A DNA stretch of 64,000 nt from Pseudomonas sp. R4-35-07. GTDB lineage: Bacteria > Pseudomonadota > Gammaproteobacteria > Pseudomonadales > Pseudomonadaceae. The DNA is taken from the NCBI RefSeq assembly GCF_003852235.1, contig NZ_CP027732.1:4774001-4838000 (forward strand), written 5' to 3'. Position 1 is the first letter of the stretch, and each line of letters begins with the position of its first letter. Shown piece by piece: positions 1 to 64,000 of the stretch. Below the pieces are notes generated by a model, which saw only the letters and a list, made by a program, of their open reading frames with translations, did not search any database and was not told the origin of the DNA. The position numbers and the translations under genes are program-made.

Positions 1-146
1 AGACCGGCCGACGCTGGAAAGAGTTTCTCGACTACCTGGGTCGCCTGCCGCTGGACACAACAGCCAGGGCTCGCGCAGTAATGGCCGCCCGCTCCACATT
101 CAGCGGCTTTGAGCAATGGCTCGACAGCCAGGAGGTACTGCTATGA
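1..146 (+). CDS. bphO: Biliverdin-producing heme oxygenase, C-terminal end (partial)
   Basis: The frame starting at base 3 is open from the window edge to a TGA at 144-146 and encodes the last 47 residues of a protein whose start lies outside the window. The helical tail ending FEQWLDSQEVLL fits the C terminus of bacterial heme oxygenases. The stop overlaps the ATG of the bacteriophytochrome (ATGA), so the two genes are translationally coupled. Heme oxygenase makes the biliverdin chromophore that the phytochrome binds, and bphO-bphP pairs are standard in Pseudomonas. The call leans on this context because no catalytic residue is in view. Confidence 0.72.
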   Translation, partial: TGRRWKEFLDYLGRLPLDTTARARAVMAARSTFSGFEQWLDSQEVLL

Positions 147-2386
147 AACCTGAAGATTTTGAAGAGCTGCTTGCCAACTGCGCCGACGAGCCCATTCGCT
201 TTCCCGGAGCGATCCAGCCTCACGGTGTGCTGCTGACATTGTCGGAACCCGGCCTGGATATCATCCAGGTCAGCACCAACGTCGCCAGCTTGTTCGGCCA
301 TGCGCCCAAAGCGCTGCTCGGCCAGCCGCTGCACAGCTTGATCGGCGCAGAGCACGCCCAGGCGGTGCAGGTCATGGCACAAACCGACACGTTCTTCGAC
401 ATGCCACCGTTGCACGTCACGCTCAATGGCGCAGCGTTCGAAGGCTTGCTGCACCGCCACCAGAATGTGCTGGTGCTGGAGTTCGAACCGCGGCTCAAGG
501 ATTTCCGCCCACGCGCGCTGAACGGTCGCACCAGTAACCTGGGCAAGATGTTGCAACGCTTGCAGGCGGCGAAAACCCTGCAAGCGCTGTACGAAATCAG
601 CGTGAATGAAATCCAGGCCATGACCGGTTATGACCGCGTGCTCATTTACCGCTTCGAAGACGAAGGCCACGGCCAGGTAATTGCCGAAGCGTCAGCGCCG
701 TCCATGGAGCTGTTCAACGGGTTGTTTTTCCCTGCCTCCGACATCCCGGAACAGGCCCGCGAGCTGTATCGCACCAACTGGCTGCGCATCATCCCCAACG
801 CGGCCTACGAGCCAGTGCCGTTGCTGCCCAAGCTGCGCCCAGACACCGGCGAGCCGCTGGATTTGAGCTTCGCCACCCTGCGCAGCGTGTCGCCGATTCA
901 CTGCCAATACATGAAGAATATGGGCGTACTGTCGTCCATGAGCATCTCGTTGATGAAGGGCGACACGCTATGGGGCCTGATCAGCTGCGGCAACCGCGAG
1001 CCGCTGCTGGTGCCGAATGAGTTGCGCACCGCCTGCCAGACCATCGGCCAAGTGCTGTCGTTGCAGATCAGCGCCATGGAGACCCTGGAACTGAGCCGTC
1101 AACGCGAGGAAAAAGTTCAGGCGCTGGCACTTCTCGATCAAGCGCTGAAGGCCTCCCAGGACAGTGTGTTCGACGGCCTTGCCCAACAAAGTCAGTTGCT
1201 GATGGAGCTGACAGAGGCAGGCGGCGTGGCGATCATCGAGGGCAAGCAATTGCATTGCTACGGCCACTGCCCGGAACCGGCGCAGATCCGCGCACTGCAC
1301 AAGTGGCTGCAAGAGCGCGACGAACCGGTATTCGCCAGCCACAACCTGGCCTCGGTATACCCGCCGGCTGTCGAGTTCCAGCAGTTGGCCAGCGGCGTCC
1401 TGGCCATGCATCTGCCCAAGCCTGTGGACAACGGTGTGCTGTGGTTCCGCCCGGAGGTGAAGGAAAACATCAACTGGAGCGGTGACCCGCAAAAGCCGCT
1501 GGACCTGGAAAACTCCCACGCGGGCCTGCACCTTCGCCCACGCACCTCGTTTGAAGTGTGGAAAGTGGTCATGGCGGGCATTTCCACCAAGTGGAGCCAT
1601 GGCGACCTGTTCGCCGCCAACGACCTGCGCCGCTCGGCCCTGGAAAACGACCTGGCACGCCAAGTAAAGCGTGAGCAGCAGGCCGTGCGGGCGCGTGATG
1701 ACCTGGTGGCCGTGGTATCTCACGACCTGCGTAACCCGATGACCGTCATCTCCATGCTCTGCGGCATGATGCGAAAAGCGTTCAGCTCCGAGGGCCCACA
1801 CACCTCGCGACGCATCTCCTCGGCTATCGACACCATGCAACAGGCGGCCGGGCGCATGAACACACTGCTGGAGGATCTGCTCGACACCTCGAAAATCGAG
1901 GCCGGACGCTATGTCGTCAAACCTGTGGCGCTGGAGGTAAGCCATATGTTCGATGAGGCTTATTCGCTGCTCGCACCGTTGGCGCTGGAAAAAGGCATCG
2001 ACCTGTCGTTCAACGCCGAGCCCGGCCTGCTGATCAATGCCGACCCGGAGCGCCTTTTCCAGGTGTTGTCGAACCTGATCGGCAACGCCATCAAGTTCAC
2101 CCCGCGCCTGGGCAATATCGGCGTCAGCGCCATGAGCAACGGTGCAGAAATCGTGTTCTCGGTGCGCGACTCCGGTGAAGGCATTGCACCGGAGCAGTTG
2201 CCTCACGTGTTCGAGCGCTACTGGACAAATACCGAAAACAACCCCACCGGCAGCGGTTTGGGGCTGTACATCACCCAAGGCATCGTCCAGGCCCATGGCG
2301 GCGAAATTGTTGCCGAAAGTGAGGTGGGCCAGGGCAGTGAGTTCCGGTTTACGCTGCCCAGGGTGATTGAAGCATCGCCTACCTGA
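143..2386 (+). CDS. bphP: Bacteriophytochrome histidine kinase
   Basis: A 747-aa red/far-red photoreceptor kinase. The order is PAS (about 20-115), GAF (about 145-310), PHY (about 320-500) and a histidine kinase core. Cys13 is the usual thioether attachment site for biliverdin. PASDIP at 197-202 is the chromophore-pocket signature, and PRTSF at 466-470 is the PHY tongue motif. His527 in VVSHDLRNP is the phospho-acceptor. An N-box (NLIGNAIKF) and G-boxes (DSGEGI, GSGLGLYI) complete the ATPase. The frame is open upstream to 116, but the ATG at 143 is preferred: it has a GGAGG at 131-135 and overlaps the bphO stop. No response regulator lies directly downstream, since the next gene is convergent, so its partner must be elsewhere. 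Confidence 0.95.
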   Translation: MKPEDFEELLANCADEPIRFPGAIQPHGVLLTLSEPGLDIIQVSTNVASLFGHAPKALLGQPLHSLIGAEHAQAVQVMAQTDTFFDMPPLHVTLNGAAFEGLLHRHQNVLVLEFEPRLKDFRPRALNGRTSNLGKMLQRLQAAKTLQALYEISVNEIQAMTGYDRVLIYRFEDEGHGQVIAEASAPSMELFNGLFFPASDIPEQARELYRTNWLRIIPNAAYEPVPLLPKLRPDTGEPLDLSFATLRSVSPIHCQYMKNMGVLSSMSISLMKGDTLWGLISCGNREPLLVPNELRTACQTIGQVLSLQISAMETLELSRQREEKVQALALLDQALKASQDSVFDGLAQQSQLLMELTEAGGVAIIEGKQLHCYGHCPEPAQIRALHKWLQERDEPVFASHNLASVYPPAVEFQQLASGVLAMHLPKPVDNGVLWFRPEVKENINWSGDPQKPLDLENSHAGLHLRPRTSFEVWKVVMAGISTKWSHGDLFAANDLRRSALENDLARQVKREQQAVRARDDLVAVVSHDLRNPMTVISMLCGMMRKAFSSEGPHTSRRISSAIDTMQQAAGRMNTLLEDLLDTSKIEAGRYVVKPVALEVSHMFDEAYSLLAPLALEKGIDLSFNAEPGLLINADPERLFQVLSNLIGNAIKFTPRLGNIGVSAMSNGAEIVFSVRDSGEGIAPEQLPHVFERYWTNTENNPTGSGLGLYITQGIVQAHGGEIVAESEVGQGSEFRFTLPRVIEASPT

Positions 2387-2404
2387 CGCGTTGTCTGGTG
2401 AATG

Positions 2405-3724
2405 TCATACCGGCAATATCACCACGGCTTCCAACCCACCCCCCTGGCGCTCGGCCAGGGTCAGGGTACCGCCATGTTCCAACACGATTGCTCGTGCGGT
2501 AGAGAGCCCAAGCCCTACGCCGCCGGTGCTTTTGTTGCGTGACCCCTCCAGGCGATAGAACGGCAGGAATACTTCCTCCCGATGCGCTGCGGGAATGCCC
2601 GGGCCACGGTCCAGCACGCGAATCACCACCGTATCCTGCTTGTGCTGCAACTCGATTTCCGGCGCCGCACCGTAGTGGATCGCATTGTCCATCAGGTTGG
2701 TCATCACGCGTTTGAGGCCCAGGGGCCGGCCGAAATACACCAGACGTGGCGGCCCGTTAAACGTGAAGTCGATGGCCTGGTCGCGATAATCGTCGATCAG
2801 GGTCTGCAGCAACTCCGCCAGGTCCAGTTGTGTGGCCTGTTCCAGGCGCGCGTCATCGCGGAAAAATTCCAGGGCGGTGTTGATCATGGCCTGCATTTCG
2901 TCCACGTCGCGAAACAGTCGCTGTTGCTGGTCGCTATCCTCGATGAACTCACCGCGCAGGCGCAGGCGGGTCAGCGGCGCGCGCAGGTCGTGGGAGATGG
3001 CGGCAAGCATTTGGGTACGGTCCTGGATGAAGTGGCGCAACTGCGCCTGCATGCTGTTGAAGGCAAGAATCGCCTGGCGGATTTCGTGAGGCCCCACCGG
3101 CTCGATCGGCGGCGCGCGAAAGTCGCTGCCAAAACGCCGCGCACCTCGGGCGAAGTGTTGCAGCGGGTGGGCCAGGCGTCGGGTCGCGACCAGGGTGACC
3201 AAGGCGGTGGAGACCAGCACCAGCAGCGCCACAATCAGGCTGCGCACACCATCGTCCAGGCCCCAGCTGCGTGTACCGGTGCTGAACATCAGCCAGGATC
3301 GGTCGGTCAGTTGCATCAACAGTACGTACTGGCCGTTGCCGTCGGGCCAGTCGGCAGGTTCATAGGCTTCCATGGGGCGCGTCGGGCCTTCAAGCAGGTG
3401 CTTGAATACCTGCTCGCCCGTGTTGAAATCCGGGTCAGCCAGCACCGGCAGATTAAACGCCGCCCGCTGCGCCGCCCACGTCACCCTGAAGGACCCATCC
3501 CCTATCACCTGGGCAAGTCGCGCTCGCTGCGCCGGTTCGGACGCCTCGATCACGCGCACCACCACCGCCACTTTTTCCAGCAGGCCGGTTTCAGCCAACG
3601 GCGGCCTGGCCCATACCCCCGCCAGTTGCACGAACAAGGCATAGAATCCCAGCGCGGTGATCATTGCGACCAGCACGGTCAGCGCGATCCAGCGCGCCAC
3701 CGTGTCGCGCGGACGCTGGATCAT
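2405..3724 (-). CDS. Two-component sensor histidine kinase, EnvZ-like
   Basis: A 439-aa inner-membrane kinase. TM1 is about residues 13-32, followed by a periplasmic segment of about 130 residues. TM2 is about 163-181, then a HAMP linker (182-235). The dimerisation helix carries His245 in AAISHDLRAPLTRLRLRGEF. The ATPase has NLMDNAIHY, DRGPGI and GVGLGLSTA boxes. Its ATG overlaps the stop of the upstream response regulator by four bases (3721-3724), so the pair is co-translated. The HAMP-to-kinase layout resembles EnvZ. The stimulus cannot be read from the sequence. Confidence 0.93.
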   Translation of the reverse strand: MIQRPRDTVARWIALTVLVAMITALGFYALFVQLAGVWARPPLAETGLLEKVAVVVRVIEASEPAQRARLAQVIGDGSFRVTWAAQRAAFNLPVLADPDFNTGEQVFKHLLEGPTRPMEAYEPADWPDGNGQYVLLMQLTDRSWLMFSTGTRSWGLDDGVRSLIVALLVLVSTALVTLVATRRLAHPLQHFARGARRFGSDFRAPPIEPVGPHEIRQAILAFNSMQAQLRHFIQDRTQMLAAISHDLRAPLTRLRLRGEFIEDSDQQQRLFRDVDEMQAMINTALEFFRDDARLEQATQLDLAELLQTLIDDYRDQAIDFTFNGPPRLVYFGRPLGLKRVMTNLMDNAIHYGAAPEIELQHKQDTVVIRVLDRGPGIPAAHREEVFLPFYRLEGSRNKSTGGVGLGLSTARAIVLEHGGTLTLAERQGGGLEAVVILPV

Positions 3725-4431
3725 GAACGGGTCACGCTGGCGGTGAATTGATAGCCGCCATTGCGCACGGTGCGGATCATCGCCGGGCGCTTGGTATCGA
3801 ATTCCAGCTTGCGACGCAGGCGGCTCACCTGCACGTCGATGCTGCGGTCGAAGGCATCATGGCTATGGCCGCGCGCCAGGTTCAACAACTGTTCACGGGT
3901 GAGCACGCGTTGCGGGTGTTCGAGAAACACCAGCAGCAGGTCGAACTCGCCGGACGACAGCGGAATCATCACCTGGTCGGGCGAGCGCAACTCGCGGCGC
4001 GTGAGGTCCAGTTGCCAGCCGGCAAAACGGATCAACGGGCGCGCGGCCTCCCCCATCGGTGGCCGGCTTTCACCCGCCCGGCGCAATACCGCACGCACCC
4101 TGGCGAGCAGTTCGCGGGCATCGAAGGGTTTGCTCAGGTAATCGTCGGCGCCCATTTCCAGGCCCACCACGCGGTCGCTGAGTTCACCCATGGCCGTGAG
4201 CATGATCACCGGCGTAGCGTATTGCTGGCGCAAGCGCTGGCACAGCAGCAGGCCGTTGTCGCCGGGGAGCATCAGGTCGAGGATAATCAGGTCGGCGGGC
4301 TGGCGCTCCATGGCCGCCCACAGCTCAGCGCCACTGGCCGCGGTCTCTACCGAATAGCCATGGCGCAGGAAAAATTTCTTCAGCAGGGCGAGGACTTCAA
4401 GGTCATCGTCGACGATTAACAGGTTGCTCAC
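3721..4431 (-). CDS. OmpR-family response regulator
   Basis: A 236-aa regulator. The receiver domain (1-120) has the acidic pair D9/D10, phospho-acceptor D52 (LIILDLMLP), T79 and K101 (LSKPF). The C-terminal winged helix shows the usual EFDLLLVFLEHPQRVLTREQ and DVQVSRLRRKLE segments. It is the first gene of the operon with the overlapping sensor kinase. It faces away from the mlaA gene, so the 164-bp gap 4432-4595 probably holds both promoters. The target genes are unknown. Confidence 0.94.
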   Translation of the reverse strand: MSNLLIVDDDLEVLALLKKFFLRHGYSVETAASGAELWAAMERQPADLIILDLMLPGDNGLLLCQRLRQQYATPVIMLTAMGELSDRVVGLEMGADDYLSKPFDARELLARVRAVLRRAGESRPPMGEAARPLIRFAGWQLDLTRRELRSPDQVMIPLSSGEFDLLLVFLEHPQRVLTREQLLNLARGHSHDAFDRSIDVQVSRLRRKLEFDTKRPAMIRTVRNGGYQFTASVTRS

Positions 4432-4595
4432 CGGCAGGCTTCACTGGACTGGGTCAAGGCGCCATCTAAAACTATTCGACGCGCTCCGTCATATATTTCA
4501 ATCGTGCAATAAAGCGTCAGCAACGCAATAAAGCAGACATCTTTGCGCAAGGCGGCAATGCCAGCATCGGCCTCCCTTTTGCGGAGACTGTGCCC

Positions 4596-5384
4596 ATGCA
4601 CGCGTTGACCAACCCACGGCACCTGGCCCGCCACGCCGTGCTGTTACTGACTGTGTCTTACCTGGCGGGCTGTGCGAGCCCTCCACCCGTGACACCCACC
4701 ACCCGCTGCGCGCAGGTGAACAATCCGGTGTATGACCCTGCCGAACCGGTCAACCGCGGGGTATTTGCGTTCAACCGTGCTGTGGATAACTACGCCCTGG
4801 CGCCTGTGGCGCGCGGTTACCGTTACCTGCCGGAATTTTTCCAGGCGGGTGTGCATAACTTCGCGAGCAACTTCAGTGAGCCGCAGGTATTTATCAACGA
4901 CCTGCTGCAAGGCAACCCGCGGCGCTCGGTCAACACCCTGGGGCGCTTCGCCGTGAACACCACGGTGGGCGTGGTGGGGCTGTTCGATGTGTCGGATCGC
5001 CTGGGCATCCCACGCCATACAGCCGACTTCGGCCAGACATTCGGCGTATGGGGCGTGGGCAATGGCCCCATTGTCGAACTGCCACTGCTGGGCACCCACA
5101 ACAGCCGGGATGCGGCGGGCAAAGTCTTGAGCTTCCTGGTTTCGCCATTGGGCGACAGCGATACGGTGCAGACCCTGGGCACCATCAGCCTGGTCGGCGG
5201 TACTGTCGACACCCGCGCATCGCTGTTGCCGCTCACCGACAGCCTGCAAAAACTCCCGGACTACTACAGCGCGTTGCGTAATGTGGTGGCGGAACATCGC
5301 GCGGCCTTTGTGCGGGAGGGCGAGGAAGGCGCGACATCTGCGGGAATGGACAACTGCGCTAACCGCCCTGCGGATGACTTCTGA
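4596..5384 (+). CDS. mlaA: MlaA (VacJ)-family outer-membrane lipoprotein
   Basis: A 262-aa lipoprotein of the retrograde phospholipid transport system, which removes misplaced phospholipid from the outer leaflet of the outer membrane. The N terminus is a lipoprotein signal with lipobox YLAGC, giving Cys26 as the lipidated residue. The body has the family hallmark NPVYDPAEPVNRGVFAFNRA and the block DFGQTFGVWGVGNGPIVELP. GGAG at 4583-4586 sits 9 bases from the ATG at 4596. An in-frame GTG at 4590 is too close to it. The other Mla genes are not nearby, which is normal for Pseudomonas. Confidence 0.92.
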   Translation: MHALTNPRHLARHAVLLLTVSYLAGCASPPPVTPTTRCAQVNNPVYDPAEPVNRGVFAFNRAVDNYALAPVARGYRYLPEFFQAGVHNFASNFSEPQVFINDLLQGNPRRSVNTLGRFAVNTTVGVVGLFDVSDRLGIPRHTADFGQTFGVWGVGNGPIVELPLLGTHNSRDAAGKVLSFLVSPLGDSDTVQTLGTISLVGGTVDTRASLLPLTDSLQKLPDYYSALRNVVAEHRAAFVREGEEGATSAGMDNCANRPADDF

Positions 5385-5513
5385 AGACGCTCTTCAGCCA
5401 CAGTCATATCTTGCAGCAGTGCGTTTATAGCAGCCTCGCTTCTGCCGCGATTAAGGTTGGCCTACTTCGCTCCGATGGGCGAAGTCATCCTCTCCTGATA
5501 GAAGGAAACATCC

Positions 5514-5720
5514 ATGGTCAGCGGAATCAACCCCTCACTGGGCAGCTTTCAATACCCACCTCTGCAACAGGATGATGCAGAGCCCCAGCGTAGGAAACGC
5601 AGCACCGACACCACACACATGCAGCTCAATGCCGCCGAGCCTGAAGGCATGGCGAACAATGACCGAAGCAAAAACAGAGGGGGCGGGCTCGACAGCCTGG
5701 GTCGAGGCAACCTCCTTTAA
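5514..5720 (+). CDS. Small hypothetical protein, 68 aa
   Basis: I do not recognise this gene. It encodes 68 residues rich in N, G, R, D and Q, with no hydrophobic segment, so the product looks soluble and probably disordered. The end reads GGGLDSLGRGNLL. A good ribosome site (GAAGGAAA) lies just before the ATG. It stands alone between mlaA and the PhoD-like gene. An 11-bp inverted repeat follows at 5729-5758, and a 7-bp hairpin (5464-5470 with 5479-5485) lies about 30 bases upstream of the start. Together these suggest an expressed single-gene unit, but composition alone cannot prove that it codes. Confidence 0.5.
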   Translation: MVSGINPSLGSFQYPPLQQDDAEPQRRKRSTDTTHMQLNAAEPEGMANNDRSKNRGGGLDSLGRGNLL

Positions 5721-5728
5721 CTAGCCGT

Positions 5729-5758
5729 GTACGAAGGGCAGTGCACGGCCCTTCGTAC
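5729..5758 (+). terminator. Inverted repeat after the 68-aa ORF, weak terminator
   Basis: An 11-bp perfect stem (5729-5739 with 5748-5758) has an 8-base loop. It starts 9 bases after the stop at 5720. There is no T-run after it, so it could be a factor-dependent stop or an RNA-stabilising hairpin instead. Confidence 0.4.
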
Positions 5759-5833
5759 GTCCCTCCTTAACAAAACCATCACATTCACTCGCTTAAACTC
5801 GCCGGTTCAATCCAGCCTGGGGCCACTGCCTGC

Positions 5834-7726
5834 ATGCCGCACTCCGACACACTGCCCGCCGTATTAGCCGGCCCACTGCTGCGACGTCTCGAAGCTCGGC
5901 GCCTGGTGTTGTGGCTGGTAGGAAGTCGAGCACTGGCACTGACGCTGAAGCTGCACCTGCCGGCGCAAACACTGGAAATCGCCCTGGACCAGTGCCAGGT
6001 GGTACCCGTGGGGCGCCAGGCGTTTATTCATTTGATCGATGTGGCGCTGGACGAAGCGCTGCCTTTGGACGTGGCGATCAGCTACGACCTGCTGTTTGAC
6101 GACACCGGCATCGCCGACTGGGCACCGCACCTGCTGTACGCGAATGCTCAATACCCCAGTTTCGTGTTGCATAGCCGTATCCATCAGTTGGTGCACGGCT
6201 CATGCCGCAAACCCCATCACAGTGCCGACGAAGGATTGCTGTGCGTCGACCGTCTGCTGGCCGAGGCCAAAACCCCGGCCGAACGTCCGGCCCTGTTGAT
6301 GATGAGCGGCGATCAGGTCTATGCCGACGATGTCGCCGGGCCGATGCTGCGGGCGATTCATGGGTTGATAGCACGGCTGGGCCTGTTCGATGAATACCTC
6401 GAAGGCGCTGTGGTCGATGACAGTGCCAGCCTCTATGGGCATCCGGCCAGTTATTATCACCGTGCCGATTTACTGCCGGCCTTGGACAGCAACGAGACCT
6501 TGCGCGAGCGCTTCTTTGGCGGCGTGAAAAAGCCGATTTTCACCAGCAGCACCGCCGACAACCACCTGGTGACCTTTGCCGAAGTCATCGCGATGTACCT
6601 GCTGGTGTGGTCGCCCACGCCCTGGGCGCTGACCACGCTTCAGGGCCCACCACTGAGCCTGGAACGACAGCAGCGCTACGCCCGCGAAAAGATCCAGATC
6701 GAGCGATTCCGCGACAGCCTGCCCGGTGCCGCGCGGGTATTTGCCCACCTGTCGACCTTGATGATCTTTGACGACCATGACATCACCGACGACTGGAACC
6801 TCAGCGCCCAATGGGAAGAAACCGCCTACGGCCACCCCTTCTCCAAACGCATCATCGGCAACGCCCTGCTGGCCTACCTGTTATGCCAGGGCTGGGGCAA
6901 CCAGCCGGATGCGTTTGTCGAACTGGTGAGCCAGACCCAAGCGTTGATCACCCAGGTCCAGGCCAACCACCTGGACGCAGCCGCGCAGGACGAATTACTC
7001 GAGGCGCTGCGTAAATTCCAACACTGGCACTACGTACTGCCTACCACCCCCGCGTTGGTGGTGCTCGACACCCGCACCCGACGCTGGCGCAGCGAGTTCA
7101 CCCTCAAGCAACCTTCCGGCCTGCTGGATTGGGAAGCCCTGAGCGAATTGCAGCAGGAGCTGCTCGACCACCCTTCGGCCATCATCGTCTCGCCTGCACC
7201 GGTTTTCGGCGTGAAGCTGATCGAGACCGTGCAAAAGGTATTCAGCTGGTGCGGTTACCCGCTGCTGGTAGACGCTGAAAACTGGATGGCCCATCGCGGC
7301 GCCGCCCAGGTGATTCTCAACATCTTCCGCCATTCCCGCACACCGGGTAACTACGTGATTCTGTCGGGCGACGTGCATTATTCGTTCGTCTACGAAGTGT
7401 TGATCCGCCACCGAAACGGTGGCCCCAGGATCTGGCAAATCACCAGCAGCGGCATCAAGAACGAATTCCCACCACGCCTGCTCGAATGGTTCGACCGTCT
7501 CAACCGCTGGCTCTACTCCCCACGCTCGCCGCTGAACTGGTTTACCCGGCGCCGCACCATGCAGGTGGTACCGCACATTCCGGAACATGCCGAAGCCGGC
7601 GAGCGGCTATGGAATTCAGCCGGGATCGGCCAAGTGTTTTTCAATGGGCAGGGCCAGCCCGAGGCGATTTACCAGCACAACGCGGATGGCAAACCTCGGA
7701 CGGAAATGATTGCGCCACGCCCCTGA
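5834..7726 (+). CDS. PhoD-like metallophosphatase
   Basis: A 630-aa protein of the alkaline phosphatase D / PhoD-like metallophosphatase superfamily. Metal-site motifs appear in order: MMSGDQVYADD (D160, Y163, D165), FDDHDITDDWN (D313, D314, H315, D316) and ILSGDVHYSF near residue 513. There is no Tat or Sec signal at the N terminus, so unlike secreted PhoD it is probably cytoplasmic. It is longer than typical PhoD because of an N-terminal domain of about 150 residues that I cannot assign. The substrate is unknown. I see no Pho-box in the 110 bases upstream. Confidence 0.85.
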   Translation: MPHSDTLPAVLAGPLLRRLEARRLVLWLVGSRALALTLKLHLPAQTLEIALDQCQVVPVGRQAFIHLIDVALDEALPLDVAISYDLLFDDTGIADWAPHLLYANAQYPSFVLHSRIHQLVHGSCRKPHHSADEGLLCVDRLLAEAKTPAERPALLMMSGDQVYADDVAGPMLRAIHGLIARLGLFDEYLEGAVVDDSASLYGHPASYYHRADLLPALDSNETLRERFFGGVKKPIFTSSTADNHLVTFAEVIAMYLLVWSPTPWALTTLQGPPLSLERQQRYAREKIQIERFRDSLPGAARVFAHLSTLMIFDDHDITDDWNLSAQWEETAYGHPFSKRIIGNALLAYLLCQGWGNQPDAFVELVSQTQALITQVQANHLDAAAQDELLEALRKFQHWHYVLPTTPALVVLDTRTRRWRSEFTLKQPSGLLDWEALSELQQELLDHPSAIIVSPAPVFGVKLIETVQKVFSWCGYPLLVDAENWMAHRGAAQVILNIFRHSRTPGNYVILSGDVHYSFVYEVLIRHRNGGPRIWQITSSGIKNEFPPRLLEWFDRLNRWLYSPRSPLNWFTRRRTMQVVPHIPEHAEAGERLWNSAGIGQVFFNGQGQPEAIYQHNADGKPRTEMIAPRP

Positions 7727-7843
7727 AACAGTCCGCCTGCCCTATTCAAAGCCCGCCAACCACGCTGTACAGTAGCGTCAGCCACGGAGTATCGGCGTCA
7801 ACGACAGCTGGCCTTGAAAGCCCGCTCATGCAGGAAGCGTGTA

Positions 7844-8857
7844 ATGGACGATACAGCCGACACCGAACCGCTGCGTAATGACCTTGCCGATATCAGCACC
7901 GACATGTTGCATGCCATCATGGAACTGGTCAGCGACGGGATATGGGATTGGAATGCCAATACCGGGTTCGTCTACCGCAATCCCGGCTGGTACGAAATGC
8001 TTGGCTATCCGCGTCACTCCCTGGAAAACAGCGTATTCACCTGGGAAAGCGTGATCCATCCCGAGGATTATCCCCATGTGATGGCCGGATTTGATGACTA
8101 TGTCTGCCAACGCGCGCCCCAGTACCGAGCCGAATACCGCTGTCGAAAACACGACGGCACGTTCCTCTGGATCGAGGACCGTGGCTACATCATTGCGCGC
8201 AATCCCGACGCTTCGGTAGCGCGCATGGTGGGCGCACACCGCGATATACATGCACGCAAATGCTCGATTGAACGTCTTCAAAAGCGTAACCGCTCCCTTG
8301 AGACCTTGGTGCTCGAGCGCACCCTTGAATTGTCGCGCGTCAATCAGCAGTTGCAATTGCAACTGGTCGAAAACCGCTCCCTGGCCGAACGGGATGCCCT
8401 GACGCGCATTGCCAACCGTTATCGCCTGGAAAAAGTGATGCTCCAGGAATGCGACCGCTCCGAGCGCTTTCGCTTGCCATTGGCGCTGGTGGCTATGGAT
8501 ATCGATGACTTCAAGCCGATCAATGACCGATATGGCCATGGCGTAGGCGACCAGACGCTGGTCCAGGTAGTGGAAGGCCTGGAAACCTGCGTACGTGCCG
8601 GTGATGTGCTGGCCCGCTGGGGCGGCGATGAATTTATGCTGGTCTTGCCCAACAGCACTCTGCAGACGGCGAAGGAACAGGCCGAACGTGTGCGCCACAC
8701 AATCCAGAACCTATTCGCCGCCGCTGATCCCAAGATAACCCTGAGCCTGGGCGTGGTGGAACGGCGGGTGGGGGAGTCACCGGCAGCCCTGATGGCGCGC
8801 GCCGATCAGGCGTTATATCGATCCAAGGCGGCGGGGAAGAATGGAGTCTCGGAATGA
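7844..8857 (+). CDS. PAS-GGDEF diguanylate cyclase
   Basis: A 337-aa soluble c-di-GMP synthase. A PAS domain (about 22-138; WDWNANTGFVYRNPGWYEMLGYP, written here in part) is followed by a coiled coil (about 140-182) and a GGDEF domain. The catalytic motif GGDEF is at 260-264. The inhibitory I-site RxxD is intact as RAGD at 251-254, five residues before it, so product feedback is expected. The start at 7844 has AGGAAG at 7832-7837. A TTG at 7814 in the same frame is a poorer choice. The signal sensed by the PAS domain is unknown. Confidence 0.92.
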   Translation: MDDTADTEPLRNDLADISTDMLHAIMELVSDGIWDWNANTGFVYRNPGWYEMLGYPRHSLENSVFTWESVIHPEDYPHVMAGFDDYVCQRAPQYRAEYRCRKHDGTFLWIEDRGYIIARNPDASVARMVGAHRDIHARKCSIERLQKRNRSLETLVLERTLELSRVNQQLQLQLVENRSLAERDALTRIANRYRLEKVMLQECDRSERFRLPLALVAMDIDDFKPINDRYGHGVGDQTLVQVVEGLETCVRAGDVLARWGGDEFMLVLPNSTLQTAKEQAERVRHTIQNLFAAADPKITLSLGVVERRVGESPAALMARADQALYRSKAAGKNGVSE

Positions 8858-8962
8858 ATGATCCCGACTTTTAATAATGACCCGGCGACTTTATTTCGTT
8901 TGCGGCAGAGGCGCTCACGCAGCTTAGATAAACCGAGCCCATTACTGCCGAGTCAACGATTC

Positions 8963-10213
8963 ATGAGCCGCGAAACGATCAGCCAATCGATTTCCATCGT
9001 CCACCCCATCAACCTCAGCCATGGAAAAAACGCTGAGGTCTGGGACACCGCAGGTAAGCGCTATATCGATTTTATCGGTGGCATCGGCGTACTCAACCTC
9101 GGCCATTGTCACCCCACCGTGGTGGACGCGATTCGTGAGCAGGCGACCAGACTCACCCACTACGCGTTCAACGCCGCGCCGCACATGCCCTACATCGATT
9201 TGATGGAGCGCCTGACCGCGTTTATTCCGGTGAGCTATCCAGTCAGCGGCATGCTCACCAACAGCGGCGCTGAGGCCGCGGAAAATGCCTTGAAGATTGT
9301 GCGCGGCGCCACTGGCCGCACGGCGGTGATTGCTTTTGACGGAGCGTTTCATGGGCGCACCCTGGCCACCCTCAACCTCAATGGCAAGGTCGCGCCGTAC
9401 AAGCAAAAAGTCGGCGTACTGCCCGGCCCGGTGTATCACCTGCCCTACCCCAGTGCCGACAACGGCGTCACCTGTGCCGAAGCGCTGAAGGCCATGGACC
9501 GTCTGTTCAGTGTGGAAATCGACGTCAACGATGTAGCCTGTTTCATCATTGAACCGGTACAAGGCGAAGGCGGTTTCCTCGCCCTGGATACCGAATTCGC
9601 CCAGGCCCTGCGCCGTTTTTGTGACGAGAACAACATCCTGTTGATCGCCGACGAAATCCAGTCCGGTTTCGGTCGCACCGGGCAGCGATTCGCCTTCTCG
9701 CGCCTGGGCATTGAACCTGACCTGATCCTGCTCGGCAAAAGCATCGCCGGCGGTGTGCCGCTGGGGGCGGTGGTGGGACGCAAGGCATTGATGGACAACC
9801 TGCCCAAGGGCGGTCTGGGGGGTACCTATTCCGGCAATCCCATCGCCTGCGCCGCCGCGTTGGCAACCCTCGATGTGATGACCGATGAACACCTGCAGGT
9901 ATGGGGCTCCCGGCAGGAGGAGGCGATCGTGCGACGTTACCAAGCGTGGCGCGCACAGCACCTGTCGCCGTATCTGGGCCGCCTCACCGGTGTCGGCGCG
10001 ATGCGCGGCATTGAACTGGCGCATGCCGACGGCACGCCCGCCGCCAAGCAACTGACCCAATTGCTGAGCCTGGCGCGGGCTGCCGGCCTGCTGCTGATGC
10101 CCAGCGGCAAGTCACGGCATATCATCCGCTTGCTGGCACCGCTGACCATCGAGCCGGCCGTGCTGGAGGAAGGCCTGGATAAGCTTGAAGCGTGCCTCAA
10201 GCAGCTGGACTGA
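8963..10213 (+). CDS. Class III PLP aminotransferase (GabT/ornithine-aminotransferase-like)
   Basis: A 416-aa omega-aminotransferase fold enzyme. Visible motifs are TNSGAEAAENALK, GAFHGRTLATL, IIEPVQGEGGF, LIADEIQSGFGRTG and the PLP-lysine region LLGKSIAGGVPLGAVVG. It is close to 4-aminobutyrate and similar aminotransferases, moving an amino group from an omega-amine to 2-oxoglutarate or pyruvate. The frame is open back to an ATG at 8858, right after the cyclase stop. Family alignment places the true N terminus at MSRETISQSISIVHP (8963), although no strong ribosome site precedes it. The exact amine substrate is not decided by the sequence. Confidence 0.85.
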   Translation: MSRETISQSISIVHPINLSHGKNAEVWDTAGKRYIDFIGGIGVLNLGHCHPTVVDAIREQATRLTHYAFNAAPHMPYIDLMERLTAFIPVSYPVSGMLTNSGAEAAENALKIVRGATGRTAVIAFDGAFHGRTLATLNLNGKVAPYKQKVGVLPGPVYHLPYPSADNGVTCAEALKAMDRLFSVEIDVNDVACFIIEPVQGEGGFLALDTEFAQALRRFCDENNILLIADEIQSGFGRTGQRFAFSRLGIEPDLILLGKSIAGGVPLGAVVGRKALMDNLPKGGLGGTYSGNPIACAAALATLDVMTDEHLQVWGSRQEEAIVRRYQAWRAQHLSPYLGRLTGVGAMRGIELAHADGTPAAKQLTQLLSLARAAGLLLMPSGKSRHIIRLLAPLTIEPAVLEEGLDKLEACLKQLD

Positions 10214-10325
10214 TTGCATACGTTCGCTGAGCCGTCTGACGCAGGCGCCTTGACCTGACTCCCCGGCCCCCTGAAAATGCCCGACGCTTTTTTGTCTCTC
10301 CGTTTACTGAAGTAGTGAAATTTCA

Positions 10326-11042
10326 ATGTCCGATGCGTACACCGCTGAATCCGCCGAAGCCTCCGTCGTCGTCTCGCACGCCAAAGCCGAGTATGAAAAC
10401 GCCATCAATCTTTCACAGCATGTGCCAGCGGCCAAGATCATCAGCGAAATGGTGCTGGACGCGTTTCACACTTCCAAGGAAAGCGACCAGATCCGCGAGT
10501 TGCGCGTGGCCATTCGTCAGGCCCATGACGCCTTCGACGATGACAAAGCCTACGACCTCATGGGCCAGCTCAAGCAATTGAAGGACGCCGAAGCCGCCGA
10601 CAACGCTGCCCTGGAAGACCTGAGCAGCAAGTTCTCCATCAGCCGCCTGCTGTCCAGCTTCAAGGACGACCCCGAATTCCAGGAGCTGGTCTACGGCCTG
10701 GCCCTCAAGGTGCTGAACCAGTCGCACCAGGCCATCAGCAACCCGAGCGCCGGCAAGGGCAAGGCTGCACGCGCCAAGAAGGACGCCGAGGTATTTGTGA
10801 TCAGCAAGGATGGCATCAGCGTCACCCTGCCGCTGCGCACGCCGCGTTCCAAGCTCAATGTGGACCGCGAAGCGCTGGAGTTCCTGGGCCTTACCTTTGT
10901 AGGTGAAGGCAACGAGGCGGAGCTGGAAAGTGACACCTTCGTTGATAACAGCGGCGTGGAGCAGCCGGTCACGCGCAAGAGCATTGTGACCGCACTGCAA
11001 CAGCAAAGCGCTTTTGACGGTTACTCCATCGCCGCCCAGTAA
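10326..11042 (+). CDS. Hypothetical protein, 238 aa
   Basis: I do not recognise this family. The protein has an acidic helical N-terminal half (about 10-145) with heptad-like stretches such as IRELRVAIRQAHDAF. A basic, Ala/Gly/Lys-rich linker follows (SAGKGKAARAKKDAE, about 141-155). The C-terminal domain (about 155-238) is predicted to be a small mixed fold (VFVISKDGISVTLPLR). There is no signal peptide or membrane segment. The gene sits alone, downstream of the aminotransferase and convergent with the minus-strand operon. A nucleic-acid or scaffold role would be a guess. Confidence 0.8.
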   Translation: MSDAYTAESAEASVVVSHAKAEYENAINLSQHVPAAKIISEMVLDAFHTSKESDQIRELRVAIRQAHDAFDDDKAYDLMGQLKQLKDAEAADNAALEDLSSKFSISRLLSSFKDDPEFQELVYGLALKVLNQSHQAISNPSAGKGKAARAKKDAEVFVISKDGISVTLPLRTPRSKLNVDREALEFLGLTFVGEGNEAELESDTFVDNSGVEQPVTRKSIVTALQQQSAFDGYSIAAQ

Positions 11043-11051
11043 GCGCCGAAG

Positions 11052-12170
11052 CTATAGGCTGCGCAGGATGACCAGCGCCTGCTCGACTTGGGCGAGGGTG
11101 ATATGCCGGCCCACCGAGGCACGCACGAAGTGGCTGACGCCCAGGTCCTTGAGCAGCAACGGGGTATGGGCGGCAGTGCCGGCCCAGAGGTTGAGCCCCT
11201 GCGCACGGGCCTGGTCGACAAATGCCTTGGCCGGCACGTTGTGTGGCACGAACGAGACAATCCCGGTCTGTTCGAACTGGTCACACATCAGCGTTAACTG
11301 CGGCAGGCGCCGCAACGCCTGCGCCAGCATCGCATAGGGCTCCGTGCTCTGCCCGCCGCCTACTTGCAGGTATTCCTGCACCGCCGTGTGCAAACCCACC
11401 AGGGCCGAAAGGCTCTTTTCAGCGATCTCCAGCACCCGAGCGCCGGACGCATCCACCTGGTTGACCTGGCCATCGGTGCTGGCGGCGTGCAGGTCTGCAA
11501 AATTCAGCTGCAATTGGCCCAGCAGGCGTGGCGACACATAAGCAATCCCGCTCCCACGGGGCCCGCAGAGAAACTTGCGCCCCGCGCCTGTCAATAAATC
11601 ACAGTGCATATCCCGCACATCCAGCGGCAACTGCCCCAGCGATTGGCACGCATCCACCACATACAGTGCGTTCGAACCCTTGAGCAGCGCACCCAGCGCT
11701 TCCACCGGATTGATCACCCCGCAGCACGACGGCAGGTGCGACACGCTGACAAGAAACACATCGTCGTCCAGATGACGCCGCACCCAATCCAGGTCCAGCG
11801 GGCTGGTGGCCGTGGTTGGGATCACTTCAACGCGAATCTCACGCGAGAGCTTGAGGTAGTTGAAAAAGATCAGGTTCGCGGCGTATTCCGAGTTCGACAC
11901 CCACACCCGCTTACCTCGGGGAAATTGCAGCTTGCCGAGAATGCTGGTCCAGGCCTCGGTGGCGCTGCTGAAAAAGCCAATCTGCGCAGGCTCTGCATTC
12001 AACAGCTTGGCCACCAGGCGGTACAGGTCGACGTTGAGCAACGCCTCGTAGGCCAGCTCGGTTTCATAGCTGCCCATTTGCGCTTCAGTGGCGGTAAAAC
12101 CCTGGATCGCATTCAGCGTGGCCGGTGACATCAGGCCCGCACCGGCGGTGTTCAAATGAATCCTGTTCAT
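11052..12170 (-). CDS. Class V PLP aminotransferase (cysteine desulfurase/epimerase-like)
   Basis: A 372-aa fold-type I PLP enzyme, the last gene of the five-gene operon. GAGRKFLCGPRGSG carries the Schiff-base Lys199. VVDACQSLGQ supplies Asp173 and Gln176, which hold the cofactor ring. VSVSHLPSCCGVINP is the preceding strand. The family includes NifS/SufS desulfurases, kynureninase-like and isopenicillin-N-epimerase-like enzymes, and the visible residues do not choose between a lyase, an epimerase and an aminotransferase. It begins one base after the stop of the MFS gene, so it is co-transcribed. It is probably a tailoring enzyme of the pathway. Confidence 0.85.
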   Translation of the reverse strand: MNRIHLNTAGAGLMSPATLNAIQGFTATEAQMGSYETELAYEALLNVDLYRLVAKLLNAEPAQIGFFSSATEAWTSILGKLQFPRGKRVWVSNSEYAANLIFFNYLKLSREIRVEVIPTTATSPLDLDWVRRHLDDDVFLVSVSHLPSCCGVINPVEALGALLKGSNALYVVDACQSLGQLPLDVRDMHCDLLTGAGRKFLCGPRGSGIAYVSPRLLGQLQLNFADLHAASTDGQVNQVDASGARVLEIAEKSLSALVGLHTAVQEYLQVGGGQSTEPYAMLAQALRRLPQLTLMCDQFEQTGIVSFVPHNVPAKAFVDQARAQGLNLWAGTAAHTPLLLKDLGVSHFVRASVGRHITLAQVEQALVILRSL

Positions 12171-12171
12171 T

Positions 12172-13374
12172 TCATGCTTCCTTGTTCCACAAGACAGCCG
12201 AGCCTTTCATCACGCCTACCGCCACCGCGAACAGCAGCAATATTGTGCCCGCCAGCAGCCACGGCGAAGGCAGCGAGGGCTGTGACACCAGCATGAACGC
12301 CAGCGAAGGCGTGATCATCACGCCGATGTTCACCCCCGCAGAGTAATAGCCGAGGTTGCGGTCCACTGTGTGACGGCTGGAGATACTGCTGACGTAATGG
12401 GTGATGCCGGGAAAGACGATCATCTCGCCCAGGCTCCAGAGCACCGTAGCCACCAGCAACAGCGCGCCGATATGGCTGAAGCCCATCAGGAAGAACCCCA
12501 CGCCAGCGACGAGAAACCCGGCCACCAGCGACCGGCTGCTCGACAGGTGCGACATACGTTGGTTGATCGGCACTTCGAACAGAATCACCAGCAGTGCGTT
12601 GATGAAAAAGATGATCCCGACGTAGTACGCCGGCAACTCGGTGTAATTGATGATGTAGGCCGACAGAAACGTCGGCGGCAGCGCATAGGCCACGTGCACC
12701 GGTAATGCCGCCAGCAGAATCACCAGCAAGCGCGAGCGCTCGTGCACTGCGCTCTCCGGCAAGCCGTTGCCCTTGCTGACGATGGCAGCCCCTTGGACCA
12801 CCGGCACCGCACGCCCGAACCGCAGGCAGGCAACGAAGGCCACCAGGGACAACGCCGCGTTGAGGTAGAACACCGCGTCGGCGTTGCTCAAGAAAATCAG
12901 GCTGCCCAACAGCGGCCCGATCGCCATGCCGATGTTGATCGCCAAACGGTTGCAAGAGAACGCCACTTTGCGCGATTCACTGCTGCTGTGGGTGACCGTT
13001 TCGGAGAACGTCGCCGGCGTGAATGCCTCGTAGCAGGCCCCCCACAGAAACGACAGCACAAACAGCAGCGCCGTGTTATCCACCGACGGAATGATCAGCA
13101 GCAGCAGCGCGTTAAGCAGCAACGAGCCGAGGATCACCCGATTGGCGGAAAACCGCTTGATCACCCCGCCGATGATCAAGTCCACAAACAGTGCACCCGC
13201 GCCATAAACGCCCACCAGCAACCCTGCGGTTGCCGCCGACACGGCGTGCTGATGAATCAGATACGCCGCATAGAAAGGGAACGCCATGGTGCCCATGCGG
13301 AACACCAGGGTGATCAGGAACAGCAACTGCAAGCGAGCATTGAGCCCGCGCAACGCGCGATAAGTGCCTATCAT
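12172..13374 (-). CDS. Major facilitator superfamily transporter
   Basis: A 400-aa polytopic membrane protein with about 12 hydrophobic segments. The first is near FRMGTMAFPFYAAYLI and the next near AATAGLLVGVYGAGALFVDL. The short loop with conserved basic residues after TM2 is typical of the superfamily. The ATG overlaps the stop of the ATP-grasp gene by one base (13374), and the class V aminotransferase follows one base after its stop. Given this setting it most likely exports the operon product and gives self-protection, but uptake of a precursor is possible. Confidence 0.88.
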   Translation of the reverse strand: MIGTYRALRGLNARLQLLFLITLVFRMGTMAFPFYAAYLIHQHAVSAATAGLLVGVYGAGALFVDLIIGGVIKRFSANRVILGSLLLNALLLLIIPSVDNTALLFVLSFLWGACYEAFTPATFSETVTHSSSESRKVAFSCNRLAINIGMAIGPLLGSLIFLSNADAVFYLNAALSLVAFVACLRFGRAVPVVQGAAIVSKGNGLPESAVHERSRLLVILLAALPVHVAYALPPTFLSAYIINYTELPAYYVGIIFFINALLVILFEVPINQRMSHLSSSRSLVAGFLVAGVGFFLMGFSHIGALLLVATVLWSLGEMIVFPGITHYVSSISSRHTVDRNLGYYSAGVNIGVMITPSLAFMLVSQPSLPSPWLLAGTILLLFAVAVGVMKGSAVLWNKEA

Positions 13375-14624
13375 CAGCGAATCACATAGACGTTGTCTTT
13401 GTACTGGCGGATCTGCTCGTAATCCTGGTCGATAGTGCCCTGGCTATCCGACACCAGAAACACCCGCAGCGGGCTGCTGAGCAGGTCCACGGTCTTTTTC
13501 ATCAGCTTGCCGGCCTTGTATTTGACGCTCAGCTTGTGCACCGACGGCAACGCCTCGATCCGGTGAATGGCCGATTCATTGAAGCCGGTGACCTCGCCTT
13601 GCAGCGTGGTGTCGGTGTTGATGACACAAGCCTCCTTGAGCTTGTGGTAGCGCTTGCCGGCGTAGTTGGCCTTGAACGCCTCACCGTCGCAGTACGCCAG
13701 GTAGGTGAGCTGCGCCTGGTTGCCGCCCAGGCTGATGTCATGGAACCTTGGTTCCATGTTGCCGTTCAGGCGAGCACCGACTTCCACCAGCGCGGGGCCG
13801 GCTTCGGTGAGGATCACTTCCGAATGGGCCGGGCCGTTATCGATACCCAGCGCCTTGAGCGCCTTCACGATGTAGTCCACCAGCACGTTGGCCTCGGCGC
13901 TGTCCGGGGCAATCAGCACGTCGCGGTCGTAGATGTTCTTGCCGCCGCTGATTTCACGCTTCACATAGCGCCAGATCCCGCACACGTAAGTCTGCCCATC
14001 CCGGCTGACGGTATCGACGATGTACTCCGGGCCCTTGAGGTAGGACTGGCAGAGAATTTCCGTGTTGGGCAGGCCGAAGATATCCGGGTTGGACACCACC
14101 TCTTCACAGGCGCGCTTGACGTCCTCGAGGTTGTGGCAGATCGAAACCCCGTCGGTGGATGCCGAACTCAGCGGTTTGATTACGCAGGGAAACACCTGAC
14201 CGGCCTCGACCCAGGCCAGCAGCTCGGCGGGGTCCGAGGATTTGATCTGGCGTGCGGTCAACAGGCCTGCGGCGGCGACTTTGTTGATCATTTCAAACTT
14301 GTCGCGGCGAGCGCGTGAGCCTGCACTGCCGTTGGAGGTGGACAGTTGCAACTGTTCACTCAAGTAATCGGCGAATGGCACGCCAGGCTCCTGGCCGGCA
14401 ATGACGGCGACTACGTTGAACTCACGCAAGCGTCGCACTATATCCTCGGCGTTGTCGTTGAGTGCCAGGTTGTGCTCGAACTCAGACAGGTTCGGCCCGA
14501 GCATGCTTGGCATCAGCTCGGGAGTACTCTGTACATGGATCAGGCTGAAACCGGCATCCCGGAAATACTGCGGCAGGAAATTACCGCTCGAGTAGACATC
14601 CACCAATGCGACGTACTGCTTCAT
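13374..14624 (-). CDS. ATP-grasp ligase (amino-acid/dipeptide ligase-like)
   Basis: A 416-aa ATP-grasp enzyme. Nucleotide and metal sites are visible as FPCVIKPLSSASTDGVSI (Lys-containing strand and glycine-rich loop), TEILCQSYLKGPEYIVDTV and SEVILTEAGPALVEVGARLNG (written in parts; the E...E..R/N metal-binding triad). The last matches the signature of L-amino-acid ligases such as BacD and carnosine-synthase-like enzymes, which join a carboxylate to an amine through an acyl phosphate. ATG at 14624 has AAGGA at proper spacing; the frame is open further upstream but without support. As the only bond-forming enzyme of the operon, it is likely the assembly step. Confidence 0.87.
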   Translation of the reverse strand: MKQYVALVDVYSSGNFLPQYFRDAGFSLIHVQSTPELMPSMLGPNLSEFEHNLALNDNAEDIVRRLREFNVVAVIAGQEPGVPFADYLSEQLQLSTSNGSAGSRARRDKFEMINKVAAAGLLTARQIKSSDPAELLAWVEAGQVFPCVIKPLSSASTDGVSICHNLEDVKRACEEVVSNPDIFGLPNTEILCQSYLKGPEYIVDTVSRDGQTYVCGIWRYVKREISGGKNIYDRDVLIAPDSAEANVLVDYIVKALKALGIDNGPAHSEVILTEAGPALVEVGARLNGNMEPRFHDISLGGNQAQLTYLAYCDGEAFKANYAGKRYHKLKEACVINTDTTLQGEVTGFNESAIHRIEALPSVHKLSVKYKAGKLMKKTVDLLSSPLRVFLVSDSQGTIDQDYEQIRQYKDNVYVIR

Positions 14625-14637
14625 AAGAATGTCCTTT

Positions 14638-15609
14638 TCAGTAATGAGTGGCGGTTTCAGAGGCCCGTGGCGAAGCCACGTCATCCAGCGCCAGGAAAAT
14701 GTTCTGCGGGAACTCAGCCACACGGTGCAACAGGTGCAAGTACCAGTTGGTGCCGTAAACCGCCGACACCCGGGCCTTGACCTGGCCCTGGTCTTTTACC
14801 GCCTTGATCAGCTCAGGGCGCACGCCGTGGAGCATCTCCAGCTCACCTCGGTCAGCGATTTGGCTGGTGAGGATTTCTTCAATCAGCAGCGGGTCCTGGG
14901 TGGCGAAAGCAAACTGCCCGCGGCCACCATTGATCCGGTCCAGCAGCCCCAGGTAACGCTCGTTGAGCGCCTCGCCACGGGGCAAAGCAATGGCGGCAGG
15001 CTCAGCATAGACGCCTTTGACCAGGCGCACTTTGCAGCCGGTTTCCAGCACCGCTCCCAGGTCATCCGGGGTTCGGTTCAACTGCGCCTGAAGGGTGATG
15101 CCCACGTTGGGAAAACGCCCGCTCAGGTGCAGGAAGATCTCGAGGATCGAATCCGTCCATTGGGAGCGCTCCATGCTGATGATCACGCCGACATCCTTAT
15201 CGGCTGCATGGGCCAGGATCTTCGAGCAGTTCTCGACTGCCAGCTCGCGGGAAATGATGGTACCGACGTTCGACAAATCGAACCCCAACTGAGGAGGTTC
15301 ACCGAGCTTGGGATGCTGGGCGATCAAGTCGATCAGCTGCAGGTATTCATCGGTTGCCGTGGTCACCTCGGCCAGCGTCGTCGCTTCCTCGCCGACGAAC
15401 TCGACACCGGTGCGATAGCCTTTGGCCAACAGGGCCCCAAGCTTGTCGAGCATCTCCAGGCGATCTTCGGAAATGATGTAGCGAAGCGCCGCAGGTCGCA
15501 GGAAATCACGCAGCGTCTCGCTCTCCAGGAACAAGTCACGGTAGGTCTTGTTCGCCGCCAGTTTCTTCAGGGCCAGGGTTGCCAGCAGGCTGTTATCTGT
15601 CGTGTTCAT
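14638..15609 (-). CDS. Proline-dehydrogenase-like flavoenzyme
   Basis: A 323-aa monofunctional member of the PutA/PRODH TIM-barrel family, which oxidises proline-type substrates to imines with FAD. Family motifs: CKVRLVKGVYAEP (compare RLVKGAYW), FAFATQDPLL, and near the end NWYLHLLHRVAEFPQN. In PutA the last motif is YLxRRLAE, where two adjacent arginines bind the substrate carboxylate. Here the first is histidine, so the substrate may differ from free L-proline. There is no P5C dehydrogenase domain, and the gene is embedded in the biosynthetic-looking operon four bases after the desaturase stop. This argues against simple proline catabolism. Confidence 0.85.
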   Translation of the reverse strand: MNTTDNSLLATLALKKLAANKTYRDLFLESETLRDFLRPAALRYIISEDRLEMLDKLGALLAKGYRTGVEFVGEEATTLAEVTTATDEYLQLIDLIAQHPKLGEPPQLGFDLSNVGTIISRELAVENCSKILAHAADKDVGVIISMERSQWTDSILEIFLHLSGRFPNVGITLQAQLNRTPDDLGAVLETGCKVRLVKGVYAEPAAIALPRGEALNERYLGLLDRINGGRGQFAFATQDPLLIEEILTSQIADRGELEMLHGVRPELIKAVKDQGQVKARVSAVYGTNWYLHLLHRVAEFPQNIFLALDDVASPRASETATHY

Positions 15610-15613
15610 GGCA

Positions 15614-16678
15614 TTAAACCCCGTAGGACTGGTTGAGCATGCGACGTGCGAAACTCGAATCGTCGGTGTGGTTGGCGATCTTGTGGGCGCGGAATTTGGC
15701 CGCGTAACTGAGCAGGGTTTCCTTGTGGCGGCTATGTCGGTCACGGGTAAAAATCCCCGCCCACAGGTTGTCCCAGCGTGCGTACTCGGGGTGCGACATC
15801 AGCAGTTTATGGGCCTTGCGCATGTTCCAGTGGGGAATCGACGGGTGCAGGTGGTGCACAAGGTGGTAGTTATCGTCGTGGCGGCCGAAAAAGAAGTTTT
15901 CCAGCGCGTTGCCTTTACGGTTACGGGTCAGCAGCAGCTTTTCGCTTTCAACGGCGGGCAACGGATAGTGCTCGGCCAGCTCGATGATCCAGCCCACAGC
16001 CACGGCGGCCGTGAACAGCGGCACGAACCAGAACAGCACCAGTTCAACCGCAAGGCCAAACCAGGCAACCACTGCAAAAATCACTGCCCAGTAGGCCCAC
16101 ATCAGCACGCGTTCCTTGCGGATGCGTGCGTCCTGGCCCTGGAGCCGGTCCTTGACGATGTACTTGATGTATTGAAGGGTGCGGTAACCCGATAACGCCA
16201 TCACCACGTTCTTCAGGAAGAACTCGCGCTCGCTTTGCTGGAGGTCGTACAGGCCGCACTTGAGATGGAAATTGTAGTCCGGGTCTTTTTCCGGGTGCCC
16301 CAGGTGCACATGGTGGTTTTTGACGTGCGAGGTGCTGTAGGACTGGTAAAGATGGAAGATCAGGTACCCCGAGAGAAAGGTACCGGCAAACCAGTTGATC
16401 GCCCGGTTTTTCGCCAACAGTTTGTGACTTGACTCGTGCAACACGTTCGCCAGGGCACGTTGAGTGGTGCCGATGAGAAACAGCGAAACGGGATAAAACC
16501 AATAGCTGACGCCCACGGACAGATAAATGGCAAAGGCGATGATTGAATAATCCTTACCCAGTGCGATGGCCCAATGGTAGTTATCTTTCTTGCACAGGTG
16601 CTTGAGCATCCCGAAGGTTTCACGGGAAATACCCCCGGCGTAATCGCCAGCAGGTTCTTTGTTTTTATCGACCAGCAT
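15614..16678 (-). CDS. Membrane di-iron fatty acid desaturase-like enzyme
   Basis: A 354-aa integral-membrane protein with the three histidine clusters of the desaturase/hydroxylase family: HESSH, HVKNHH and HLVHH. These bind the di-iron centre. Hydrophobic pairs flank them (YSIIAFAIYLSVGVSYWFY in the first half, VIFAVVAWFGLAVELVLFWF in the second). The family desaturates or hydroxylates acyl chains, and some members act on amino-acid-derived substrates in natural-product pathways. It is the promoter-proximal gene of the operon. ATG 16678 with GGAG upstream is preferred over the in-frame start at 16702. Confidence 0.9.
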   Translation of the reverse strand: MLVDKNKEPAGDYAGGISRETFGMLKHLCKKDNYHWAIALGKDYSIIAFAIYLSVGVSYWFYPVSLFLIGTTQRALANVLHESSHKLLAKNRAINWFAGTFLSGYLIFHLYQSYSTSHVKNHHVHLGHPEKDPDYNFHLKCGLYDLQQSEREFFLKNVVMALSGYRTLQYIKYIVKDRLQGQDARIRKERVLMWAYWAVIFAVVAWFGLAVELVLFWFVPLFTAAVAVGWIIELAEHYPLPAVESEKLLLTRNRKGNALENFFFGRHDDNYHLVHHLHPSIPHWNMRKAHKLLMSHPEYARWDNLWAGIFTRDRHSRHKETLLSYAAKFRAHKIANHTDDSSFARRMLNQSYGV

Positions 16679-16824
16679 AATCACTCCATAATTAAGCGGC
16701 ACGCTGCAACACGCCTATCGCCTAGAGCGACGATGATTTTTTGGGATGTTGCGGCTCTTGTTTTTTTTGCCTGAGCTAAACTCATTGGCTGCAAAAAAAC
16801 TAAAGCACCGCTTGAAAGTGAACA

Positions 16825-16844
16825 AGCTGCCCTTTTAGACAGGT
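16825..16844 (-). promoter_or_regulatory. lux-box-like element upstream of the desaturase operon
   Basis: On the minus strand these 20 bases read ACCTGTCTAAAAGGGCAGCT, which fits the core CTG-N10-CAG of lux/las boxes. The two halves match at five of ten positions. It lies about 147 bases before the desaturase ATG, in the gap between the LuxR-type gene and the operon. The core is short, so a chance match in 250 bases is possible (a few percent). Confidence 0.4.
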
Positions 16845-16870
16845 AGCGCCAAATCACACGCGCACGCGCA

Positions 16871-16900
16871 CGCCCGCCGGTAATAAATCATCGGCGGGCG
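16871..16900 (-). terminator. GC-rich hairpin after the LuxR-type gene
   Basis: A 9-bp perfect stem (CGCCCGCCG at 16871-16879 with its complement at 16892-16900) has a 12-base AT-rich loop, 28 bases past the regulator stop. It lacks a T-run, so it is a weak or factor-assisted terminator candidate. Confidence 0.45.
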
Positions 16901-16928
16901 TGGCAATGGAAAAAGAAGTACCGGCGAA

Positions 16929-17642
16929 TCAGGCCTGTTCGCGGATATAGCCCAGCTGCAAGGCTTTGCGAATGGCGGACTTGCCGTTGGGCACATTCAG
17001 CTTGCTGAAGATATTCTTCATATGGAACTTGACCGTACGCGGGCTCATTGAGACCAGAAGCGCTATTTCGTTATAGGTCTTGCCCTGACTGGTCCAGGAC
17101 AACACCTGCGTTTCCCGAGGTGTCAGCACGGTTTCCGGTACAACCGGCGGGAGCACGGTGGTGCCTTCCAACGCCTCGTCGTAAACCGAGACCAGCAGCA
17201 TCTGCAGTTCACTTTTGTTGGCCAGCACTCGCTCGCGAAACTGTTGATGTTCGCCAAAGCTGCACAGGTTGAGGATGGAATAAAAGCCCCGATTACCATG
17301 CACGATAAAACTGGCGCCCTCGCCGACGGGGGCACAGGGCCCAGGCACCGGGACCGCGTCTGCAGCGGGCGCAAGGATGTTTTCATCGCTCCAGAAAAAC
17401 GGCTTTATGCGGCGTTTGGACAAGGACAGCAATTGACCGCGTTGGTAAAAGTCATCTGCAGCGTCACCACGGTCCAGCGCGTCGGGGTAGTTAGTGATGA
17501 TTTCCGCTTCATCCAGCGTCGGCCCACACTGATAGACCTCGAAATGCCCGAGGCCGCGTCGGCTCAGCTCAACATCGAGCAATTGGCGCACATCGGCGGG
17601 CTGCATGAGCGTATTGTTATTGGCTTGACCATCGCTTCGCAT
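16929..17642 (-). CDS. LuxR-type quorum-sensing-like regulator (solo)
   Basis: A 237-aa protein. The C-terminal LuxR/GerE helix-turn-helix (about 170-232) is clear: LTPRETQVLSWTSQGKTYNE, then SPRTVKFHMKNIFSKL. The N-terminal part looks like the autoinducer-binding fold: TNYPDAL is retained, but the conserved Asp-Pro pair that contacts N-acyl-homoserine lactones appears as Gly-Gln (RGQLLSLSKRRIKPFFW). No luxI-like synthase is nearby. It is therefore a solo regulator that probably senses something other than a standard AHL, and it most likely controls the adjoining operon. ATG 17642 with AGGGA upstream is preferred to the TTG at 17702. Confidence 0.87.
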   Translation of the reverse strand: MRSDGQANNNTLMQPADVRQLLDVELSRRGLGHFEVYQCGPTLDEAEIITNYPDALDRGDAADDFYQRGQLLSLSKRRIKPFFWSDENILAPAADAVPVPGPCAPVGEGASFIVHGNRGFYSILNLCSFGEHQQFRERVLANKSELQMLLVSVYDEALEGTTVLPPVVPETVLTPRETQVLSWTSQGKTYNEIALLVSMSPRTVKFHMKNIFSKLNVPNGKSAIRKALQLGYIREQA

Positions 17643-17727
17643 GACTATCGTCCCTGATGAGTGACAACGGGTGAGGTTAGCGACCTGACCGGAGTGCTTC
17701 AATCCGTAAGCTTCCGATCAAAATCGA

Positions 17728-17740
17728 CCTACACCGTAGG
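17728..17740. promoter_or_regulatory. Palindrome CCTAC-N3-GTAGG before the LuxR-type gene
   Basis: A 13-bp perfect palindrome with a 3-base centre lies about 86 bases before the regulator start, in a 197-bp gap. It could be an operator for autoregulation or for another regulator. The evidence is the symmetry alone. Confidence 0.3.
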
Positions 17741-17839
17741 AAAATTCCTCTATATCAGGGAAAGAATGAAACATGCCTACCAACCTTGTCCAGTGCTTCC
17801 AGCGCTGAGCCGACCGCGAGCAGGCGCAGCAGTGTCTGG

Positions 17840-18925
17840 TCAGGCTATCTGTGTCGCAAACACTTCGCGAAACCGCTGCATTTGCTGCTTATTGCCTACC
17901 GTCACCCGCACCCACTGCGGCCAATCCTTCCAGACGCGCCCTACCAGCACATTCTGTGCAGCCAGGCGCGCAACCACCTGCTCTGCCGGCTGCTTCACGT
18001 CGATCATGAAGCAATTGCTCTGGGAAGCCGTGCAGCTATAGCCCCGGCCCTTCAGCCAAGCGATGGTCTCCTCACGCACATCGGCATTGAGCGCCTTGCG
18101 CTGGCCCAGTAGCTTGACGTCTTCCAGGCTGGCATGGGCACCCAGCAGGCTGGCACCGGCCGGGACATTGTCGCCGCCAAACACCGCGAGGCGCTCCAGC
18201 AGCGAGGGATGGCCGATCGCCAAACCGAGGCGCGCACCGGCCATGCCGTAAATTTTCGAGAAGGTGCGCAGTACCAGCAGATCGTCATGGTCCTTGATCC
18301 AACTCACGCAACTGGGGGCGTCGCAGAAGTCGATATAGGCTTCGTCCACCACCAGCACGCTGCCTTTGGGTTTGTTCTCCAGCGCCTGGCGGATAGCCTC
18401 GGTCGGCGTCAGGGTGCCGGTCGGGTTATTGGGGTTGCACAGGTACAGCATGCCGGCCTGGGGATCAGCCGCGAGCATCGCCGGTACATCATGGGCATGC
18501 TGGGCATCGAGGCTGACTTCGTGTACCGGCGCCTTGTTTGATTCGGCCGCCTGGCGCGGAACTTCATAGGACGGCGCGGCCATCACCAGGCCACGGGTTG
18601 GGTGGGTGAATGCCAATACGGCATAGCGCAACGCGGCCATGGAGCCGGCAAACACCGCCACGTTGTCTTCGCTGATGCCTTGCTGTTGGGCAAACAGCGC
18701 AGCCAGCGCGTACATGTGCGGGTAGGGATAACGCCCGGCCGCCGCAATACCACGCGCCATCGCCTCAAGCGCCGCTTTCGACGGCCCATAAGGGCTTTCG
18801 TTGTAGTTGAGCAATACATCGTCAGAGGCCGCCGGCGCAGGGCTTGCGACTGCCCAATCGAGATGCCCGAGCACAGGCAAGGCCGCGCCCAGGGCGAGAA
18901 GGGATCGACGACTGACGCTGACCAT
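17840..18925 (-). CDS. HisC-like PLP aminotransferase with Tat signal
   Basis: A 361-aa class I/II aminotransferase related to histidinol-phosphate aminotransferases: LLNYNESPYGPS, YLCNPNNPTGTL, VVDEAYIDF, RTFSKIYGMAGARLG (Schiff-base Lys) and WVRVTVG (carboxylate-binding Arg). Unusually, the N terminus is a twin-arginine signal (VSRRSLLALGAALPVLG) ending in Ala-rich cleavage sequence, so the folded holo-enzyme should go to the periplasm. Start 18925 has AAGGAG; the frame is open to 19066 without a ribosome site. It shares strand with the LuxR gene and the operon downstream, so it may belong to the same pathway, but the 197-bp gap allows separate control. Confidence 0.87.
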   Translation of the reverse strand: MVSVSRRSLLALGAALPVLGHLDWAVASPAPAASDDVLLNYNESPYGPSKAALEAMARGIAAAGRYPYPHMYALAALFAQQQGISEDNVAVFAGSMAALRYAVLAFTHPTRGLVMAAPSYEVPRQAAESNKAPVHEVSLDAQHAHDVPAMLAADPQAGMLYLCNPNNPTGTLTPTEAIRQALENKPKGSVLVVDEAYIDFCDAPSCVSWIKDHDDLLVLRTFSKIYGMAGARLGLAIGHPSLLERLAVFGGDNVPAGASLLGAHASLEDVKLLGQRKALNADVREETIAWLKGRGYSCTASQSNCFMIDVKQPAEQVVARLAAQNVLVGRVWKDWPQWVRVTVGNKQQMQRFREVFATQIA

Positions 18926-18964
18926 GGTGACTACTCCTTGTAGGCGGACGGGGGATTCGTACGG

Positions 18965-18983
18965 GTCATACAAAGAGTATGAC
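18965..18983. promoter_or_regulatory. Perfect operator-like palindrome GTCATAC-N5-GTATGAC
   Basis: Two perfect 7-base arms flank a 5-base centre, 39 bases before the ATG of the Tat aminotransferase. This is where a promoter would sit on the minus strand. There is no T-run, so it is more likely a repressor or activator site than a terminator. The regulator is unknown. Confidence 0.5.
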
Positions 18984-19085
18984 GAGGAAAATGTCGCCCG
19001 ATTTAGCACCACCGGATTAGCCGCCGTTACCGCAGCAACGGATATGTACTCGCTCTGATTCAGCATCCTGGTCGGCTGTCAGGCC

Positions 19086-19295
19086 GCCATCGGGAGCAAG
19101 CCCCCTCCCACATTTGGAACGCGGGGTGTCAGTTAGCGAGGCTTCGACTCCTGAGCCGCCACAGGTTCAGGGCCCTACCGCGAAACTTATGTGGGAGGGG
19201 CGGTGCGACGATTCGACTTGCTCCCGATGGCGGTGTGTCAGTTACACAGGCATTCACTGACACTGCCTCATCGGGGCTTGCCCCCTCCCACATTT
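19086..19295. repeat. Cluster of three REP-type repeats, one expanded
   Basis: Copies of the abundant element ending in CCCCCTCCCACATTT are seen at 19086-19115 and 19263-19295. A third, in opposite orientation at about 19189-19232, differs: its GTGGGAGGGG arm is separated from CTTGCTCCCGATGGC by about 16 extra bases. The elements are non-coding and can form hairpins. They match the pattern of Pseudomonas REP/REPIN sequences spread by RAYT transposases. Confidence 0.8.
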
Positions 19296-19339
19296 TGATC
19301 GTCCTCTATCAGGTAGACCTCACCTGGCTCTGGATCGAG

Positions 19340-20038
19340 TTATTTCAGCTGCAACTTGTGCTTCAGGCTCTGCATCACATCCGCCTTGTTTTGCAGATAT
19401 TCATTCAGGCCCCGGGCGCGCAGGTTGCACGCGTCACACTCGCCACAGCCGGTGCCAATGACGCCGTTGTAGCAGGTCAGCGTCTGCTCGCGCACCAGCT
19501 CCAGTTGCCCGTGGTAATCGGCCAGGGCCCAGGTCTCGGCCTTGTTCAGCCACATCAACGGGGTGTCGAGACGCACGTCGTATTCCATGCCCAGCTTGAG
19601 GGCCTGGTTCAGTGCCTTGACGAACTCGTCACGGCAATCCGGATATCCCGAGAAGTCGGTTTCGCACACGCCAGTGATGACGGTCTCAGCCTTCACTTGA
19701 TAGGCGTAGATCGCGGCCAGGGTCAGGAACAGGATATTGCGGCCCGGCACGAAGGTGCTCGGCAGGCTTTCGCCTGAGCTGTTCACGGTCGGCACCGGAA
19801 TGTTGTCACGGGTGAGGCTGCTGATCGCCAGCTCATTGAGCAGCGACACGTCCATCACTTTGTGCACGGTGGCGCCCAATTGCTTGGCCAACTTCTGGGC
19901 CACTTCGATTTCCGCCACATGGCGCTGACCATAATCGAAGGTGATGCAGTGCACTTCGTCATACAGCTTCAGCGCCTGGATCAGGCAGGTGGTCGAATCC
20001 TGCCCGCCACTGAACACCATCACGGCTTTTTTACTCAT
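19340..20038 (-). CDS. queC: 7-cyano-7-deazaguanine synthase
   Basis: A 232-aa enzyme that converts 7-carboxy-7-deazaguanine to preQ0 with ATP and ammonia in queuosine tRNA-modification synthesis. The N terminus has the PP-loop ATPase motif FSGGQDSTT. The C-terminal zinc site is C-x8-C-x2-C-x2-C ([16 protein letters not shown]). ATG 20038 follows an AGGAAG site. Other que genes are not in view, and I see no preQ1 riboswitch in the 101 bases upstream. Confidence 0.96.
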
Positions 20039-20089
20039 TGCTTTGCTTCCTGCCTTCGAAGAATGGGGAATAGTTTAAAGGCCACTCAA

Positions 20090-20124
20090 TAAAAAACCCC
20101 GCGCTCTTTCGAAGGCGGGGCTTT
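20090..20124 (-). terminator. Intrinsic terminator of the cyo operon
   Basis: On the minus strand, downstream of cyoE, a GC stem (20097-20102 with 20115-20120, extended by A-T pairs) is followed by a run of six T. The plus strand also shows A/T flanks, so it may work in both directions. It separates cyoE from queC. Confidence 0.85.
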
Positions 20125-20139
20125 TCACTGCCAGACCAC

Positions 20140-21027
20140 TTAGGGCGCGTACGTCAGCAACAGCTCTTTCGGCACTTGGAAATCCAGGGACATCATCACG
20201 CTGAGCGCGGTGATGGTGAAGATCGAGAACACGAACAGCTTGCGCGCCCAGACGGTGTCATCCACCGCCTTGTAGCCGGTCCAGGCCATGTACAACCAGT
20301 ACATGCCCATGGCCGCGGCGACGGCGAGGTAGCTCATGCCGGCGTAGCCACTGAAGGTCAACATCAGGGTCGCCACGAGGAAGGCCAGGATGTAGAGCAG
20401 AATGTGTTTCTTGGCCACCTGGATGCCACGCTTGACCGGCAGAACCGGAATCGACGCAGCCAGGTAGTCATTGAAGCGGAAAATCGCGATGGCGTAGGAA
20501 TGCGGCATCTGCCACAGGCTGAACATCACCAGCAGCACCAGCGCGGCCATGTCGAAGCTATTGGTTACAGCCACATAACCAATCACCGGCGGCATCGCCC
20601 CCGACAGACTGCCCACGAGCGTGCCGTGTACCGACTTGCGCTTGAGGTAGAGGCTGTAGAGGCCAACGTAGATGACAAAACCGATCACGGCAAACAGCGC
20701 CGCCAGCGGGTTGGCCACCTTGTACAACAACACCACGCCCGCAACACCCAGGACGGTCGCGAAAATCAGTGCCAGCTTCAGGGAGATAAGGCCCTGGACC
20801 AGCACGCGATTCTTGGTGCGTTCCATCTTGACGTCGATGTCACGGTCGATGCAGTTGTTGAACACGCATCCGGAAGCTACCACCAGGGACGTGCCGATCA
20901 TTGCAGCCAGGAAGATGGCCAGATCGACATGTCCCTTGGAGGCCAGGAAGAAACCGCCCGCCACAGAAAGCACGTTACCGAAAATGATCCCCGGTTTGGT
21001 GATTTGGATAAAGTGCTTAAGCGACAT
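20140..21027 (-). CDS. cyoE: Protoheme IX farnesyltransferase
   Basis: A 295-aa polytopic UbiA-family enzyme that adds a farnesyl group to protoheme to give heme O for the bo3 oxidase. The prenyl-diphosphate-binding motif [18 protein letters not shown] is intact, and about nine hydrophobic segments follow. It is the last gene of cyoABCDE, 11 bases after cyoD, and is followed by a strong terminator. Confidence 0.96.
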
Positions 21028-21038
21028 CGGGTTTTACC

Positions 21039-21374
21039 TCACTTCGCCATCATGTAGGTGTGGATGCTGAACATGATCCACAGCGACAGACCAACCAGCA
21101 GAACGATCACCAGGCCTGCGAACACGAACGCAATCACGTTCTCGCGCTGCTCTTTGGAACGGTCCAGGTGCAGGAAGTACACCAGGTGAACCAGGACCTG
21201 AATCACCGCGAACGCCAACACGATCATCAAGGTGATCGACTTCGGCAGGGTTGGGTACATCACCAGGCCGAACGGGATCAGGGTCAGGATGACCGACAGG
21301 ATAAAGCCGATGGCGTAAGACTTTACGCTGCCGTGGCTTGAATCGTGGCTGTCATGGGAGTGTGCATTAGCCAT
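21039..21374 (-). CDS. cyoD: Cytochrome bo3 ubiquinol oxidase subunit IV
   Basis: A 111-aa protein with a His-rich N-terminal tail and three transmembrane helices (about 20-42, 50-70, 83-105). It is the small subunit that assists assembly of the CuB site of the bo3 oxidase. Its ATG overlaps the cyoC stop at 21374, indicating coupled translation. Confidence 0.95.
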   Translation of the reverse strand: MANAHSHDSHDSSHGSVKSYAIGFILSVILTLIPFGLVMYPTLPKSITLMIVLAFAVIQVLVHLVYFLHLDRSKEQRENVIAFVFAGLVIVLLVGLSLWIMFSIHTYMMAK

Positions 21375-22000
21375 TACAGAGTCCCCATCAAGTAAACGAC
21401 GGTGAATACGCAGATCCAGACCACGTCCAGGAAGTGCCAGAACAGGCTCAGGCAGCTCAGGCGGGTCTTGTTGGTGTTGGTCAGGCCGTGTTTATTGACC
21501 TGATACATCATCACCGCCATCCACAGCAGGCCGGCGGATACGTGCAGACCGTGGGTACCGACCAGCGTGAAGAACGCCGACAGGAAACCGGAACGGTGCG
21601 GGCCGTAGCCTTCGGAGATCAGCAGGTGGAACTCGTTGATCTCCATGCCAATGAAGCCCAGGCCGAACAGGAAGGTCAGTGCCAACCAGCTCAGCACGCC
21701 TTTCTTGTTGCCCTTGTAGAAGGCCAACATGGCGAAGCCGTAGGTGATCGAACTGAACAAGAGCAAGGCGGTTTCGCCGAGCACGTAAGGCAGTTCGAAG
21801 ATGTCGTGGCCCGACGGGCCACCCGCTACGTTGTTTACCAGTACCGCGTACACCGCGAAGATCGATGCAAACAAGATGCAGTCGGTCATCAGGTAGAGCC
21901 AGAAACCGAAGACGGTTATTGGCCCCGAATCGTGGTGATGGTCATCGTGCCCATGGTCATCGACATGGGCGTGTCCAGCATTGGTCACTAAGTTCGACAT
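21374..22000 (-). CDS. cyoC: Cytochrome bo3 ubiquinol oxidase subunit III
   Basis: A 208-aa protein with five membrane helices of the heme-copper oxidase subunit III family ([19 protein letters not shown] and [14 protein letters not shown] are typical blocks). The N-terminal tail is His/Asp-rich ([14 protein letters not shown]). It sits between cyoB (three-base gap) and cyoD (one-base overlap). Confidence 0.96.
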
Positions 22001-22003
22001 GGT

Positions 22004-24022
22004 TTAAGCCTGTTCCAACGAGGTTTCTACACGGTTGGCCGGGATCTTCTTCTCGGCTACCAGGCGAGCGTGCTGCTCGGCTTCGATGCGTTCGATCGTT
22101 TCGACCGGCACCATGTAGCCTTGATCATCACGGGCAGCGTGAATGATGAAGTAACCGATAGTGCCCACCAGGCTCGCGATTGCCAGCCACCAGATGTGCC
22201 AGATCATCGCGAAACCGAACACGGTCAACAGCGCACCCATCACCACGCCAGTGGCGGTGTTGTTTGGCATGTGGATCGGTTCGTAGTGCTTGGGTTGCTG
22301 GTACGCAGTACCGTCTTCCTTGGCTTCGGTGAACGCATCGATGGTGTTCGCGGTAGGAATCACGGCGAAGTTGTAGAACGGCGGTGGCGACGAGGTCGAC
22401 CATTCCAGGGTGTGGCCATTCCACGGGTCGCCCGATTCGCACAGGTTCTGCTTGCGATCACGCACGCTGACATACAGCTGGATCAGCTGGCAGGCGATGC
22501 CCACAGCGATCATCACCGCACCGAACATGGCGACGTACAGGTACGGCACCCACTCAGGGTTGGTGGTAGCGTTCAGACGACGGGTCATGCCCATGAAGCC
22601 CAGTGCATAGAGCGGCATGAACGCGACGAAGAAGCCCGAGATCCAGAACCAGAATGCAGCCTTGCCCCAACCTTCGTGCAGCTTGAAGCCGAACGCTTTC
22701 GGGAAGTAGAAGCTGAAACCAGCGATGTAGCCGAATACCGCACCACCGATGATCACGTTGTGGAAGTGAGCGATCACGAACAGGCTGTTGTGCAGCACGA
22801 AGTCAGCACCCGGGATGGCCAGGAGTACGCCGGTCATGCCGCCGATGGCGAAGGTGACCATGAAGCCCAGGGTCCACAGGACCTGGCTGGTCATGCGCAG
22901 ACGACCGTGGTAGATGGTGAACAGCCAGTTGAATAGCTTCACCCCCGTCGGGATGGAAATCAGCATCGTCGCCAGGCCGAAGAAGGCGTTGACGCTGGCC
23001 CCCGAACCCATGGTGAAGAAGTGGTGCAGCCACACCATGAAGCCCAGTACCGAAATCGCGCCCGATGCATAAACCATCGAGTGGTGACCGAACAGGCGCT
23101 TGCCGGTAAAGGTCGAGATCACTTCGGAGAAGATACCGAACGCTGGCAGGATCAGGATGTACACCTCAGGGTGCCCCCATGCCCAGAACAGGTTCACGTA
23201 CATCATTGGATTGCCACCAAGTTCATTGGTGAAAATGTGGAAATCCAGGTAACGGTCAAGCGACAGCAGCGCCATGGTAGCGGCCAGGATCGGGAACGAA
23301 GCCACGATCAGCACGTTTGCCCAGGTGCAGGTCCAGGTGAAGATCGGCATGTCCATAAGTTTCATGCCAGGGGCGCGCATTTTCAGCACGGTGGCCAGGA
23401 AGTTGACCCCCGTCAATGTCGTCCCGAGTCCTGATAACTGTAGCGCCCAGATGTAGTAGTCCACACCCACGCCCGGACTGTATTGCAGGCCCGACAATGG
23501 CGGATACGCAACCCAACCGGTCTTGGCGAATTCGCCGACGCCCAGGGACACGTTGATCAGCACAACGCCGGATACCAGCAGCCAGAAGCTCAGGGAGTTC
23601 AGGAACGGGTAGGCAACGTCACGCGCACCGATCTGCAGCGGCAAGGCCAGGTTCATCAAGCCGGTGAAGAATGGCATCGCCATGAAGATGATCATGATCA
23701 CACCGTGGGCGGTGAAGATCTGGTCATAGTGTTCAGGTGGCAGGTAGCCAGGCGAACCCTCGGTGGCCATGGCCAACTGGGTACGCATCATGATGGCGTC
23801 GGCAAAACCACGCAGCAGCATGACCATGGCAACGATGACGTACATGACGCCGATTTTCTTGTGGTCAACCGAGGTCAGCCACTCGGTCCACAGGTAGGTC
23901 CACTTCTTGAAGTAGGTGATACCCGCAAACAGTGCCAGACCACCCAGCGCGATCATGGCGATGGTAATCATCACAATCGGCTCGTGGAAAGGGACCGCAT
24001 CCCAACTTAATTTACCAAACAT
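22004..24022 (-). CDS. cyoB: Cytochrome bo3 ubiquinol oxidase subunit I
   Basis: A 672-aa catalytic subunit carrying low-spin heme, high-spin heme O and CuB in the inner membrane. It reduces O2 to water and pumps protons. [17 protein letters not shown] contains the CuB His and the cross-linked Tyr. HHFFTMG gives the next two CuB histidines, and [11 protein letters not shown] carries the heme ligands. Length is close to the E. coli subunit (663). It follows cyoA after three bases. Confidence 0.97.
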
Positions 24023-24025
24023 CGT

Positions 24026-24967
24026 TTACTCCTCTGCCCCAGCAGTTGAATGCGCGCCTGTGTCAGAACCTTCAACCACGGCCACTTCTTTCTTCTCGTG
24101 CTTGACCGGCTTGCCTGGCTTCATACCTTCGTACTTGTCGACGATTTTCTGAAACAGGTTCGGCTCAAACGCGGAGTACAGGGCGACAGGGTTGTTCTGG
24201 CTTGGTTTGGTCAGGGCGTCGTATCCAGCTTGATCAAGCTGTTTAGGTGCGGCCTTGACTTCGGCTACCCAGGCGTCAAATTCTTCCTGGCTCGTCGAGA
24301 TCGCTTTGAATTTCATGCCGGTGAAGCCAGCGCCGCTGTAGTTGGCAGAGATGCCTTCCATTTCAGCTTTCTGGTTGGCGATCAGGTGCAGCTTGGTCTG
24401 CATGCCTGCCATCGCGTAGATCTGGCCGCCCAGGGCTGGGATGAAGAACGAGTTCATCACGGCGTCGGAGGTGATCTTGAAGTTAAGCGGAGTGTGCTCC
24501 GGGAACCGGATCTGGTTCACAGTGGCGATACCCAGGTCCGGGTAGATGAACAGCCACTTCCAGTCCAGCGCGACCACTTCGATGTTGATCGGCTTGACGT
24601 CGGATTCCAGCGGACGGTACGGGTCCAGTGCATGGGTGGACTTGTAGGTCACGTAACCCAGGGCAATGATGATGAGGATCGGGACCAGCCACACCGCGAT
24701 TTCGATCTTGGTGGAGTGCGACCACTTCGGCGCGTAGGTAGCGCTGGTGTTGGACGCGCGGTATTTCCAGGCGAAGGCGAAGGTCATGATGATCACAGGG
24801 ATCACGACCAGCAGCATCAGCAGGGTGGCGGTGATGATCAGGTTTCGTTCATCCAGACCGACCTGTCCTTTTGGGTCGAGCAAGGTCCACTTGCAGCCTC
24901 CCAGCATTAACATCATGCCAAGCAGCGGCAAAAAGCCTAGTAATCGGGGGTACCTGTTTTTACTCAT
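24026..24967 (-). CDS. cyoA: Cytochrome bo3 ubiquinol oxidase subunit II
   Basis: A 313-aa lipoprotein subunit. The signal has lipobox MLGGC, followed by two membrane helices and a periplasmic cupredoxin domain without CuA ligands, as expected for a quinol oxidase. ALDWKWLFIYPDLGIATVN and SFFIPALGGQIYAMAGM are family blocks. ATG 24967 (AGAGG upstream) is preferred to the in-frame start at 25021. It is the first gene of the operon; its promoter must lie in the AT-rich stretch above it. Confidence 0.95.
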   Translation of the reverse strand: MSKNRYPRLLGFLPLLGMMLMLGGCKWTLLDPKGQVGLDERNLIITATLLMLLVVIPVIIMTFAFAWKYRASNTSATYAPKWSHSTKIEIAVWLVPILIIIALGYVTYKSTHALDPYRPLESDVKPINIEVVALDWKWLFIYPDLGIATVNQIRFPEHTPLNFKITSDAVMNSFFIPALGGQIYAMAGMQTKLHLIANQKAEMEGISANYSGAGFTGMKFKAISTSQEEFDAWVAEVKAAPKQLDQAGYDALTKPSQNNPVALYSAFEPNLFQKIVDKYEGMKPGKPVKHEKKEVAVVEGSDTGAHSTAGAEE

Positions 24968-25367
24968 CTCACGACCTCTAAAGCAGCTTGCGCAATGCAG
25001 TTGGGTTTTGATCGCCAACACTTCACCCTGCCAAGGGTTGGCATTTCTCTTCGATTGAATAAGAGCCTGCCCGTTACGTCATAGCTGTACGTCGCACGGA
25101 CCTGCGGTGAGTTCTTATTCGATTTCGTGGCTAAAGGCCTTGTTACAGACCAATTCCATTTGGTGCGGAAAGTTGAAAGGCTGCCGGAACCTGGGATCGC
25201 ACAGAGCCTTCCATCTGCTCCTCGACCGCTCCAATGCTCAAATATTGAACAGCACCGGACATTCAGTGCGGGCGATTGTAGTTAGCTAGCGATGTATAAA
25301 CCATGTCTGATAAAGAAATAATTTTTATCGATTACAGCAATAATACTTCACCATTCCTGCAAGGGTT

Positions 25368-25382
25368 CGCGATGTTATCGCG
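25368..25382. promoter_or_regulatory. Palindrome CGCGAT-N3-ATCGCG upstream of cyo
   Basis: Two perfect 6-base arms with a 3-base centre sit in an otherwise AT-rich segment about 400 bases before cyoA. It has the form of a dimer operator. The binding protein is not known to me. Confidence 0.4.
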
Positions 25383-25429
25383 TTCAATTCTCAACAAAAA
25401 CCACAAAAATTGCGCTGTTATTGGGCAGA

Positions 25430-25465
25430 TTGCCACTCCCCTTACGCTGTGTAAGGGCATGGCAA
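25430..25465. other. Two-part hairpin, TTGCCA..CCCTTAC / GTAAGGG..TGGCAA
   Basis: An inner 7-bp stem (25439-25445 with 25451-25457) is extended by an outer 6-bp stem (25430-25435 with 25460-25465) across small internal bulges. There is no T-run. It could be an RNA element or a regulator site. Confidence 0.4.
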
Positions 25466-25710
25466 ACGTGGCAAAGTCCCCATAAAACAAGGCATTTGCA
25501 GAGCGCTCATGGGCTCAAACCTCACGCGCCCGGCGGTGTCTTTCAAACCACGAATTGACAGCACGTTTTGTGCCCCGGATGCAAATTCAGCGGCCGGTTC
25601 GGCCATTCAGAAATGCCCTGCGACAGCCTCCGTGTGACAACATGTCGCACGCTGCGCGCACTATTCGTTGCCGCTCGTCACGGCTCTTTCACAAATCCCT
25701 ACACACAAAA

Positions 25711-25745
25711 ACGCCCCGGCCTTCACTCAAGAAGACCGGGGCGTT
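25711..25745 (-). terminator. Intrinsic terminator after dsbB
   Basis: A long stem, ACGCCCCGG with its complement plus a second 4-bp part across one mismatch, has a 6-base loop. On the minus strand it ends in TTTTTG, 14 bases after the dsbB stop. A-T runs on both sides may make it bidirectional. Confidence 0.88.
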
Positions 25746-25758
25746 TTAGTGAACGGGT

Positions 25759-26265
25759 TCAGGCTTTGGGGTGACGATTACGATAGATGCACAGGGGCAC
25801 CAGGATTGCCGTCAGCACGAACGCGACCAACGCCCATTGCGCCAGGGACAGGCCGAGGATCGGCGGATAGGGCGTGCTGCAGAAGCCATCGACCTGAAAG
25901 CCCAGGGGAAACACTTTGGCCAGGGGCAGGTCATCGACGATCGGCTGCAGCACATCGATGCCGCAGCTGACCTGAGGGAAGAACTGGGTGTACACATGAT
26001 GACCGGCAGCGGCCACACCGCCCAGGGCGCTGAGGACCACCAGCCCTTCAAAGAACGTGACCGCACCCTTGCTGCGCATGGCAGCGCCGAGGAAGGCGAA
26101 GATCGCGATCAACAGCAAGGCATAGCGTTGCAGGATGCACAGCGGGCACGGCGCTTCGCCCAGCACCACTTGCATGTACAGCGCTCCGCCGATCAGCGCC
26201 AGGCAGATGATGCCCAGCAACACCAGAAAGCGCCGCTCCCTGCCCAAACGCAATTCGTCACTCAT
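25759..26265 (-). CDS. dsbB: Disulfide bond formation protein B
   Basis: A 168-aa inner-membrane protein with four helices that re-oxidises DsbA and passes electrons to quinone. The first periplasmic loop has the redox pair Cys40/Cys43 (APCPLCILQRYAL). The second has Cys101 and Cys129. All four catalytic cysteines are present. It is a single-gene unit ending in a strong terminator. Pseudomonas often has two dsbB paralogs; which one this is cannot be told here. Confidence 0.95.
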   Translation of the reverse strand: MSDELRLGRERRFLVLLGIICLALIGGALYMQVVLGEAPCPLCILQRYALLLIAIFAFLGAAMRSKGAVTFFEGLVVLSALGGVAAAGHHVYTQFFPQVSCGIDVLQPIVDDLPLAKVFPLGFQVDGFCSTPYPPILGLSLAQWALVAFVLTAILVPLCIYRNRHPKA

Positions 26266-26372
26266 CTCTGGTTTCCTTTGTCTGTTTGCCCAATGGCAAC
26301 AAGTTTACACACAGGCACCCGTTAAAACAGAGAGGGGTTAACAACGGATTAATCAGGAAAAATGAAGAACCC

Positions 26373-26466
26373 AATGTGGGAGGGGGCTTGCTCCCGATAG
26401 CGGTGGATCAGTCAGCTTGTCTGTCACTGACATACCGCTATCGGGAGCAAGCCCCCTCCCACACTG
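26373..26466. repeat. REPIN (two opposed REP elements)
   Basis: AATGTGGGAGGGGGCTTGCTC begins the first half in part (26373-26404), and its near-complement ends the second half (26433-26464). About 28 spacer bases lie between them. Non-coding, between hmp and dsbB. Same family as the copies near 19100, 29400, 46640 and 56860. Confidence 0.85.
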
Positions 26467-26488
26467 GTTCACTGTTGCTGTGAAGAAC

Positions 26489-27670
26489 TTACTCCAGCGA
26501 CGCAGCCGGGCCGAAAAATTCGTAGCGGCTTTGCTTCTCGGGTACGCCCAGGGCCTTGAGGTGGCGCTTGATCACTGCCATGAACCCCTTGGGCCCCAGG
26601 AAGTACGCATCGATGTCGCGCGCCTCGGGCAGCCACGCCGCCAGTTGTTCCTGGCTCAGCAGGCCGACCTTGTCCGCCGCCGGGCTTACGCCGTCATCCT
26701 CGGCATAGCAGTAGAAGCGCTTGAGCTGCGGGTGCCTCGCCGCTAGCGCGTCTACCCAGTCCCGGAACGCATGCACCGCACCGTTGCGCGCGCAGTGGAT
26801 AAAGTGCACCGGGCGCTCGGTAGCCAGGGCCGCTTCGAGCATCGCCAAGGTCGGGGTAATGCCTACCCCGCCGCTGATCAGCACCAGCGGCTTGTCGCCG
26901 GCGGCCAAGGTGAACTCGCCCGAGGGCGGGAACAGGTCAAGGGTCGCGCCGACGTGCAACTGGTCATGCAGGTAGTTGGACACTCGCCCACCGGCTTCGC
27001 GCTTGACGCTGATGCGGTACAGGCCGTCATTGCTCAGGGCCGACAGGGAATAGTTGCGCCGTACTTCCTCGCCGTCGAGCACCAGCTTCATGCCGATGTA
27101 TTGGCCGGGCGCAGCGCTGAGGATCGGGCCGTTGTCCACCGGGGCGAAGTAGAACGAGGTGATCTCGTTGCTCTCCTCCACGCGCTTGACCAACCGGAAC
27201 GGCCGCGCACCGCGCCAGCCACCGGGCGCCTGGGCTTTCTCGTCGTAGATAGCCGCTTCGGCACCGATCAGGATATCCGCCAACTGCCCATACGCCGCGC
27301 CCCAGGCGCTCATCACCTCAGGGGTGGCAATCTCGCTGCCGAGCACTTCGCAGATCGCCCGCAGCAAGCAGGCCCCCACAATCGGGTAGTGTTCCGGCAG
27401 GATCTGCAAGGCCACGTGCTTGTTGATGATTTTAGCCACCAGGTCGCCCAACTGGTCCAACTGGTCGATATGCCGCGCGTACATCAGCACGCCATTGGCC
27501 AAGGCGCGCGGCTGGTCGCCGGTGGCCTGGTGGGCCTGGTTGAACAGTGGGCGAACTTCGGGGTATTCGGACAGCATCATGCGGTAAAAATGGGTGATCA
27601 ACGCTTCGCCACCGCTTTCCAGCAAGGGCACGGTGGATTTGACGATGGCACGGTCTTGGGCACTCAGCAT
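26489..27670 (-). CDS. hmp: Flavohemoglobin nitric oxide dioxygenase
   Basis: A 393-aa cytoplasmic enzyme (fhp in P. aeruginosa) that turns NO and O2 into nitrate with NAD(P)H. The globin domain (1-138) has proximal His in INKHVALQILPEHY. The FAD domain has RNYSLS, and the NAD domain has ISGGVGITPTLAMLEAAL. The start at 27670 has AGGAG seven bases upstream; the frame is open to 27748 but that would run into the control region. The gene faces norR, and three NorR sites plus a sigma-54-like promoter lie between them, so NO-induced expression is expected. Confidence 0.96.
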   Translation of the reverse strand: MLSAQDRAIVKSTVPLLESGGEALITHFYRMMLSEYPEVRPLFNQAHQATGDQPRALANGVLMYARHIDQLDQLGDLVAKIINKHVALQILPEHYPIVGACLLRAICEVLGSEIATPEVMSAWGAAYGQLADILIGAEAAIYDEKAQAPGGWRGARPFRLVKRVEESNEITSFYFAPVDNGPILSAAPGQYIGMKLVLDGEEVRRNYSLSALSNDGLYRISVKREAGGRVSNYLHDQLHVGATLDLFPPSGEFTLAAGDKPLVLISGGVGITPTLAMLEAALATERPVHFIHCARNGAVHAFRDWVDALAARHPQLKRFYCYAEDDGVSPAADKVGLLSQEQLAAWLPEARDIDAYFLGPKGFMAVIKRHLKALGVPEKQSRYEFFGPAASLE

Positions 27671-27708
27671 GGCAGACTCCTCAGTCTTTTCACTCATTGC
27701 CTTCAGGT

Positions 27709-27726
27709 ACTCAGTAATCATGCCAA
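27709..27726 (-). promoter_or_regulatory. Sigma-54-type promoter for hmp (candidate)
   Basis: On the minus strand the sequence TTGGCATGATTACTGAGT resembles the -24/-12 consensus, with GG at -24 and ten bases to GA where GC is usual at -12. It would start transcription near 27700, 30 bases before the hmp ATG, with NorR sites about 72-117 bases upstream, as needed for an enhancer-binding protein. The mismatch at -12 lowers confidence. Confidence 0.5.
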
Positions 27727-27766
27727 CTAGTAATTCCTTGTTTTTCAATAAGTTAAATTCAGACTG

Positions 27767-27822
27767 GTCAAAATGACTTCCTACAGCCTATAGTCATAAG
27801 GACTACAAGGAGTCATTATGAC
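27767..27822. promoter_or_regulatory. Three NorR enhancer sites
   Basis: Three copies of the NorR-type palindrome GTCA-N3-TGAC: GTCAAAATGAC (27767-27777, perfect), GTCATAAGGAC (27793-27803, one mismatch) and GTCATTATGAC (27812-27822, perfect). E. coli NorR needs three such sites at its target promoter. The third copy covers the norR start codon (27818) and abuts its ribosome site, which suggests direct self-repression. Confidence 0.8.
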
Positions 27823-29362
27823 TGCACACTCGTTGCTCACCACCCTGCTGCCCCTGGTGGCCGACCTGTCACGGGACCTGCCCGAAGGCGAGCGTTATCG
27901 ACGCCTGCTGCACGCCATGCGCGCCCTGCTGCCGTGTGATGCCGCCGCCTTGCTGCGCCTGCAGGGCGAGTGGTTGGTGCCGCTGGCCGTGGATGGCTTG
28001 AGTGCCGATACGTTGGGCCGACGCTTCAAGATCAGCGAGCACCCGCGTTTTGCGCTGCTGCTGAGCAGCCCCGGCCCTACCCGCTTTGACAGCGACAGCG
28101 AATTGCCCGACCCCTACGACGGCCTGGTGGAGGGCCTGCACGGGCAGCTGGAAGTGCACGACTGCATGGGCTGCCCGTTATTTATCGACGACCAGCCGTG
28201 GGGCCTGCTGACCCTGGACGCCCTCGACACCGAGCGCTTCGAACGGGTCGAACTCGACGCCCTGCAAGCCTTCGCCAGCCTCGCCGCTGCCACGGTCAAC
28301 GTCGCCGAGCGAATTGAGCGCCTGGCGTTGCGCGCCGAAGACGAACACCAGCGCGCCGAGATCTACCGCCAGGCCAGCGGCCAGCAGCACAAGGAAATGA
28401 TCGGCCAGAGCAAGGCGCACAAGCGCCTGGTCGAAGAGGTCAACTTGGTGGGCGGCAGTGACCTGACCGTGCTGATAACCGGTGAAACCGGGGTCGGCAA
28501 GGAGTTGGTCGCCCAGGCGATCCACGCCGCGTCGTCGCGTGCCGACAAACCGCTAATCAGCCTCAACTGCGCCGCGCTGCCCGAAACCCTGGTGGAAAGC
28601 GAGCTGTTCGGCCATGTGCGCGGCGCCTTCACCGGCGCACTGAATGACCGGCGGGGCAAATTCGAACTGGCCAATGGCGGCACGCTGTTTCTGGATGAAG
28701 TGGGCGAGCTGTCGCTGAGCGTGCAGGCCAAGCTGCTGCGGGTGCTGCAAAGCGGCCAGTTGCAGCGCCTGGGTTCGGACAAAGAGCATCAGGTGGATGT
28801 GCGCCTGATTGCCGCCACCAACCGCGACCTGGCTGAAGAAGTGCGCCATGGCCGCTACCGCGCCGACTTCTACCACCGCTTGAGCGTCTACCCGCTGCAA
28901 GTGCCTGCGCTGCGTGAACGCGGGCGCGATGTGTTGCTGCTGGCCGGTTTTTTTCTGGAACACAACCGCTCACGCATGGGCCTGGGCAGCCTGCGCCTGA
29001 CCAGCGATGCCCAGGCGGCGCTGCTGGCCTACGACTGGCCGGGCAATGTGCGCGAGCTGGAACATTTGATCGGACGCAGTGCGCTCAAAGCCCTGGGGCA
29101 TTGCCGCGAACGTCCGAAGATTCTCAGCCTGAGCGCGGCGAATCTGGACCTGCCTGATGCCAGTGCAGCGGCCATCGAAGCACCGGCCGCTGTCGCCCGC
29201 GACGTCACCGGCGACCTGCGCCAGGCCACCGAGCATTACCAGCGCCAGATCATCAACGCCTGCCTGGAACGCCATCAACACAACTGGGCCGGCGCCGCCC
29301 GAGAACTGGGCCTGGACCGCGCCAACCTTGGCCGCATGGCCAAGCGCCTTGGCATAAAATAG
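27818..29362 (+). CDS. norR: NO-responsive sigma-54 activator NorR/FhpR
   Basis: A 514-aa regulator. It has an N-terminal GAF domain that binds NO through non-heme iron (about 20-165; Cys116 in HDCMGCP is a likely ligand), an AAA+ domain with Walker A GETGVGKE (222-229) and sigma-54-contacting GAFTGA (269-274), and a C-terminal Fis-type helix-turn-helix (about 470-514). ATG 27818 follows AAGGAG. It is divergent from hmp and stops three bases before a REPIN. Confidence 0.95.
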   Translation: MTAHSLLTTLLPLVADLSRDLPEGERYRRLLHAMRALLPCDAAALLRLQGEWLVPLAVDGLSADTLGRRFKISEHPRFALLLSSPGPTRFDSDSELPDPYDGLVEGLHGQLEVHDCMGCPLFIDDQPWGLLTLDALDTERFERVELDALQAFASLAAATVNVAERIERLALRAEDEHQRAEIYRQASGQQHKEMIGQSKAHKRLVEEVNLVGGSDLTVLITGETGVGKELVAQAIHAASSRADKPLISLNCAALPETLVESELFGHVRGAFTGALNDRRGKFELANGGTLFLDEVGELSLSVQAKLLRVLQSGQLQRLGSDKEHQVDVRLIAATNRDLAEEVRHGRYRADFYHRLSVYPLQVPALRERGRDVLLLAGFFLEHNRSRMGLGSLRLTSDAQAALLAYDWPGNVRELEHLIGRSALKALGHCRERPKILSLSAANLDLPDASAAAIEAPAAVARDVTGDLRQATEHYQRQIINACLERHQHNWAGAARELGLDRANLGRMAKRLGIK

Positions 29363-29364
29363 CC

Positions 29365-29458
29365 AATGTGGGAGGGGGCTTGCCCCCGATGGCAGTGTGT
29401 CAGCCAGCACATTTACATCTGACCCACCGCTATCGGGGGCAAGCCCCCTCCCACATTT
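29365..29458. repeat. REPIN filling the norR/DMT-transporter gap
   Basis: Two opposed copies (29365-29396 and about 29427-29458) occupy the whole space between the norR stop (29362) and the convergent transporter stop. The transporter stop codon (29457-29459) lies in the repeat edge. The pair probably acts as a transcription-blocking hairpin between the two genes. Confidence 0.85.
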
Positions 29459-30359
29459 AGACTGTCTTCACTTTGAAGACCGGGCTCACACCCTTCGGCT
29501 TGCGAAACACCAACACATTACCCAGCATCACCAGCACCAACCCCGCCAGGGCCGGTGCCGTCCACTGATAACCCTCGGCAAAGGCAGATACGTTCAGCGC
29601 CACCACCGGAAACAACACAGTGCAATACGCCGCCCGCTCCGGCCCCATGCGGCCGACCAGTGTCAGGTAGGCGGTAAAGCCAATCACCGAGCCTGGAATC
29701 ACCAGATACCACAAGGCGCCAATGTAGCGCGTGCTCCAGTCCATCTCGAACGGAATACCGCGCACTGCGCAATACGCTGCCAGCATCGCCGCACCATAGG
29801 CCATGCCCCAGGCGTTGGTGGTCAAGGGCCGCAGCCCGGCTTTCTGTTGCAGGCTTGAGAGCATATTGCCCGCCGAAAAACACAGCGTGCCCAGCAAGGC
29901 CAGGCCCAGGCCGAGCAGGGTCTGTGGGCTGGCGGCGTGCCCTGCCAATTCGGGCCAGAACAAACAGCCCAGGCCGAGCAAGCCAAGGCCGCCGCCCATC
30001 AATACATTGCGCGCGACCCGCTGGCCGAAAAACACCCGGGCATTCAGCGCGTTCCACAAGGTCGCCGTGGAAAACACCACCGCCACCAGGCCGCTGGGAA
30101 TCCATTGGCTGGCGGTCAGAAAACACATGAAGTTGACGCAGAACAGGCACAGGCCCTGGGCCAGGCAAATCAGGTGCCCGCGCCGGTTCATCACCTGCAG
30201 CCGGCGGCTGAGCAGCAACAGCACGAACAGCACCAGGGCCGCCAAGGCAAAGCGGTAAACGATCGACACGGGAATCGCCACCACGCCCAACTGCCATTTG
30301 AGCGCGATCCAGGTCGTGCCCCAGATCAGCACAGTGAGTACATACAGGAAAAGGTTCAT
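29457..30359 (-). CDS. EamA/DMT-family transporter
   Basis: A 300-aa membrane protein with ten hydrophobic helices and two EamA repeats (YVLTVLIWGTTWIALKWQLG starts the first; the second begins near TLLGLGLALLGTLCFSAGN). Relatives such as RhtA and YdcZ-type proteins export amino acids or other metabolites. A divergent AraC-family regulator starts 136 bases away and is the likely controller. ATG 30359 is chosen; an in-frame codon at 30419 has no support. Confidence 0.9.
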   Translation of the reverse strand: MNLFLYVLTVLIWGTTWIALKWQLGVVAIPVSIVYRFALAALVLFVLLLLSRRLQVMNRRGHLICLAQGLCLFCVNFMCFLTASQWIPSGLVAVVFSTATLWNALNARVFFGQRVARNVLMGGGLGLLGLGCLFWPELAGHAASPQTLLGLGLALLGTLCFSAGNMLSSLQQKAGLRPLTTNAWGMAYGAAMLAAYCAVRGIPFEMDWSTRYIGALWYLVIPGSVIGFTAYLTLVGRMGPERAAYCTVLFPVVALNVSAFAEGYQWTAPALAGLVLVMLGNVLVFRKPKGVSPVFKVKTV

Positions 30360-30495
30360 AGCGGGCTCCGGTGAGTGAGCCACAGTGTCGCGTTTTCCTT
30401 GTGCGACGCTCTTGCACATTCTTGCGCTTTTTCAGGGCGCGGGGATCACAGCGCCATGACGGCGGAGTAGGATGCAAAACGTCGGAGAACACACC

Positions 30496-31371
30496 ATGCC
30501 AGAGCTGCAATCGCTGCACGTCTTTCAAGCCCTTAACCGCTCGCCCAACGCACGCCTGGAAGCCTGCGCCGAGCTCGGTGACGGACTGTCTGCGGCGTTG
30601 TGGAGCAACCACCACGATGCCCAGGATTACCAGGCGCCCAGCCATCACACCTTGTCGTGCTACATCGGCGGCGGCACCGGCACTTTTCGCCGTGACCAAC
30701 CGGGCACCAAGGGCGGCCCCGACAAACTGTGCATCCTGCCGGCCGAGCACCAATCGGCCTGGGTGATCAATGGCCAGATTCGCCTGGCCCATGTCTATTT
30801 CAGCCCCGAACAATTCGCCCTCGGCTGCGTCACCCTGCTCGACCGCGAGCCCCGTGAGCTGCAGCTGCGCGAAAGCACCTTCCTCGAGGACGCCAGCCTG
30901 GCCGCACGCTTTCACCAGTTGATCGCCCTCAACTGGCAGGAGCCCGGTGAGCGCCTGCTGACCAGCAGCCTGGCCCATGAAATGCTCAGTCATACCCTGC
31001 TCAGCCAGGTCGGCGCCCGCGAAGGCCTGCGCGTCAAAGGTGGGCTGGCCGCGCACCAGCGACGGCGCTTGGTGGAGTACATCGACCATCACCTGCAGGA
31101 CGCCATCAGCCTTGGCCAACTGGCCGGCCTGTGCGCGCTGTCGGAATACCATTTCGCGCGCATGTTCCGGCAAAGCTTCGGCTGGCCGCCCCACCAATAC
31201 CTGCTGGCGCGGCGGCTGGCCCGTGCGCGGGCGCTGTTGCGCAACAGCGCCCTGGCCGTGGGTGAGATTGCCTGGCGGTGCGGGTTCTCCAGCGCCAGTC
31301 ATTTCAACCAGCGCTTCCGCCAAGCCATGGGGGCGGCGCCTGGGGACTATCGCCAGGCGTTTCGCACCTAG
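30496..31371 (+). CDS. AraC-family transcriptional regulator
   Basis: A 291-aa protein. The C-terminal 100 residues carry two helix-turn-helix units: LGQLAGLCALSEYHFARMF, then VGEIAWRCGFSSASHFNQRF. The N-terminal 180 residues form a ligand-sensing part without recognisable family detail. The ATG at 30496 with GGAG nine bases before it is favoured over 30472. It is divergent to the EamA transporter. Its TAG stop shares the palindrome CTAG (31368-31371) with the stop of the convergent regulator. Confidence 0.9.
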   Translation: MPELQSLHVFQALNRSPNARLEACAELGDGLSAALWSNHHDAQDYQAPSHHTLSCYIGGGTGTFRRDQPGTKGGPDKLCILPAEHQSAWVINGQIRLAHVYFSPEQFALGCVTLLDREPRELQLRESTFLEDASLAARFHQLIALNWQEPGERLLTSSLAHEMLSHTLLSQVGAREGLRVKGGLAAHQRRRLVEYIDHHLQDAISLGQLAGLCALSEYHFARMFRQSFGWPPHQYLLARRLARARALLRNSALAVGEIAWRCGFSSASHFNQRFRQAMGAAPGDYRQAFRT

Positions 31372-33869
31372 CCCATCAAGCCCAGCGTCTTGGCCTTGGC
31401 CACTGCCTGGGTGCGCCGCTCTACCCCGAGTTTGCTGTGGATACGCCGCGCATGGGTCTTGACCGTGTGCAGGGAGATATACAGGCGCTCGGCAATTTCC
31501 AGATTGGAGTTGCCCAGGGCGATCAACTGCAGCACTTCCAGTTCGCGCAGGCTCAGCGGGTTCTGCGTGGCGCCGACTGGCGCGGCCTGCGGTTCCAGCC
31601 CCAACTCACTGAGCAACCCCGGCGCACGTAAACGCAACTCGCGCACCGCCTGCTGCACCTGGCAACGCGCCGCCAGTTCCAGGCCGGCTTGCAGGGCCAC
31701 GCGCGCGCGCGCCGGCTCGCCCAGCCGCCAGGCCACCTCCCCCAGCACCAGCTGCAGTTCGGTTTCCAGGCAGAGCATGCCGCGTTGGCGGGTGCTGTCG
31801 AGCAAAGCGCCAAGCCGCTCGAGCGGGTCTTCGGCGCAGCCCAGCCTGACCTCGGCCAGCACCAACAGGTACTCAAGACGCGGGATCAATTCCAGCGTGG
31901 CCGGCGGCGCCTGCTTGGCGCAGGGCCCATGAAAGTGACGCAACACGCGGCGCATCGCTTGCACCGTCAACTCCGCGCGCCCTTGCTGCAACCAGAAATG
32001 CGCGCTGACCAACAACAGGACCGCGCGGTACACCAGGTCGGGGACATGGCGCTGCTGCATCAGCCGCTCGGCATCGCGCAACTGGATAAACGCCTGGGCG
32101 TAATCACCGCGATTCGCCGCCAGCAGCGCCAGCCCGAGAAACCCGTAGAGCACCCGCTTGTCCTGGCTGTGCAGGCAGATGTTCAAACCGGCCTCGAAAC
32201 ACTCGCTTGCCAATGCGTCCTGACCTTGGCGCAAGGCGAGATGCCCACGTCGCAGGGCGATACGCCCCATCAGCGGCCCAGCCTGCAAGCGCTGCTCGAC
32301 CAGCATCGCCTGCAGGCTTTCCAACAGGCTTTGCGCCCGGTAAGGCGCGCCGCGTTGTTCCAGCAATTGGGCGTGATCCAACTCGAGCAAGGCCTCCAGC
32401 ACCAGCGAGCCGTGGGCGCGGGCCAGGCACAGCGCTTCGCGATTCAGCGCTTGGGCCACGTCCAGCTCACCGCGCAGCATGGCTTGCTGGGTCAGGCCCG
32501 ACAGGCACATCAAGCGCGATGTCCAGGCGCTCTCGGGCAAGGCTTGCAGGGCCTCGAGGAAATGCTCGCGGGAACCCTCGGCATCGCCGCTCAGGTGCAA
32601 TAACCAGCCAACTTGCGCCTGCCAGCGCGCCACCAGATGACGCTGCGCCGCCGCCGTCGGTCGCGGCGCGAATCGAGCCAACTGGTCGATGCACACCGCC
32701 GCCTGCTCGAACCGCCCGGCAAACAGCAGTGCCGCCGTGACCAGACCCACCAGCGGTGCCGAGCCGAGCATCAGTTCATCGCCATGCTGCTCATGCAGGC
32801 GCAACAGCAGCACCGCATTTTGCCCGCGGAACAAGTCTTCGAAACTGAAATGCTGCAACAGGCTCACTGCGCCCTCATATTCCTGCGCCAGCAGCGCCTG
32901 CTCAAAGGCCGCCTGCCAGTCCTGCTCGGCGCTGAACCACTGGCACGCGCGCCGGTGCCAGGCGCGCTTGGCCGGCCAGGGTTCTTCGCGCAGCAAACGC
33001 GCCAGGGGCGCAAAAATGTGCAGCCAATCGGTGGTGCCTTCCCAGGGTTGGATAAACGCACCGAGCGCTTGAAGCTCGCGCAGGTACTGAGCGCCGTCAC
33101 CCGAGCCGAACAGGTGTTCACACAGGCCGGTATTGAAGCGCGGCAGGTTGGCCAGCACCCGCCAGGCTTCGGCCAATTCCGCTGGCAAGCTGCTGAACAC
33201 TTCGTGTTGCAGATAATCGAGCAGGGTTTTATCGGGATGGCCGTCACCGAGCAGCGCAATACGCACCCCGGCGCACCATCCGGCGCTGAATTGCATGATG
33301 TTGTCGACGCTCTGCCCTGGGCCGAGCAACGCCTGGATTTCCGTCGCGCTGAACGAAAGTTCCGTACTGCCGCACTCCAGCAATTCGTCATCGAGCAACA
33401 GGCGCGGCCAATTGCACGCCGGCCGCCGCCGCGCGCCCAGCCACCAGGTCAGCGCCGGGCTGCTGGCGGTGAGCAACCGGTCCAGCAAGGCGTCCAGTGC
33501 AGGCGCGGGCAGCCGGCAAAAATCGTCGAGGAACAGCCACGCCGAGTGTTGCCAACGCCCCAGGTCCAGCAATAACGTCGCTTCATCGGTGTAAGACAGC
33601 CCAAGGCTGTGGGCCAGGCGCCGGGAGAAATCCACCGGGCATGCAACTACGCCATTGAGCGCCAACCAGTGAACCTGGCACCCAGGCGGCGCCTGCAACG
33701 CGCACTCGGCAAGCAGCGCGCTCTTGCCACTGCCGCCCGGCGCGCACAGCAGCTTCACCCGCGCCGGTGCCGCGAGCAAAGGCGCGGCCAGGCGCGGGCG
33801 CAGCAGATGGTGAGCGGACAGCCGGGGCATGAATCCAGGACGGTCCAGGCAGCGTGTCATGGCGGTCAT
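31368..33869 (-). CDS. MalT-type LuxR-family ATP-dependent regulator
   Basis: An 833-aa STAND-type activator. It has a P-loop (GGSGKS, 45-50) in an N-terminal NTPase, a long alpha-helical TPR-like sensor region rich in Ala and Leu (about 300-750), and a C-terminal LuxR helix-turn-helix (LRELEVLQLIALGNSNLEIA, then ISLHTVKTHARRIHSKLGV). Such regulators oligomerise with ATP and an inducer. It lies just downstream, on the same strand, of the DUF1329/DUF1302 genes. The same trio (regulator, DUF1329, DUF1302) occurs together in other pseudomonads, so those genes are its probable targets. Confidence 0.92.
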   Translation of the reverse strand: MTAMTRCLDRPGFMPRLSAHHLLRPRLAAPLLAAPARVKLLCAPGGSGKSALLAECALQAPPGCQVHWLALNGVVACPVDFSRRLAHSLGLSYTDEATLLLDLGRWQHSAWLFLDDFCRLPAPALDALLDRLLTASSPALTWWLGARRRPACNWPRLLLDDELLECGSTELSFSATEIQALLGPGQSVDNIMQFSAGWCAGVRIALLGDGHPDKTLLDYLQHEVFSSLPAELAEAWRVLANLPRFNTGLCEHLFGSGDGAQYLRELQALGAFIQPWEGTTDWLHIFAPLARLLREEPWPAKRAWHRRACQWFSAEQDWQAAFEQALLAQEYEGAVSLLQHFSFEDLFRGQNAVLLLRLHEQHGDELMLGSAPLVGLVTAALLFAGRFEQAAVCIDQLARFAPRPTAAAQRHLVARWQAQVGWLLHLSGDAEGSREHFLEALQALPESAWTSRLMCLSGLTQQAMLRGELDVAQALNREALCLARAHGSLVLEALLELDHAQLLEQRGAPYRAQSLLESLQAMLVEQRLQAGPLMGRIALRRGHLALRQGQDALASECFEAGLNICLHSQDKRVLYGFLGLALLAANRGDYAQAFIQLRDAERLMQQRHVPDLVYRAVLLLVSAHFWLQQGRAELTVQAMRRVLRHFHGPCAKQAPPATLELIPRLEYLLVLAEVRLGCAEDPLERLGALLDSTRQRGMLCLETELQLVLGEVAWRLGEPARARVALQAGLELAARCQVQQAVRELRLRAPGLLSELGLEPQAAPVGATQNPLSLRELEVLQLIALGNSNLEIAERLYISLHTVKTHARRIHSKLGVERRTQAVAKAKTLGLMG

Positions 33870-33970
33870 TGCTGCATCCTGCTTTTTTATTGTGATGCAA
33901 CCCTAGTCCTGTGGCGGGCGGTTGTTGAAGAAGTATTCAGCGGGGTGATTGAAAGACATGCGCAAAACCC

Positions 33971-34114
33971 AATGTGGGAGGGGGCCCCCGAATGATCATT
34001 CCCACGCTCTGCGTGGGAATGCCTCCTGGGACGCTCCGCGTCCCGCCAACCGTCGCGCACAGGTGACGCAGAGCGTCACGGGCTGCATTCCCACGCGGGA
34101 GCGTGGGAATGATC
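33971..34114. repeat. Half REP element fused to a second repeat family
   Basis: A truncated copy of the GTGGGAGGGGG element (33971-33986) runs directly into a different repeat. That repeat has two outer arms with CATTCCCACGC / GCGTGGGAATG character (about 33991-34022 and 34086-34114) and inner inverted pairs around GGGACGCTCCGCGTCCC and GTGACGCAGAGCGTCAC. No coding potential is seen. Confidence 0.75.
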
Positions 34115-34127
34115 TTTACATCCGAAA

Positions 34128-35486
34128 TCAGCGCACGCCTTCGGACCTGAGCGCCGCGGGGGTGTAATCCGCTGCCTTGGCCGCGAAGCCGAAGACGAAG
34201 CTGCTCTTCTCCTCGTTCTTCATACCCAGCGCGAGATAACGCCCGGCGATCAGGTCGTACAGGGTTTCCACGGTGTAGGCCGGTACCTGGTGGTCGTAAT
34301 AGAACTGCGCATGGCCTTCGGCGACGCGCCACAGTTGGCCGCGACCGTCGTAGTGGTCCACCAGGGCGACTTGCCAGCTGTCTTCGTCAATGTACATGTG
34401 GCGCTTGGCGTAGATGTGGCGCTCGCTCGGCTTGACGGTGCCGACCACTTCCCAGACGCGATGCAGCTCATAGCGGGTCAGGTCCTGGTTGATATGCCCG
34501 GCCTTGATGATGTCGTCGTATTTGAGGGTCGGCGAATCGAGTTTGTAGCTGTTGTAAGGGATGTACAGTTCCTTCTTGCCCACCAGTTTCCAGTCATAGC
34601 GGTCGGGCGCGCCGGAGAACATGTCGAAGTTGTCGGTGGTGCGCAGGCCGTCGGAGGCGGTGCCCGGCCCGTCATACGAGACCTGCGGCGCCCGTCGCAC
34701 CCGGCGCTGGCCGGCGTTGTAAATCCAGGCCAGGCGTGGCTCCTTCACCTGGTCGAGGGTTTCGTGCACCAGCAGCACGTTGCCGGCCAGCCGCGCCGGC
34801 GCCGTGACCGATTGCTTGAAATAGCTCAGCACGTTGGCCGCCTTGGCCTGGTCGATATCGGGGATGGCCTGCGGCACCGCCACTTCCTCTTCGAAGCGGA
34901 TCGGCGTGTAGCTGCCGTTGGTCTGTGGCGTGGCCTGGGTGATGATGCGGCGCAGGTTGCCGCCGTGGTAACGGGTGATGTGATTCCACAACACCTCCAC
35001 ACCGTTTTTGGGAATCGGGAACGCGTAGTAACGGTTACCTGTGAAGTTCTCCAAGCCGTTGCCGTCGTTGATCGCCTTGACGTTCAGTGCGCTGCGCTTG
35101 ATCGACTCGTAGATATCCGCCGGCAGGTTGACCGTACGGTGGCTCGGGTACACCGGGATCTTGTAGGTCTCGGGGTAGCGCTTGAACATCGCCACCTGGC
35201 CGTCGGAGAGTTTGTCCTTGTACTTGTCGACGGTGGCGGCGGTGATCACGAACAGCGGTTTTTCACTGGCGAACGGATCGGCGAGAAAGCCCTTGCTGTC
35301 CACCGCGCCGGCGTTTTTCGGAATGCCGCCGGTCCAGGCCGGGATCGAGCCATCGGCGTTGCCGGCTTTTTCGGCGCCGACCGGGGTCAGGCTGGTGCCG
35401 AGCTTGGCGGCTTCTTCCGGCGATACCGCGGCCATCACGTGGGCGGCCAGCAGACTCAGGGCCAACGCTGCAATTGTCTTACGCAT
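34128..35486 (-). CDS. DUF1329 periplasmic/outer-membrane-associated protein
   Basis: A 452-aa protein with a Sec signal (MRKTIAALALSLLAAHVMA, cleavage after Ala19). The body has the DUF1329 block QATPQTNGSYTPIRFEEEVA and ends with ADYTPAALRSEGVR. DUF1329 proteins have a LolB-like fold and nearly always come with DUF1302 proteins, as here (26 bases apart). As I recall, fitness work in P. putida linked such a pair to growth on long-chain fatty esters, but the biochemical role is unsettled. Likely controlled by the MalT-type regulator downstream. Confidence 0.88.
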   Translation of the reverse strand: MRKTIAALALSLLAAHVMAAVSPEEAAKLGTSLTPVGAEKAGNADGSIPAWTGGIPKNAGAVDSKGFLADPFASEKPLFVITAATVDKYKDKLSDGQVAMFKRYPETYKIPVYPSHRTVNLPADIYESIKRSALNVKAINDGNGLENFTGNRYYAFPIPKNGVEVLWNHITRYHGGNLRRIITQATPQTNGSYTPIRFEEEVAVPQAIPDIDQAKAANVLSYFKQSVTAPARLAGNVLLVHETLDQVKEPRLAWIYNAGQRRVRRAPQVSYDGPGTASDGLRTTDNFDMFSGAPDRYDWKLVGKKELYIPYNSYKLDSPTLKYDDIIKAGHINQDLTRYELHRVWEVVGTVKPSERHIYAKRHMYIDEDSWQVALVDHYDGRGQLWRVAEGHAQFYYDHQVPAYTVETLYDLIAGRYLALGMKNEEKSSFVFGFAAKAADYTPAALRSEGVR

Positions 35487-35511
35487 AGTTCTTGTCCTTC
35501 TTTAAGCCAAG

Positions 35512-37293
35512 TCAGAAGTTCACGCCGAAGCTGAGGGCGAGGAAGTCACGGTCGGTCAGGGTGTTGTAGTCGCCGCCAAAGAAGTCGGTGTAGCTGAGGC
35601 TGGCGGTGTAGGTGCTGCGGTAATCCGCATCCACACCGACGCTGATCGCCTTGGCGCCTTTGTTGAACAAGCCGTTGGGGCCGTAGCCGGCCACGTCATG
35701 GGACCAGGACAGGTTGGGCTTGAGGTTCACCCCGGCAATCGCGTTGTTGTAGTCAAGGATCGCCCGCGCGCGGTAGCCCCAGGAGGTGGAGGTGACGAAC
35801 CCGTCGGTGTCACCCTGGAAACCATAGGCGCCGTACACCGAGTCACGGCCGTAACGCAGTCTGGTTTTGTCTTCCAGGCCAGCGACGTGCACGACGGCCG
35901 CTTCGCCCACCAGCGTCAGGCGCTCGGCGCCCAGCACCTGGTCGAAGAACTGGGTCATGGTGCTCTGGATCTGGGTGATTTCCTTGCGACGGTAGCCTTT
36001 GTTGTCGGCCCCAAACGAACTGCGGATCGGCGACGCGGTGTTGCCGGCAATCGGGTTGACCAGCGCCAGGGTCAGGTCGGTGGTGTTGAGTTGCACGGGC
36101 GCATTTGGCCGATAGCTGATTTCGCCGGTCCACGCCGTACCGGTGGGCAAGGTGGTGGAGAAGCTGGCACCGAACAGACGGATATCTTCCGGGTAATCCA
36201 GGTAGTACTGGCCACGCCCGAGCATGGTGCTCTGGGCCAGGGCCCCACCAAAGCCCGGCGGAGCGGCGGCACCAATGGCGCCGATGGTTGCCAGGTTGGT
36301 ATTGGCGGTAATCGTGCCCACGGTCGGGGTGCGGCTGTGGTAGTTCATGAAGTACAGACCGTATTCGGTGTCGTCACCCAGCCAGCGCAACGCGGCGCCG
36401 AACTGGCCGGAGTCACGCGCATCACGGTCCGCGGCGCGCTGCACCACCACACCCTCGCGGGTGACCACAAAGCCTTGGCCGCGTGCCGCTGCAATCGGTT
36501 GCAGCGGTGCAATCCCCGGGCTGCCCACTGTGTAGTTACCGGTGCAGCCATCCGCCGCTACGTCACCGCCGAAGAAGGTGCCGCAGTTGTCCAGCACGGT
36601 CTGGTCCCATTCCAGTTGGTAGAAACCTTCTACGGTGAGCTGATTGGTCAGGCTCTGGGAGGCGAACAGCATGTTCACCGGGATCAAGCCTTCCTTGATC
36701 TCGGCCCCCGGACGACGGAACGCCGACACGTCGATCGGGTTGATGCTGTTGATGGAGTTACCGATGAAGGTACTTTCGCCCCAACTGACCACTTGCTTGC
36801 CGGCGCGCACGGTGCCGGGCAGGTCGCCCAGGGAATAGTTGTGGTAGACGAAGGCATCGAGAATCTGCGCACCGCTGGATTTGGCGCCTTCCTTGCGGTT
36901 GTGGTCGCTGATCTGCTTGAACTCGCGGTCTTCGTCCTTGAGCTCGAAGTCGTACCAGTACTTGCCGCGCACGAACACACCGGTGTCGCCGTATTTCAGT
37001 TCAAGATCATGCAGGCCCTTGAAGATTTTCGAGAAGGTCTCGCCCTTCTTGAAGTTCAAGCGCCCGTCATCCCCGGTAGACGCCTGGCCCGTGCCGCCGT
37101 TGACGGTGCCGACCAGGCTTTTGTCGGCGTCCCGCGTGCCCCAACTCGCACCGACCGATAGCGAGGAATCGAATTGCCCTTCGATCTCGCCGATGTTGAA
37201 CGAAACAGCGTGGGCCTGGGCACAGCAACCCAGAGCAACCGCAGCGGCCAGCGCCTGTGGCGTGAAGATGGCGCGCATTGTTGTTTTTGTCAT
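35512..37293 (-). CDS. DUF1302 outer-membrane protein
   Basis: A 593-aa exported protein: the signal peptide ends AQAHA, and the mature part begins VSFNIGEIEGQFDSSLSVGASWG (shown in pieces elsewhere). Alternating polar/hydrophobic strands and the C-terminal aromatic-containing ALSFGVNF point to an outer-membrane beta-barrel. It starts the DUF1302-DUF1329 operon. ATG 37293 has GGGAAG upstream; an in-frame codon at 37362 is rejected. Probably works with DUF1329 in moving or processing hydrophobic molecules at the envelope, by inference from gene pairing. Confidence 0.87.
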   Translation of the reverse strand: MTKTTMRAIFTPQALAAAVALGCCAQAHAVSFNIGEIEGQFDSSLSVGASWGTRDADKSLVGTVNGGTGQASTGDDGRLNFKKGETFSKIFKGLHDLELKYGDTGVFVRGKYWYDFELKDEDREFKQISDHNRKEGAKSSGAQILDAFVYHNYSLGDLPGTVRAGKQVVSWGESTFIGNSINSINPIDVSAFRRPGAEIKEGLIPVNMLFASQSLTNQLTVEGFYQLEWDQTVLDNCGTFFGGDVAADGCTGNYTVGSPGIAPLQPIAAARGQGFVVTREGVVVQRAADRDARDSGQFGAALRWLGDDTEYGLYFMNYHSRTPTVGTITANTNLATIGAIGAAAPPGFGGALAQSTMLGRGQYYLDYPEDIRLFGASFSTTLPTGTAWTGEISYRPNAPVQLNTTDLTLALVNPIAGNTASPIRSSFGADNKGYRRKEITQIQSTMTQFFDQVLGAERLTLVGEAAVVHVAGLEDKTRLRYGRDSVYGAYGFQGDTDGFVTSTSWGYRARAILDYNNAIAGVNLKPNLSWSHDVAGYGPNGLFNKGAKAISVGVDADYRSTYTASLSYTDFFGGDYNTLTDRDFLALSFGVNF

Positions 37294-37540
37294 GCGTCTT
37301 CCCCGGTGAGTGACAGAAGGCCCCACCCTACTGCCGCCCAGGAGGAGCGATAAGCGCACCAAGGAGGTATTCGTGTTGTCGCCCGAAAGGATGACGGGCC
37401 GCGCGGGCCATGGGTGCGGCGCGCGTCATGGATTGGATGGATGGTGGCCTATCAGAAGCATCGATGGCATGCGCTCAATTATTGTCGTTTTGGTAACAGT
37501 CCTTGTCCTGAACTGCTATTACTCATTCTGTTACAACCGA

Positions 37541-37547
37541 CTATGCT
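37541..37547 (+). promoter_or_regulatory. RpoS-like -10 element (CTATGCT)
   Basis: CTATGCT followed by TATTT resembles the extended -10 of stationary-phase promoters (CTATACT). No good -35 is present, as is common for RpoS. It would give a start near 37554, about 160 bases before the orphan terminator. Confidence 0.35.
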
Positions 37548-37553
37548 TATTTC

Positions 37554-37712
37554 GCTTTCAGGGCAAACAGCCCGCTCCGAGGCTCTGGAGAAAAGCTTGA
37601 ATTCAACGGATTACCAAGACATTCAATCTGTTACCAGTGTTCACTGACGTTGATTTATCGCTCCTTGATCCAACGTCTTACTTCGGCCGCTGCCTGTGCA
37701 GCGGCCTTTTTT
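37554..37712 (+). ncRNA. Candidate small RNA
   Basis: Inferred from a plus-strand intrinsic terminator without any plus-strand gene in front of it and an RpoS-like promoter box about 140 bases upstream. The length would be about 160 nt. I could not match it to a named Pseudomonas RNA. The 5' end is a guess; the 3' end at the T-run is much firmer. Confidence 0.42.
37685..37712 (+). terminator. Strong orphan terminator on the plus strand
   Basis: An 8-bp perfect GC stem (GGCCGCTG at 37685-37692 with CAGCGGCC at 37699-37706) and a 6-base loop are followed by six T. No gene on this strand ends nearby. Confidence 0.85.
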
Positions 37713-37722
37713 ATGCCTGGAA

Positions 37723-37750
37723 TAAAAACGGGGCGCCATTGACGCCCCGT
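37723..37750 (-). terminator. Intrinsic terminator after the SDR gene
   Basis: On the minus strand, 26 bases past the SDR stop, an 8-bp stem (37743-37750 with 37728-37735) and a 7-base loop are followed by TTTTTATT. Confidence 0.85.
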
Positions 37751-37776
37751 GGGATTGACTATTTTTACGGCAACGA

Positions 37777-38688
37777 TCAGAGGCTGAACTTCTGCAAGTT
37801 GGCCATCATCTCCTTCAATGCCTCGATCGTGTCTTTGGGGTGCGCCGCGCCTTCGAAGTCGCAGATCTGCTGCCAGTGCGCCGCCACGTCATCCGGCGAA
37901 AAGCCCGCTTCGGGGTCAAAGCCTACGCCCAGGCTGCGCTCCCAGCGGGTCTTGCCGATCCAGCCGCCGCCCACTTCGAACAAACCTGAGGTTTCCTGGC
38001 AGGCTTCGCTGCCCAGGTACACCACCAACGGGCTGACCAGTTCCGGCTTGAGACGCTCGAACACCTGCGGCGGGATCAGCCCTTCGGTCATGCGTGTGGC
38101 GCCGGTGGGCGCAATCGCGTTGACCAGGATGTTGTTCTTGCGCCCTTCCAGCGCCAGGGTTCGGGTCAAGCCATACAGGCCAAGCTTGGCCATGCCGTAG
38201 TTGGACTGGCCAAAGTTGCCGTAGATGCCCGAGGTGGACGCGGTGAAGATCACCCGGCCATAGCCCTGCTCGCGCAGATGCGGCCAGGCGGCGCGGGTGA
38301 CTTTGTAGGCGCCTTCGACATGCACCCGGTAAACCAGGTCCCAGTCGCTGTCGTCCATCTTGTGGAAGGTCTTGTCGCGCAGGATACCGGCGTTGTTCAC
38401 CACCACATCGATACGGCCGAAGGCATCCAGTGCGTTCTGTACGATTTTATCGCCGTCGGTGACGGAATCATGGTTGGCGTGCGCAACGCCACCCGCTGCG
38501 CGGATTTCGGCCACCACCCGATCGGCCGCCGAGGCATTGGCGCCTTCGCCCTGGGTCGAGCCACCGAGGTCATTGACCAGCACCTTGGCCCCGTGCCGGG
38601 CGAACAGCAGCGCGTGGGCGCGGCCCAATCCGCCGCCGGCGCCGGTGACGATCACGACCTTATCCTGCAACTGCACTGACTGACTCAT
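37777..38688 (-). CDS. SDR-family (3R)-hydroxyacyl-CoA dehydrogenase-like protein
   Basis: A 303-aa short-chain dehydrogenase. The NAD site TGAGGGLGRAHALLF is followed by NNAG, the catalytic Ser in TASTSGIYGNFG and YGMAK (Tyr/Lys). The insert after the first strand (LGGSTQGEGANASAADRVV) and the length match the dehydrogenase domain of the multifunctional beta-oxidation enzyme MFE-2. It therefore probably oxidises (3R)-hydroxyacyl-CoAs. It has AAGGAG before the ATG and its own terminator. Its setting beside DUF1302/DUF1329 and a hydrolase fits lipid or ester catabolism. Confidence 0.88.
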   Translation of the reverse strand: MSQSVQLQDKVVIVTGAGGGLGRAHALLFARHGAKVLVNDLGGSTQGEGANASAADRVVAEIRAAGGVAHANHDSVTDGDKIVQNALDAFGRIDVVVNNAGILRDKTFHKMDDSDWDLVYRVHVEGAYKVTRAAWPHLREQGYGRVIFTASTSGIYGNFGQSNYGMAKLGLYGLTRTLALEGRKNNILVNAIAPTGATRMTEGLIPPQVFERLKPELVSPLVVYLGSEACQETSGLFEVGGGWIGKTRWERSLGVGFDPEAGFSPDDVAAHWQQICDFEGAAHPKDTIEALKEMMANLQKFSL

Positions 38689-38818
38689 ACCGAACTCCTT
38701 GGGCGACAATGGCAATGGGCAGAGTGTCCGGCACCGGGCCTTGGGTCACAATAAATACGGCCGCCGCTGAATGGTGCTCGATAAGGCAGCGGGATGATGC
38801 CGCCCTGGGGCGCAAGGC

Positions 38819-39721
38819 TCAGGAATAGGCCGCACGCGCTGACCGCAGGCCAATACGCTCGCGAAACGCCTGGTAATGCCTGAGCACCTGGACCGGCGCC
38901 TCGAGTTGTGGGTAATGGCCGATATCGGCCAGCAAGATCGCATCGGCATTCGGCACCAGCTGTTGATAGCGCTCCACCATATGCGCGCCGGAAATGGGGT
39001 CGACCTCACCGTCGATGACCCGCAACGGCACGTCGCCGCGCTGCATTGCCGCCACCCAGCGGTCACGCAGGCGACGGCGCTGGGGAATGTAGTTGATCAG
39101 CTTGTGCAGGATGCGCGGGCCGTCGTTGTGTTCAATCAAACTCCAGAAATCATCCAGGGCGCTTTCGCTCGGTAGCGTCCGGGGACCAAAAATCTGGTTA
39201 AAACTGTTGGCCAGGCTACTTCGTCCAGAGGCTCGTCCGATCATCCAGCCCAGGGGGCTGAGCAATAACTTCTGCACCAAGGTTGCGCGATGGGTTTCGG
39301 GGAACAGCCCACCGTTGAGAAACGCACAACTGGCCATCTGGAACCGCCCTTCGTAATGCCGGGCCAGGAGTTCCTGGGCAACACTGTCGCCATAGTCATG
39401 GGCCAATATGTGCACCGGCTCTGCCACCCCCAGGTGTTCAAGCAACGCCTGTTGCAGGTCGGCTTGCTCCAGCAGGCAGTACTCGTGATCAAGCGGTTTG
39501 GCCGATTCGCCGAAGCCGAGCATGTCGCAGGCGATCACCAGATTGCGCTGGGCCAGGGGTTGCCACAGGTAATGCCAATCCCAACTGGCCGTGGGAAAGC
39601 CATGGATCAACAGCAGCGGCTCGCCCTGCCCGGCCACCCAATAACGAATGGAGCGGCCGCGAAAGACGAAATCCTGGCCGCGTTTGCGCCAGGCGCTGAG
39701 CGGTATTTCGGCAAGTGGCAT
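38819..39721 (-). CDS. Alpha/beta hydrolase, MEST-like with Asp nucleophile
   Basis: A 300-aa alpha/beta-hydrolase. LLIHGFPTASWDWHYLW forms the oxyanion segment. The nucleophile elbow reads AHDYGDSVAQELL with Asp109 instead of Ser, as in epoxide hydrolases and haloalkane dehalogenases. The same HDYGD-x-VAQELL string marks the MEST subfamily. The catalytic His is in ADIGHYPQLEAP near residue 278. Its ATG overlaps the aldolase stop by one base, so the two are coupled. An ester hydrolase is unlikely with Asp; epoxide or halide substrates are more likely, but unproven. Confidence 0.87.
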   Translation of the reverse strand: MPLAEIPLSAWRKRGQDFVFRGRSIRYWVAGQGEPLLLIHGFPTASWDWHYLWQPLAQRNLVIACDMLGFGESAKPLDHEYCLLEQADLQQALLEHLGVAEPVHILAHDYGDSVAQELLARHYEGRFQMASCAFLNGGLFPETHRATLVQKLLLSPLGWMIGRASGRSSLANSFNQIFGPRTLPSESALDDFWSLIEHNDGPRILHKLINYIPQRRRLRDRWVAAMQRGDVPLRVIDGEVDPISGAHMVERYQQLVPNADAILLADIGHYPQLEAPVQVLRHYQAFRERIGLRSARAAYS

Positions 39722-40503
39722 CAGCTTTTATACCCGGGGTCCTGGTTATCCAATGTGCGCAGCAGCGCCGGCCAGGCCAGCGCACCGCCCATACCTTGGG
39801 CGCTTTTTGTGACAGCGGCCACCATCGCCTTGGCACCGGCCAGAATCTGCGGCTCGATGGTAATCAACTCGGCAGCGCCGTTCTGCGCCAGTACCTGGAT
39901 GTCACAGGCGCGCTGGAACGTGAACATCATCAGAAAGGTGTCGGCGATGGTCGCGCCGCACGTCAGCAGGCCATGGTTGTGCAGCATCAGGAAGTTGTGT
40001 TCGCCCAGGTCCGCCTGCAAGCGCGCCTTTTCATCGTGATTCAGTGCGACGCCTTCATAGGCGTGATAGGCCAGGCTCGACAGCACAAACAGCGACTGCT
40101 GGCTGATCGGCAGCACGCCCTGCTTTTGCGCAGACACGGCGACACCGGCGGCAGTATGGGTGTGCAGCACACAGGTCACGTCGTGGCGCACTTCGTGGAT
40201 GGCGCTGTGGATGGTGTAGCCCGCGGGGTTGATCTCGTAAGGGCTGTCCATGCGCTTGTTGCCGGCCTGGTCCACCTTGACCAGGCTTGAGGCGGTGATT
40301 TCGTGGAACATCAGCCCATAGGGGTTGATCAGGAAATCATCGGTGCCCGGCACCTTGGCGGAAATATGCGTGAAGATCAGATCATCCCAACCGTGCATCG
40401 CCACCAGGCGATAGCAGGCCGCCAGGTCGACACGGGCTTGCCATTCGGCCGCGCTGACCTGATCTTTGACATTCTGTGACGATAGAACGGTGGCTAGGCT
40501 CAC
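39721..40503 (-). CDS. Class II aldolase/adducin-family protein
   Basis: A 260-aa protein of the fuculose-phosphate-aldolase fold. Metal-binding histidines are visible as VLHTHTAAG (His114, His116) and MLHNHGLLTCG. The start is GTG at 40503 with a nearly perfect AAGGAGGT eight bases upstream, so expression may be strong. It forms a two-gene operon with the downstream hydrolase. Without an aldehyde or phosphate-site signature I cannot say whether it acts as aldolase, decarboxylase or epimerase. Confidence 0.87.
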   Translation of the reverse strand: MSLATVLSSQNVKDQVSAAEWQARVDLAACYRLVAMHGWDDLIFTHISAKVPGTDDFLINPYGLMFHEITASSLVKVDQAGNKRMDSPYEINPAGYTIHSAIHEVRHDVTCVLHTHTAAGVAVSAQKQGVLPISQQSLFVLSSLAYHAYEGVALNHDEKARLQADLGEHNFLMLHNHGLLTCGATIADTFLMMFTFQRACDIQVLAQNGAAELITIEPQILAGAKAMVAAVTKSAQGMGGALAWPALLRTLDNQDPGYKS

Positions 40504-40692
40504 AATAATGACCTCCTTGGCGCATTTATTATTATTTTTTAAGTGATGAGCCAGTCTAGTCAGACGCCCTGGCTTGCGGAGTTGCCTTCGCAGCCAGCTT
40601 GATGACTGAGCGAGTCAGCCTGGAGAATAGTACAAACGGTGTCAGAGAAGCGCCGCCAATAAAAACACGCGGACAGCGCCTCATGGGGTCGG

Positions 40693-41148
40693 TCAGCGCT
40701 GCAGTGCAGTAATCAACTCGGCCAGCCACGGTTCGGCGTCGGTCTCCGGGGTCACGCTTTCGCTGGCGTCCAGGCGCAGCATCGGCAGCACTTCGTGCAG
40801 GCCCAACTCACTGAACACTTCGCGCATTTGCTCGCCGCCGCCGCAGAAGGTATCGCCGTAGCTGGCGTCGCCCAGGCCAATGACCGCACCGGGCAGGCCG
40901 CGCCAGGCGGCGGGCAACTGGTCGCGAATGCTTGAGTACAGCGGTTGCAGATTGTCGGGCAGCTCGCCCATGCCGGTGGTCGATGTGACCGCCAGGAACG
41001 CCTCGGGCGCAAAGGCCTGCACGTCGGCCAGCGTGGCACGCGGGTTGTGCCAGGCTTCAAAACCCGCTGCTTTGAGGATTTTTTCGGCGTGGCGAGCGAC
41101 TTCTTCAGCTGTGCCGTAGACCGAGCCGGAAAGGATGGCGACTTTCAT
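40693..41148 (-). CDS. Flavodoxin, MioC-like
   Basis: A 151-aa FMN protein. ILSGSVYGTAEEVARHA is the phosphate-binding loop. TSTTGMGELPDN and LGDASYGDTFCGGG hold the isoalloxazine ring. It acts as a small cytoplasmic electron carrier. ATG 41148 has AGGA nine bases before it; a TTG one codon upstream is less likely. It is divergent from the LOV gene (130-bp gap). Confidence 0.92.
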   Translation of the reverse strand: MKVAILSGSVYGTAEEVARHAEKILKAAGFEAWHNPRATLADVQAFAPEAFLAVTSTTGMGELPDNLQPLYSSIRDQLPAAWRGLPGAVIGLGDASYGDTFCGGGEQMREVFSELGLHEVLPMLRLDASESVTPETDAEPWLAELITALQR

Positions 41149-41277
41149 CAATCTGATCCTGTAATTGAGCGAAAGCGTAGGATATTAGCAGCTGGCGCAG
41201 ATTTCTCAGCGCGCGCCGTGCAACATTCAAGACGTGTCATAAACTTCAGACCTCAACAACAAGCCATGGACCGCTCA

Positions 41278-41745
41278 ATGATCAACGCCAAGCTGATGCA
41301 AATGGTCATCAACGCCTCCAACGACGGGATTGTCGTCGCCGAACGAGAAGGCGAAGACAAGCCACTGATCTACGTCAACCCGGCCTTCGAACGCCTGACC
41401 GGCTACACTCTGGACGACATCCTTTATCAGGATTGCCGTTTCCTGCAGGCGGGCGACCGTGACCAGCCAGGCCTGATGGCGATTCGCGAGGCGCTCGACA
41501 GCGGTGGCGCGTGCCGGGAAATCCTGCGCAACTACCGTAAGGACGGCACGCATTTCTGGAACGAGTTATCACTGTCAACGGTGTACAACGCGGCCGACCA
41601 GCAGACGTATTTCGTCGGCGTGCAAAAAGACGTCACCGTCCAGGTAAAAGCGCAGCAACGCGTCGCCCAGCTGGAAGCCCAGGTAGCCGAGCTTAAAGCT
41701 GAGCTGGCGGCGCTCAAGGTGACGAGTGGAATTAACAAGCTGTAA
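41278..41745 (+). CDS. Short LOV blue-light photoreceptor
   Basis: A 155-aa protein that is one LOV (PAS) domain with short helical caps and no output domain. The photoactive Cys53 is in LYQDCRFLQAGDRDQPGL, the flavin-adduct motif. The C-terminal helix (QRVAQLEAQVAELKAELAAL) is a coiled coil. It resembles the short LOV protein PpSB1-LOV of P. putida in length, start (MINA) and Cys53 position. Such proteins work by binding a partner; the LitR-like regulator at 42411-43370 is the candidate. No good ribosome site precedes either ATG (41266 or 41278); 41278 is chosen by family comparison. Confidence 0.92.
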   Translation: MINAKLMQMVINASNDGIVVAEREGEDKPLIYVNPAFERLTGYTLDDILYQDCRFLQAGDRDQPGLMAIREALDSGGACREILRNYRKDGTHFWNELSLSTVYNAADQQTYFVGVQKDVTVQVKAQQRVAQLEAQVAELKAELAALKVTSGINKL

Positions 41746-41802
41746 AAATGGCGCTCTTTAGAGCGATAATGGCCTTTTAACGCCCAACTTTGAGCTATAT
41801 CC

Positions 41803-42408
41803 ATGCACCGCGATGCTCTTTTGACGCAGGACGAACTGGCGTTTATCCAGGACATGCAGCACAACCCGCAGCTCAACCTGCGGGATGCATGGTCGAGCCT
41901 GACGGTGAATGGCGGTGCGCAGATTCGCGATTTGCTCACGCGGTTGGCCGCTCACGACCAAGTCACCATCCAGGCGCAGTTCGATAACCAGCAACTGACC
42001 TTTCCCCTGCACCTGGTGGAAGATGAGTTTCATGCGGTGCATCTTCGCCTGGGCGTGCCGAGTATCTTTGAAGACGGGCCGATGATCCGCCCGTGGCGCC
42101 TGGCCCTTGAAACACCGGTGGCCCTGGAGAACATCAAGGGCTACGCCAGTGCGCTGTGGGTGCACGAAGTGTCATTCAAGGGTGTGCTGGTGGAAGGGCG
42201 TGGCCGAGCCAAACCGCCGAAAACCTTTTCTTTGTGGTTCAGTCCGTCCGGTTACGAACGCATTGCGTTGCGTGGCACGCTGGAACGGGAAACCGCACGG
42301 GGCCTGTTTGCCTACCGTCTGAATCAGAGTGACGCAGGTGAAATCGAGCGCCTGCGCCAATTCATCCTGCACCAGCATCGTCTGGTGCATCCCCATGTAC
42401 ATGCCTGA
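41803..42408 (+). CDS. PilZ-like protein, possible c-di-GMP binder
   Basis: A 201-aa soluble protein. The N-terminal half (LRDAWSSLTVNGGAQIRDLL and the beta-rich QVTIQAQFDNQQLTFPLHLV) recalls the YcgR-N type. The C-terminal half has RPWR and, 25 residues on, VSFKGVLVE, which approximates the PilZ RxxxR...(D/N)xSxxG pattern, though the Asp/Asn is replaced by Glu. c-di-GMP binding is thus possible but weakened. It stops two bases before the convergent LitR-like gene. Family assignment is tentative. Confidence 0.7.
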   Translation: MHRDALLTQDELAFIQDMQHNPQLNLRDAWSSLTVNGGAQIRDLLTRLAAHDQVTIQAQFDNQQLTFPLHLVEDEFHAVHLRLGVPSIFEDGPMIRPWRLALETPVALENIKGYASALWVHEVSFKGVLVEGRGRAKPPKTFSLWFSPSGYERIALRGTLERETARGLFAYRLNQSDAGEIERLRQFILHQHRLVHPHVHA

Positions 42409-42410
42409 GA

Positions 42411-43370
42411 TCAGGTATCCAGACCGCCACTGAGAAACTGCTGCAAACGGCGCTGCATCTGGCGCCCTTCGCTGCCGAGGCAGCCGATGGACGTGCCGGC
42501 CAGATCGGCCTGCAACAGGTCCGATGCAGCGCCTGCGAGAAACAGCGGGCAGTCCAGGGTCAACGCCAAGCGGCTCAGCCGTGCAGCCAAGTCATGCTTA
42601 TGCAAGTGATTGGAGAACATGACCAGCGCCTGGGGGCGGATCTTTTCACAGACCAGGGTCAACTCATCGACCGGCTGGTCCAAGCCCAGCACCTTCACGG
42701 GCGAATCCTCCCGGCTCATCAACAGCGCCGCCACCAGTAGCTCCAGTTTGCGGCACTCGCCCGGCAGGGCGCTCAGCAATACCTGGGGGGCGGGCGATGC
42801 GCTTGCCACCTGCAGGCGCAGCAACGTCTGCATGCACAGAAAAGAATCGAAAAACAGCCATTCACTGGCCTGGCCGAAACGGCCCTGGTAGCGCAGCAAG
42901 TCGCGCCACAACGGCATCAGAATGTCCTGAAACGCAATACTCAGGGGATAGGTCGAGAACACCTGGCCGTACACGCTCTCCAACTGACGATCGTCGAACG
43001 CACTGATGGCATGCATCAGCCGGGCTCGCCACTGCGGCCATTCGCTGTCTTCGGCCGCGTCGCGCTCGGCACGAATTGCTTCGATCTGTTGATCGTCACG
43101 CGCCAGAATCTTGCCAACCTTGCTCACCGCTACGCCGCGTTCAGTCCAATCAAGAATACGCTTGACCGTCTCAATATCGGCCGTGGAGTAGAGACGGTGC
43201 CCGCTTTCGGTGCGCATGGGCTGGATCAGCCCGTAGCGCCGCTCCCACGCTCGCAGGGTGACCGGGTTTACGCCTGTCAATCTCGAGACTTCCCGAATCG
43301 GAAAAAGCTGATCTGAATCTGTCGAAATCAGACGCGAAATGCTATCAATCGGAGCGGTAATCAAGGGCAT
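42411..43370 (-). CDS. MerR-family regulator, cobalamin-free LitR type
   Basis: A 319-aa protein. The N-terminal MerR domain (about 22-92) has LFPIREVSRLTGVNPVTLRA and GHRLYSTADIETVKRIL. The remainder aligns in shape with the CarH/LitR cobalamin-binding module (VLLSALPGECRKLELL, then VKVLGLDQPVDELTLV). However, the cobalt-ligating His of the E-x-H-x-x-G stretch is Arg here, so it should not bind B12. Class II LitR proteins of P. putida lack that site and take their light signal from a short LOV protein, which fits the neighbour at 41278. No strong ribosome site is seen before ATG 43370. Confidence 0.85.
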   Translation of the reverse strand: MPLITAPIDSISRLISTDSDQLFPIREVSRLTGVNPVTLRAWERRYGLIQPMRTESGHRLYSTADIETVKRILDWTERGVAVSKVGKILARDDQQIEAIRAERDAAEDSEWPQWRARLMHAISAFDDRQLESVYGQVFSTYPLSIAFQDILMPLWRDLLRYQGRFGQASEWLFFDSFLCMQTLLRLQVASASPAPQVLLSALPGECRKLELLVAALLMSREDSPVKVLGLDQPVDELTLVCEKIRPQALVMFSNHLHKHDLAARLSRLALTLDCPLFLAGAASDLLQADLAGTSIGCLGSEGRQMQRRLQQFLSGGLDT

Positions 43371-43581
43371 TGGTGACCAAATGTGGCAATGCTGGCTGAA
43401 GGGTATTTAACGCTTATCGACCTGTCTTTTTCAAGGCCGTACTTATCGGACCAACGTCTCTGGTGTATTTCGGCAAAAGAGGAATAATCCTTGCCTGTTT
43501 TTTAAGAGAGCGGCCTCACCCGGCCGCCTCTTTGTGCGCCACCTACCCGGTTCAGCGCACCCGTACATTTGGAGATATACC

Positions 43582-44139
43582 ATGTCTACCTCACCCGTCA
43601 CCTTGATGGTCGCGCGCCGCGTGGCCAAAGGACGCTATGAAGAGCTGATGGCCTGGCTGCGCGAAGGCGAACAACTGGCCACCGACTTCCCCGGTTACCT
43701 GGGTTCCGGCGTGCTGGCCCCGCCGCCCAATGACGATGAATTCCAGATCATCTTCCGCTTCGCCGACGAAAAAACCCTGCATGCCTGGGAGTTTTCCGCT
43801 TCGCGCAGTGCCTGGCTGAGCCGTGGCAGCGAACTGTTTGCCGACCCTTCCGAGCACCGCGTGAGCGGCATCGATGGCTGGTTTGGCGCCGTGGGAGCCC
43901 GCCCACCCCGCTGGAAACAGGCGGTGGCGATCTGGCTGGCGTTTTTCCCGGTGTCGCTGCTGTTCAATTTTGGCCTGGCACCCTTGCTCGGCGAACTGGA
44001 CCTGTTCAGCCGGGTGCTGGTCAGCACCTTGGCGCTCACACCGCTGATGGTGTACTTCTTTATTCCGTTGTCGACGCACCTGCTGGCGAACTGGCTGCAT
44101 CCCACGCCACCACGCAAGGCCAGCGAAGCCGCTGCCTGA
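43582..44139 (+). CDS. ABM-domain membrane protein
   Basis: A 185-aa protein with an N-terminal antibiotic-biosynthesis-monooxygenase-like ferredoxin fold (SPVTLMVARRVAKGRYEELM through IIFRFADEKTLHAWEFS, in parts) and two C-terminal membrane helices (AVAIWLAFFPVSLLFNFGLA and VLVSTLALTPLMVYFFIPL). GGAG at 43571-43574 supports ATG 43582. Divergent from the LitR-like gene across 211 bases and followed by folM; its position suggests membership of the light-response group. Function unknown. Confidence 0.8.
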   Translation: MSTSPVTLMVARRVAKGRYEELMAWLREGEQLATDFPGYLGSGVLAPPPNDDEFQIIFRFADEKTLHAWEFSASRSAWLSRGSELFADPSEHRVSGIDGWFGAVGARPPRWKQAVAIWLAFFPVSLLFNFGLAPLLGELDLFSRVLVSTLALTPLMVYFFIPLSTHLLANWLHPTPPRKASEAAA

Positions 44140-44196
44140 GTACAGGGGAGACGGGTCGCTGGTATAGTTTCCACCTGCCAGCGACTAGAGCCTCCC

Positions 44197-44907
44197 ATGA
44201 CTGCAACCAACGCCCCGATCCTGATCACCGGTGCCGGCCAGCGCGTCGGCCTGTATTGCGCCGAACGCCTGTTGGACGCAGGGCAATCGGTCATCTTCAG
44301 CTACCGCAGCGAACGCCCAGGGGTGCAGCTGCTGCGCGAACGCGGTGCGGTCGGCCTGTTTGCCGATTTTTCCAGCGAAGCGGGGATTGTGGCGTTCATC
44401 ACTGAGTTGAAGGCCCACACCGACTCGCTGCGCGCGATCATCCACAACGCCTCGGCCTGGATTGCGGAAACGCCTGACGACGAAAGCCACGCCTTTACCG
44501 ACATGTTCAGCGTGCACATGCTTGCGCCGTACCTGATCAACCGGCATTGTTCACCTCTGCTGCAACGTTCGACACCGGCCGATATCGTGCATATCAGCGA
44601 TGACGTGGTACGCAAGGGCAGCCGCCAGCACATCGCGTATTGCGCCACCAAGGCCGGGCTCGACAGCCTTACCTTGTCGTTCGCCGCAGAGTTCGCGCCG
44701 CTGATCAAGGTCAACGGCATCGCGCCGGCCATGGTGATGTTCAATGAAGGCGACGACGCGGCCTACCGTGCCAAGGTCCTGGCCAAGTCGGCACTGGGCA
44801 TCGAGCCCGGGCCTGAGGTGATCTACCAGAGCGTGCGTTACCTGCTGGACAACCCCTATGTCACCGGGACCACCCTGACCGTCAACGGCGGGCGGCATAT
44901 CAAGTAA
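44197..44907 (+). CDS. folM: Dihydromonapterin reductase
   Basis: A 236-aa SDR that reduces dihydromonapterin to tetrahydromonapterin with NADPH. The cofactor site is TGAGQRVG. The catalytic Tyr/Lys is in YCATKAGLDSLT, and the C terminus reads TGTTLTVNGGRHIK. It is followed by folE (19-base gap) and folX, which together form the route GTP to dihydromonapterin triphosphate to monapterin. Tetrahydromonapterin is the usual cofactor of phenylalanine hydroxylase in Pseudomonas. Confidence 0.93.
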   Translation: MTATNAPILITGAGQRVGLYCAERLLDAGQSVIFSYRSERPGVQLLRERGAVGLFADFSSEAGIVAFITELKAHTDSLRAIIHNASAWIAETPDDESHAFTDMFSVHMLAPYLINRHCSPLLQRSTPADIVHISDDVVRKGSRQHIAYCATKAGLDSLTLSFAAEFAPLIKVNGIAPAMVMFNEGDDAAYRAKVLAKSALGIEPGPEVIYQSVRYLLDNPYVTGTTLTVNGGRHIK

Positions 44908-44926
44908 GCCGTTTTGAGGATGTTGT

Positions 44927-45487
44927 ATGACCTTGTCCCTGCCCCACCATTACCGCGAAATCCTCAAAGGCCTGGGCGAAGACCCGGAACGCGAAGGTTT
45001 GCTCGACACCCCCAAGCGCGCCGCCAAGGCGATGCAATACTTGTGTCATGGCTACGAGCAGAACCTGGAAGAAATCGTCAATGGCGCGCTCTTCGCCTCC
45101 GACAACGACGAGATGGTGATCCTCCAGGACATCGAGCTGTACTCGCTGTGTGAACACCACCTGCTGCCCTTTATCGGCAAGGCCCATGTGGCCTACATTC
45201 CGACCGGAAAGGTGCTGGGCCTGTCGAAACTGGCGCGCATCGTCGACATGTATGCCAGGCGCCTGCAGATCCAGGAAAACCTCACGCGGCAAATTGCCGA
45301 CGCCATCCAGGACGTGACCCAGGCCGCCGGCGTGGCGGTGGTGATCGAAGCCAGGCACATGTGCATGATGATGCGCGGCGTGGAAAAACAGAATTCAACC
45401 ATGAACACCTCGGTGATGCTCGGCGCGTTCCGCGAGTCGAACACCACGCGCATGGAGTTCCTGCAACTGATTGGACGGAGCAAGTAG
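44927..45487 (+). CDS. folE: GTP cyclohydrolase I
   Basis: A 186-aa enzyme that turns GTP into 7,8-dihydroneopterin triphosphate. The zinc ligands are in [13 protein letters not shown] (Cys, His) and the later Cys in [31 protein letters not shown] and [16 protein letters not shown] are signatures. It is the middle gene of folM-folE-folX, with two bases between it and folX. Confidence 0.96.
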
Positions 45488-45489
45488 CA

Positions 45490-45861
45490 ATGCCACAACT
45501 TCAACCAGGCATGGCGCGCATCCGGGTCAAGGACCTGTGCCTGCGCACCTTTATTGGCATCAACGAGGACGAAATCCTCAACAAGCAGGATGTGCTGATC
45601 AACCTGACCATCCTGTATGCCGCCCAGGAAGCCGTGCGCGATAATGACATCGACCACGCGCTGAACTACCGCACCATCACCAAGGCCATCATTGCCCACG
45701 TCGAAGGCAACCGCTTTGCCTTGCTCGAACGCCTGACCCAGGAGCTGCTCGACCTGGTGATGAGCAACGAGTCGGTGCTGTACGCCGAAGTCGAAGTCGA
45801 CAAACCCCATGCGCTGCGCTTTGCCGAGTCGGTTTCGATTACGTTAGCTGCAAGCCGTTAG
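45490..45861 (+). CDS. folX: Dihydroneopterin triphosphate 2'-epimerase
   Basis: A 123-aa member of the FolB/FolX tunnel-fold family: [40 protein letters not shown] and [11 protein letters not shown] are typical. In a folM-folE-folX operon it should be the epimerase FolX rather than aldolase FolB. The last five residues and the stop are encoded within a non-coding-type repeat (45842-45930), so the C terminus has been shaped by repeat insertion. Confidence 0.93.
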
Positions 45862-45930
45862 CTGCAAGCTTCAAGCTAAAAGCCACACGCATTCCAACTT
45901 GCAGCTTGAAGCTTACCCGCTTGAAGCTAT
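45842..45930. repeat. GCAAGCTTCAAGCT-type inverted repeat at the folX end
   Basis: Tandem copies of TTAGCTGCAAGC occur at 45844-45868. A perfect 12-bp inverted pair (45866-45877 with 45903-45914) surrounds a 25-base loop, with a further TTGAAGCT at 45921. The folX stop codon lies in it. Similar AAGCTTGCAGCT repeats are common between Pseudomonas genes. Confidence 0.75.
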
Positions 45931-45944
45931 CTCGGAGAGATTCC

Positions 45945-46241
45945 ATGAACGACCAACAACGCCTCGAACTCGAAGCCGCCGCCTTTCGCCGGCTGGTGTC
46001 ACACCTGGACAGCCGCAAGGATGTACAGAACATCGACCTGATGAACCTGGCCGGCTTCTGCCGTAACTGCCTGTCCAAGTGGTACAAGGCCGAGGCCGAC
46101 GAGCGCCAGATCGAGCTGAGCCTCGATGACGCCCGTGAAGTGGTGTACGGCATGCCGTACGCCGAGTGGAAAGCCCAATACCAGAAAGAAGCCAGCGCCG
46201 ACCAACATGCGGCGTTTGCCAAAGGAAAAGCCCATGACTGA
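45945..46241 (+). CDS. DUF1244 family protein
   Basis: A 98-aa protein with the conserved block NLAGFCRNCLSKWYKAEAD, including CxxC-spaced cysteines, and REVVYGMPYAEWKAQYQ. DUF1244 proteins are small, mostly helical and of unknown function. The ATG at 45945 has GGAGAG upstream. It overlaps the next gene by eight bases, so the two are translated together. Confidence 0.88.
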   Translation: MNDQQRLELEAAAFRRLVSHLDSRKDVQNIDLMNLAGFCRNCLSKWYKAEADERQIELSLDDAREVVYGMPYAEWKAQYQKEASADQHAAFAKGKAHD

Positions 46242-46575
46242 CCTGAACACCCTGCGCGCCAGCCTTAACAGCGGCGAACACGCGTTTGCCGACACCCTGG
46301 CCTTTGTTGCCGCAGGTTACGACTACCAGCCACAAGCCTTCACCAACGGCGAGGTGGAAAATGCCGCCGGCCAGAACGAAGGTTCGTGCAAGACACTTGG
46401 ATTGGCGTTGCTGGAAGGGTTGAGCGATCAGGAAGCACTGCTGGCGTTTGGCGAGCATTACCGTTCAGTGGTGGCTACGCCTGACGGCAGTGACCATGGG
46501 AACATCCGCGCATTGATTGCCAATGGCCTGGCCGGTGTGAAGTTCACCACCGAGCCGCTGATCCGCAAATCCTGA
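46234..46575 (+). CDS. HopJ-family protein
   Basis: A 113-aa protein of the family named after a type III effector of plant pathogens: FVAAGYDYQPQAFTNGEVEN and NEGSCKTLGLALLEGLSDQE are the hallmarks. Most carriers lack any type III system and none is seen here, so the name reflects homology, not secretion. AAAGGAAA precedes the ATG. It overlaps the DUF1244 gene and is followed by a REPIN. Confidence 0.88.
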   Translation: MTDLNTLRASLNSGEHAFADTLAFVAAGYDYQPQAFTNGEVENAAGQNEGSCKTLGLALLEGLSDQEALLAFGEHYRSVVATPDGSDHGNIRALIANGLAGVKFTTEPLIRKS

Positions 46576-46591
46576 GTCATACACAAATCAA

Positions 46592-46686
46592 AATGTGGGA
46601 GGGGGCTTGCCCCCGATAGCAGTGGTTCAGTAGCAAATGTGCTGACTGAAACACTGCTATCGGGAGCAAGCCCCCTCCCACATTTG
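46592..46686. repeat. REPIN between the HopJ-family gene and trxB
   Basis: Two opposed REP copies (46592-46622 and 46655-46686) with about 32 bases between, lying between the convergent HopJ-family and trxB genes. Same family as the copies near 26400, 29400 and 56860. Confidence 0.87.
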
Positions 46687-46700
46687 TTTTGCAGTGCTGC

Positions 46701-47666
<966 letters not shown>

Positions 47667-47956
47667 TCACTCCTATCGACCGCCCGGACAACAAGACGGC
47701 TGGAATAAAAAAGGACCGCGAAGCACTTGGGGAAGGCTTGAACTCGCAGATCCTGAAAATAATGGGTGCAGCGTATAGAGGGGGGCAAGATTAAGGAAAT
47801 ACGGAATAACAATCCAGCTCATAGGTGGTCTCTATGCAGTCGACCGGTTTGATCGACCTTCTTGTCCACTCAGGTGTAACCGCTGATGTCGCCACTTTCA
47901 CCGCCACGGCAAAGCCGGTAAGGTCGGCGCGTTCGCCCTTCTGCTCGGAGTCTTCC

Positions 47957-48721
47957 ATGCCTGCCCCCGCTCTTTCCGGCCCGCAATACCTGCGCGAAGG
48001 CCTCAAACTGGTGTTGAGCCCCGGCCTGCGCCTGTTCGTACTGCTGCCGCTGGCGATCAACCTGGTGCTGTTCGTCGGCCTGATCTACTTTGCAGGCCAC
48101 CAATTCAGCCTGTGGGTCGACCACCTGATGCCCACGCTGCCCGGCTGGCTGAGCTTTTTGAATTACCTGCTGTGGCCGCTGTTCGTGGTGCTGGTGGTGT
48201 TGATGGTGTTTTTCACCTTTACCATGCTCGCTAATATCATCGCGGCGCCGTTCAATGGTTTTCTCGCGGAGAAAGTCGAGATCGTAGTGCGTGGCACCGA
48301 CGACTTCCCGCCGTTCAGCTGGGGCGAGCTGATAGCGATGATCCCGCGCACCCTGGCCCGGGAAATGCGCAAGCTGGGCTACTTTCTGCCACGGGCCATC
48401 GGCCTGTTCATCCTGTCGTTCATTCCCGTGGTCAACCTGATCGCCGCGCCATTGTGGCTGCTGTTCGGCGTGTGGATGATGGCGATCCAATACATCGACT
48501 ACCCGGCCGACAACCACAAGCTGGGCTGGAACGAAATGCTCGCCTGGCTGCGCCAGAAGCGCTGGCAGAGCATGAGTTTTGGCGGGATCGTCTACCTGGT
48601 GCTGCTGGTGCCAGTAGTCAACTTGCTGATGATGCCGGCAGCAGTCGCCGGCGCCACGTTGTTCTGGGTGCGCGAGCAAGGTGCCGAAGCGATGGCCGGG
48701 CAACAGGTGGCTCGGTCATAA
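47957..48721 (+). CDS. cysZ: Sulfate transporter CysZ
   Basis: A 254-aa inner-membrane protein of the EI24/CysZ family. [20 protein letters not shown] opens it. Four hydrophobic hairpins follow, with the family blocks [16 protein letters not shown] and [20 protein letters not shown]. It brings sulfate in for cysteine synthesis. ATG 47957 has CGGAG upstream; the frame is open to 47825 without support. It is divergent from trxB. Confidence 0.92.
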
Positions 48722-48775
48722 ATCCATCATCCCAGTGACACAATGAAGACATGGCCCGCAGCGACACTGTGGGTC

Positions 48776-49978
48776 ATGACGACAGCTTCGCTCCACATCA
48801 CCCTGATCACCGAAACCTTCCCGCCGGAAATCAACGGGGTGGCCAATACCCTTGGCCGCCTGTGCGACGGTTTGCGCGCGCGCGGCCATCAAATCGAACT
48901 GGTGCGCCCCCGCCAAGGCGTCGACCAGAGCCGGCCGAGTGACGATGAGTTGCTGCTGTGCCGCGGCTGGCCGTTACCGGGGTATCCAGGGCTGCAGTGG
49001 GGCCAATCGTCGATGCACAAACTTCTGCGCCGCTGGACCCGCCAGCGTCCGGATGTGTTGTACATCGCCACCGAGGGCCCGTTGGGCTTGTCGGCGTTAC
49101 GCGCGGCGCGGCGCTTGGGCATCAGCGTGGTCAGCGGCTTTCACACCAACTTTCAACAGTATTCGAACCAGTACGGCTTGAGCGTGTTGAGTCGCCTGGT
49201 CACCCATTACCTGCGCTGGTTTCATAACCGGTCGACGTTGACGCTGGTTCCCAGCGCGAGTCAGCGCCTGGAGCTGGAGCGCCGGCACTTCGAGCGTCTT
49301 GGGATGCTGTCGCGGGGGGTCGATAGCCAACTGTTCCACCCGGCCAAACGCGATGATGCTTTACGCGCAAGCTGGGGGTTGGAGAACGACGACATTGTGG
49401 TGCTGCACGTAGGACGCCTCGCCCAAGAGAAAAACCTCGGGCTGCTCAAACGCTGTTTCGACACGTTGCAGACCACCTATCCATCGCGGCGGCTCAAGTT
49501 GGTCATTGTCGGCGATGGCCCGCAGCGCAGCCTGTTGCAGCGCGATTTGCCCGACGCGGTGTTCTGCGGCGCCCAGCGCGGTGAAGCACTGGCGCGGCAT
49601 TACGCTTCGGGCGATCTGTTCCTGTTTCCCAGCCTGACCGAAACATTCGGCAATGTGGTGCTGGAAGCCATGGCGTCCGGGCTGGGTGTGGTGGCCTACG
49701 ACCAGGCAGCCGCGACCCAGCATATTCGCCACGGTTACAACGGTGTGCTGGCGATGCCGGGGGATGAGAACGCGTTTTGCGATGCGGCCGTGTGGCTGCT
49801 GGAAGAGCGCGAGACGCTGCGCCGAGCGCGGCTCAATGCCCGGCAACACGCCAGTCGCCAAGGGTGGCCGGCGATCATCGAGCAATTCGAGCGTCAGTTG
49901 CGCGATGTATGCAAGGACGGGCCTCCGGTGCCCGCCCTGGCGTCGCTTACACCAGGCTCGTCAACGCCTCACGACTGA
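48776..49978 (+). CDS. Family 4 glycosyltransferase
   Basis: A 400-aa GT-B enzyme. ITLITETFPPEINGVANTLG is the acceptor-side glycine-rich start. FLFPSLTETFGNVVLEAMAS carries the E-x7-E donor motif. Close relatives transfer mannose or related sugars to diacylglycerol or other lipids, but the sugar and acceptor are not determined. ATG 48776 is chosen because the fold begins right after it; 48743 is possible. The 3' end overlaps the convergent reductase gene by 32 bases. Confidence 0.9.
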   Translation: MTTASLHITLITETFPPEINGVANTLGRLCDGLRARGHQIELVRPRQGVDQSRPSDDELLLCRGWPLPGYPGLQWGQSSMHKLLRRWTRQRPDVLYIATEGPLGLSALRAARRLGISVVSGFHTNFQQYSNQYGLSVLSRLVTHYLRWFHNRSTLTLVPSASQRLELERRHFERLGMLSRGVDSQLFHPAKRDDALRASWGLENDDIVVLHVGRLAQEKNLGLLKRCFDTLQTTYPSRRLKLVIVGDGPQRSLLQRDLPDAVFCGAQRGEALARHYASGDLFLFPSLTETFGNVVLEAMASGLGVVAYDQAAATQHIRHGYNGVLAMPGDENAFCDAAVWLLEERETLRRARLNARQHASRQGWPAIIEQFERQLRDVCKDGPPVPALASLTPGSSTPHD

Positions 49979-51050
49979 ACGGCAGAATGTCGGCCTCACG
50001 ACCTTCGCGCACCTTCACGGCCCAATCCGGATCCACCAGCAGCGCACGGCCCACGGCGACCAGATCGAACTCGTCGTTATTCAAGCGCTCCAGCAGGTTC
50101 TCCAGGCTGGCCGGCTGCGCGACCTTATCGGTGTTGACCATGAACTGCAGGAACTCACCATCCAGGCCGACACTGCCCACGGTGATCGTCGGTTTCCCCG
50201 TCAGCTGGCGGGTCCAGCCGGCCAGATTGAGGTCGGAATCTTCGAATTCCGGCTCCCAGAACCGGCGCGTGGAACAGTGGAAAATATCCACGCCAGCGTC
50301 GGACAACGGCTTGAGGAATTCGCCCAACGCCTCGGGGGTTTGCACCAGGCGCGCGGTGTAGTCCTGCTGCTTCCACTGGGAAAAACGCAGGATGATCGGA
50401 AAGTCCGGGCCGACCGCAGCACGGGTGGCCTGGATCAATTCGATAGCGAAACGTGAACGGTTGGCCAGGCTGCCGCCGTACTCATCGGTACGCTGGTTGC
50501 TGCCTTCCCAGAAGAACTGATCGACCAGATAGCCGTGGGCGCCATGGATTTCCACACCGTCCATGCCGATGCGTTGAGCATCTTTGGCCGCCTGGGCAAA
50601 CGCCTCGATCACGTCCTTGATGTCCTGGGTGGTCATGCCATGGACGACTACCTTGCCATCCTTGAGTTTTTCCATCGGGCCGTAGGCTGGCACGCTGCCG
50701 TCAGGTTCGGTACCGATACGGCGCACGGCGCCCACATGCCACAACTGCGGAACAATCTTGCCGCCTTCGGCGTGGACCGCATCGACCACTTTCTTCCAGC
50801 CGGCCAACGCCGCTTCGCCGTAAAAGTGCGGAACGTTGGGGTAACCGTTGGAGGCTTGATGGCCGACCACGGTGCCTTCGGTGATGATCAACCCAACGCC
50901 GGCGGCGGCGCGACGGCGGTAGTACTCGATCACTTGGGCATTGGGCACGCCACCCGGAGAGAATGAGCGGGTCATTGGCGCCATGACCACGCGGGTCGAC
51001 AGTTGCAGTGCACCGAGCTGGAAGGGTTTGAACAAGGCTTGGACGGGCAT
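49947..51050 (-). CDS. Old-yellow-enzyme family alkene reductase
   Basis: A 367-aa FMN TIM-barrel enzyme. LSTRVVMAPMTRSFSPGG is the FMN-binding start, and GVEIHGAHGYLVDQFFWEGS the conserved substrate loop. RTDEYGGSLANRSRFAIELI is the family signature. It reduces activated C=C bonds, and sometimes nitro groups, with NADPH. GGAG precedes ATG 51050. Overlaps the glycosyltransferase end by 32 bases in opposite orientation. Confidence 0.93.
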   Translation of the reverse strand: MPVQALFKPFQLGALQLSTRVVMAPMTRSFSPGGVPNAQVIEYYRRRAAAGVGLIITEGTVVGHQASNGYPNVPHFYGEAALAGWKKVVDAVHAEGGKIVPQLWHVGAVRRIGTEPDGSVPAYGPMEKLKDGKVVVHGMTTQDIKDVIEAFAQAAKDAQRIGMDGVEIHGAHGYLVDQFFWEGSNQRTDEYGGSLANRSRFAIELIQATRAAVGPDFPIILRFSQWKQQDYTARLVQTPEALGEFLKPLSDAGVDIFHCSTRRFWEPEFEDSDLNLAGWTRQLTGKPTITVGSVGLDGEFLQFMVNTDKVAQPASLENLLERLNNDEFDLVAVGRALLVDPDWAVKVREGREADILPFSREALTSLV

Positions 51051-51159
51051 GGAGCACTCCACATAAGACAGATTTATGATGTGGATAATATGGACGCCCC
51101 GGCTTGCTGGATAGCACTATTGATCTGGGTGATTAAGGCGATTAAAGCCACCGAATACC

Positions 51160-51259
51160 AGTAGGAGCGAGCTTGCTCGCGAAAGACCCGAGGACGCCGC
51201 GCATATCCAGAGCACACGCGTTATCGTTGGCGATTTTCGCGAGCAAGCTCGCTCCTACA
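51160..51259. repeat. Second-family REPIN (GTAGGAGCGAGCTTGCTCGCG)
   Basis: Two opposed arms, GTAGGAGCGAGCTTGCTCGC at 51160 and its complement ending at about 51257, enclose about 55 bases. The inner part resembles that of the copy at 57766-57867 (ATCCAGA, then CGT-ATCGTTG-CG), so the whole unit rather than the arms alone was duplicated. Confidence 0.82.
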
Positions 51260-51268
51260 GGGGCAGGG

Positions 51269-51751
51269 TTAGCTCAGGGCTTTTTCGATGGCCTGGACGA
51301 TCGATGGATCTTCCGGTGGCGTACGTGGCGAAAAACGCGCCAGCACGCGGCCATCTTTGCCGAGCAGGAATTTCTCGAAGTTCCAGGTGATATCCCCAGG
51401 AAATTCAGCGCCCTCGCCCGCCAGCAGGCGGTAGAGCTGGTGACGCTCTGGCCCGTTCACCTCGAGTTTGCTGCCCAAGGGAAAGGTCACTCCATAGTTG
51501 AGGCTGCAGAATTGCTGGATCTCTTCCTCGGTGCCCGGTTCCTGGCCCGCAAACTGGTTGCACGGCAGGCCGAGCACGGTGAAACCCTGGTCCTTGTACT
51601 GCTGATAGAGGTTTTCCAACGCCGCATATTGCGGGGTCAGGCCGCATTTGGAGGCCACGTTGACCACCAGCACAACTCGCCCCTTGTAAGGCGCCAGCGG
51701 CAGCTCTTGCCCATCCAACGCTTTGAGTTTCAGGTCGTGGAAAGCACTCAT
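51269..51751 (-). CDS. Glutathione peroxidase-family protein
   Basis: A 160-aa thioredoxin-fold peroxidase. NVASKCGLTPQY holds peroxidatic Cys36 (not selenocysteine). LGLPCNQFAGQEPG and WNFEKFLLGKDG complete the catalytic tetrad. Cys82 (QQFC) is at the place of the resolving cysteine of thioredoxin-dependent family members, so thioredoxin is the likely reductant. Single gene. Confidence 0.94.
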   Translation of the reverse strand: MSAFHDLKLKALDGQELPLAPYKGRVVLVVNVASKCGLTPQYAALENLYQQYKDQGFTVLGLPCNQFAGQEPGTEEEIQQFCSLNYGVTFPLGSKLEVNGPERHQLYRLLAGEGAEFPGDITWNFEKFLLGKDGRVLARFSPRTPPEDPSIVQAIEKALS

Positions 51752-51853
51752 GACGAACTCCAGATATCCTATTTTTCTACGCCTCGCGACGCCTTGAGCT
51801 TACAACCCGCAAGCCCGCAATTATAGACGCCCGTAACAAAACCCGCCTGCAGG

Positions 51854-52318
51854 TTACTGAGCGGTCGGCCACGGCAGGATCGGGATCGCCGTCACCGCGT
51901 TCTGCGGGCTGCCTTCGATCAGGCGGTCGCTGTAGACCAAGTACACCAACGTGTTGCGCTTCTTGTCGAGGAAACGCACCACCTGCATGGTCTTGAACAC
52001 CAGCGAGGTGCGCTCCTTGAACACTTCGTCACCGTCCTTGAGCTCACCCTTGAAGTGGATCGGGCCGACCTGGCGGCAGGCAATCGAGGCTTCGGCGCGG
52101 TCTTCGGCCAGGCCCAGGCCGCCTTTGACGCCACCGGTCTTGGCACGGGACAGGTAGCAGGTCACACCATCGACCTTGGGGTCGTCAAACGCTTCGACCA
52201 CAATCCGGTCGTTGGGGCCGACAAACTTGAACACCGTCGACACCTGGGCAATCTCTTCGGCCGAGGCCAGCAGTGGCATGGCGAGCAACAGGCCAAGCAA
52301 TCCCTTCATTACGCGCAT
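51854..52318 (-). CDS. creA: CreA family protein
   Basis: A 154-aa exported protein with Sec signal ([20 protein letters not shown]). The mature part has [20 protein letters not shown] and [19 protein letters not shown], both CreA family blocks. Role unknown; probably periplasmic. It is the last gene of the obg-proB-creA series, 15 bases after proB, the usual Pseudomonas order. Confidence 0.92.
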
Positions 52319-52333
52319 CGGGTATTCCTTCGT

Positions 52334-53452
52334 TTAAACCAGAATGAGGTTATCGCGGTGCACCAGTTCCGGTTCCGCCATGTAGCCCAAGAGTCCGACA
52401 ATCGCTTCAGACGATTGTCCAATAATCTTCTGCGCCTCAAGGGCGCTGTAGTTGGCCAGGCCGCGGGCGATCTCACGACCATCCGGCGCCACGCACACCA
52501 CCATCTCGCCGCGGCGGAAGCTGCCTTGCACCAACTTGACGCCCACCGGCAGCAGGCTCTTGTTGCCTTGGGACAACGCCGACACCGCCCCCGCGTCCAG
52601 CACCAGGGTGCCACGGGTTTGCAGGTGCCCGGCCAGCCACTGCTTGCGCGCCGCCAGCATGCCGCGCTCGGGCGACAGCAGCGTACCGATACGCTCCCCG
52701 GCCTTGAGGCGGTCGAGCACGCGCTCCAGGCGCCCGCCGACGATGATGGTGTGGGCACCGGAGCGCGCGGCCAGGCGGGCGGCGCGCAGCTTGGTCTGCA
52801 TGCCGCCACGGCCCAAGGCGCCGCCGACACTGCCGGCCACGGCGTCCAGCGCCGGGTCATCAGCGCGCGCTTCATGGATAAGCTGGGCATCAGGGTTGTT
52901 GCGCGGGTCGGCGTCGAACATGCCGTCGCGATCGGTGAGGATCACCAGCAGGTCGGCTTCCACCAGGTTGGCTACCAGGGCAGCCAGGGTGTCGTTGTCG
53001 CCGAAGCGGATTTCGTCGGTGACCACGGTGTCGTTCTCGTTGATCACCGGGATGACCTTGAGCTCCACCAGTGCACGCAAGGTGCTGCGGGCATTGAGGT
53101 AGCGCTTGCGGTCGGACAGGTCGTCGTGGGTCAGCAGGATCTGCGCCGTGTGGCGGCCGTGCTCGGCAAAGCTCGATTCCCAGGCTTGCACCAGGCCCAT
53201 CTGGCCGATGGCGGCGGCGGCTTGCAGTTCGTGCATCGCGCTGGGTCGCGCGGTCCAGCCGAGGCGGCTCATCCCGGCGGCAACCGCCCCGGACGAGACC
53301 AGCACCAACTCCACACCGGCCTCATGCAAGGCCACCATCTGCTCGACCCAGACGCTCATGGCTGCGCGATCGAGTCCCTTGCCATCGGCCGTCAGCAACG
53401 CGCTGCCGATCTTTACGACCCAGCGCTGCGCACCTGTCACTTTGCTCCGCAT
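52334..53452 (-). CDS. proB: Glutamate 5-kinase
   Basis: A 372-aa enzyme making gamma-glutamyl phosphate, the first step of proline synthesis. It has an amino-acid-kinase domain ([46 protein letters not shown]) and a C-terminal PUA domain (about 280-365). ATG 53452 gives the 372-aa length I expect for Pseudomonas; ATG 53455 is the alternative. A terminator-like hairpin (53517-53543) lies between it and obg. Confidence 0.95.
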
Positions 53453-53516
53453 CATCTTCAACCTTAGAGTGAGGGCCGCGCGACCCAGCGCCGCCCATAA
53501 CGTTATACCCGGATAC

Positions 53517-53543
53517 CAAAACGCCGCTCCAAAGGAGCGGCGT
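53517..53543 (-). terminator. Terminator-like hairpin between obg and proB
   Basis: A 10-bp perfect stem (53521-53530 with 53534-53543) with a 3-base loop is followed on the minus strand by TTTTGG. Placed 20 bases after the obg stop. The short T-run suggests partial termination. Confidence 0.7.
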
Positions 53544-53562
53544 TCAAGTTTATCGCAACGAA

Positions 53563-54816
<1,254 letters not shown>

Positions 54817-54936
54817 TTAAGAAACCAAGACATAAGACTCTTGCAAAAATGAGCGCAGCGACCTCAAGCAACGACTGCAAAACCTGCTGCCCTCGCCATT
54901 ACAAACAGCTTTGCAAGAGACTCACTCCACAAACGA

Positions 54937-54964
54937 AAAAGCCCCGTCGCAAGACAGGGCTTTT
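54937..54964 (-). terminator. Terminator after rpmA
   Basis: A 12-base stem (54937-54948 with 54953-54964, one G-T-type mismatch) with GCAA/TTGC loop is followed by TTTTTCG on the minus strand, 16 bases after the rpmA stop. Probably attenuates transcription into obg. Confidence 0.8.
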
Positions 54965-54979
54965 CCAGCGATCTCGCAA

Positions 54980-55237
54980 TTAAGCTGCGACAACGCTCAC
55001 GTAACGGCGGTTGAACGCGCCCTTTACTTCGAACTTGATCACGCCTTCGATTTTAGCGAAGAGGGTGTGATCTTTACCCATGCCAACACCGTAACCGGCG
55101 TGGAATTGGGTGCCGCGCTGACGCACGATGATGTTGCCCGGAATGATTTTCTGGCCGCCATACATCTTCACGCCAAGGCGTTTGGCTTCTGAGTCGCGAC
55201 CGTTACGGGTACTACCACCAGCTTTTTTGTGTGCCAT
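54980..55237 (-). CDS. rpmA: 50S ribosomal protein L27
   Basis: An 85-aa protein starting [20 protein letters not shown], whose N-terminal tail reaches the peptidyl-transferase centre. It directly follows rplU (34-base gap) and is followed by a terminator. Confidence 0.98.
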
Positions 55238-55271
55238 GAGTCAATTCTCCTAGTGAGGAATTAGGCTGAAA

Positions 55272-55586
55272 TTAAGCCTGAATACCGGTGATTTTGATCT
55301 CGGTGTACCACTGGCGGTGGCCCATACGCTTCATGTGGTGCTTACGACGACGGAACTTGATGATGCGGACTTTATCATGACGACCTTGGGAGATCACTTC
55401 AGCCACAACGGTAGCGCCAGCAACAACTGGAGCGCCGATGTTCACGTCATCGCCATTGGCGACCAACAGAACGCGATCAAAAGTCACGGATTCGCCAGTA
55501 GCGATTTCCAGTTTTTCGATCTTCAGGTATTCACCTGGGGCGACCTTGTATTGCTTGCCACCAGTAACAATTACTGCGTACGACAT
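55272..55586 (-). CDS. rplU: 50S ribosomal protein L21
   Basis: A 104-aa protein starting [20 protein letters not shown] and containing the signature [18 protein letters not shown]. The frame is open upstream to 55802, but ATG 55586 with CGGAG fits the family length. First gene of rplU-rpmA, divergent from ispB. Confidence 0.98.
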
Positions 55587-55825
55587 GGTATTTCTCCGAT
55601 AATCCTGCTCACCCAGCGCTTTATAAGAAGAGGTATTGGCTGGCATGGCTGCATGGGATGGACGTCCCGAATGCAATTGCGTAAGGCAGGTGCTGCCCAG
55701 GAAGTTCAGGGTGCGCGATTGTACGCAAGCAATAGACGCGTTGCAAGAGGCCGTCCATCGCGCCTTGACACCCAGGGGCATGGGTCCTAGCATGCCGCGC
55801 AACCCTTCTGGAGCGACTGTCGCTG

Positions 55826-56794
55826 ATGCAACCCCAAGCTTTCTACCGCGCGGTCGCGGACGATTTTAGCGCCGTCGACGGCATCATCAAGCAGCAGCTG
55901 ACGTCTAAAGTGCCGCTGGTCGCCAAAATTGGCGACTACATTACGTCGGCGGGCGGTAAGCGCCTGCGTCCTTTATTAGTGTTGCTGTGCGGCAAGGCCC
56001 TGGGCCGCGAAGGCGATGACCTGCGCCTGCTGGCGGCCACCATCGAATTCCTGCACACCGCCACCCTGCTGCACGACGACGTGGTCGACATGTCCGGTAT
56101 GCGCCGTGGTCGCGAGACCGCCAACGCCATGTGGGGCAACGCCCCGAGCGTGCTGGTGGGCGACTTCCTGTACTCGCGCTCGTTCGAAATGATGGTCGAA
56201 CTGGGCTCGATGCCAGTGATGAAAATTCTTTCACAGGCCACGCGCATCATCGCCGAAGGCGAAGTGTTGCAACTGTCGAAGGTACGCGACGCCAGCACCA
56301 CCGAAGAAACCTACATGGAAGTGATTCGCGGCAAGACCGCGATGCTCTTCGAAGCCTCCACCCACAGCGCCGCCGCGCTGTGTGGCGCGACCGCCGAACA
56401 GGCCGAAGCGTTGCGTACCTTTGGCGATCACCTGGGCGTAGCGTTCCAACTGGTGGACGACCTGCTCGACTACCGTGGCGACGCCGAGACCCTGGGCAAG
56501 AACGTCGGTGACGACCTGGCCGAAGGCAAACCGACCCTGCCGCTGATCTACACCATGCGCGAAGGCACGCCGGAACAGGCCGCCCTGGTGCGCAAGGCGA
56601 TCCAGAAAGGCGGGATCGAAGACCTGGAAGCCATCCGTGCCGCCGTCGAAGCGTCCGGCTCGCTGGAGTACACCGCGCAACTGGCGCGTGACTACGTAGC
56701 CCGTGCGATCCAGTGCCTGCAAGCCCTGCCCGCCAGCGAATACCGGGATGCATTGGTTGAGCTGAGCGAATTTGCGGTCGCGCGTACGCACTAA
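55826..56794 (+). CDS. ispB: Octaprenyl/polyprenyl diphosphate synthase
   Basis: A 322-aa trans-prenyltransferase making the ubiquinone side chain. [16 protein letters not shown] binds substrate. The first Asp-rich motif is [15 protein letters not shown], and the second is [17 protein letters not shown] at 55810-55813 lies 12 bases before the ATG, a long spacing. Divergent from rplU and followed by a REPIN, as typical for Pseudomonas. Confidence 0.95.
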
Positions 56795-56815
56795 GTCATA
56801 CCTGCAAACGCAGAC

Positions 56816-56910
56816 AATGTGGGAGGGGGCTTGCCCCCGATAGCGGAGTGTCAGCCAATGGATAAGTTGGCTGTTGCACCGCCATCGGGAGCAAGCCCCC
56901 TCCCACATTT
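56816..56910. repeat. REPIN between ispB and yjdM
   Basis: Two opposed copies (56816-56845 and 56881-56910) of the GTGGGAGGGGGCTTGC element with about 35 bases between, 22 bases after the ispB stop. Confidence 0.87.
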
Positions 56911-56989
56911 GGATTTCATACAACCTGCGAGACCACAATCCCCTATATAATGTGCGACTTTTAGCCATCCTGACTCTCAAGGAGCTTTA

Positions 56990-57331
56990 GTGAGCACGTT
57001 GCCACCCTGCCCGAAATGCAATTCCGAATACACCTACGAAGACGGCGCCCAGCTGATCTGCCCGGAATGCGCCCATGAGTGGTCCGCCAATGGCGAGGCC
57101 GAAGCAGCCGGCGATGAAACCGTCAAGAAGGACTCTGTGGGCAATGTCCTGCAGGACGGCGACACCATCACCGTGATCAAGGACCTCAAGGTCAAGGGTA
57201 CTTCTCTGGTGGTGAAAGTCGGCACCAAGGTCAAGAACATCCGCCTGTGCGACGGCGACCACGATATCGATTGCAAGATTGACGGCATCGGCCCGATGAA
57301 ACTCAAGTCCGAGTTCGTGCGTAAAGTCTGA
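56990..57331 (+). CDS. yjdM: YjdM/PhnA-family zinc-ribbon protein
   Basis: A 113-aa protein. The N-terminal zinc ribbon has two CxxC pairs ([18 protein letters not shown]). The C-terminal SH3-like PhnA domain contains [20 protein letters not shown] and [20 protein letters not shown] start at 56990 with AAGGAG six bases upstream. The old name PhnA suggested phosphonate hydrolysis, but that activity belongs to an unrelated protein; the role is unknown. Confidence 0.92.
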
Positions 57332-57447
57332 TCTTGCTGCAACCATCCCACGCCCGCCGTGGGATGGCGTTTCGCCCTCTTGCTTGACCCGCCTCAATCT
57401 CCACACAGAAAAAAGCGCAAACCGCCAATAGGCACTTGCTATTCTAC

Positions 57448-57466
57448 GAATAAGAATTATTCTCAT
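57448..57466 (+). promoter_or_regulatory. Fur box over the promoter of the 85-aa gene
   Basis: The complement reads TGAGAATAATTCTTA (57451-57465), matching 11 of 14 fixed positions of the 7-1-7 Fur site TGATAAT-N-ATTATCA. It overlaps a likely -10 (TATTCT, 57458-57463) that has TTGCTA as -35 (57436-57441) at 16-bp spacing, so iron-bound Fur should block transcription. Confidence 0.78.
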
Positions 57467-57490
57467 TGAAACCCATCAAGGAGAACGACC

Positions 57491-57748
57491 ATGACTTATT
57501 TGATAGACGCCTGGCTGGACCGCCCACACCCCTACCTGCGGATCCTGCATCGGGAAACCGGCGAAGTCTGTGCTGTGCTGGAAGAAGAAGCGCTGAATGA
57601 GCTGCAGGACCAGGGCGACCTGGACGTGAATGGCCTGAGCTCCAGTGAGCCTGGGGTGCTGAAGGAAGTGGTGAGGAATCTGTTTTTGTTCTGCTATGCC
57701 CGAGCGTTGCGCCCGGCGACGGAGCTCAATGGCAAGTTCCACCCATGA
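57491..57748 (+). CDS. Small iron-regulated protein (PA4570-like), 85 aa
   Basis: An 85-aa soluble acidic protein: TYLIDAWLDRPHPYLRILHR, VLEEEALNELQDQGDLDVNG. There is no domain I can name. The position between ispB/yjdM and fklB and the length fit the P. aeruginosa gene PA4570, which as I recall is strongly induced in low iron. A well-placed Fur box supports iron control here too. Ribosome site AAGGAGA precedes the ATG. In P. aeruginosa a cytochrome c gene stands between this gene and fklB; it is absent here. Confidence 0.82.
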   Translation: MTYLIDAWLDRPHPYLRILHRETGEVCAVLEEEALNELQDQGDLDVNGLSSSEPGVLKEVVRNLFLFCYARALRPATELNGKFHP

Positions 57749-57765
57749 ACCACCCTGCAAAACGC

Positions 57766-57867
57766 TGTAGGAGCGAGCTTGCTCGCGAAGACCGCATAAA
57801 CAACGCGCTCATCCAGAATGCCCGCGTCATCGTTGACGTTTTTCGCGAGCAAGCTCGCTCCTACAGG
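57766..57867. repeat. Second-family REPIN before fklB
   Basis: Opposed arms TGTAGGAGCGAGCTTGCTCG (57766 on) and the complement ending at about 57867 flank about 55 bases. Same unit as 51160-51259. It lies between the convergent 85-aa gene and fklB and could serve as a terminator. Confidence 0.82.
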
Positions 57868-57883
57868 TGATCAACAGCAGGTC

Positions 57884-58501
57884 TTACAGAACGTCGAGCA
57901 GCTCGACGTCGAACACCAGAACGCTGTGCGGCGGGATGCTGCCAACGCCTTGAGCGCCGTAAGCCAATTCGCTCGGCACGTACAGGCGCCATTTGCTGCC
58001 GGCATTCATCAACTGCAGGGCTTCGGTCCAGCCGGCAATCACGCCGCCTACCGGGAATTCTGCCGGCTGGCCACGCTCGTAGGAGCTGTCGAATACAGTG
58101 CCGTCGATCAGGGTGCCGTGGTAGTGAGTGCGCACCTGGTCTTCACGGGTCGGCTTAGCGCCATCACCGGCAGTCAGCACTTCAAATTGCAGGCCCGAAG
58201 CCAGGGTGGTAATGCCGTCACGCTTGGCGTTTTCAGCCAGGAATGCCAGGCCGGCGCCTGCAGCGGCTTCAGCTTTGGCCGCGGCTTCAGCTTGCATGAT
58301 TTCGCGGATCACCTTGAAGCTGGCCGCCATTTGCTCTTGGTCAACACGGCTTGGCTTGCCGCCGAACGCGTCGGTCAGGCCGGCCAGGATTGCATCGAGG
58401 TTGACGCCTGGTGGCGGGTTGTCGCGCAGTTGGTCACCCAACTGACGGCCGATACCGTAGCTGACGCGGGTTTCGTCGGTGGACAGATTAACTTCGGACA
58501 T
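57884..58501 (-). CDS. fklB: FKBP-type peptidyl-prolyl isomerase
   Basis: A 205-aa isomerase. The N-terminal dimerisation domain (about 1-90; VSYGIGRQLGDQLRDNPPPG) is followed by the FKBP domain (about 95-205; VRTHYHGTLIDGTVFDSSYE, GWTEALQLMNAGSKWRLYVP, HSVLVFDVELLDV). The absence of a signal peptide fits cytoplasmic FklB. ATG 58501 has GGAG upstream; longer upstream starts are unsupported. Confidence 0.94.
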   Translation of the reverse strand: MSEVNLSTDETRVSYGIGRQLGDQLRDNPPPGVNLDAILAGLTDAFGGKPSRVDQEQMAASFKVIREIMQAEAAAKAEAAAGAGLAFLAENAKRDGITTLASGLQFEVLTAGDGAKPTREDQVRTHYHGTLIDGTVFDSSYERGQPAEFPVGGVIAGWTEALQLMNAGSKWRLYVPSELAYGAQGVGSIPPHSVLVFDVELLDVL

Positions 58502-58801
58502 GAAGAGGCTCCGCTGTAGGACAACACGGTTTCCCGTGCCATCCAAAACTAAAAGGGCCCGCAGACTAGCACACAAGACCGGCCCATGATCAGCCCCCTC
58601 TCCGGCTCCCAGAGCGCCGGGGCGTAGCTCTGGCATCCGATCATTGTCCCCGTCCTGGCATGGATCGAGCGCCCTTTCGACGGCCAGCGAGAAAAGTATT
58701 TCAGAATTGCCCTTTGCCGCCGATACAGCCCTACACATCTTGGCTGGCTCAAACAACAACACCCCGTCCAGCAGACAGACATCACTCTCAAGGAGCTTTC
58801 G
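58502..58801. other. Gap between fklB and the chemoreceptor gene
   Basis: 300 bases between divergent genes, with no gene or clear repeat. AAGGAGC lies at the far end as the ribosome site of the chemoreceptor. No sigma-28 box was obvious by eye. Confidence 0.5.
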
Positions 58802-60721
58802 ATGAACAGCTGGTTCGGTAACATCAGCGTCAACCTCAAACTCGGCCTGGGCTTTGGCCTGGTACTGGTCCTCACCTCGATCCTGGCACTCACCGGCTGG
58901 ACCAGCCTGGGCGGCTTGATCGACCGCAGCAACTGGATGAGCGACATCACCCAGCTCAATGCCTCGCTAACCAAGCTGCGCATCGTGCGCCTGCAATACA
59001 TGCTGGCCAACGGTGACGAAGCCGTGGCGCAGAACGTACAGACCAGCCTCGACGCCTTCGCCGCCCAGCAACAAAAACTGCTGGACAGCTTCAAGAGCCC
59101 GGAAAACCTCAAGCTGCTCAATGAACAGAAAGCCGTCATCACGGCTTATCAGCAGTCCTTGAACAAAATGCGCGAGGCCTACCGCAACGGCAACGCTGCG
59201 CGCCAGGTCATGGGCGACAAAGCCGACATCGCCAACGCACAAATCAACGCCCTGGACACCAGCGTGCAGCAGATGCCCGACAGTCCGGAGCGTTTCGCAC
59301 AGTTCCAGGCCGTGACCAATGCCAAGGAAGAGTTCCTGCTGGCGCGCTACGAAGTGCGTGGCTACACCAACAACGTCAACGCAGAAAACGAAGCCCGCGC
59401 CGCTGCACAAATCGACAAAGCCATCGCGAGTTTGAAAAGCCTCAACGCCGTCTTCGGCACCAGCCAGCAAACCGCGCTGGCTTCGCTGGACACCGCACTC
59501 GGTGCCTATCGCAGCGCCGTGCAGAGCTACAAGGCCGCCAACACCAACATCGTCACCGCCCGTGCCGAGATGACCACCCAAGGCACCGATATCGTCACGA
59601 TCAGCGACAAGCTGTACGACATCCAGCTGGAACGTCGTGACGCCGAAAGCGCCCAGGCCCGTAGCCTGCAATTGATCAGCACCTTGCTGGCCCTGCTGGT
59701 GGGCATCATCGCGGCGCTGGTGATCACTCGCCAGATCACCCGTCCGCTGCAAGACACCCTGGCGGTGGTCGAACGCATCGCTTCCGGCGACCTGAGCCAC
59801 AACATCCAGGTGACTCGTCGTGACGAACTGGGCGTGCTGCAACAAGGCATCCAGCGCATGGGCACCACCTTGCGTGAACTCATCAGCGGGATTCGTGATG
59901 GCGTGACCCAGATCGCCAGCGCCGCCGAAGAGTTGTCGGCCGTGACCGAGCAGACCAGCGCTGGCGTCAACAGCCAGAAGATCGAGACCGACCAGGTCGC
60001 CACGGCGATGCATGAAATGACCGCCACCGTGCAGGAAGTGGCACGCAACGCCGAACAGGCCTCCCTGGCCGCCGCCGATGCCGACGGTCAAGCGCGCGCG
60101 GGCGACAAAGTAGTGGCCGAGGCGATCGCCCAGATCGAACGCCTGGCGGCTGAAGTGGCGCGCTCCACCGACGCCATGGCCCATCTGCAACAAGAGAGCA
60201 ACAAGATCGGCAGCGTGATGGATGTGATCAAGGCCGTGGCCGAACAGACCAACCTGCTGGCCCTCAACGCAGCGATTGAAGCAGCGCGCGCCGGTGAAGC
60301 CGGTCGTGGGTTCGCCGTGGTCGCCGACGAAGTACGTGGCCTGGCCCAGCGCACGCAAAAATCCACCGAGGAAATCGAAGGCCTGGTGGCCGGCTTGCAG
60401 AACGGCACCCAACAAGTGGCCAACGTGATGAACAACAGCCGCAGCCTCACCGACAGCAGCGTCGAGCTGACGCGCAAGGCTGGCGTGTCGCTGGAAAACA
60501 TCACCCGTACCGTGTCGAATATCCAGTCGATGAACCAGCAGATCGCCGCCGCCGCCGAAGAGCAGAGCGCCGTGGCCGAAGAGATCAGCCGCAGCATTGT
60601 GAACGTACGCGATGTGTCGGAGCAGACCGCTACGGCGAGCGACGAGACGGCCAAGTCGAGCGTGGAATTGGCGCGTTTGGGCAGCCAGTTGCAGCAGATG
60701 GTCAGTCATTTCCGGGTGTAA
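58802..60721 (+). CDS. Methyl-accepting chemotaxis protein with HBM-like sensor
   Basis: A 639-aa transducer. TM1 is about 13-35, then a helical periplasmic region of about 250 residues, whose length fits the helical bimodular (HBM) sensors that bind organic acids in P. putida McpS. TM2 is about 292-312 ([18 protein letters not shown]), followed by HAMP and a signalling domain with the hairpin tip [20 protein letters not shown]. The C terminus lacks a CheR-binding pentapeptide. Ligand unknown. Confidence 0.93.
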
Positions 60722-60767
60722 GGAAGCTCATCACAGATGCAGCCCCGGTCATTGACCGGGGTTGTAA

Positions 60768-61136
60768 TTACTCTCCACCCTCCTCGACAAATACCAGCCG
60801 ATTCCCAAACGGGTCCTTGATACTCATCTCCCGCGAGCCCCAAGGTGTTTCCTCCACGCCAGGCTTGGCATAACGGTAGCCCTTGGCCTGCAATTGCTGC
60901 TGGTACGCGTCTATCCCCTGCGCCTGGATCCGCACCGCTGCGCCCGGCGACGCATCGCCATGATGCTCGGACAAATGCAGCACGCACTCGGCCAGCGACA
61001 CCTGCAGGTACAACGGAAAATCTGCCTCGAAACGATGCTGCCAATCGACCTTGAACCCGAGGAAGTCGACATAGAATTCCAGCGCCTTGGCCTCGTCGAA
61101 AATCCGCAGGATGGGGGTGACTTTTCCTAAGTGCAT
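60768..61136 (-). CDS. VOC/glyoxalase-superfamily protein
   Basis: A 122-aa protein of the bleomycin-resistance/glyoxalase fold: LRIFDEAKALEFYVDFLGFK opens the first module, and MSIKDPFGNRLVFVEE closes the second. One His and one Glu typical of the metal site are visible (VTPILRIF region lacks His; LHLSEHHGD supplies His). The small-molecule ligand is unknown. ATG 61136 with GGGAG upstream. Confidence 0.88.
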   Translation of the reverse strand: MHLGKVTPILRIFDEAKALEFYVDFLGFKVDWQHRFEADFPLYLQVSLAECVLHLSEHHGDASPGAAVRIQAQGIDAYQQQLQAKGYRYAKPGVEETPWGSREMSIKDPFGNRLVFVEEGGE

Positions 61137-61165
61137 CGCGATGGCTCCCTGTTTGAAAGCACCCA

Positions 61166-62629
61166 CTATAGAGGCGAAAAACCCCGGCGCAAATCCCCGT
61201 TGCGCGCCAGGAATCGACCCGAGCGCTGCCCCGTCGCCTGCCCTTCGCTGTAGCTCAACACACCGTTGACCCACACGCCATCAATGCCCTCGGCTGCCCG
61301 CTGTGGTTCTTTGAAGTCCGCTACATCCCGCACGCGTAACGGGTCGAACAACACCAGGTCAGCCCAGTGCCCTTCACGAATTTCGCCTCGCTCGGCCAGG
61401 CCAAAACGCGCCGCCGACAGCCCGGTCATCTTATGCACCGCTGTGTGCAACGGGAACAACCCGACATCCCGGCTGAAATGCCCCAGCACCCGTGGAAACG
61501 CACCCCACAAACGCGGATGGGGAAACGGGTCTTCAGGCAACCCATCCGAGCCGACCATCGACAAGGGGTGCGCCAAAATGCGCCGCACATCCGCCTCATC
61601 CATCCCGTAGTACACCGCCCCCGCCGGTTGCAGGCGGCGGGCTGCGTCCATTAAAGGAACATCCCACTCGGCGGCAATGTCCTGCAGGTCACGCCCGCCC
61701 ATTTCAGGATGCGGTGTAGACCAGGTGATGGTGATACGGAACGCATCGGTGACTTGCTTGAGGTCCAGAGTCGAAGAGCTGGCCGCATAGGGATAACAAT
61801 CACACCCTACCGGATGGGTTTTCGCCGCCGCTTCAAGTGCCGCCAGCAGTTGCGGGCTACGTCCCCAGTTTCCCGCACCAGCACACTTGAGGTGGGAAAT
61901 AATCACCGGGGCCCTGGCGTGCCGGCCGATCAGGAACGCTTCGTCCATTGCCTCCAGTACCGGCTCGAATTCACTGCGCAAGTGAGTGGTGTACACCGCG
62001 CCATAAGCCGTCAGTTCTTCGCTCAGTTGCAGCACCTCGTCGGTGTCTGCATTGAAGGCGCTGGCGTAGGCAAGGCCAGTGGATAAACCCAGGGCTCCGG
62101 CCTCCAGACTCGCCTGCAACTGCATGCGCATGCCTGTGATTTCAGGGGCCGTGGCCGTGCGGTGCAGGTCGTCCATATGATTGCTGCGCAATGCCGTGTG
62201 GCCGATCAGGGCGGCGACGTTGACCGCTGGGTGGGCTAGTTCCACCGCCGCGCGATAATCGACAAAGCGCGGGTAGGCAAAAGCCTCGGCATTGCCCAGC
62301 AGGTTCATCGGGTCGGGCGGATTGCCGCGCAGGCTGACCGGTGAGGCGCTGATGCCGCAGTTACCGACAATCACCGTGGTCACGCCCTGGCTGAGTTTGG
62401 GCAGCATCTGCGGATGGCGGATAACCACCGTGTCATCGTGGGTGTGCACGTCGATAAACCCCGGCGCCAATACGCGGCCTGTCGCGTCGATTTCATACTC
62501 GGCCATCGCTGTGGACAAGTCGCCGATCGCCTCGATGCGCCCATCACGTACGCCCACGTCAGCGACATAACCTGCACTGTTGCTGCCATCAATGATCTGC
62601 GCCTGGCGAATCAGCGTGTCGTACTTCAT
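61166..62629 (-). CDS. N-acyl-D-amino-acid deacylase (D-aminoacylase)
   Basis: A 487-aa amidohydrolase that frees D-amino acids from N-acyl forms. VLAPGFIDVHTHDD carries metal ligands His62/His64. VIVGNCGIS has the zinc-bridging Cys91. ALGLSTGLAY, THLRSE and ISHLKCAGAGNWG continue the active site. It starts one base after the stop of the RpiR regulator, with a GntP-type permease further upstream, so uptake, control and hydrolysis genes are together. Confidence 0.93.
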   Translation of the reverse strand: MKYDTLIRQAQIIDGSNSAGYVADVGVRDGRIEAIGDLSTAMAEYEIDATGRVLAPGFIDVHTHDDTVVIRHPQMLPKLSQGVTTVIVGNCGISASPVSLRGNPPDPMNLLGNAEAFAYPRFVDYRAAVELAHPAVNVAALIGHTALRSNHMDDLHRTATAPEITGMRMQLQASLEAGALGLSTGLAYASAFNADTDEVLQLSEELTAYGAVYTTHLRSEFEPVLEAMDEAFLIGRHARAPVIISHLKCAGAGNWGRSPQLLAALEAAAKTHPVGCDCYPYAASSSTLDLKQVTDAFRITITWSTPHPEMGGRDLQDIAAEWDVPLMDAARRLQPAGAVYYGMDEADVRRILAHPLSMVGSDGLPEDPFPHPRLWGAFPRVLGHFSRDVGLFPLHTAVHKMTGLSAARFGLAERGEIREGHWADLVLFDPLRVRDVADFKEPQRAAEGIDGVWVNGVLSYSEGQATGQRSGRFLARNGDLRRGFSPL

Positions 62630-62630
62630 A

Positions 62631-63491
62631 TCAGTCTCCGAGCGGCAGGCTGTCGGGGCCGCCGCGATAGTCATCCAGGGCCAGCTTGATCCGGCGCAGG
62701 CGCTCCTGGTTGGCGTCAGGCATGGCCAGCGCCAGCTCGGTGGCAAGCAGGTCGATAGCCAGCAGCATTCCATAGCGTGCGGCGGTGGGCTTGTAGATAA
62801 AACTGGTTTCAGCCGGTTGCAGCGGCAACAGCACATCCGCCAATTCGGCCAGTGGGGAATCGGCCAGGGTGAGGGCGACAACGCGTGCGTCGTAGTTGCG
62901 CGCCAGCGTCACCACATCCAACAGCTCAGGCGTAAGGCCGGTCAGCGAGCACACAATCAGCGCGTGTTCCGGCCCCAGGGTCGCGGCGGTCACGCGCATC
63001 ATCACCGGGTCATGGCAGGCTGCAATCGGATAGCCCAGGCGTACCAGGCGCACCTGTAACTCATCGCTGCACAGGCTCGATGGGCCGCCCATGCCGAACG
63101 CGTGGATCATCCGCGCCTTGCCCAACAGGCTCACCGCATCGACAAAGCTGTCTTGATTGAACCCCGACAGGTGCTGGCGTAGCGTGGCTTCGATATCCCC
63201 GAGAATCTGCCGATGAAACGCCGACTGTTCCGGCAACCCCGCCGGGTCGAGAAAGCGGCTGCCCACGCCGCTGGCCTGGGCCAGTTGCAGGCGCAGGTCA
63301 CGCAAGTCGCGGCAACCGACACTGCGGGCAAAGCGCGACAGGGTCGCCGTACTGACCTCGGCCCGTTGCGACAACGCTTCCAGGCTGGCCGACGCGGCAA
63401 AGCCCACGTCATCGAGCAGCAGCTTGGCGATACGCCCTTCGCCGGCGCTGAAGGACGCCTGGCGGGCGCGGATCTGGTAGAGGATGTCCAT
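62631..63491 (-). CDS. RpiR-family transcriptional regulator with SIS domain
   Basis: A 286-aa regulator. The N-terminal HTH_6 (about 1-78) has LEALSQRAEVSTATLSRFAR. The C-terminal SIS sugar-isomerase fold (about 120-255) has GMGGPSSLCSDELQVRL and VCSLTGLTPELLDVV. GGAG precedes ATG 63491. It lies between the permease and the D-aminoacylase in one operon and probably senses an acylated amino compound or amino sugar. Confidence 0.92.
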   Translation of the reverse strand: MDILYQIRARQASFSAGEGRIAKLLLDDVGFAASASLEALSQRAEVSTATLSRFARSVGCRDLRDLRLQLAQASGVGSRFLDPAGLPEQSAFHRQILGDIEATLRQHLSGFNQDSFVDAVSLLGKARMIHAFGMGGPSSLCSDELQVRLVRLGYPIAACHDPVMMRVTAATLGPEHALIVCSLTGLTPELLDVVTLARNYDARVVALTLADSPLAELADVLLPLQPAETSFIYKPTAARYGMLLAIDLLATELALAMPDANQERLRRIKLALDDYRGGPDSLPLGD

Positions 63492-63516
63492 GGGGCTCCG
63501 AGTGACAGGATGCGGC

Positions 63517-64000
63517 TTATAAAACCAGAGACAGGCCGTAGGTGAGAGCGAAGGCAACCACCGAAATCAACGTCTCCAGCACGGTCCAGGTCTTGAAGGT
63601 CTGGATCACCGTCATATTGAAGTATTCCTTGATCAGCCAGAAGCCGCCGTCGTTGACGTGGGAAAAGATCACCGAACCCGCACCGGTCGCCAGTACCAGC
63701 AATTCCGGGTGTGGATAACCCAGGCCCAGGGCGACCGGCGCGACCACGCCGGAGGCCGTGGTCATCGCCACCGTGGCCGAGCCCGTGGCGATCCGCATCA
63801 GCGCGGCGAACAACCAGCCCATCACCAGCGGCGAGAGCTGGAACGCATTGGCCAGGCCAAGGATTTCGTGGGTGACACCGGCGTCCACCAGGATGCGATT
63901 CAAGCCACCGCCCGCGCCCACCAGCAGGGTGATGCTCGCCGTCGGCGCCAGGCATTCATTGGTGAATTTGAGGATCGACTCACGGTTGAAGCCCTGGGCC
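63517..64000 (-). CDS. GntP-family permease, C-terminal part
   Basis: The reading frame continues through the window end; about 161 residues are visible, including the block LKFTNECLAPTASITLLVGA and VIFSHVNDGGFWLIKEYFNM, typical of GntP/GntT gluconate-type permeases. Several membrane helices are present and the C terminus is ALTYGLSLVL. It begins the operon leading to RpiR and D-aminoacylase, so its substrate is more likely an acylated amino acid or hydroxy acid than gluconate. Confidence 0.88.
   Translation of the reverse strand, partial: AQGFNRESILKFTNECLAPTASITLLVGAGGGLNRILVDAGVTHEILGLANAFQLSPLVMGWLFAALMRIATGSATVAMTTASGVVAPVALGLGYPHPELLVLATGAGSVIFSHVNDGGFWLIKEYFNMTVIQTFKTWTVLETLISVVAFALTYGLSLVL

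What the first reader, a model, noticed from the sequence alone, without database searches (positions are those of the whole stretch)
11052..18925. LuxR-linked five-gene operon, a possible undescribed small-molecule pathway
Seen directly: five minus-strand genes with gaps of 4, 13, -1 and 1 bases encode a di-iron desaturase, a proline-dehydrogenase-like flavoenzyme, an ATP-grasp ligase, an MFS transporter and a class V PLP enzyme. A LuxR-type regulator sits directly upstream, and further up a Tat-signal aminotransferase on the same strand. Each enzyme family is known, but I do not know this combination. Inference: it builds an amino-acid- or dipeptide-like metabolite (ligation, imine formation, desaturation or hydroxylation, PLP chemistry), exports it, and is under density or ligand control.
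Basis: partly seen in the sequence, partly recalled or inferred. Interest (0 to 1): 0.78.

Follow-up and report, generated by a model that had tools for sequence, protein, structure and literature searches.

The report
Mobile Pseudomonas amino-acid tailoring gene island
A compact, transferable block of six Pseudomonas genes appears to make, cap and export an unusual modified amino acid under the control of its own regulator; the same enzyme set recurs in distant bacteria, but its product is unknown.

Summary
Five tightly packed minus-strand genes (gaps 4, 13, -1, 1) plus a LuxR-type regulator form one unit; two relatives lacking it have the flanking genes 53 and 300 bp apart, so it is an insertion of about 6.8 kb. 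The upstream Tat aminotransferase is not part of it: it is the pyoverdine transaminase PtaA. The same six genes occur in six other named Pseudomonas genomes. In a 298-genome sample the ProDH-like and class V PLP genes occur in the identical 13 genomes (4 like the window, 9 a divergent version with an added aldolase). A three-gene core recurs on Streptomyces and roseobacter plasmids. Three enzyme labels change: the 'desaturase' is of the GntB/RtxC amino-acid hydroxylase/desaturase family; the 'proline dehydrogenase' keeps the fold but lost proline-binding residues; the class V enzyme lacks the cysteine-desulfurase cysteine. Best reading (inference): the core converts a common amino acid into an oxidised non-proteinogenic one, the ATP-grasp ligase caps it as a dipeptide, the MFS pump exports it, under LuxR control through a conserved lux-like box. 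The paper searches run showed no description of this set; MIBiG could not be queried. Product and substrate are unknown.

The parts
15614..16678 (-). membrane di-iron enzyme of the GntB/RtxC amino-acid hydroxylase/desaturase family (gene 1)
   Evidence: Pfam FA_desaturase; NCBIfam GntB 330 bits, below its 380 cut-off; His motifs conserved in the 7 rows of A2
14638..15609 (-). ProDH-like flavoenzyme with altered substrate pocket (gene 2)
   Evidence: Pfam Pro_dh; TM 0.78 to T. thermophilus ProDH; D111, S145, H292, H295 in 14 of 14 rows of A1
13374..14624 (-). ATP-grasp ligase, PRK07206 subfamily (gene 3)
   Evidence: NF005543 376 bits, cut-off 302; DdaF 239 bits, cut-off 840; PDB 'L-amino acid ligase' 30vh E 5.1e-49
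12172..13374 (-). MFS transporter, taken as exporter (gene 4)
   Evidence: Pfam MFS_1 127 bits
11052..12170 (-). class V PLP enzyme, SufS/EgtE-like fold without the desulfurase cysteine (gene 5)
   Evidence: Aminotran_5 144 bits; K199 conserved, Cys column A/S/H in 13 of 13; Foldseek top hits SufS (model pLDDT 76)
16929..17642 (-). LuxR-type regulator that travels with the five genes
   Evidence: GerE and Autoind_bind; upstream of the five genes in 6 of 6 other named type I loci
16825..16844 (-). conserved lux-like box ACCTGTCTAAAAGGGCAGCT (fits NNCT-N12-AGNN), 146 bp before the first ATG
   Evidence: identical in 7 of 7 type I loci; one site in the own genome at up to 3 mismatches, the reversed control pattern also one
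16760..16800 (-). leader inverted repeat GTTTTTTTGC...GCAAAAAAAC
   Evidence: alignments A3/A4; predicted in the consensus fold
16703..16755 (-). leader hairpin with compensatory changes, upstream of the first start codon
   Evidence: 10 pairs, 3 with changes on both sides, 95% of cells paired, 6 of the 7 loci
16869..16902 (-). inverted repeat after the LuxR gene, probable terminator
   Evidence: 16-nt arms, 88% complementary
17840..18928 (-). ptaA, pyoverdine transaminase: neighbour, not part of the unit
   Evidence: NF051461 680 bits, cut-off 500; present in two island-free relatives

Best explanation
The unit 11052-17642 is a horizontally mobile biosynthetic island for an exported, dipeptide-capped non-proteinogenic amino acid, probably an antimetabolite. 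Proposed order (inference): the GntB/RtxC-type di-iron enzyme hydroxylates or desaturates the side chain of a free amino acid; the ProDH-like flavoenzyme, whose proline-carboxylate pocket has been remodelled, oxidises that intermediate, most likely at a C-N bond to an imine; the Cys-less class V PLP enzyme carries out amination, elimination or cyclisation to give the final residue; the ATP-grasp ligase joins it to a second amino acid; the MFS pump exports the dipeptide. The linked LuxR-type regulator, probably sensing something other than an AHL, activates the operon at a lux-like box, with a structured leader RNA downstream of it. Shown here: gene content, families, conserved linkage, insertion, residue changes, conserved box. 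Inferred: every chemical step, its order, the ligand, the direction of regulation and the biological role.
For: Operon layout. Flanking genes close together in two island-free relatives: 53 bp between the terB-like and ptaA stops in L112, 300 bp in L111. Same six genes in L003-L008. ProDH-like and PLP hits in the identical 13 of 298 genomes. Divergent version with all five families plus an aldolase in 9 of 9 loci. Core di-iron/ProDH/PLP trio next to AzlC/AzlD-type genes on a Pseudosulfitobacter plasmid, and with ATP-grasp and MFS genes on a Streptomyces plasmid. Relatives of the di-iron enzyme sit in rhizobitoxine-type gene sets and beside DMT transporters. Residue changes in the ProDH-like and PLP proteins. 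Lux-like box 7 of 7.
Against: No metabolite or enzyme activity is known. The window's di-iron enzyme is below the curated GntB cut-off (330 versus 380), and so are the Actinophytocola, Streptomyces and Pseudosulfitobacter ones (287-290). The roseobacter version has no ATP-grasp gene annotated in the stretch seen, so capping is not universal. Standalone Bacilli ProDH-like proteins share the Asp, Ser and His-Arg changes, so these are not specific to this pathway. The box is only 10 of 20 self-complementary, NNCT-N12-AGNN is loose, and the genome search with its control is uninformative. The Actinophytocola contig ends 94 bases after its ProDH gene, so its PLP gene cannot be checked there. Base composition of the five genes does not stand out (about 53% G+C at the LuxR/leader end, 57-63% over the rest).
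Confidence: 0.6

Rival explanations
1. The substrate is L-arginine: gamma-hydroxylation as by GntB, then oxidation and PLP chemistry give a cyclic guanidine residue (enduracididine-like or aromatised), which is ligated to a second amino acid. This is a specific version of the best explanation.
For: GntB is the best NCBIfam match of the window enzyme (330 bits), and the two type II enzymes scanned, of nine, exceed its cut-off (427 and 450). GntB makes gamma-hydroxy-L-arginine, which a PLP enzyme, GntC, cyclises (PMC10367076, passages read). The Lys-to-Asp change in the ProDH-like pocket would suit a cationic group (inference).
Against: The window enzyme is below the cut-off, and an RtxC-type enzyme, which acts on another substrate (recalled), is about as close (35%) as two GntB-type enzymes (36-38%). 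No GntC-type cyclase is in the unit. The GntG model is not specific: it passes its cut-off in 4 of 14 control genomes, so the type II aldolase is weak evidence.
Confidence: 0.25
2. A proline-derived product: the ProDH-like enzyme oxidises proline or a hydroxylated proline to a pyrroline that is then ligated.
For: Pro_dh fold and family.
Against: The pocket Lys, Asp, Tyr and the first Arg of the Arg pair of T. thermophilus ProDH are Asp, Ser, His and His in 14 of 14 relatives; the ProDh_Thermus equivalog score is 131 against a cut-off of 500.
Confidence: 0.1
3. The operon makes a signal or cue that its own LuxR-type protein senses, as in an autoinduction loop, and antibiosis is not its role.
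For: The LuxR gene travels with the genes, lacks AHL-contact residues in the alignment to SdiA and has a conserved box before the operon.
Against: No homologue of this LuxR (E<=1e-15) lies in the nine type II stretches, and no LuxR is annotated in the plasmid stretches, so the chemistry does not need it.
Confidence: 0.2
4. A catabolic or detoxification operon: uptake and breakdown of an amino-acid derivative.
For: Class V PLP enzymes and ProDH are often catabolic (general knowledge).
Against: An ATP-consuming ligase is at odds with catabolism; homologous sets lie with AMP-binding and P450 genes or AzlC/AzlD-type genes.
Confidence: 0.08

Closest known systems
Guanitoxin pathway (GntB, GntC, GntG) of cyanobacteria
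   Same: Membrane di-iron enzyme matching the same NCBIfam model; free amino-acid tailoring with PLP enzymes
   Different: No GntC-type cyclase in the unit; window enzyme below the GntB cut-off; ProDH-like enzyme and ATP-grasp ligase present here
Rhizobitoxine cluster (RtxC-type desaturase)
   Same: Related di-iron enzyme (35% to the Robbsia protein) in gene sets that I recognise from memory as rhizobitoxine clusters, with LysE-type transporter genes
   Different: The window unit has none of the transsulfuration-type PLP, amidotransferase or homoserine genes; it has ProDH-like, class V PLP and ATP-grasp genes
PRK07206 ATP-grasp ligases and dapdiamide synthase DdaF
   Same: Same ligase subfamily (PRK07206 376 bits, cut-off 302)
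   Different: DdaF score 239 against cut-off 840: not a dapdiamide synthase; the type II ligase L029 just misses PRK07206 (295)
Proline dehydrogenase
   Same: Fold (TM 0.78 to 2ekg)
   Different: Substrate-pocket residues replaced in 14 of 14 relatives
Pseudomonas amino-acid antimetabolites (FVG, furanomycin, AMB)
   Same: Same general kind: secreted non-proteinogenic amino acids of pseudomonads (PMC8064604, PMC3662646, PMC4357302)
   Different: The AMB cluster (start of abstract seen) has NRPSs and 2OG oxygenases; the FVG paper's text holds none of the terms aminotransferase, desaturase, ATP-grasp, dehydrogenase or LuxR; the furanomycin genes were not known in the 2013 paper (passages)

Membership tests
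GntB L-arginine gamma-hydroxylase (NF041365) | whole-protein score above the curated 380 bits | tested here: not met
   window 330 bits; L009, L053, L055 287-290; the type II proteins L029 and L033 do pass (427, 450)
GntB L-arginine gamma-hydroxylase (NF041365) | hydroxylates L-arginine at C-gamma | not testable with these tools
   needs an enzyme assay
Guanitoxin pathway | adjacent GntC-type cyclodehydratase and GntG aldolase | tested here: not met
   none among the genes of the unit; the genome has a GntG-family aldolase elsewhere, but that model is generic
Proline dehydrogenase | Pro_dh TIM-barrel fold | tested here: met
Proline dehydrogenase | proline-carboxylate-binding Lys and Arg-Arg pair, and pocket Asp/Tyr (residue roles recalled) | tested here: not met
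   Lys to D111, Asp to S145, Tyr to H292, first Arg to H295 in 14 of 14; second Arg (R296) kept
Cysteine desulfurase (SufS/IscS) | catalytic cysteine in the C-terminal loop | tested here: not met
   A, S or H at that column in 13 of 13; some pairwise alignments shift the Cys by two places, to a nearly invariant Thr
EgtE ergothioneine lyase (TIGR04343) | score above 400 bits | tested here: not met
   116 bits
PRK07206 ATP-grasp subfamily | score above 302 bits | tested here: met
   376 bits
Dapdiamide A synthase DdaF | score above 840 bits | tested here: not met
   239 bits
LuxR-type AHL receptor | Autoind_bind plus GerE domains | tested here: met
   30 and 62 bits, both above cut-off
LuxR-type AHL receptor | AHL-contact Trp/Asp-Pro residues (recalled) | tested here: not met
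   alignment to SdiA 4y13: Trp to Leu, Asp-Pro to Gly-Gln; the region is weakly aligned
LuxR/LuxI pair | synthase gene adjacent | tested here: not met
   the one PF00765 match in the genome is about 1.75 Mb away
Any MIBiG cluster | gene-for-gene match | not testable with these tools
   MIBiG is not on hand; the listings of ten paper searches showed no match

The most novel reading that the evidence does not exclude
The three-gene core (GntB/RtxC-type di-iron enzyme, remodelled ProDH-like flavoenzyme, Cys-less class V PLP enzyme) is an undescribed portable route to a new oxidised, perhaps cyclic-guanidine, amino acid. It would have been assembled at least twice with different di-iron enzymes and spread through Pseudomonas, actinomycetes and marine roseobacters, with the ProDH fold recruited away from proline.
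Probability: 0.4. Interest if true: 0.75.

Novelty: new variant of a known kind. Interest (0 to 1): 0.52.

Why it matters
A small NRPS-free cassette of this kind is easy to miss, because its genes carry primary-metabolism or lipid names (fatty acid desaturase, proline dehydrogenase, class V aminotransferase). If it makes a new amino-acid antimetabolite, it gives a compact, testable pathway with a ready search signature (the ProDH-like gene with the Asp/Ser/His/His-Arg pocket next to the Cys-less PLP gene) and a new function for the proline dehydrogenase fold. The linked LuxR protein would be a candidate receptor for a non-AHL ligand with a candidate operator.

Tried and rejected
Lipid desaturase: rejected, because the best curated match is an amino-acid hydroxylase and relatives sit in amino-acid gene sets. 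Tat aminotransferase as part of the pathway: rejected, it is PtaA and is present without the island. Neighbouring genes 8858-10213 (2-aminoadipate transaminase family) and 10326-11042: rejected, since both are found in island-free relatives. Type II aldolase as proof of a guanitoxin-like route: weakened, because the GntG model passes its cut-off in 4 of 14 control genomes. Known RNA family in the leader: no Rfam match at gathering score in the window, and two sub-threshold matches in 16600-17900. Other members of the LuxR regulon: the box has no second site in the genome at up to 3 mismatches, and the reversed control pattern also has one site, so this says little. Anti-phage defence: PADLOC (six proteins given) returns desulfurase models (SspA, DndA) for the PLP enzyme and a CARF model for the LuxR HTH, nothing for the rest. 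Wider distribution: 1 of 368 other genomes of the class matched at 1e-30, weakly (113 bits). In the order of Actinophytocola, 48 of 397 matched at 1e-50, but apart from Actinophytocola itself (484 bits) the best scores 225; three of those loci were looked at and held no partner gene in the stretch fetched. Three plasmid loci recognised (from the C-1027 strain and gene names; recalled) as enediyne-type clusters carry a ProDH homologue without the partners. Six weak ProDH hits (E 4.6e-17 to 8.9e-4) were dropped before counting 13: three were looked at and have no partner gene (L038-L040), three lie in ORFs of 1107-1326 aa. Of the 12 other relatives with the 10326-11042 gene ten were fetched: two show ptaA next to it without the island, eight show neither ptaA nor the island in the stretch. 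Literature: the listings showed no description of this gene set; most listed papers were not opened and most subscription papers are not held. Passages seen: PMC10367076, PMC11177257, PMC3662646; term search without hits: PMC8064604; the others by listing and start of abstract only.
Full report
Observation. The window lies at 4774001-4838000 of a single 5.84-Mb contig, a Pseudomonas genome by its closest relatives. The LuxR-type gene is upstream (16929-17642). The Tat-signal aminotransferase (17840-18928) is PtaA, the pyoverdine transaminase (680 bits, cut-off 500).

The unit is an insertion. Of 12 other relatives with the downstream flanking gene (10326-11042), ten were fetched. Two have ptaA next to it without the island: L112 with 53 bp and L111 with 300 bp between the two stops. 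The other eight show neither ptaA nor the island in the stretch. In the window the same interval is 6797 bases and holds the LuxR gene and the five genes. Of the six other named carriers, L005-L008 have ptaA and the flanking gene around the island, and L003 and L004 have neither in the stretch held. So the six genes form the unit and ptaA does not belong to it. Base composition does not mark the five genes as foreign.

Conservation. One scan of named genomes found six further Pseudomonas loci (P. baetica, P. paracarnis, P. kitaguniensis and three Pseudomonas sp.) with the LuxR gene and all five genes in the same order, at 82-96% protein identity, plus one Actinophytocola locus. In a sample of 298 Pseudomonas genomes the ProDH-like protein matched 19, of which 13 at E<=1e-70; the other six (E 4.6e-17 to 8.9e-4) were dropped. 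The class V PLP protein matched at E<=1e-60 in 13 of 298, the identical 13. The di-iron enzyme matched at E<=1e-25 in 18 of 298: those 13 and 5 others. Nine are a divergent type II in the order ProDH-aldolase-ATP-grasp-MFS-PLP-di-iron in 9 of 9, at 46-48% (ProDH-like), 28-32% (ATP-grasp), 24-26% (MFS, 8 of 9 at the cut-off used), 41-45% (PLP) and 36-40% (di-iron) identity to the window proteins. One type II PLP gene (L031) is interrupted next to a transposase-like ORF.

Beyond Pseudomonas. The trio di-iron enzyme, ProDH-like, class V PLP lies in that order on a plasmid of Pseudosulfitobacter pseudonitzschiae directly after AzlC/AzlD-family genes, on a Roseovarius plasmid where an IS3-family transposase gene lies between azlD and a shortened di-iron gene, and on a Streptomyces plasmid with MFS, ATP-grasp, peptidase, AMP-binding, P450 and RidA genes. 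Identities to the window for the Streptomyces and Pseudosulfitobacter proteins are 49-50% (di-iron), 38-43% (ProDH-like) and 36-41% (PLP), and 47% for the Streptomyces ATP-grasp. A tree of 31 di-iron proteins puts type I, the actinomycete and the roseobacter proteins in one clade (100/99) and type II in another, with one lone Pseudomonas protein (100/99); some long branches make deep placement unsure. The same kinds of enzyme thus come together with two different di-iron lineages, which argues for a functional pathway.

The enzymes. (1) The di-iron protein's best curated match is GntB, the guanitoxin L-arginine gamma-hydroxylase: 330 bits, below the 380 cut-off. The Actinophytocola, Streptomyces and Pseudosulfitobacter proteins score 287-290, and the two type II proteins scanned 427 and 450, above it. 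Relatives on plasmids lie in gene sets with transsulfuration-type PLP and amidotransferase genes, which I recognise from memory as rhizobitoxine clusters, beside DMT transporters, or between NRPS genes. (2) The ProDH-like protein folds like T. thermophilus ProDH (TM 0.78; model pLDDT 84). Against that sequence the Lys, Asp, Tyr and first Arg that line the proline site (roles recalled; D370 and Y540 of PutA also appear as mutants in PDB titles) are Asp111, Ser145, His292 and His295 in 14 of 14 relatives, while Arg296 and Glu299 are kept; the Streptomyces and Pseudosulfitobacter proteins show the same. Standalone Bacilli relatives share the Asp, Ser and His-Arg but keep the Tyr, so part of the change is older or wider than this pathway. 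(3) The PLP protein keeps the Schiff-base Lys199 and the His/Asp/Gln of the fold, but has Ala, Ser or His where SufS has its catalytic Cys, in 13 of 13. (4) The ATP-grasp protein passes PRK07206 (376 over 302) and fails DdaF (239 under 840); the type II ligase L029 just misses PRK07206 (295).

Control region. The LuxR-to-operon interval holds a probable terminator for the LuxR gene. Then follows a 20-base box ACCTGTCTAAAAGGGCAGCT, identical in 7 of 7 type I loci and inside a longer invariant stretch, 146 bases before the first ATG. It fits the loose lux-type pattern NNCT-N12-AGNN (recalled) but is only 10 of 20 self-complementary. It has one site in the genome at up to 3 mismatches; so has the reversed control pattern. 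Downstream lie an inverted repeat GTTTTTTTGC...GCAAAAAAAC and a 10-pair hairpin with 3 compensatory pairs over 6 of the 7 loci (L005 was left out): 95% of cells paired and covariation score each reached by 2 of 500 shuffles, but the number of further pair types by 421 of 500. Rfam has no match at gathering score. The sample is small; the hairpin is likely but its role is open. The LuxR protein's alignment to SdiA lacks the AHL-contact Trp and Asp-Pro (weakly aligned region). The genome's one LuxI-type match is about 1.75 Mb away.

Mechanism. Shown: content, linkage, insertion, residue changes, conserved box. Inferred: a free amino acid is oxidised on its side chain (di-iron), oxidised again by the flavoenzyme, remodelled by the PLP enzyme, joined to a second amino acid by the ATP-grasp ligase, and exported. 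The AzlC/AzlD-linked roseobacter version suggests that the trio alone yields an exportable amino acid and that ligation is an added cap. Arginine is the leading single substrate guess (0.25) because of the GntB relationship and because an Asp in place of the carboxylate-binding Lys would suit a cationic group. GntB makes gamma-hydroxy-L-arginine, cyclised by the PLP enzyme GntC, in the guanitoxin route (PMC10367076, passages). An RtxC-type enzyme is about as close, so this is open. The type II aldolase L029 passes the GntG model (304 over 230), but that model is generic.

Known or new. The listings of ten paper searches showed no description of this gene set; most listed papers were not opened, and MIBiG was not available. 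I file it as a new variant of a known kind: an NRPS-free, ATP-grasp-capped amino-acid pathway. A product identification would decide whether it deserves more.

Noticed in passing
window 16703-16755 (-): Leader hairpin with three compensatory base pairs over six loci and no Rfam match at gathering score; possible regulatory RNA of the operon.
   Followed up: partly
L057, L054, L060: A ProDH-like homologue (37% for L057 and 40% for L054) sits without the partner genes in what look like enediyne-type clusters, including that of Streptomyces globisporus C-1027.
   Followed up: no
L058 2914-3876, L059 9932-10894: Bacilli plasmids carry standalone ProDH-like proteins with the same Asp, Ser and His-Arg pocket changes (Tyr kept), suggesting that the remodelled subfamily is wider than this pathway.
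   Followed up: no
L063 8971-10849, L066 6974-8862, L138/L140/L141/L143: GntB-like enzyme followed by a second gene (DMT transporter in the two annotated records; a similar-looking ORF in the four Pseudomonas loci): possible two-gene make-and-export units.
   Followed up: partly
L142: A di-iron enzyme grouped with the type II clade lies next to a large ORF that may be an NRPS-type gene (not tested).
   Followed up: no
window 8858-10213 (+): 2-aminoadipate transaminase family gene (753 bits, cut-off 650) next to the island, conserved in relatives without it.
   Followed up: yes
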